From the IMG/VR virus record IMGVR_UViG_3300038960_000080, positions 1 through 21,961 of that record: DNA of 21,961 nt. One strand, given 5' to 3'. Shown piece by piece: positions 1-21,961 of this stretch. The notes beneath the pieces are model-generated. The model searched no databases, was not told where the DNA came from, and saw nothing but the letters and a program-made list of their open reading frames with translations. The position numbers and the translations under genes were made by a program. The stretch's first letter is position 1, and each line of letters begins with the position of its first letter. The stretch is from a virus.

Positions 1-656
1 TAGATCAAAGAACATTTAGACAAGAGTTTGAGGGTACATTTGAAAATTATGCTGGGTCTATTTATTATAACTTTCATCCTGTTGAGTCTGTTGTAGAAAA
101 AGCAATAGACTATACAAAACCTTTACATATTGGGATGGATTTTAACGTGAATCCAATGTCATGTTGTGTGGCTCAAATAGAAAAAGATAAGATATACATT
201 GTTGATGAGATAGTAATTTATTCAAGTAATACTGATGAAATGGTGCAAGAGATACGAGATAGGTATGGAACTAAGATGCACATAACAATCTATCCTGACC
301 CAGCTTCAAGACAAAGGAAAACAAGTGCTGGTGGGAGAACTGATTTATCAATATTACAAAATGGTGGCTTCCATGTTAAAGTAAAAACAAGACATCCAGC
401 AGTAAGAGATAGAATAAATGCTGTGAACTCTAAACTCAAAGATACCAATGGAAACAGACATATTTTTGTTTCCAAATCTTGCAAAACATTGATAAAAGGA
501 TTACAAAGACAAACATACAAGGAAGATACAAATATTCCTAACAAAGAGGATGGATTTGACCATATGAATGATGCTTTAGGTTATATGATTGATTACATAA
601 AACCTTTAGTAGTTCAGATGCCAAGTTCAAGACCTACTAGATGGACAATGAAATAG
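1..656 (+). CDS. terL: Terminase large subunit, C-terminal nuclease part (5' truncated)
   Basis: The reading frame is open from position 3 with no in-frame stop, so the gene begins before the window; 217 residues are visible. The large terminase packages DNA into the prohead, with an N-terminal ATPase (missing here) and a C-terminal RNase H-like nuclease. The visible part is the nuclease: the strand containing HIGMDFNVNP holds the first metal-binding Asp (residue 46 of the visible part), VDEIVI follows as the usual second strand, and near the end DHMNDALGYMIDY has the last conserved Asp. An ATG at 135 lies inside the nuclease strand and is not a credible start. The stop is 3 nt before the portal gene, the normal terL-portal order. 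Assignment rests on motifs and gene order. Confidence 0.9.
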   Translation, partial: DQRTFRQEFEGTFENYAGSIYYNFHPVESVVEKAIDYTKPLHIGMDFNVNPMSCCVAQIEKDKIYIVDEIVIYSSNTDEMVQEIRDRYGTKMHITIYPDPASRQRKTSAGGRTDLSILQNGGFHVKVKTRHPAVRDRINAVNSKLKDTNGNRHIFVSKSCKTLIKGLQRQTYKEDTNIPNKEDGFDHMNDALGYMIDYIKPLVVQMPSSRPTRWTMK

Positions 657-659
657 ATT

Positions 660-2075
660 ATGGCATATTCACGAGACGAAGCATTTGAGACCCACAAAGA
701 CTACAAAGAAAATGTTAATCAATGGGAATATTACATAAGATCATTTAATGGTGGTTATGATTATACATTAGGTCAATATCTTAATAGATATAATTTAGAA
801 TTAGACAACGAGTATAATCAAAGACTTGGTAATACACCTTGCGATAATCATTGTAAAAACATCATACAAATCTATTCATCATTTTTATTTAGAGTAAAAG
901 CATCAAGAGATTTTGGTGCTATGGCTGATGAACCTAGTTTAGAATCATTCTTAAAAGACGCAGATTTAGATGGTAATAATTTTGACTCTGTAATGAAACA
1001 GGCTCAAAACTATGCTTCTATTTATGGACATTGTTTTATGGTTTTAGACAAACCAAAAGTTACAACAAACACAAGAGCAGAAGAACTAGACCAAGACATT
1101 AGACCATACATATCAATATTAACACCTGAGAATGTTTTAGATTGGAATTTCAAAAGAGAAATAAATGGAAAATATACTTTAGATTATCTGAAAGTAAGAG
1201 AGGAAGTAGATAAAGATGGTGGCACTTACTTTAGATTATGGTATCTTGATAGGATTGAAACTGTCTATGCTAAAACAGATAGAGACGAGCCTACAATAAT
1301 AGATACAGCAGATAATCTGATTGGCAAGATACCAGCTGTTATCTTATACAATTCTAAATCGCACAAAAAAGGAATTGGTCAATCAGACCTAACGGACATA
1401 GCTGATTTGCAGAAAGCTATCTATAATGAGTTGTCAGAAGTAGAACAACTTATTAGATTAACAAATCATCCTAGTCTAGTTAAGACTCCATCTGTTAATG
1501 CTAGTGCTGGTGCTGGTGCTGTAATTGAAATGCCTGAAGAATTAGAGCCTAATTTAAAACCATACCTACTTCAACCATCAGGGCAAAACTTACAGGCTAT
1601 CATGGAATCAATATCAAACAAAGTAAATGCTATTAATAGAATAGCACATACAGGAGCAGTAAGAACAACTAAACAAGCAGTATCTTCAGGAATAGCTTTA
1701 CAAACAGAATTTGAATTACTTAATGCAAGACTATCAGAAAAAGCAGACAATCTACAAATAGCAGAAGAACAAATATTTAGATTATATGCACTATTTCAAA
1801 ATGCTACATTTGATGGAGAAATAAACTATCCTGATTCATTTAACATTAGAGATTATGCTACTGATCTTATTTACTATCAACAAGCTAAGTCTATTGGTAT
1901 TGGCTCTCCAACATTTATGAAAGAAGTTGATAAAGAAATTGCAAGAGCAGTAGTAGATGACAACAGCAAACTTAACGAAATATTTGAAGAGATAGACTCA
2001 GCTTCAGAAGTTGGTCAATTTACGCAAGACGAAACTCAACAAGAAGATCAAGAAGTAGAGCAAGAAGAAATTTAA
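660..2075 (+). CDS. Portal protein
   Basis: 471 residues, within the usual size range of siphovirus portals. The portal is the dodecameric ring at one capsid vertex through which DNA enters and leaves. The N-terminal half contains a YASIYGHCFMVLD segment and an ISILTPENVLDW stretch, the pattern of the SPP1 gp6-like portal fold. The central region has a GQSDLTDIADLQKAIYNELSE helix like the long portal stem helix, followed by a helical part (residues 320-370). The C-terminus is a Gln/Glu-rich acidic tail. It lies directly after terL and is followed by the minor head protein after 3 nt, which supports the call. The exact portal subfamily was not determined. Confidence 0.88.
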   Translation: MAYSRDEAFETHKDYKENVNQWEYYIRSFNGGYDYTLGQYLNRYNLELDNEYNQRLGNTPCDNHCKNIIQIYSSFLFRVKASRDFGAMADEPSLESFLKDADLDGNNFDSVMKQAQNYASIYGHCFMVLDKPKVTTNTRAEELDQDIRPYISILTPENVLDWNFKREINGKYTLDYLKVREEVDKDGGTYFRLWYLDRIETVYAKTDRDEPTIIDTADNLIGKIPAVILYNSKSHKKGIGQSDLTDIADLQKAIYNELSEVEQLIRLTNHPSLVKTPSVNASAGAGAVIEMPEELEPNLKPYLLQPSGQNLQAIMESISNKVNAINRIAHTGAVRTTKQAVSSGIALQTEFELLNARLSEKADNLQIAEEQIFRLYALFQNATFDGEINYPDSFNIRDYATDLIYYQQAKSIGIGSPTFMKEVDKEIARAVVDDNSKLNEIFEEIDSASEVGQFTQDETQQEDQEVEQEEI

Positions 2076-2078
2076 TGA

Positions 2079-3107
2079 ATGTCAGATATAGTCAAAGACG
2101 CAACAGAATATAGAATAAAGCAAATCGAAATTGCTGAAGCAAATTATTATAGATCACTTGTAAAAACCTTAGATAAAATAGAAAGAGAAGTAGTATCACT
2201 TGCCAATAAAGATTTACAAAGAACAACTGATGGAAGACTTATAGAACTTCAAGCCGCTATCGCTATTAGACCAAAAATAAAAGCTATTCTTGACAGAGAG
2301 TATTTAGCTTGGTCAGATACAGTTGTTAGAGAGGGTTTTACAAAACAAGCAAAAAGAGTTGAGAAAGCATTCAAAGGTATTTTAGAAAGAGCAAGAAAAG
2401 AAAATAAAGTATCTGCATCTGACTTAGCAAAATTTTCAGAACTTACAAAAGGAGATTTAGCTTTAGTAAAGAATCTTAAACAACAATACTTCACACAGTT
2501 TAAAGATGTATCAAATACATTTACAAGAAAATTGTCAGAAGTCACATATCAGAATGTATTAGTAGGGAATGATTTTACAGAGTTAGAAAAAGAACTTAGA
2601 CAAACAATCAATGGTATATATGCTAGTTCTGATGATACAGAAGCACAAAAGCTAATAGATTACATTAACAGAAACAAATACAAAAAGTCTAAAAAAGCAC
2701 AAGTAGATAGATCAATACAGACACTTCAGACTAAATTTGCAAGAGATAGGGCTGGAGAAAACATGAAAAGATATGCTTCTCAAATATTAAATGATTCTTT
2801 ACGAGATTTTGATGCAACCCTCAACTTTAACAAATCAAGAGATGCTGGACTTACTTTTGTTAAATACTATGGAGATGTAATACCTACAACTAGAGAACTT
2901 TGCAGAAATTTAGTAAATGGTGTATATAACAAGAGAAAAGGTGGACTTTTTACCATCAACGAGATCAAGGATTTATGGCAAAGTAGATCATGGTCAGGTA
3001 AGAAATCAGGCAATCCACTTGTAGTAAGAGGTGGGTATAATTGCAGACATCAGTTTAGTTATGTCAATCCTGATTGGTATGATAGTAAAGGCGAACTTAT
3101 AATATAA
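2079..3107 (+). CDS. Minor head protein, Mu gpF-like head morphogenesis
   Basis: 342 residues. The N-terminal two thirds is charged and helical. The C-terminal part (about residues 265-335) carries the signature of Mu F-like/SPP1 gp7-like minor head proteins: GDVIPTTRELC, then GGLFTINEIKDLW, then GGYNCRH near the end. These proteins are carried into the capsid with the portal in small copy number and are thought to help DNA ejection or portal placement. The gene begins 3 nt after the portal stop and precedes the scaffold, as expected for this family. The start ATG at 2079 is favoured by the tight spacing to the portal gene; no strong Shine-Dalgarno (SD) sequence is visible, so translational coupling is likely. 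Confidence 0.82.
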   Translation: MSDIVKDATEYRIKQIEIAEANYYRSLVKTLDKIEREVVSLANKDLQRTTDGRLIELQAAIAIRPKIKAILDREYLAWSDTVVREGFTKQAKRVEKAFKGILERARKENKVSASDLAKFSELTKGDLALVKNLKQQYFTQFKDVSNTFTRKLSEVTYQNVLVGNDFTELEKELRQTINGIYASSDDTEAQKLIDYINRNKYKKSKKAQVDRSIQTLQTKFARDRAGENMKRYASQILNDSLRDFDATLNFNKSRDAGLTFVKYYGDVIPTTRELCRNLVNGVYNKRKGGLFTINEIKDLWQSRSWSGKKSGNPLVVRGGYNCRHQFSYVNPDWYDSKGELII

Positions 3108-3123
3108 ATAAATAGGAGAAACA

Positions 3124-3828
3124 ATGTCAGACGACAAACAGGTTAATCAACCGCAAAATGATGTTCAGGAAGCTGAAGTTAAACAAACTAAAACTGACGA
3201 GAAACCAACAGCAACTTTTAATCAAGATGATGTAGATAGAATTGTAAAACAAAGATTAGAAGCTGAAAAAGCAAAACATCAAAGACAAGTTGATGAGGCT
3301 AGAAAAAAAGAAGAAGAAATCTTAAAAGAAAAACAAATACAAGAAGCAAAAACAAAAGCTGATCTTGAAAATCTTATGAAAGCTAGAATAGCTGAAAAAG
3401 ATAAAGAATTAGCTGATTGGAAAGCTAAAGTAAAAACAATAAATGTAGATAATTCTATAATGTCATTAGCTTCTAAAAATAATGCTATTGCTCCTGATCA
3501 AGTAGTATCTTTATTAAAAAATGAAGTAAATTATAATGATGATGGTCGAGTAGAAATACTTGATAACAATAAAAATATTCGTTATAACCCAAAAGGGGAA
3601 CTATTAACGATAGAGGATAGAGTTAAAGAGTTTTTAGATGCTAACCCACATTTCCGTAAAGGGTCTCCGTCTGGGTCAGGTTCTCAGAGTAGCATCGAGG
3701 GTAAAACTGTAAAACCATTTAATATTCAGGACTTAGATATGAGCAAGGCAGAAGATCGTCAAAAGTATGCTGAGTATCGCAAACAAAGAGACTCTGCTCC
3801 TGTTCAAATTAACTTAAACAATAAATAA
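3124..3828 (+). CDS. Capsid scaffolding protein
   Basis: 234 residues, with AATAGGAGAAACA as a good ribosome binding site. The first 30 residues are polar and probably disordered. Residues about 35-105 form a continuous highly charged coiled coil (VDRIVKQRLEAEKAKHQRQ, then KKEEEILKEK), followed by a more compact region and a basic/polar C-terminus ending in VQINLNNK. This layout and the position immediately upstream of the major capsid gene are typical of siphovirus scaffolds, which template prohead assembly and then leave. No prohead protease gene lies between portal and capsid, so the scaffold may exit intact or be cleaved by an unseen protease. Scaffolds diverge fast, so this rests on composition and position. 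Confidence 0.8.
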   Translation: MSDDKQVNQPQNDVQEAEVKQTKTDEKPTATFNQDDVDRIVKQRLEAEKAKHQRQVDEARKKEEEILKEKQIQEAKTKADLENLMKARIAEKDKELADWKAKVKTINVDNSIMSLASKNNAIAPDQVVSLLKNEVNYNDDGRVEILDNNKNIRYNPKGELLTIEDRVKEFLDANPHFRKGSPSGSGSQSSIEGKTVKPFNIQDLDMSKAEDRQKYAEYRKQRDSAPVQINLNNK

Positions 3829-3843
3829 TAAAGGACAAACACA

Positions 3844-4701
3844 ATGGCAAACGAAAGCACAAGTTCTACACTCTCAGAATTATATACTGAGATCGTAGCA
3901 GAAGCATTGTTCGTAGCAAGTGAAAGATCAATCATGAGACCACTTGTAAGAAACTATGCAGTAACAGGTGGTGGAAAGTCAGTTGAAGTTCCAATTTACT
4001 CTGCTGTTTCGGCAGCGGCTGTATCGGAAGCATCTGATTTATCTAACACAGCAATAGACCCAACATCAAAAACAATTACTTGTTCAGAGCATGGGATAAT
4101 GACAACTCTAACTGATTTAGCAAGAAATTCAGCACCAAGAAATGTTGCGGCTGATATTGGTAGATTATTTGGAGAAGCTATTGCAAAGAAAATTGACAAA
4201 GACTTAACAGCTTTATTCGGTGGTTTTTCAACAACTGTCGGTTCAGCTTCAACAGCTATGTCAGCAAGTTTAATCTTCCAAGCAGTTGCTAAATTAAGAG
4301 CAAATGCAGTACCGGGAGATAATCTAAATGCTGTAATCCATCCACAAGTAGCATTTGACTTGAAATCAGGTCTTACAAATACATTTGCTAACCCAAATCC
4401 GGGTGTTGGAAATGAAATTTTAAGATCAAGCATAGTAGGTCAAATAGCTGGGGTAAATATATTTGAAACTTCAAATATGACAGACTCATCAAGTAATGAT
4501 CCGGGAACAACTGGAGATTACAAAGGTGCAGTATTCCACCCAGATGCACTAGGATTAGCGATGATGCAAGATTTAAAAATTGAAACGCAACGCGATGCTA
4601 GTTTAAGAGCAGACGAGATTGTAGCAACAGCAGTTTATGGTGTGGCAGAGTTAAACGACACTAATGGTTGTGAAGTCGAAGCAGACTCATCAATCCAATA
4701 A
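3844..4701 (+). CDS. Major capsid protein (HK97-fold)
   Basis: 285 residues, with AAGGA upstream as ribosome binding site. The start MANESTSSTLSELYTEIVAEA, the VPIYSAV strand, the LTDLARNSAPRN segment and the long helix GRLFGEAIAKKIDKDLTAL fit the N-arm, E-loop and spine helix of HK97-fold coat proteins. The later AVIHPQVAFDLKS, GQIAGVNIFETSNM and GAVFHPDALGLAMMQDLKIE stretches match the A-domain pattern of phage coat proteins. It has no N-terminal delta (scaffold) domain, consistent with the separate scaffold upstream. It is followed by a hairpin and an unrelated small gene, a common arrangement for the most highly expressed late gene. Confidence 0.9.
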   Translation: MANESTSSTLSELYTEIVAEALFVASERSIMRPLVRNYAVTGGGKSVEVPIYSAVSAAAVSEASDLSNTAIDPTSKTITCSEHGIMTTLTDLARNSAPRNVAADIGRLFGEAIAKKIDKDLTALFGGFSTTVGSASTAMSASLIFQAVAKLRANAVPGDNLNAVIHPQVAFDLKSGLTNTFANPNPGVGNEILRSSIVGQIAGVNIFETSNMTDSSSNDPGTTGDYKGAVFHPDALGLAMMQDLKIETQRDASLRADEIVATAVYGVAELNDTNGCEVEADSSIQ

Positions 4702-4714
4702 TAATTGGATACTT

Positions 4715-4740
4715 TGTGAGGGTGGGAAACTGCCCTCACA
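4715..4740 (+). terminator. GC-rich hairpin after the capsid gene (partial terminator or RNA-stability element)
   Basis: A perfect 8-bp stem, TGTGAGGG (4715-4722) with CCCTCACA (4733-4740), closes a 10-nt loop 13 nt after the capsid stop. It stands out in very AT-rich DNA. It is followed by TTCTAAT rather than a clean T run, so termination would be partial. Hairpins after phage capsid genes often lower downstream transcription or protect the 3' end of capsid mRNA. The next gene's AAGGAG follows 7 nt after the stem. Confidence 0.5.
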
Positions 4741-4758
4741 TTCTAATAAGGAGAATTT

Positions 4759-4974
4759 ATGGATATAAAATTAACAAATGGCAGAAAAATAATAACTAAA
4801 GATAAAAAGTATTACGAAGCTAATTTAGGATTTTATAAAAGAAATGGTTTTGTTCCTGTTGATGGAGTAAAAAAAGAAATTAAAAAAGCGACAGTAAAAG
4901 ACATTTCTGATAAAGTAGTACAACTAAAACCAAAGAGAAAAAAAAATGCTAAGAAAACTAAAAAAAAGAATTAG
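4759..4974 (+). CDS. Small basic protein of unknown function in the head module
   Basis: 71 residues with a strong AAGGAG ribosome binding site 5 nt before ATG. The N-terminal half (KLTNGRKIITKDKKYYEANLGFY) looks like a small alpha/beta fold, and the C-terminal third is almost pure Lys/Arg (KPKRKKNAKKTKKKN). The protein lies between the capsid and connector genes, where siphoviruses often carry small decoration or head-completion proteins. The basic tail could contact DNA or the acidic capsid interior, but nothing identifies its role. Confidence 0.7.
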   Translation: MDIKLTNGRKIITKDKKYYEANLGFYKRNGFVPVDGVKKEIKKATVKDISDKVVQLKPKRKKNAKKTKKKN

Positions 4975-5008
4975 AAGATTTATTAATTGGATTATGGGTG
5001 TTAAATAA
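4946..5008 (+). CDS. Possible 20-residue cationic peptide
   Basis: The ATG at 4946 opens a 20-codon frame overlapping the end of the upstream gene by 29 nt, and its TAA overlaps the ATG of the connector gene (TAATG at 5006-5010). It bridges the only gap between the two genes. The peptide is rich in Lys/Arg with spaced Leu, Ile, Phe and Trp (LRKLKKRIRRFINW), so it could form an amphipathic helix. Upstream is AAAGAGAAAAAA, only a weak ribosome binding site. It may be a coupling ORF that delivers ribosomes to the connector gene, or a chance frame. Confidence 0.35.
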   Translation: MLRKLKKRIRRFINWIMGVK

Positions 5009-5493
5009 TGTCTAATTACACAGGTGCAAATGTTATAACTGCAAGTGATGTCACAAAGTATCAACCTGATGCTTTTGGTTTTGGTATTGCTTCAACAGAT
5101 ACAGAAGCAGTAAATTTCTTTGCACAAACAACAAATGATATTCTAAGACAGCTAAGAGTAGAATGGTGGCAGACATATAAAACAAATGTCTTTACAGATA
5201 TTACAGTTTTAAATACAGCAGAGATGGTCGATACAAAAGTAAATTTAGATCAGTTTGAAAGGGCTGGTGTATATTTATTTTTAGGAAGATTTCTTTGTCC
5301 AGCGTTGACTAAATTTAGACCAGAAACAGAAAAAGATAGATTCGAAAGAATGGGAGAGTTCTATATGTCAGAATACAATAAAGAATGGAGAACAATCTTA
5401 GAAGATGGTGTTGAGTATGATGAGACAGGAGATGGCACTATTCAAGTTTCTGAAAGAGAGCCTTTACATGGATTTAGAAGATTGACTAGATAA
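5008..5493 (+). CDS. Head-tail connector (head completion) protein, probable
   Basis: 161 residues. It lies just before the gp10/gpG-like neck gene and the tail terminator, where the gp6/gp15-type connector that docks under the portal is normally encoded. The protein is mixed: an N-terminal segment (NVITASDVTKYQPDAFGFG), a helical middle (TNDILRQLRVEWWQTYK, AGVYLFLGRFLCPALTKF) and an acidic loop (EDGVEYDETGDG). The start overlaps the preceding stop as TAATG. The middle helices resemble those of small phage connector proteins, but I see no unique motif; the assignment is mainly positional. Confidence 0.6.
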   Translation: MSNYTGANVITASDVTKYQPDAFGFGIASTDTEAVNFFAQTTNDILRQLRVEWWQTYKTNVFTDITVLNTAEMVDTKVNLDQFERAGVYLFLGRFLCPALTKFRPETEKDRFERMGEFYMSEYNKEWRTILEDGVEYDETGDGTIQVSEREPLHGFRRLTR

Positions 5494-5969
5494 TGGCTAT
5501 CAATCTTAATATCAAAACAAATCAAAAACAAGTATCAGCTAAATTTAAAAAGTTTGGTGCTGTATTACCAAGAATTATTGATAAAGGTGTTAAACAGGCT
5601 GGGTTTCAATTAGTAGATATTATTAGAACAAAAACAAAAAAAGGTATTGATTTTAACGATAGAAAATTTGCACCTTATTCAGAGGGTTATTTAAAAAAAT
5701 TACAAAGAGAGGGCAAACCAACAGCAGTAGATTTATTCTATACTGGAAGAATGTTAGGTGCTTTAACACCATCTATGGTTAAAAAAACAGGAAAACATAA
5801 AGTTTCTCTTGCTTTTAGTAGAAAAGATGAAATAGACAAAGCTTTTTTTAATCAAGTAACTACAGACCCACAAAGAAAATTTTTTGGCTTTAATACTAGG
5901 ACAGAAAAGATTATACAAAGAACATTCAATAAATTTGTAGAAAAAGAATTAAGGAAGTTTAAAATATGA
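5493..5969 (+). CDS. Neck/tail-completion protein, HK97 gp10 or Mu gpG-like
   Basis: 158 residues, very basic. The order of features fits the phage virion morphogenesis/HK97 gp10-like family: an N-terminal KFKKFGAVLPRIIDKGVKQ helix, the FAPYSEGYLKKLQREGK linker, LFYTGRMLGALT, and the C-terminal RKFFGFNTRTEKII motif followed by a terminal helix. Members act at the head-tail joining site. It begins as a TAATG overlap with the connector gene and ends in an ATGA overlap with the tail terminator gene. Confidence 0.75.
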   Translation: MAINLNIKTNQKQVSAKFKKFGAVLPRIIDKGVKQAGFQLVDIIRTKTKKGIDFNDRKFAPYSEGYLKKLQREGKPTAVDLFYTGRMLGALTPSMVKKTGKHKVSLAFSRKDEIDKAFFNQVTTDPQRKFFGFNTRTEKIIQRTFNKFVEKELRKFKI

Positions 5970-6403
5970 GTAAAAGGGAAAATATTGCATCTAATCTTCT
6001 TACTGTTGTATCAGCTATATCGAGTCCTGATATAAAAAAAGCTACAAGACAACCTTTTCAACTAGATGAATTGTCAGACAAACAATATCCAGCAGTTATT
6101 ATTCAAACATCAGAAGAAACAAGAGAAGATCAAGAAATTGGTTCTGGTGCCAAAACAAGAATAGGAACTATTGATTTTCTTTTACTAGGTTTTGTAAAAG
6201 GTGCTGAAGTAAATATTGACACAAAAAGAAATGAATTAATTACTGCTATTGAAACTGCTTTAGAATCTGATATTACAAGAAGTGGTAATGCACTTGATAC
6301 AGAAGTAATATCTGTAGAAACAGACGAGGGTACATTGTTTCCAATAGGCGGAATAAGAATGACTATCAGGTGTATTTACGAGTTTGAAGCTGGAACACCA
6401 TAG
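5966..6403 (+). CDS. Tail terminator protein, gpU-like
   Basis: 145 residues. The start overlaps the previous stop by 4 nt (ATGA). The layout is that of small phage tail terminators: an N-terminal helix (ENIASNLLTVVSAI), a YPAVIIQTSEE strand, a central IDFLLLGFVKG strand, a helix (NTKR-like, KRNELITAIETALES) and a C-terminal GGIRMTIRCIYEFEAG strand. Such proteins form the ring that caps the finished tail tube and binds the head connector. The neighbouring neck gene upstream and tail tube gene downstream support this. No single residue motif is decisive. Confidence 0.7.
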   Translation: MSKRENIASNLLTVVSAISSPDIKKATRQPFQLDELSDKQYPAVIIQTSEETREDQEIGSGAKTRIGTIDFLLLGFVKGAEVNIDTKRNELITAIETALESDITRSGNALDTEVISVETDEGTLFPIGGIRMTIRCIYEFEAGTP

Positions 6404-6411
6404 GAGATATA

Positions 6412-6624
6412 ATGAACAGAGATAAAATTATTGATAAGATAGAAAAAAAAATAGACTCAATAGAAAAGTTACATGATAAAGAAAGTCTAATGTGTGAAGA
6501 AGTTAAAGATTTACTTGCTGATTTAAGAGACCAAGAAGAAGATGAGAAATGGGAAGATGACTCAGAAGAAGATTTTGACGAAGATAATGACGAAGAAGAA
6601 ATTGACGAAGAAGAAGAAAACTAA
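6412..6624 (+). CDS. Small, extremely acidic protein of unknown function
   Basis: 70 residues; GGAGATATA provides a ribosome binding site. The first 40 residues are a charged helix (DKIEKKIDSIEKLHDKESL, then VKDLLADLRDQ). The last 30 are almost wholly Asp/Glu (for example DFDEDNDEEEIDEEEEN). It lies between the tail terminator and tail tube genes, a place with no standard acidic protein. It could bind the basic surfaces of a tail protein as an assembly factor or mimic DNA; neither is shown by the sequence. Confidence 0.7.
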   Translation: MNRDKIIDKIEKKIDSIEKLHDKESLMCEEVKDLLADLRDQEEDEKWEDDSEEDFDEDNDEEEIDEEEEN

Positions 6625-6653
6625 TATAACAATTTAATTATAGGAGAAAAAAA

Positions 6654-7040
6654 ATGGCAGTACATCATGGCAAAGAGGGCGAAGTAGTAGTTGGCGGCAC
6701 AGCAGTTGGCGAACTCGTTTCATTCACTTTAGAAACAACAGGAGATGTTGTTGAAAGCACAAAAATGGCTGATTCAGCAAAAACTTTTATTGCTGGAAGA
6801 ACATCTTTTTCAGGTACTTTAGAAATGCATTTTGACGAAGCGGATAGTGTACAAACATCGTTAGTCGCTGGTGCAAGTATAACTTTTAAATTATTACCTG
6901 AGGGCAGTTCATCTGGCGACAGAAAATTTGAGGGTGCAAGTGTTATTACAGGAATGTCAGTATCACAACCTTTAGATGGAGTAGTTGCAAGATCAGTTAC
7001 TTTTCAAGGAACAGGTGCTTTAACAATCGGAACTGAATAA
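6654..7040 (+). CDS. Major tail (tube) protein
   Basis: 128 residues with a strong ribosome binding site (ATAGGAGAAAAAAA before ATG). It is beta-rich, with the pattern of siphovirus tail tube proteins: GEVVVGGTAVGELVSFTLE, then VVESTKMADSAKTFIAGRT, then SFSGTLEMHFDE, and the C-terminal VVARSVTFQGTGALT strand. Hexamers of this protein stack around the tape measure to make the tail tube. Position before the frameshifted chaperone and tape measure confirms the call. At 128 residues it lacks the extra C-terminal Ig-like domain found in lambda gpV-type tube proteins. Confidence 0.85.
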   Translation: MAVHHGKEGEVVVGGTAVGELVSFTLETTGDVVESTKMADSAKTFIAGRTSFSGTLEMHFDEADSVQTSLVAGASITFKLLPEGSSSGDRKFEGASVITGMSVSQPLDGVVARSVTFQGTGALTIGTE

Positions 7041-7046
7041 TAATTT

Positions 7047-7388
7047 ATGTCAATAATAGACAGAGCCAAATCTCATTTCGAGAGTATAGGTGTTCAATCT
7101 ATTGAAGTTCCTGAATGGAAAGATGAAGATGGAAAGCCATCAGTAATTTTTTGGAATCCTATTAACCTTTTTGAAAAAAATAAACTATTTAAAAAATCTG
7201 AAAACTTATCTGATGTAAGCATTTTAGCAGATATTGTTATTATGAAATCATTAGATAAAGATGGTAAAAAAATATTTAAACTTGACGATAAAATGGATCT
7301 ATTAACAAAAGTAGATTCTGATGTTTTGTCGAGGGTCGCCACAGCTATGGTTCAAGTCATCTCTCCTGAAGAAGTAAAAAAAAACTAA
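7047..7388 (+). CDS. Tail assembly chaperone, short form (gpG-like)
   Basis: 113 residues, between the tail tube and the tape measure, the position of lambda G. The chaperone coats the tape measure during tail assembly and is not in the virion. The reading frame stops at 7386-7388 directly after the A AAA AAC slippery heptamer (7379-7385), so most ribosomes make this short form. The sequence contains EVPEWKDEDGKPSVIFWNPI and a helical C-terminal half, similar in layout to other gpG-like proteins. No strong ribosome binding site is seen before ATG; coupling to the tube gene, 6 nt away, is likely. Confidence 0.82.
   Translation: MSIIDRAKSHFESIGVQSIEVPEWKDEDGKPSVIFWNPINLFEKNKLFKKSENLSDVSILADIVIMKSLDKDGKKIFKLDDKMDLLTKVDSDVLSRVATAMVQVISPEEVKKN
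7379..7385 (+). promoter_or_regulatory. Programmed -1 ribosomal frameshift site (A AAA AAC)
   Basis: In the gpG-like frame the codons read GTA AAA AAA AAC TAA (7374-7388). The last seven bases before the stop form A AAA AAC, a standard X XXY YYZ heptamer with tandem Lys and Asn codons. Slipping back one base moves the ribosome into a 55-codon open frame that ends at the tape measure start. Nine A in a row strengthen the slip. No clear downstream stem-loop or pseudoknot is apparent. Confidence 0.85.
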
Positions 7389-7552
7389 AATTTAACCCTG
7401 AATTAAAAAATTTACTTATAGTCGCTGATAGGTTAAAAATAACTTTATCTGAACTTCTAAAAATGGAAGTTTGGGAGTATAACCATTGGCTAGGATATAT
7501 GTTGAATGAAATAGAAGAACATAGATCTTTAGCTGACAGGAATAAAACATAA
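7385..7552 (+). CDS. Frameshift extension of the tail assembly chaperone (gpT-like part)
   Basis: This 55-codon frame has no credible start of its own and is read by a -1 shift at 7379-7385, giving a predicted fusion of 168 residues (113 + 55). Its sequence runs KFNPELKNLLIVADRLK, then LSELLKMEVWEYNHWLGYM, then EIEEHRSLADRNKT. The WEYNHWLGYM stretch resembles the short tryptophan-containing helix common in gpT-like C-terminal domains that recruit tube protein to the chaperone-tape measure complex. The stop overlaps the tape measure ATG as TAATG. Without frameshifting this 160-base stretch would be the only sizeable unexplained gap in the tail module. Confidence 0.8.
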   Translation, partial: LKFNPELKNLLIVADRLKITLSELLKMEVWEYNHWLGYMLNEIEEHRSLADRNKT

Positions 7553-9117
7553 TGGCACAAAACCTTAAAATAAATATATTAGCACAAGATAAAACAAAAC
7601 AAGCTTTCAATGGTATCAGAGGGAGATTAGCTGGTCTTAAAAATGCTGTATTATCTGTTAAAGGTGCTTTAGTTAGTGTTGGTGCGGCTATAGTTATAAA
7701 ACAGTTTGTTGATGTAGGAAAAACAGTTGAAGATTTACAAGTAAGATTAAAACAATTATTTGGCAGTACACAAGAGGGTGCAAAAGCTTTTGATGTTATG
7801 GCTAAATTTGCAAGTAGAGTTCCTTTTTCACTAGATGAAATACAAGCGGCATCTGGTAATCTAGCTGTTGTTGCTGGAGATGCAAATAGACTTTCAAAGA
7901 TATTAGAGATTACAGGTAATGTTGCGGCAGTAACAGGATTAGATTTTAGAACTACTGGAGAACAAATACAAAGATCATTTGCTGGTGGTATTGCTGCGGC
8001 AGATATTTTTAGAGAAAAAGGTGTTAGAGATATGTTAGGTTTTAAAGCTGGTGCAACAGTAACAGCAGAGGAAACCATAAAAGCATTTGAAAGAGTTTTT
8101 GGAAAAGGTGGTAAATTTGGAAATGCAACAAAAGAATTATCTACAACATTTACTGGTACTTTATCAATGCTTGGAGATAAATTATTTAATTTTAAAAAGA
8201 ATGTAGCAAACGCACAATTTTTTGATGAACTAAAAAAAGCATTTTCAGATTTAGATGCTTTTCTTGAAAGAAATGCAAGAGACATAGAAGCTATAGCAAA
8301 AGCATTAGGAAAAACTTTAGCATTTGCAGTTAAAGCATTTGCAACAGCAGTAAGAGGTATTGGACAAGCTGTAGGTTTTGTGAGGCGACAAATAGAAAAT
8401 TTATTAAGAGCATTAGGTGTAGATATACCTTTAACAGTTGAAATAGTAAAAAGTTCAGAAGCGGCACAAGAACTATCTGCTGGTTTAGTTAAAGCAAAAA
8501 CTATTTTAGAAGAATCACTTGAAATTATAAAAAAACAAAATCAAAGTTTTAGCATTTCTAAAGAACTTGTTGCTTCTATAAACAAAGGAGTTCAAGGAGT
8601 TTCAAGAGCATTTGCAGAAACTTTAGTATTAGGTAAAAAATTAAATACAAGTCTTAAAGAACTTGCTCAATCAATACTTATAGAAGTTATTGCAAAAACA
8701 ACTGAAAGATTATTATTATTAAAAGTAGAACAAGTTTTAGAACAAATAAGCATCATACAACAAGAGAAAAAATTAAAAATTTTAAGAGAACAAGGTAAAG
8801 AACTTAGAAAAAACACAGGTTTAGGTTTTGTAAATACTGCTTTATCTTTTTTACCAACTTTTGCTAGTGGTGGTGCTATAAGAAAAGGACAACCAGCTAT
8901 CGTAGGAGAAAAAGGTGCTGAGATGTTTATTCCAAACTCATCAGGTCAAATTACCCAAACGGCTAGAGGAACTGGTGGGGGTGCTGTCAATGTTAATTTT
9001 AATATTAACACAATAGATTCAAGAGGGTTCGACCAAGCATTAGTAGAAAACAGAGGCACTATTACATCAATAATAAATAATGCTCTAACAGAAAAAGGCA
9101 GAGGAGAAATAATTTAA
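7552..9117 (+). CDS. Tape measure protein
   Basis: 521 residues. The tape measure sets tail length and is ejected ahead of the DNA. The N-terminus (LKINILAQDKTKQAFNGIRG) and the long Ala-rich helices, with hydrophobic stretches such as LVSVGAAIVIKQF, fit the family. The VPFSLDEIQAASGNLAVVAG region matches the conserved tape measure domain seen in many phages. Near the C-terminus (about residues 435-462) is the typical FASGGAIRKGQPAIVGEKGA followed by EMFIPN. At roughly 0.15 nm per residue this length suggests a tail of about 80 nm, which is short for a siphovirus; that figure is inference. Confidence 0.92.
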   Translation: MAQNLKINILAQDKTKQAFNGIRGRLAGLKNAVLSVKGALVSVGAAIVIKQFVDVGKTVEDLQVRLKQLFGSTQEGAKAFDVMAKFASRVPFSLDEIQAASGNLAVVAGDANRLSKILEITGNVAAVTGLDFRTTGEQIQRSFAGGIAAADIFREKGVRDMLGFKAGATVTAEETIKAFERVFGKGGKFGNATKELSTTFTGTLSMLGDKLFNFKKNVANAQFFDELKKAFSDLDAFLERNARDIEAIAKALGKTLAFAVKAFATAVRGIGQAVGFVRRQIENLLRALGVDIPLTVEIVKSSEAAQELSAGLVKAKTILEESLEIIKKQNQSFSISKELVASINKGVQGVSRAFAETLVLGKKLNTSLKELAQSILIEVIAKTTERLLLLKVEQVLEQISIIQQEKKLKILREQGKELRKNTGLGFVNTALSFLPTFASGGAIRKGQPAIVGEKGAEMFIPNSSGQITQTARGTGGGAVNVNFNINTIDSRGFDQALVENRGTITSIINNALTEKGRGEII

Positions 9118-9737
9118 TGTCAGGTGCTTTTCCAATATCAAGTGCTGGTTTTGAAACGATGGGTATAAAATCAGTTCAAAATACAATTATTTCAAAATCA
9201 TTGTCAGGTAAAAAACTTTCAAGACAAATTGATAATCAAAGATTTGGTTTTACTGCTAGAATAATTGTAGGAAAAAGATCAGATATATATGGCGAACTTA
9301 TGGCTTTTATTATTAAACAAAGATCAGGTAAAGAAAATTTTACAATAATCCCCCCTGAAGTCGAAGATGCAAGAGGTGTAGAAACAGGAACATTAGCTGT
9401 CAATGGAAGTCATACTGCTGGAGATACGACTATTGCTATTGATGGATTTGCGGCAGATTCAGCAAATCGTTTGAGAGTTGGAGATTTTATAAAATTTAAC
9501 GGACATACAAAAGTTTATATGGTTGTTGCAGATGTAACTAGTTCATCAGGTGCGGCTACAGTAACAATAGAACCACCTTTAGTTTCTAGTTTGGCAGATG
9601 ACGAAACTGTTAGTTATGACAATATACCTTTTACAGTTCATCTTACAAACGACATACAAGAGTTTGGTGCTATTGGCTCTGACAAAGATGGAAACCTTTT
9701 ATATCAATTTGAATTTGATGTAGAAGAATCCATATAA
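9117..9737 (+). CDS. Distal tail/minor tail protein, probable
   Basis: 206 residues directly downstream of the tape measure, where siphoviruses encode the distal tail protein that starts the baseplate. The N-terminal part (FPISSAGFETMGIKSVQNT, then LSGKKLSRQIDNQRFGFTAR) resembles the first domain of marine siphophage minor tail proteins. A later insert with VGDFIKFNGHTKVYMVVADV looks like a small beta-barrel that ends in IEPPL. Gene order is conserved with the hub-associated gene downstream. The exact baseplate role is inferred from position and this weak similarity. Confidence 0.65.
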   Translation: MSGAFPISSAGFETMGIKSVQNTIISKSLSGKKLSRQIDNQRFGFTARIIVGKRSDIYGELMAFIIKQRSGKENFTIIPPEVEDARGVETGTLAVNGSHTAGDTTIAIDGFAADSANRLRVGDFIKFNGHTKVYMVVADVTSSSGAATVTIEPPLVSSLADDETVSYDNIPFTVHLTNDIQEFGAIGSDKDGNLLYQFEFDVEESI

Positions 9738-9967
9738 TGAAAAAGTATAAAATTACACATTTGATTAGTGCAGATTTTGAAGCTACAGCTATTGTTAATG
9801 AAGATCAGATAGATACTAATTTAAACGATCTAAAAGACTATAAAAAACCTGATAGTAAATTTAATTTTACCATGTTAAAAGGTACTGAAAGCATAACAAG
9901 AAGTTATTACGAGGAATATGGCGAGAACACTAACAACATCAGTAAAAAACGAATTAGCGACAAATGA
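9737..9967 (+). CDS. Small tail-module protein of unknown function
   Basis: 76 residues. Its ATG overlaps the previous stop as TAATG and it fills the gap before the next tail gene, overlapping that gene by 50 nt (9918-9967), an unusually long same-strand overlap for this genome. The protein has an N-terminal strand-rich part (YKITHLISADFEATAIV) and a charged C-terminus (TNNISKKRISDK). The C-terminal 17 residues are encoded over the next gene's start and may be under constraint from both frames. No family was recognised. Confidence 0.6.
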   Translation: MKKYKITHLISADFEATAIVNEDQIDTNLNDLKDYKKPDSKFNFTMLKGTESITRSYYEEYGENTNNISKKRISDK

Positions 9968-10484
9968 GATTAGACCAATCCATCTGATTACTATTGGTTT
10001 TGGAACACCTGTAAATATAACTGATTGTGGATTTAGTTTAACATCTTCTATATCTGGTTCTAGTGTTACTTATTCTCCATCATCTTTTTTAGTATCTATT
10101 CCATCATTTACAGAAGAAACAGATGTAACAAAAACATCATTACAACTTGCTTTATCTGGTGCAGATCAAACATTTATATCAACTTGTTTGAATGAAAATA
10201 TTGTAAATGATAGTGTTGATATATTTAGAGGATTTTTAGATAGTTCAAATGCAATCATAGCTGACCCTGTATTATTGTATTCAGGAAATATAGATACTTT
10301 CCAAATAGATGAAACAACAACAGAATCAACAGTAATTTTAACAGTTGTATCTCATTGGGCAGACTTTGAAAAAAAATCTGGCAGACAAACAAACAATAAT
10401 TCACAACAAAGATTTTTTAGCACAGATGTTGGTATGGATTTTTCAAGTCAAACTGTGCTTGATATTAAATGGGGTCGAGCATAA
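9918..10484 (+). CDS. Tail hub-associated protein, DUF2163-like
   Basis: 188 residues. The N-terminal RTLTTSVKNELATNEIRPIH motif, the strand LITIGFGTPVNITDCG and the C-terminal HWADFEKKSGRQTNNNSQQR followed by FFSTDVGMDF segment match proteins encoded between the distal tail and tail-tip genes of gene-transfer-agent-like and marine siphophage tails (DUF2163/BR0599 type). They are thought to form part of the baseplate hub. I chose the ATG at 9918 because the conserved N-terminal motif begins right after it; the GAGGA upstream sits unusually close to the ATG. The gene ends in a TAATG overlap with the tail-tip gene. Confidence 0.7.
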   Translation: MARTLTTSVKNELATNEIRPIHLITIGFGTPVNITDCGFSLTSSISGSSVTYSPSSFLVSIPSFTEETDVTKTSLQLALSGADQTFISTCLNENIVNDSVDIFRGFLDSSNAIIADPVLLYSGNIDTFQIDETTTESTVILTVVSHWADFEKKSGRQTNNNSQQRFFSTDVGMDFSSQTVLDIKWGRA

Positions 10485-13372
10485 TGGGATTTTTCAAAAG
10501 AGTATTCAAAGCGGCAACAACAGTATTTAGAGCAGTAAAAGCATTTAATTTTTTAGGAAACATAAATCCATTTGTAGCTTTAGGTGTATTTGCTGTTGGT
10601 TGGTTATTTGTAAGATCAAGAAAACCTGATGTTCCTGATTTTGGTACAAATGATTTTGAAGAAACTGAACGAGGAATATTACTTAATAAACAATCAAATA
10701 ACTCATCTATACCTGTGGTCTATGGGGAAAGACTAATAGGCGGCACAAGAGTATTTATACAAACATCAGGAACAGATAATGAATTTTTATATATTGCTTT
10801 AGTTCTATGTGAGGGAGAAATAAACTCAATAGAAGAAATAAGAGTAGATGATAAAGTTGTTACATTTTCAGGTGCATTGACAGATAATACTCAAAGGACA
10901 GTAGCAAGTTCAGATTCTAATTTTTATAAAGATAGTGTTAGTTATATTACTGTTGAGCCACATTTAGGAACAGATGGTCAAAGTGCATCAAGTCTTTTAT
11001 CAACATTATCAGGCTGGGGTACAAATCATAAATTATCAGGAATTGCATATTTAGCATTAAGATTCAAATGGAATCAAGATATATTTGGTGGAATACCAAC
11101 TGTACAAGCAAAAGTAAAAGGAAGAAAAGTTGTTACATTAGATTCAAGTTTAAGTGAATCATCTGAAACATTTTCTACAAATCCAGCATTTTGTTTGTTA
11201 GATTATTTAAGAAACGAAAGATATGGTAAAGGTATTGCAACAGCAAATATAGATTTACAAAGTTTTAGAGATGCTTCACAAGTTTGTATTACACAAGTTA
11301 CACCATTTTCAGGTGGAAGTGATATAAATATATTTGATACAAATGCTGTTCTTGATACATCAAAAAAAGTTATAGATAATGTCAGAGATATATTAAGAGG
11401 TTGCAGAGGTTATCTTCCTTATGTTCAAGGCAAGTATAAATTAGTTATTGAGACAACAGGTACAGCTTCAGTATCTTTAGACGAAGATGATATTATTGGT
11501 GGATATTCTTTATCTTCTCCTACAAAAAATTCTAAATACAACAGAGTCATCGCAACATTTATAAATCCAGATCGTAATTTTCAAGCAGATCAAGTTACAT
11601 TTCCACCAACAGATGATAGTGGTTTGGCATCAGCAGATAGACACGCAACTATGAAAACTGCTGATGGTGGATTTTTGTTAGAGGGAAAGTTTGATTTCAA
11701 AACTATTACTTCTCCATATCAAGCTGAAGAAATGGCTGAGATTATTCTCAGACGAAGCAGAGAATCTTTAGGTCTAAGTATTGTTGTTGGGTTTAATGCT
11801 TATCAATTACACATTGGAGATATTGTAAATATAACATTATCTAGTTTAGGTTTTTCTACAAAAGCTTTCAGAGTTATACAAATGACTTTTAATGATGATT
11901 ATACAATAACTTTACAATTAGTTGAACATCAAGATAGTCATTATACTTTTGCATCAAAGACACAAGTTTCATCTACACCATCAACTACTTTACCAAATCC
12001 ATTTGTAGTTCAACCACCAGCATCAGTAACTTTATCTGACACATTAGTTGAATACAATGACGGCACAGTTATTGTTGCTTTAGATGTTGCTATCGGTGTA
12101 TCTCCTGACAGCTTTGTTGATTTTTACCAAGTAGAATACAAACTAAGTACAGATTCAGATTTTATTATAGGTTCAAGAGGTTCATCATTAACACATAGAA
12201 TACTTAATGTTATTGACCAAAAAGTGTATGATGTAAGAGTAAAAGCTGTAAATACACAGGGAGTTAGTTCATCATTTGTTACAGCACAAAGAACTATTGT
12301 AGGTGCTATTGCACCACCATCAGATGTTCAAAACTTTACTTGTAATGTATCTGGTCAAGATGCTCATTTAAGTTATGATGCAATATCAGATTTAGATTTA
12401 GCATTTTATCAAATAAGATTTTCTGAAAAAACTGATGGTACTGCTGAATGGTTAAACTCAGTAAATCTTGTAACTAAAGTATCAAGACCAGCAACATCAA
12501 TAACAGTTCCAGCAAGAGTAGGAACTTATTTAATAAAAGCTGTAGATAAATTAGGTAATTTTAGTTCCAATGCAACAGCAGTAATATCTAATGTTGTTGG
12601 TGTAGAAAACTTTAATAATATTACAACTGTCAATGAACATCCTACATTCGCTGGTACTAAGACTGATGTTTCATTATCTGATAATGCTATAATACTTAAT
12701 TCAAGTGAATTATTTGATTCCGCTTCAGGATTATTTGATGCTAACACAACTAGATTTTTCGATTCAGGTGTTGCTAATGCTGACTTTTTAGCATCAGGAA
12801 CTTATGATTTTGAAAATGTTATAGATATTGGTGCAAAACATACAGCAAGAATTACAGCTTCTTTAACACAATCAGCTAGAAATCCTGATGATTTATTTGA
12901 TAATAGGTCTGGTAATTTTGATTCAGGAAAATCAAATTTTGATGGAGACACACCAGCTAACTGTGATGCTCATTTAGAAATTGCAACTTCAGATGACAAT
13001 TCTACATTTACATCTTTTCAGACTTTTGTTATAGGAAACTACACAGCAAGATTTTTTAAATTTAGACTTGTATTAACATCAAGTGATTTAGCTTCTACTG
13101 CTGTTGTGTCAGAAGCTACAGTAAAGATTGATATGGCTGATAGAATTTTTAGTGGAAATGATATAGTTTCAGGTACATCTACAAAAACTGTTACATTTAC
13201 TACACCATTTAAAACAACAGGTTATGCAGTTGGTATTACAGGAGAGAATATGGCTACAGGAGATTTCTTTACAGTATCAAATAAAACTGTTAATGGTTTT
13301 GATGTATTGTTTCAAAATTCAAGCGGAAGTAATATTTCAAGAACTTTTGATTTTATTGCAAAAGGATTTTAA
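10484..13372 (+). CDS. Tail-tip/central fibre protein with FN3 domains (host specificity J-like)
   Basis: 962 residues from the ATG at 10484, which overlaps the previous stop as TAATG; an upstream in-frame ATG at 10469 would add five residues but lies inside the previous gene. Residues 24-43 form a hydrophobic segment (LGNINPFVALGVFAVGWLFV), common at the N-terminus of this family. The region with IPVVYGERLIGGTRVFI starts the hub fold, which continues to about residue 500 and includes LLDYLRNERYGKGI and EEMAEIILRRSRESLGL. Two fibronectin type III-like domains follow (about 508-607 and 608-705), then a beta-rich C-terminus that would project from the tail tip and could contact the host surface. 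This is the largest gene in the window. Confidence 0.85.
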   Translation: MGFFKRVFKAATTVFRAVKAFNFLGNINPFVALGVFAVGWLFVRSRKPDVPDFGTNDFEETERGILLNKQSNNSSIPVVYGERLIGGTRVFIQTSGTDNEFLYIALVLCEGEINSIEEIRVDDKVVTFSGALTDNTQRTVASSDSNFYKDSVSYITVEPHLGTDGQSASSLLSTLSGWGTNHKLSGIAYLALRFKWNQDIFGGIPTVQAKVKGRKVVTLDSSLSESSETFSTNPAFCLLDYLRNERYGKGIATANIDLQSFRDASQVCITQVTPFSGGSDINIFDTNAVLDTSKKVIDNVRDILRGCRGYLPYVQGKYKLVIETTGTASVSLDEDDIIGGYSLSSPTKNSKYNRVIATFINPDRNFQADQVTFPPTDDSGLASADRHATMKTADGGFLLEGKFDFKTITSPYQAEEMAEIILRRSRESLGLSIVVGFNAYQLHIGDIVNITLSSLGFSTKAFRVIQMTFNDDYTITLQLVEHQDSHYTFASKTQVSSTPSTTLPNPFVVQPPASVTLSDTLVEYNDGTVIVALDVAIGVSPDSFVDFYQVEYKLSTDSDFIIGSRGSSLTHRILNVIDQKVYDVRVKAVNTQGVSSSFVTAQRTIVGAIAPPSDVQNFTCNVSGQDAHLSYDAISDLDLAFYQIRFSEKTDGTAEWLNSVNLVTKVSRPATSITVPARVGTYLIKAVDKLGNFSSNATAVISNVVGVENFNNITTVNEHPTFAGTKTDVSLSDNAIILNSSELFDSASGLFDANTTRFFDSGVANADFLASGTYDFENVIDIGAKHTARITASLTQSARNPDDLFDNRSGNFDSGKSNFDGDTPANCDAHLEIATSDDNSTFTSFQTFVIGNYTARFFKFRLVLTSSDLASTAVVSEATVKIDMADRIFSGNDIVSGTSTKTVTFTTPFKTTGYAVGITGENMATGDFFTVSNKTVNGFDVLFQNSSGSNISRTFDFIAKGF

Positions 13373-13389
13373 AAGGAGTATAAGCAAAT

Positions 13390-14400
13390 ATGGCTCAACA
13401 TGACATGAATATCGCTAACCAATCTTTCCCTGATTTCAGGACAGATTTGAATAATGCTTTATCAGCTTTGAATACAATGCACTCAGGAACAAGCAGACCT
13501 AGTGGTGCGGCTGTTGGTACAATGTGGCTTGATACAACAAACTCAGGCTCAAACAGTTTAGAAATTAAATTTTTTGATGGCTCGGATGACATTTCTTTTG
13601 CAACAGTTGATACATCAGCAAATACTATAAACTTTATAGATAGTGCTGTTGCATCAGATTTAGTTAATGACACATCTCCTCAACTTGGTGGAGATTTAGA
13701 TACAAATTCTTTTAATATTAAGATAGATGATGCCCATTTTATTGCAGATGAAAATGGTAACGAACAAATAATATTTCAAACAACTTCATCAGCAGTTAAT
13801 CAGTTTGATATAACAAATGCCGCTACAGGCAATAATCCTATTTTTGAAGCTACAGGTGGAGATACAAATATTGGTATTGATTTAAAACCAAAAGGTTCAG
13901 GAGAAGTTGTTATAGGAACAGGTGCGGCTTCAGCAACTTTAACAACAAAAGGTGCTTATGATTTAATTCTTGATACAAATGCTGGTACAAACTCAGGAAA
14001 TATTACGATAACAGATGGTGCAAATGGTAATATAGATGTATCTACAAACGGAACAGGTTATATCAAATTCAATGATCTAGCTTATATTCCTCAACAAGCA
14101 TTAACATCATCATCAAATGCTGTAGCTTGGGATGTTCAAGCTAAACCAAACGCATATCATTTAACAACAGAAAATACTACATTCTCTGCACCAACTAATT
14201 CAGTTGAGGGTTCATTTATTTGTTTAGAAATAAATTATGATGGTTCACACACAATCGCATTTAATACTATTTTTGAGTTTGCGGCTTCAACTGCACCAAC
14301 ATTTACTTCAACAGATGGTAAAACTGATATATTAGTTTTTAGATACAATGGTTCAGTTTGGCAAGAAGTCGGAAGAACATTAAATTTAAGTGAAAGTTAA
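13390..14400 (+). CDS. Tail fibre protein
   Basis: 336 residues; AAGGAG lies 12 nt before ATG, a rather long spacing. The N-terminal part (FRTDLNNALSALNTMHSG, then PSGAAVGTMWLDTTN) is the motif that in many marine phages begins fibre proteins attached to the tail tip. DTSPQLGGDLDTNSFNIK starts a repetitive beta region rich in Asn, Thr and Gly with GVDLKPKG-like repeats (GIDLKPKGSGEVVIGTG), as in beta-helical fibre shafts. The C-terminal domain (SFICLEINYDGSHTIAF, then TDILVFRYNGSVWQEVGR) occurs as a head domain in marine fibres. It probably binds the host surface. Confidence 0.75.
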   Translation: MAQHDMNIANQSFPDFRTDLNNALSALNTMHSGTSRPSGAAVGTMWLDTTNSGSNSLEIKFFDGSDDISFATVDTSANTINFIDSAVASDLVNDTSPQLGGDLDTNSFNIKIDDAHFIADENGNEQIIFQTTSSAVNQFDITNAATGNNPIFEATGGDTNIGIDLKPKGSGEVVIGTGAASATLTTKGAYDLILDTNAGTNSGNITITDGANGNIDVSTNGTGYIKFNDLAYIPQQALTSSSNAVAWDVQAKPNAYHLTTENTTFSAPTNSVEGSFICLEINYDGSHTIAFNTIFEFAASTAPTFTSTDGKTDILVFRYNGSVWQEVGRTLNLSES

Positions 14401-14403
14401 AAT

Positions 14404-15027
14404 ATGTATGCAATAGTAGAAGATAATCAAATAACACAATATGTAAATTTTCCTAAATCAATTGTGATAGGAGATGTAAGATACCCAGCTAAAATTTTTG
14501 AATTATGGTCTCAATCAGAAAAAGAAGCAATAGGTATTTATGAAATAGTAGTTGATAAAACAAACTACAAAGACCCAGCATATTACATCAATACAGATTC
14601 ATCTTATACATTTGCAGATGGTCAAGTCACTGAATCTTGGGGAACTGCTACACCAAAAAGATTAGAAGATGAAGATGCAGTAGATGAAGATGGAGAAAAT
14701 ATTTTAGATGATGATGGCAACCAAGTAATTAATTATGGTTTAAAAACAGAGAAAAAAAGAATTGTAAAACAACAAGCATCAGGATTATTAGCACCAACAG
14801 ATTGGTATGTTATAAAAGCAACAGAAGTGTCAGATTATAATGTTCCTGAAAATATCACAACATTTAGATCAGATGTTCGAGCAAAATCAAATGAAATGGA
14901 ATCTCAAATAGATGCTTGTACTAATGTTGATGAATTAAAAACACTTTATGAATATGTAAATATAGGAACAGAAGAAAACCCTGTAATTGAAAGACCACTA
15001 GCAGAATTTCCTAAAGAGGTTGTCTAA
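14404..15027 (+). CDS. Tail fibre assembly/chaperone-like protein
   Basis: 207 residues lying between fibre genes. The N-terminus begins MYAIVEDNQITQYVNFP and leads into an Asp/Glu-rich middle (LEDEDAVDEDGENILDDDGN). The segment SGLLAPTDWYVIKATEVSD resembles the LAxTDWYVxRxxE motif shared by phage proteins of the DUF4376/tail-fibre-assembly type, and a helical C-terminal part follows with regular Glu and Arg residues (RSDVRAKSNEMESQIDAC). Such proteins help fold or attach the neighbouring fibre. Some members stay in the virion, so a structural role cannot be excluded. Confidence 0.6.
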   Translation: MYAIVEDNQITQYVNFPKSIVIGDVRYPAKIFELWSQSEKEAIGIYEIVVDKTNYKDPAYYINTDSSYTFADGQVTESWGTATPKRLEDEDAVDEDGENILDDDGNQVINYGLKTEKKRIVKQQASGLLAPTDWYVIKATEVSDYNVPENITTFRSDVRAKSNEMESQIDACTNVDELKTLYEYVNIGTEENPVIERPLAEFPKEVV

Positions 15028-16475
15028 TGCCACTTATACTTGGAACTAACTCCATAAAAGATACAGGCTATGATGTAGCTAACTCATTAAGGTTTAATGA
15101 TGGGAGTTCAGATTATTTAGTAAGGTCATTAGGTAGTCAATCAAGTTTAAGAATAGGCACATTTAGTTTTTGGATTAAATTAAGTCAAATTACAGTAAAT
15201 CGTCAAATATATTCAAACGAAGTAGAGAATGACAATAATAGAGGATATATACAATTAACAAACACAGATGAATTAAGAATAGTAGATAATGATAATTCTG
15301 GAACCCATATTCAATTAAAAACAAATAGAAAATTAAGAGATGTGTCTGCGTGGTATCATATCGTTATAAGAATTGACACAACACAATCAACAAGCACAGA
15401 CAGGGTAAGAGTATATATCAATGGAGTCCAAGAAACAAGTTTTGCTCAGACAGATTATCCATCACAAAATGATGATTTAAAAATATTTGAAGGTGGTCAA
15501 ACAAATAAAAATTTATTAGGATCAGGTTATCCAGCAGGAAGTTCTTATATAGATGGTTATATTTGTGAATTTGTTTATTGTGATGGTCAATCACTAGACC
15601 CTACCTCATTTGGAGAGTTTGATTCTGATAGTCCTAATGTATGGAAGCCAATAGATGTATCAGGATTAACATTTGGAAATAATGGATTTTATTTAGATTT
15701 TGAGGATAGTTCAGCTTTAGGAAAAGATGTATCAGGAAACTCTAATAACTTTACTGTAAATAATTTAACAAGTGTAGATCAATCTACTGATACTTGCACA
15801 AATAATTTTGCAACATTGAATCCTTTAACAAATACAAGAGGAACTTCTCAAAATTTTAAAGAGGGTAATTTACAAATAGATGGTACTGGCTCAGGTGCTG
15901 GTGCAAGTGCATCTACAATATCAACAAGCACATCAGGAAAATATTATATAGAATGTAAAATAGATTCATTAGGAAGTGGTTATGCAGAATTTTTTGCAAT
16001 AGCAACTTCTTCTTATGCTAATCATACACTTGGTTATTTTGAAACAAATACAGATACTATTCTTTGGAATCTTGATTATAGATCTGGTCAATCAAAAATA
16101 AGAAAAGATGGCAGTAGTATTATAACCACACCAACTTCATTTTCAAATGGAGATATAATAGGTATGGCTATAGATGTTGATAATGGTAAAATTTATTTTC
16201 ACAGAAACGGCACTTATGTAAATTATAGTGGCACTCAAAATCCATCATCAGGAAGTAATGGTATTACTTTACCAACTTCATCAGATGGTTATTTAATAGC
16301 AGCTTCAGTAGATAATAATTCAGGATCAGGTACAACACTTACAATGAACTTTGGCTCTCCGTCATTTAGTATTTCATCAGGAAATAGTGATGGTAATGGC
16401 TATGGAAACTTTGAATATTCTGTACCATCAGGATATTATAGCTTATGCACTAAAAACTTAGCGGAGTTTGGATAA
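15027..16475 (+). CDS. Tail fibre with LamG/concanavalin-like and SPRY-like domains
   Basis: 482 residues, starting as a TAATG overlap. After a short N-terminus (MPLILGTNSIKDTGYDVANS) comes a laminin G/concanavalin-like jelly roll (about residues 20-190) with LRIGTFSFWIKLSQ, AWYHIVIRIDT and RVYINGVQETSF, the typical strands of that fold. ESSALGKDVSGNSNNF-like sequence (FEDSSALGKDVSGNSNNFTV) links it to a second beta domain (about 310-450) with YYIECKIDSL, DIIGMAIDVDNGKIYF and HRNGTYVNYSG, which is SPRY/B30.2-like. Both folds commonly bind glycans or proteins, so this is a strong receptor-binding candidate. No catalytic motif is visible. Confidence 0.78.
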   Translation: MPLILGTNSIKDTGYDVANSLRFNDGSSDYLVRSLGSQSSLRIGTFSFWIKLSQITVNRQIYSNEVENDNNRGYIQLTNTDELRIVDNDNSGTHIQLKTNRKLRDVSAWYHIVIRIDTTQSTSTDRVRVYINGVQETSFAQTDYPSQNDDLKIFEGGQTNKNLLGSGYPAGSSYIDGYICEFVYCDGQSLDPTSFGEFDSDSPNVWKPIDVSGLTFGNNGFYLDFEDSSALGKDVSGNSNNFTVNNLTSVDQSTDTCTNNFATLNPLTNTRGTSQNFKEGNLQIDGTGSGAGASASTISTSTSGKYYIECKIDSLGSGYAEFFAIATSSYANHTLGYFETNTDTILWNLDYRSGQSKIRKDGSSIITTPTSFSNGDIIGMAIDVDNGKIYFHRNGTYVNYSGTQNPSSGSNGITLPTSSDGYLIAASVDNNSGSGTTLTMNFGSPSFSISSGNSDGNGYGNFEYSVPSGYYSLCTKNLAEFG

Positions 16476-17866
16476 TGCCTTATACAACTATAGACGACCC
16501 AACAATTTATTTTAATACAAAACTTTATACTGGTAATGGTTCAAGTGGTCATGCAATCTCAGGCGTGGGATTCCAGCCTGATTGGGTCTGGATAAAAAAT
16601 AGAGGTGGTGCTGGAGATCATGCTTTACATGATTCAATTAGATCTGCTACTAACAGATTAAAAAGTAATAATTCTAACGCAGAAGCTACTGCTTCAGAGG
16701 GTTTACAAAGTTTTGATAGTGATGGATTTACTTTAGGAGATGCTGGTAATTATAATGGTTCATCTGGTACTTATGCCTCATGGAATTGGTTAGCTGGTGG
16801 AACAGCACCAGCCATAACATACTCAGTAAAAGTAGTTTCAGATTCAGGAAACAAATATAGATTTGATGATTTTGGTACAAGTGCTGTAACCTTAGATTTA
16901 CAAGAGGGTGGTACTTACACATTCGATCAATCCGATAGTTCAAATTCAGGACATCCATTAAGATTTTCTACAACATCAGATGGAACTCATGGTGGGGGAA
17001 GTGAATTTACTACAAATGTCACAACAACAGGAACTCCAGGAAGTGCTGGTGCAAAAACTGTAATCACAGTTGCTAGTGGTACTGCAACTCTTTATTATTA
17101 TTGCTCATCACATTCAGGTATGGGTGGACAAGCAAACACAAACTCAACATTTGGTTCATCAAATTTTGGTGGCAGTATTCAATCAACTGTTTCTGCGAAT
17201 ACTACTGCTGGATTTTCTATTGTGTCTTTTACAGCTAATAGTGGTACTGTTAGCACTGTTGGTCATGGGTTAGGTGTTAAACCAGATTGGATAATTTTTA
17301 AAGGAAGAAGTATAGGACAAGGTTGGATTGTATGGCATCAAGAATTTAATGCAAGAAGTAGATTAGTTTTGAATGGTACAAATGCTGTATCAACCACACA
17401 AACTAATTTTATGAATGATACTTTGCCATCATCATCAGTATTTACAATTGGAAATGATGCAGATACTAATAATGGCACAGATACTTATATAGCCTACTGT
17501 TTCGCAGAGAAAAAAGGCTACTCAAAATTTGGAAGCTACACAGGAAATGGAAATGCAGATGGAACATTTATTTATCTCGGATTTCAACCAGCTTTTTTTC
17601 TTGTTAAAAATATTACTAATGCTGGGTACGATTGGGAACTAAGAGATAATAAAAGAGATAGTTATAATCCAGTAGGTTATAGACTAGAGGCAAATACAAG
17701 TGATGCAGAGTCATCTTATTATGCAGAGTATGATTTTGTAAGTAATGGTATCAAGATAAGACAAAATGGAAATAATTATAATACATCAGGTGCATCTTAC
17801 ATCTACATGGCATTTGCAGAAAATCCATTTGTAAATTCTAATGGTGTACCCAACAACGCAAGATAG
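16475..17866 (+). CDS. Tail fibre with three repeat domains and an inserted cupredoxin-like domain
   Basis: 463 residues, TAATG overlap with the preceding fibre gene. Three copies of one fibre module are visible by their signatures: VGFQPDWVWIKNR (31-43), LGVKPDWIIFKGR (266-278) and LGFQPAFFLVKN (368-379), each ending with an aromatic strand (YASWNWLAGG, YIAYCFAEK, YIYMAFAEN). Between copies one and two, residues about 113-222 form a different beta domain that reads like a cupredoxin: SVKVVSDSGNKYRFDDFG, a GGTYTFDQSD strand, GHPLRFST with His160, then TATLYYYCSSHSGMGG with Cys210, His213 and Met216. His plus Cys-x2-His-x2-Met is the type-1 copper ligand set with the amicyanin spacing. The fibre role follows from position and repeats; copper binding is inferred. 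Confidence 0.8.
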   Translation: MPYTTIDDPTIYFNTKLYTGNGSSGHAISGVGFQPDWVWIKNRGGAGDHALHDSIRSATNRLKSNNSNAEATASEGLQSFDSDGFTLGDAGNYNGSSGTYASWNWLAGGTAPAITYSVKVVSDSGNKYRFDDFGTSAVTLDLQEGGTYTFDQSDSSNSGHPLRFSTTSDGTHGGGSEFTTNVTTTGTPGSAGAKTVITVASGTATLYYYCSSHSGMGGQANTNSTFGSSNFGGSIQSTVSANTTAGFSIVSFTANSGTVSTVGHGLGVKPDWIIFKGRSIGQGWIVWHQEFNARSRLVLNGTNAVSTTQTNFMNDTLPSSSVFTIGNDADTNNGTDTYIAYCFAEKKGYSKFGSYTGNGNADGTFIYLGFQPAFFLVKNITNAGYDWELRDNKRDSYNPVGYRLEANTSDAESSYYAEYDFVSNGIKIRQNGNNYNTSGASYIYMAFAENPFVNSNGVPNNAR

Positions 17867-17875
17867 GAATTAATT

Positions 17876-18364
17876 ATGCAATTATCAAAACATTTTACAT
17901 TATCAGAGATGGAAAAATCTCAAACAGCTACAAGAAAAGGTATATCTAATAAAGCTGGGTCAGGAGAAATAAAAAATTTAACTGATTTATGTTATGAAGT
18001 ATTAGAGCCTGTACGAGCAAAGTTTGAAAAACCAATAATTATCACTTCAGGTTATAGAAGCCCTGAACTATGCGAAGCAATAGGAAGCAAATCTACATCT
18101 CAACACGCAAAAGGACAGGCAGTAGATTTTGAGATAGCTGGTGTGTCTAATCTGCAAGTAGCTTTATGGATTCAAAATAATTGTAATTTTGACCAACTTA
18201 TATTAGAGTTTTGGAAAGCAGAAGATAAAGACCCTAACTCAGGTTGGGTTCATTGTAGCTTTGCAGAGGGAAGCAACAGAAAACAAGTATTAACATTTGA
18301 TGGTAAAACTTATACTAACGGACTTCCTGAGGCTAAATGGTCAGATGGTAAAATGCAAAACTAG
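17876..18364 (+). CDS. Endolysin, M15-family zinc peptidase
   Basis: 162 residues. It would cut peptide bonds of peptidoglycan (D-Ala-D-Ala carboxypeptidase or L-Ala-D-Glu endopeptidase type). N-terminal FTLSEMEKSQTATRKGI and the helix with VLEPVRAKF precede IIITSGYRSPELCEAIG, the start of the M15_3 fold. The zinc ligands are His77 and Asp84 in SQHAKGQAVDFE and His126 in WVHCSF; FDQLILEF between them supplies the catalytic acid candidate. No signal peptide, membrane segment or cell-wall binding domain is present, so it should need a holin to reach the wall. The start follows the fibre gene stop after 9 nt. Confidence 0.88.
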   Translation: MQLSKHFTLSEMEKSQTATRKGISNKAGSGEIKNLTDLCYEVLEPVRAKFEKPIIITSGYRSPELCEAIGSKSTSQHAKGQAVDFEIAGVSNLQVALWIQNNCNFDQLILEFWKAEDKDPNSGWVHCSFAEGSNRKQVLTFDGKTYTNGLPEAKWSDGKMQN

Positions 18365-18372
18365 GAGAAAAT

Positions 18373-18471
18373 ATGGCACTAACAAAAAAACAAAAGAAAC
18401 TTCCAATGGCTTTACAAAAAGCTATACTGAAGAAACAAAAGCAAACTAAAAAAACTAAAAGGAGAAAATAA
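18373..18471 (+). CDS. Tiny Lys-rich protein (32 aa)
   Basis: A 32-residue frame with CTAGGAGAAAAT as a clear ribosome binding site, beginning MALTKKQKKLPMALQKAILK and ending in Lys/Arg only. It fills the gap between the endolysin gene and the next small gene, and its last codons contain the AAGGAG used by that gene. The central LPMALQKAILK could form a short helix. Strongly basic; function unknown. Confidence 0.6.
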   Translation: MALTKKQKKLPMALQKAILKKQKQTKKTKRRK

Positions 18472-18472
18472 A

Positions 18473-18565
18473 ATGCCTTATCATACAGGAAAAGGTTCTC
18501 ATGGCGGAATGAAGAAAAAGAAGAAAAAAGCTAAGAAACCAAAAATGAATAGAAGAAAAAGATAA
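18473..18565 (+). CDS. Tiny Gly/His/Lys-rich protein (30 aa)
   Basis: A 30-residue frame starting MPYHTGKGSHGGM, with the rest a Lys/Arg run (KKKKKKAKKPKMNRRKR). The ribosome binding site AAGGAG lies 8 nt upstream, and the stop overlaps the next ATG (TAATG). Similar short proteins that start MPYHTGK and end in poly-Lys are common in marine phage genomes near the lysis genes; I know this as a pattern, not as a named family. Nucleic acid binding is plausible from charge only. Confidence 0.6.
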   Translation: MPYHTGKGSHGGMKKKKKKAKKPKMNRRKR

Positions 18566-18747
18566 TGGTTAAAGTAGCATCTATAACAAACATTATCAAA
18601 GGTCTAAAGCCTCGACAACAAAAGACCATGAAGAATCATGCTAGGCATCACAGCCTAAAACACATGAGATCAATGGCAAGAGCCATGAAAAAAGGTGCTA
18701 CTTTTCAAACTGCCCACAACAGGGCTATGAGGAGTGTAGGTAAATGA
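18565..18747 (+). CDS. Small basic His-rich protein (60 aa)
   Basis: 60 residues. KGLKPRQQKTMKNHARHHSL leads into KHMRSMARAMKKGATFQTAHN, then RAMRSVGK. The sequence predicts two or three short helices with Lys/Arg/His faces; the GATFQTAHNRAM segment is the sort of turn-helix that recurs in these marine phage proteins. It starts as a TAATG overlap and ends as an ATGA overlap, so it is co-translated with its neighbours. It could bind RNA or DNA, but no known DNA-binding family is recognisable with confidence. Confidence 0.65.
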   Translation: MVKVASITNIIKGLKPRQQKTMKNHARHHSLKHMRSMARAMKKGATFQTAHNRAMRSVGK

Positions 18748-18857
18748 GAGGATTTACAACAACAGCTACTTTAGCTGAGATGATAAACAAAAGACCAATT
18801 AGGAAAAGAAGAAGAAATGTCAAAAAAAAGAAAAAGAAGAAAAGTACCAAAAGATAA
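18744..18857 (+). CDS. Tiny Arg/Lys-rich protein (37 aa)
   Basis: A 37-residue frame with GAGGAG as ribosome binding site and an ATGA overlap with the previous gene. It begins MRGFTTTATLAEMINKRPIR and ends in a run of Arg and Lys (RKRRR then KKKKKKK). Its last 41 nt overlap the next gene in another frame over a polypurine stretch, so both proteins read the same A/G-rich DNA as basic residues. The next gene's frame is +1 relative to this one. Possibly an independent gene; function unknown. Confidence 0.5.
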   Translation: MRGFTTTATLAEMINKRPIRKRRRNVKKKKKKKSTKR

Positions 18858-19011
18858 AGAAACTGATTTACCTAAAAAGTATTTATCAGGTCTTAAAGGT
18901 GGTGCAAGATCACAAAGAGCAAGTTTGATAAAAGCTATGTCTGAAGCTTACAAAAGAGGACAAAGAATACCAAGATCAATGTTTAGGGCGAGGGCGAGAA
19001 GTGGCTATTAG
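18817..19011 (+). CDS. Small basic protein of unknown function (64 aa)
   Basis: 64 residues. After a Lys/Arg N-terminus (MSKKRKRRKVPKDKE) comes PKKYLSGLKGGARSQRASLI, then KAMSEAYKRGQRIPRS. The PKKYLSGL segment resembles the DUF5872-type short motif found in several virus proteins, but that is a weak match. AGGAAAAGAAGAAGAA upstream can serve as a ribosome binding site. The C-terminus (FRARARSGY) overlaps the next start by 11 nt. Confidence 0.65.
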   Translation: MSKKRKRRKVPKDKETDLPKKYLSGLKGGARSQRASLIKAMSEAYKRGQRIPRSMFRARARSGY

Positions 19012-19252
19012 AAGAAAACCTTTATCTGCTAGAGTTGTTTCTATACTTAGAGCAAAGGCTAAGACTCGAAAAAATATAACTCTTGGTATCTTAAAACAAG
19101 TTTATAGGAGAGGGCAAGGGGCATATCTTTCCAGCGGCAGTAGACCAAGAACATCAATGCAAAGTTGGTCGCTTGGCAGAGTCAACTCATTCCTCAGAGG
19201 GTCAAGAAAACATGATCTTGATTTAAGAAGAAAAATTCGTAAAAGAAAATAA
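19001..19252 (+). CDS. DUF5824-like basic protein
   Basis: 83 residues starting with GTG at 19001; no ATG is available before the conserved core. LGILKQVYRRGQGAYLSSGS followed by W-S-LGRVNSFLRG and DLDLRRKIRK matches the pattern of the phage domain DUF5824 (RRGxGA, an upstream loop, then W..aRVNsFL.G). Its role is unknown. It has no signal or membrane segment and is very basic, as are its five upstream neighbours. The stop overlaps the next ATG. Confidence 0.65.
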   Translation: MAIRRKPLSARVVSILRAKAKTRKNITLGILKQVYRRGQGAYLSSGSRPRTSMQSWSLGRVNSFLRGSRKHDLDLRRKIRKRK

Positions 19253-19437
19253 TGAAAACAACTAAAGAAAAATTTGTAGAGATTGATGGAAGAATTAAAT
19301 TAGTAAATCAAAAAATAGATTTAATAATTAAGAATCATTTACATCACATGAAAAAAGACATTGATAGAATTTTATATTCTCTTGGTGCAATCGGTCTATT
19401 GGTTTTAGGACAATTACTTTACTTACTCTCGAAATAG
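19252..19437 (+). CDS. Small membrane protein, XhlA/holin-accessory-like
   Basis: 61 residues: an N-terminal charged helix (KFVEIDGRIKLVNQKIDLII) with heptad-like spacing, a His-containing hinge (KNHLHHMKKDIDRI), then one hydrophobic membrane segment (about 42-59, LYSLGAIGLLVLGQLLYL). This helix-then-single-membrane-span plan matches XhlA-type hemolysin/holin accessory proteins, which associate with holin and endolysin in some phages. Its place between the M15 endolysin and the holin-like gene agrees. TAATG overlap with the gene before. Direct evidence for holin activity is absent. Confidence 0.6.
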   Translation: MKTTKEKFVEIDGRIKLVNQKIDLIIKNHLHHMKKDIDRILYSLGAIGLLVLGQLLYLLSK

Positions 19438-19445
19438 TTGTATTA

Positions 19446-19466
19446 AGACTTATGATCTATAAGTCT
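19446..19466 (+). promoter_or_regulatory. Hairpin/palindrome covering the phosphoesterase start codon
   Basis: AGACTTAT (19446-19453) and ATAAGTCT (19459-19466) form a perfect 8-bp inverted repeat with a 5-nt loop. The ATG of the metallophosphoesterase gene (19452-19454) lies at the end of the left arm. No SD sequence precedes this ATG, so the structure could hold translation low unless ribosomes arrive from the upstream gene, which ends 14 nt before. It could alternatively be an operator. Confidence 0.45.
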
Positions 19467-20153
19467 GTTTTGATAATTAGTGATACACATATTCCTTACC
19501 ATGTGCCTGAGTTAATGGACTTTCTTAAATTACTTAAAAAAAAATATAAACCTGATAGGGTTATTCATATTGGAGATGAAGTAGATAAACATGCTATGTC
19601 ATTTCACGATAGCGACCCTGATTTACCTAGTGCTGGAGACGAGTTAAAATTATCAATACCGGTAATAAAAGAACTAGAAAAAATGTTTCCTAAGATGGAT
19701 TTATTAGACTCTAATCATGGAAGCCTTGTTTTTAGACGAGCATTTAAACATGGCATACCAAGAGCATATATAAAAAAATATAATGATTTTTTAGAAGTGG
19801 GTAAGGGTTGGAAGTGGCATGATGATTTAGTTATAGATACACCTTTAGGAAAAGTTTATTTCTGTCATGGCAAGACACCGGATATTCTCAAATTGGCTAC
19901 TAGCATGGGGATGTCATGTGTTTCCGGACATTATCATTCGCTTATGGGTGTCAGGTGGTTTGGCAATAGTTTAGGTTTGTATTTTGGACTTCAAGTAGGT
20001 TGTATGATAGACTCTAAAAGTTTGGCATTTAGATATAACAAAGTACAAAAAGCTAGACCAATTATAGGCTGTTCAGTAATATATAATGGATTACCTATAA
20101 TTGAGCCTTTTATTAAAGATAAGACAGGAAAATGGGTCGGAAAGCTACTTTAA
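19452..20153 (+). CDS. Calcineurin-like metallophosphoesterase
   Basis: 233 residues with the full metal-site series of the family: Asp11 and His13 in ISDTHIP, GDEVD (41-45), SNHG (87-90, where the family usually has GNHD), CHG with His139, and GHYH (159-162). It would hydrolyse phosphoester bonds with two metal ions, and the substrate cannot be told from the sequence; phage members are thought to act on nucleotides, RNA ends or DNA. There is no signal peptide. The start ATG sits within a hairpin. The last 22 nt overlap the DUF3310 gene. The Ser in place of Gly at residue 87 is a small oddity. Confidence 0.85.
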   Translation: MIYKSVLIISDTHIPYHVPELMDFLKLLKKKYKPDRVIHIGDEVDKHAMSFHDSDPDLPSAGDELKLSIPVIKELEKMFPKMDLLDSNHGSLVFRRAFKHGIPRAYIKKYNDFLEVGKGWKWHDDLVIDTPLGKVYFCHGKTPDILKLATSMGMSCVSGHYHSLMGVRWFGNSLGLYFGLQVGCMIDSKSLAFRYNKVQKARPIIGCSVIYNGLPIIEPFIKDKTGKWVGKLL

Positions 20154-20377
20154 AGCCACAGAGAGCCACAGAGAGGGCAACTCAAAGACAAATAGGGGGT
20201 CAGCATTATAAATTACCTATATCTCCTTTAAAATTTATATTAGCCAATAAGCTTAACTTTGTAGATGGAAATATTGTTAAATATGCAGTAAGAAATAAAA
20301 AGGGAGAAAGCCTAAAAGAAAAGTACGATAAAATTATACATTACGCAGAATTAGGAAAAGAATTATTAGGAGAATAA
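20132..20377 (+). CDS. DUF3310 protein
   Basis: 81 residues. The core runs QIGGQHYKLPISPLKFILAN (20-39), then LNFVDGNIVKYAVRNKKGES, then YDKIIHYAELGKELL. This is the DUF3310 signature (QxGGxHY, P, GNxxKYxxR, then a helix), a small phage domain sometimes annotated as nucleotide kinase-related without proof. The start overlaps the phosphoesterase gene by 22 nt, with AGGA as ribosome binding site. The first 19 residues are variable and contain a 10-bp tandem duplication giving RATERATQ. The pairing with a metallophosphoesterase suggests nucleotide metabolism, but this is inference. Confidence 0.78.
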   Translation: MGRKATLKPQRATERATQRQIGGQHYKLPISPLKFILANKLNFVDGNIVKYAVRNKKGESLKEKYDKIIHYAELGKELLGE

Positions 20378-20378
20378 T

Positions 20379-20744
20379 ATGTGGCTTTCAATACTTAAAA
20401 ACCCTTTGACTAAAATGGTTGCTGGAAAAGTAGTAGATCATTTTAAACATAAAGCAGAAAAAGTAAAAACTATAAGAGAAGCAGAAATTCAAGCTTGTAA
20501 AGAGGTTGATGTTCAAAGAATTAAATCACAAGATAAAAGCTGGAAAGACGAGATATTGATGGTATGGTTGATTGCAATGCTATCAACAGGTTGGTTTGAA
20601 GATACTAGAGACAATTTTGAGGAGTGGGTAAGAATTATAAATGATTTACCTGATAGTGTTTGGTATCTTGTAATCATTGTATTTACTGCAACTTTTTCTA
20701 CTAAGATGACAGATAAAGTTTTAAACAGAAACAAAAAGAAGTAA
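20379..20744 (+). CDS. Holin-like membrane protein, 3TM/gene-transfer-agent type
   Basis: 121 residues. The cytoplasmic N-terminal half is helical and charged (KVVDHFKHKAEKVKTIREAE). SWKDEILMVWLIAMLSTGWF (54-73) and SVWYLVIIVFTATFST (93-108) are two clear hydrophobic segments, with a polar stretch between them; a Lys-rich C-terminus follows. The SWKDE motif before the first membrane segment is typical of the holin family with three membrane spans found in gene transfer agents and marine phages. It would form the membrane lesion that frees the M15 endolysin. GGAGAATAAT precedes the ATG. The third span (possibly the first residues) is weak. Confidence 0.65.
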   Translation: MWLSILKNPLTKMVAGKVVDHFKHKAEKVKTIREAEIQACKEVDVQRIKSQDKSWKDEILMVWLIAMLSTGWFEDTRDNFEEWVRIINDLPDSVWYLVIIVFTATFSTKMTDKVLNRNKKK

Positions 20745-20752
20745 TATGATGA

Positions 20753-20989
20753 ATGACCAACGATGCAGTTATTATAGAAGTAGAGTTTCATTTACACAGT
20801 TTGTATGAACCTTATGGTCATTTTGTTTGTCTAAGATTTATAGATACATACCCACAAAAAACAAAACTTACATCTTTGTTAAAAGACTTTAATCAATACC
20901 CAGATGTTAAATTGGTTGATTACGATTTTAAAATAGAAAAAATTACTGAAGCTACTGATATTACAGGATTAGAAATTACAAAACATTAG
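20753..20989 (+). CDS. Hypothetical protein (78 aa), end of the rightward transcript
   Basis: 78 residues of no recognised family. The pattern is alternating strand and helix (AVIIEVEFHLHSLYEPYGHF, CLRFIDTYPQKTKLTSLLKD, then VKLVDYDFKIEKITEATDIT). Two tandem ATGs at 20746 and 20749 precede this start but their frame stops after about 20 codons; ATG 20753 is chosen for its longer frame. No strong ribosome binding site. The terminator stem follows directly after the stop, so it is the last gene of the rightward unit. Confidence 0.6.
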   Translation: MTNDAVIIEVEFHLHSLYEPYGHFVCLRFIDTYPQKTKLTSLLKDFNQYPDVKLVDYDFKIEKITEATDITGLEITKH

Positions 20990-20990
20990 C

Positions 20991-21016
20991 GACCCATCAA
21001 GTCTCCCTGATGGGTC
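20991..21016 (+). terminator. Rho-independent terminator between convergent gene blocks
   Basis: A perfect 9-bp stem, GACCCATCA (20991-20999) with TGATGGGTC (21008-21016), closes an 8-nt loop and is followed by TATCTTTATG. It begins 2 nt after the stop of the last rightward gene. On the other strand the stem is followed by a less T-rich stretch, so it works best for the plus strand; it also lies about 60 nt beyond the stop of the leftward gene. Confidence 0.72.
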
Positions 21017-21075
21017 TATCTTTATGTAATTTAATTAAACTGTTCAAGGAGCCAATATCAACATAAAGAATTTTG

Positions 21076-21420
21076 TCATCCCTCTTGCTTTCCAGCTAGA
21101 GTTAAATCTCTTTTTACTTCTGTTTGTCTAACAGATAAATAACGATCTAAATTGTTATACATTAATTTTGCTTTTATAAGATTTGCTTCTGCATGGGCGT
21201 AGCTTTTAATTATTTCTTTATACTCAGGGTCAGTTCTTGCTTTATGTTCTGCTTCTCCAACAGTTTTAGTATCTAATTTATATTTAAGAAAAAGTTTTGA
21301 AAACATAGCTTTTCTTCCCTCATCTAATATAATTGATTTCTCTGCCCATTCTGACCAAAGACTACTTGCTTCTGTCATTTTTTTATAAGCTTCTCTACTA
21401 TTTAAGTTCATCGTTTCCAT
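21076..21420 (-). CDS. Alpha-helical phage protein of unknown function
   Basis: 114 residues, nearly all charged helix: AYKKMTEASSLWSEWAEKSI, then EAEHKARTDPEYKEIIKSYA, then EANLIKAKLMYNNLDRYLSV. Proteins with this plan occur in early regions of several phages near DNA-processing genes, but I cannot name a family. On the minus strand a strong AGGAG lies just upstream of the ATG at 21420, inside the end of the lipoprotein gene, which overlaps this gene by 13 nt. A second in-frame ATG three codons later is less well placed. Confidence 0.7.
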   Translation of the reverse strand: METMNLNSREAYKKMTEASSLWSEWAEKSIILDEGRKAMFSKLFLKYKLDTKTVGEAEHKARTDPEYKEIIKSYAHAEANLIKAKLMYNNLDRYLSVRQTEVKRDLTLAGKQEG

Positions 21421-21587
21421 TTCATCTCCTGTTGAATTATATATCTAAATGCACCTGTAGCTGGGTCAAAATCTATTTTAGAACAACCTACTAATAAAAT
21501 AAAAACTATAATAGATATTATACCTATAATAAATTTATAAATCATTTTTGTATATTTACGATGTATTGGATGTCCAAATAAAATCAT
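21408..21587 (-). CDS. Small lipoprotein
   Basis: The minus-strand frame encodes 59 residues from ATG 21587, which overlaps the stop of the upstream gene as ATGA. An internal in-frame ATG at 21545 would give 45 residues. From this second ATG the sequence is a textbook lipoprotein signal: MIYK, a hydrophobic core (FIIGIISIIVFILL) and the lipobox LVGC followed by Ser-Lys; Cys is residue 21 (35 from the longer start). The mature part is 25 residues (DFDPATGAFRYIIQQEMKWK). It would be anchored to a membrane by lipid on the Cys. Possible roles are superinfection exclusion or a lysis accessory. Neither start has a strong ribosome binding site, so coupling is likely. Confidence 0.6.
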   Translation of the reverse strand: MILFGHPIHRKYTKMIYKFIIGIISIIVFILLVGCSKIDFDPATGAFRYIIQQEMKWKR

Positions 21588-21862
21588 GGGTAAGCCAACA
21601 TTTCTTTAGCTTCTATTTCTAAATCTTCTACTTGCTTTGCTAATTTTTTATTATCAGCTTTTACCTGATCTAATTCTTTTCTTAATTGTCCATTTAATTC
21701 TCTATGACTATCATTAGCATTTATTAAAGCTGTCATTTCAGCTTCTTTACTGTCAATTATATTTTTTAAATTAACTACAACATCATTTAGAGCATGAGTT
21801 TCTTTTTCTTTAATTTCTAATTGTTTTGTAAGGTCTTGATCTCCTCTATCATCTTTTGTCAT
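21584..21862 (-). CDS. Coiled-coil protein of unknown function
   Basis: 92 residues from the ATG at 21862, chosen because AGAGGAG lies 5-6 nt upstream on the minus strand; a longer frame from 21916 runs through the leader hairpin and has no such site. After a short polar N-terminus (MTKDDRGDQDLTK) nearly the whole protein is heptad-patterned helix (VVVNLKNIIDSKEAEMTALI, then LRKELDQVKADNKKLAKQVE). There is no membrane segment or signal, so it is not an Rz-type inner spanin. It is translationally linked to the lipoprotein gene through an ATGA overlap. Confidence 0.7.
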   Translation of the reverse strand: MTKDDRGDQDLTKQLEIKEKETHALNDVVVNLKNIIDSKEAEMTALINANDSHRELNGQLRKELDQVKADNKKLAKQVEDLEIEAKEMLAYP

Positions 21863-21882
21863 ATTATCTCCTCTAAAGGTGC

Positions 21883-21910
21883 TGGGCAGTAGAGAGAGAG
21901 AAACTGCCCA
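21883..21910 (-). promoter_or_regulatory. Leader hairpin upstream of the leftward genes
   Basis: TGGGCAGT (21883-21890) and ACTGCCCA (21903-21910) form an 8-bp stem around a 12-nt purine/pyrimidine loop made of AG repeats on the plus strand. On the minus-strand transcript it ends about 20 nt before the start codon of the coiled-coil gene and just before its ribosome binding site. It lacks a following U run, so it is more likely a leader structure than a terminator. It shares the 10-mer GGGCAGTTTC with the hairpin after the capsid gene. Confidence 0.4.
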
Positions 21911-21942
21911 ACACATAACCTAAAAGTATATGTTATGAAAAT

Positions 21943-21948
21943 ATTATA
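21943..21948 (-). promoter_or_regulatory. Possible -10 box of a leftward promoter
   Basis: On the minus strand this is an exact TATAAT about 80 nt upstream of the coiled-coil gene. The matching -35 position would fall beyond the window edge, so it cannot be checked. Two short inverted repeats overlap or follow it: AAGTATA/TATACTT (21924-21930 and 21945-21951) and CATAAC/GTTATG (21914-21919 and 21932-21937). These could be operator half-sites, but the region is so AT-rich that chance matches are expected. Confidence 0.25.
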
Positions 21949-21961
21949 CTTAAACTGCTTA

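Follow-up and report, generated by a model that had tools for sequence, protein, structure and literature searches.

A predicted cupredoxin domain with a conserved type-1-like metal site in a pelagiphage tail fibre and in related tail proteins of marine phages

RESULTS AND DISCUSSION

A tail-fibre gene of a pelagiphage contains a single inserted domain

The portal protein encoded in the window (the whole 21,961-nucleotide stretch of DNA that was analysed) is 96% identical to that of Pelagibacter phage HTVC026P and 81 to 85% identical to those of phages HTVC202P, HTVC111P, and HTVC112P. Because of these identities, we assign the window to a pelagiphage close to the isolate HTVC026P; its source virus infects the ocean bacterium SAR11. 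Despite the near-identical portal, the fibre cassette of the window (positions 13390 to 18364) is unlike that of HTVC026P. Within the cassette, an open reading frame (ORF) encoding 463 aa is flanked by genes for a Laminin_G_3/SPRY-like protein (15027 to 16475) and an M15 peptidase (17876 to 18364). The ORF matches the Pfam family DUF7483 (PF24299) in two stretches (379 bits against a cut-off of 27, E = 2.3e−113), and its relatives in PHROGs are labelled as tail fibre or virion structural protein. Its features are as follows.

16475-17866, plus strand: DUF7483 tail-fibre ORF with the inserted cupredoxin domain, 463 aa (phrog_19943 and phrog_24898, tail fibre)
16475-16807, plus strand: first DUF7483 part, residues 1-111 (Pfam and alignment with HTVC202P gp51)
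16808-17155, plus strand: insert relative to HTVC202P gp51, residues ~112-227, comprising the cupredoxin domain and short linkers (alignment and predicted fold)
16952-16954, plus strand: codon of His160, first predicted metal ligand, in GHPLRF (His in 222/228 relatives; CAC and CAT used synonymously)
17102-17104, plus strand: codon of Cys210, predicted thiolate ligand and the only Cys of the domain (Cys in 221/223; TGT 41, TGC 39)
17111-17113, plus strand: codon of His213, predicted ligand in C-x2-H (His in 221/223; CAC and CAT)
17120-17122, plus strand: codon of Met216, predicted axial ligand in H-x2-M (Met in 219/222, Leu in the rest)
17156-17863, plus strand: second DUF7483 part, residues 228-463 (Pfam and alignment with HTVC202P gp51)

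A preliminary description of this DNA, made from the letters alone, had placed a cupredoxin-like domain inside the fibre and had named residues 160, 210, 213, and 216 as His, Cys, His, and Met. Both statements agree with the ORF, in which a single block of ~110 aa separates the two DUF7483 parts and carries these four residues. From composition, the chance of a Cys with His at +3 and Met at +6 is only ~1.5e−4. Given this value and the joint recurrence of all four residues in 219 of 228 relatives, we consider the set to exceed chance. A disulfide role for Cys210 was ruled out, since it is the sole Cys of the domain, as is the case in 215 of 228 relatives.

The approximate boundaries of the insert come from comparison with gp51 of phage HTVC202P. 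This protein resembles the window fibre in its neighbourhood (upstream of an M15 peptidase), its flanks, and its ~50% identity; it differs, as do most of the best DUF7483 matches, in lacking the cupredoxin insert. In the alignment, the extra block of the window fibre is single and clean (about P112 to G227), and the corresponding 116 residues are absent from gp51 between WNWLAGGTA and SSN. No copy of the domain is detectable anywhere in the genomes of HTVC202P and HTVC026P. In four of the best 80 DUF7483 loci, the two DUF7483 parts are separated by the insert; in DUF7483 proteins that carry it, it is mostly found at this position and in a few cases elsewhere in the chain. Because the domain is cleanly present or absent, and usually but not always at the same place, we conclude that it is a mobile module. 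On aligned sequences, the comparison with HTVC202P cannot tell apart an insertion from a deletion.

The insert is predicted to fold as a cupredoxin

AlphaFold2 models the domain with high confidence (pLDDT 90, pTM 0.84, 48 aligned relatives), and the full-length ORF comparably (pLDDT 89.5). When the domain model was compared with the PDB using Foldseek and VIA, all 50 of the matches listed for each were cupredoxin-fold entries. The best match is the N-terminal domain of HdNIR (Z = 10.5, rmsd of 2.4 over 102 residues), and the others include rusticyanin (Z = 9.2), small laccases, and amicyanin. Values of Z below 8 may be generic in such a comparison; those of the listed matches range from 10.5 to 8.8. 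The same folds are matched by residues 109 to 225 within the full-length model, while the DUF7483 parts of that model gave no significant Foldseek match, so the comparison is uninformative about those parts. The cupredoxin-type beta fold foreseen in the preliminary description is thus upheld by a predicted barrel, and one of the outcomes that it had named as refuting, the lack of a Greek-key beta barrel, did not materialize.

In the numbering of the model, H53 precedes the strand 55-58, C103 is at the end of the strand 99-103, and the strand 111-116 comes after H106 and M109. This predicted layout of the ligands along the secondary structure is that of a canonical cupredoxin, and it bears out the earlier reading of a Cys-x2-His-x2-Met motif at amicyanin spacing with the first His upstream. 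As in members of the cupredoxin superfamily (amicyanin, pseudoazurin, rusticyanin, the HdNIR N-terminal domain, PF00127), the first His stands ahead of a middle strand of the same predicted barrel, and the Cys, the second His, and the Met are found together in the loop that joins its last two strands, in the same ligand order. The window domain differs from known cupredoxins in forming part of a virion protein, as an internal module with no signal peptide, in scoring below the PF00127 cut-off, and in that a bound metal has not been shown.

An exported protein of Prochlorococcus links the phage domain to copper proteins

A Pfam match to Copper-bind (PF00127) spans exactly the inserted domain at 16.3 bits, below the cut-off of 21.2 (E = 0.013 for the domain alone). 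The best phage member tested also falls short (19.7 bits). By sequence, solved structures offered little: phmmer found no significant match, and the best profile match was pseudoazurin (E = 0.28), the rest being antibodies. A connection is provided by a 148-aa exported protein of Prochlorococcus MIT 9201 (L295), which scores 29.4 bits against Copper-bind, above that cut-off, and matches the profile of the phage family with E = 1.8e−10; His, Cys, and His are aligned, and the Met is matched across a 2-residue insert. In addition, when the phage family was aligned by hhalign with five Copper-bind proteins from hosts, the match had E = 3e−5 with the ligands His, Cys, and His in register, at a probability of only 73%. 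Given the bridge through L295 and the hhalign result, we place the phage domain in the cupredoxin superfamily, though not formally in PF00127. The function of L295, an exported copper-type protein, is unassigned.

In pseudoazurin, whose loop reads CAPHVGMGM, it is the second Met that serves as axial ligand, and in that register the phage Met might fall on a residue that is not a ligand. We disfavour this register. L295 has the plastocyanin-type spacing C-x2-H-x4-M, in contrast to C-x2-H-x2-M in the phage domain, and its alignment pairs the phage Met with the plastocyanin-type Met. Moreover, PDB titles name His143 and Met148 among the residues of rusticyanin, whose aligned range stops at residue 155, while that of the window domain stops at residue 223; Met148 and M216 are both 7 residues before the stop. 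If the last strand is ungapped, M216 may be inferred from the models to align with Met148. For these two reasons, we prefer M216 as the ligand.

Two further cellular proteins, from SAR86 (L172 and L186), belong to the same family with the same ligands as L295 and the phage domain; unlike the phage domain, all three are cellular proteins with signal peptides or a lipobox.

The four predicted ligands are kept in nearly all relatives

Across 48 aligned sequences, in which the other members are 42 to 85% identical to the window domain, only six columns are invariant (H53, V75, C103, H106, M109, and G110), and four of these are the predicted ligands. In the larger set, all four ligands are jointly kept in 219 of 228 distinct sequences, so the survey of homologous phage proteins suggested in the preliminary description finds that the Cys and His residues are not freely substituted. 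The remaining nine sequences comprise one with DCHL, two with KGTL or EGTL, and six partial alignments that stop short of all ligand columns. The length of the loop varies slightly with the ligands kept (C-x2-H-x2-M in 216 sequences, C-x2-H-x4-M in two, C-x4-H-x2-M in one), as it does between known cupredoxin families.

Because profile scans can favour copies that bear the motif, the scan was repeated with a 48-aa query lacking all four residues. Pooled with the earlier loci, some of which overlap, the loci recovered have Cys and the second His in 280/280 and the first His and Met in 279/280 each. Copies without the ligands were nonetheless also recovered by profile scans. The codons of the ligands vary synonymously, and for His, Cys, and His we take this variation as a sign of selection on the protein and not of recent copying.

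These data bear on whether the phages use the fold as a mere scaffold, with a vestigial metal site in an Ig-like adhesin. The KGTL and EGTL copies, which are second domains of gp7-like proteins in cyanophages S-CAM22 and P-SSM7, lend this idea some support, because their occurrence means that the fold can exist without the site. A vestigial site, however, would be expected to lose its ligands one at a time, and no full-length copy among the 228 lacks exactly one; departures lose two or all four. With 219 sequences retaining the complete set while surrounding columns diverge and codons change synonymously, we regard a scaffold-only role as highly improbable.

In the gp7-like ORFs L277 and L278, the second domain (residues ~552 to 673) has lost all four ligands together (K or E, G, T, and L). 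A single copy, L242 (residues 134 to 242 of its ORF), has Asp where the first His would be and Leu instead of the Met, with Cys and the second His kept.

The domain is widespread in tail proteins of marine phages

A scan of viral sequences confirmed at least 591 relatives. Among 50,697 phage records, 156 match at E 5, and their names are those of Synechococcus, Prochlorococcus, cyanophage, Pelagibacter, Methylophilales, or marine or uncultured viruses. In cyanophages, pelagiphages, and methylophages, the module is carried by fibre, gp7-like, and gp9-like proteins, with up to five matches per cyanophage genome; the gp9-like connectors consist of the Pfam domain T4_gp9_10_N and a C-terminal domain. 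Isolates with the domain include Pelagibacter phage HTVC028P, EXVC032P Baldr, and the cyanophages S-TIM5 and P-SSM2. No match was found in plasmid sequences. The preliminary description had considered such a domain unexpected in a tail fibre. It is present in this one, yet it is not peculiar to it: as a mobile module, it is widespread in the tails of marine phages.

In bacteria, the domain occurs as a short predicted lipoprotein of SAR86 in a conserved chromosomal neighbourhood. On four SAR86 contigs (L172, L181, L182, and L186), predicted lipoproteins of ~180 aa have a lipobox-like AxC followed by a Gly run, and their genes adjoin those for SDR and enoyl-CoA hydratase proteins and for an exported protein of ~970 aa.

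Within 38 fibres, the mean identity of the domain is 78%, against 41% for the flanks, and distances between domains correlate only weakly with those between flanks (Spearman of about 0.2, versus 0.43 between the two flanks). As far as sequences can tell, this combination would fit either strong constraint on the domain or its movement between fibres. A tree built from the domain has good support for just 20 of its 66 inner branches; at this poor resolution, it does not show in which direction the domain moved between phages and hosts.

One might also ask if the domain is a hijacked plastocyanin, fused by accident from an auxiliary metabolic gene of the petE type. Cyanophages do carry petE, published as a separate metabolic gene (PMC2984593). 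The profile of the phage family, however, has no detectable match to the host plastocyanin-like protein L289, and the domain is found inside virion genes, lacks a signal peptide, and repeatedly sits at one place in DUF7483 fibres, between their two parts, which makes this origin scarcely credible. The domain is not a stand-alone exported electron carrier of the petE type, since it is internal to the 463-aa ORF with DUF7483 on both sides.

A metal-pinned structural or adhesive module is the favoured explanation

Sequence and prediction give good support to reading the insert as a cupredoxin fold whose type-1-like metal site is conserved, in the absence of coordinates for ligand distances and of metal data. 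Metal binding itself is inferred, and we hold it to be very likely. We hypothesize that one metal ion would be bound through His160, Cys210, His213, and Met216, as Cu(I) or Cu(II) acquired in the cell or after lysis, with zinc as the main alternative. The metal would fix the shape of the barrel at its loop end, and the exposed barrel face would vary. This rigid barrel would be a surface domain, structural or adhesive, that phages plug into proteins of the fibre and the baseplate. Taken as a whole, a cupredoxin with a C-x2-H-x2-M loop serving as a metal-pinned structural or adhesive module is, in our judgement, the likely explanation.

The identity of the metal is less secure. The cytosol, in which phage proteins fold and tails are assembled, has little free copper, and the native metal of the insert may therefore not be copper. 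Zinc is more available there, cupredoxins are able to bind it, and most metals known from phage tails are iron or zinc in a structural role. A purely structural zinc or iron ion in a cupredoxin-type site would be in line with the structural iron of known tail fibres (PMC11705849). Against it stands the ligand set, since His-Cys-His-Met with a soft Met ligand, kept in nearly all relatives, is typical of copper. We consequently regard zinc or iron as possible, if doubtful, and copper, inferred from ligand chemistry, as the probable physiological metal. Since the domain recurs, with its four predicted ligands almost unchanged, in tail and baseplate proteins of many marine phages, the tails of these phages very probably carry metal sites, most likely copper, though metal data are lacking.

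For the function of the site, the main rival to a structural or adhesive module is that it docks with, or exchanges electrons or copper with, a periplasmic or outer-membrane protein of the host. Both the fold and the ligand set are those of electron carriers, SAR86 encodes a predicted lipoprotein with a related domain, and iron-bearing HxH tail fibres (T4 gp37 and Alteromonas phage R22Y) have been published together with the Trojan horse hypothesis, which is the nearest published idea (PMC11705849). Against this, gp7- and gp9-like proteins of the baseplate have the module as well, and these would not be expected to meet a dedicated redox partner; nor did the analysis identify a conserved partner gene. 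That the module is restricted to marine phages is compatible with such a function but does not prove it. We find redox exchange or docking unlikely. It is decidedly unlikely, too, that dominant ocean phages (pelagiphages, cyanophages, and methylophages) have functional type 1 copper centres in their tails that serve in adsorption by docking on host envelope proteins, or by exchanging electrons or copper with them, in a copper version of the iron Trojan horse. Fibres and baseplate proteins whose neighbours are unrelated retain one and the same site; for this reason we favour a stability role over one dedicated redox partner, and for the structural or adhesive role, which is inferred without direct evidence, our preference is slight.

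The HxH fibres resemble the window fibre in having a metal site (predicted in the window) in a phage tail fibre and in their marine context; they differ in fold and ligands, the window site being His2-Cys-Met. The ORF has His only at positions 26, 49, 52, 160, 172, 213, 264, and 288, and thus no HxH motif. No open-access paper on cupredoxin domains in phage tails was found, with subscription journals and preprints outside the scope of the search. The cupredoxin fold itself is known; the novelty, which is provisional, lies in a type-1-like site that is conserved in the tails of phages. If the interpretation is true, a conserved His2-Cys-Met site in tails and baseplates of phages that infect abundant ocean bacteria represents a new class of virion metal site, virions are a possible copper ligand in seawater, and the single Cys gives a directly testable handle on how these fibres work. 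The assignment also provides a likely fold for many marine virion proteins whose current annotation says no more than hypothetical or tail fibre.

Three giant-virus "beta-sandwich proteins" in BFVD (A0A481Z6J5, A0A481YVH3, and A0A481Z7Q7, from Pithovirus and Marseillevirus metagenomes) also match the domain model in Foldseek, with E values of 3e−6 to 6e−5.
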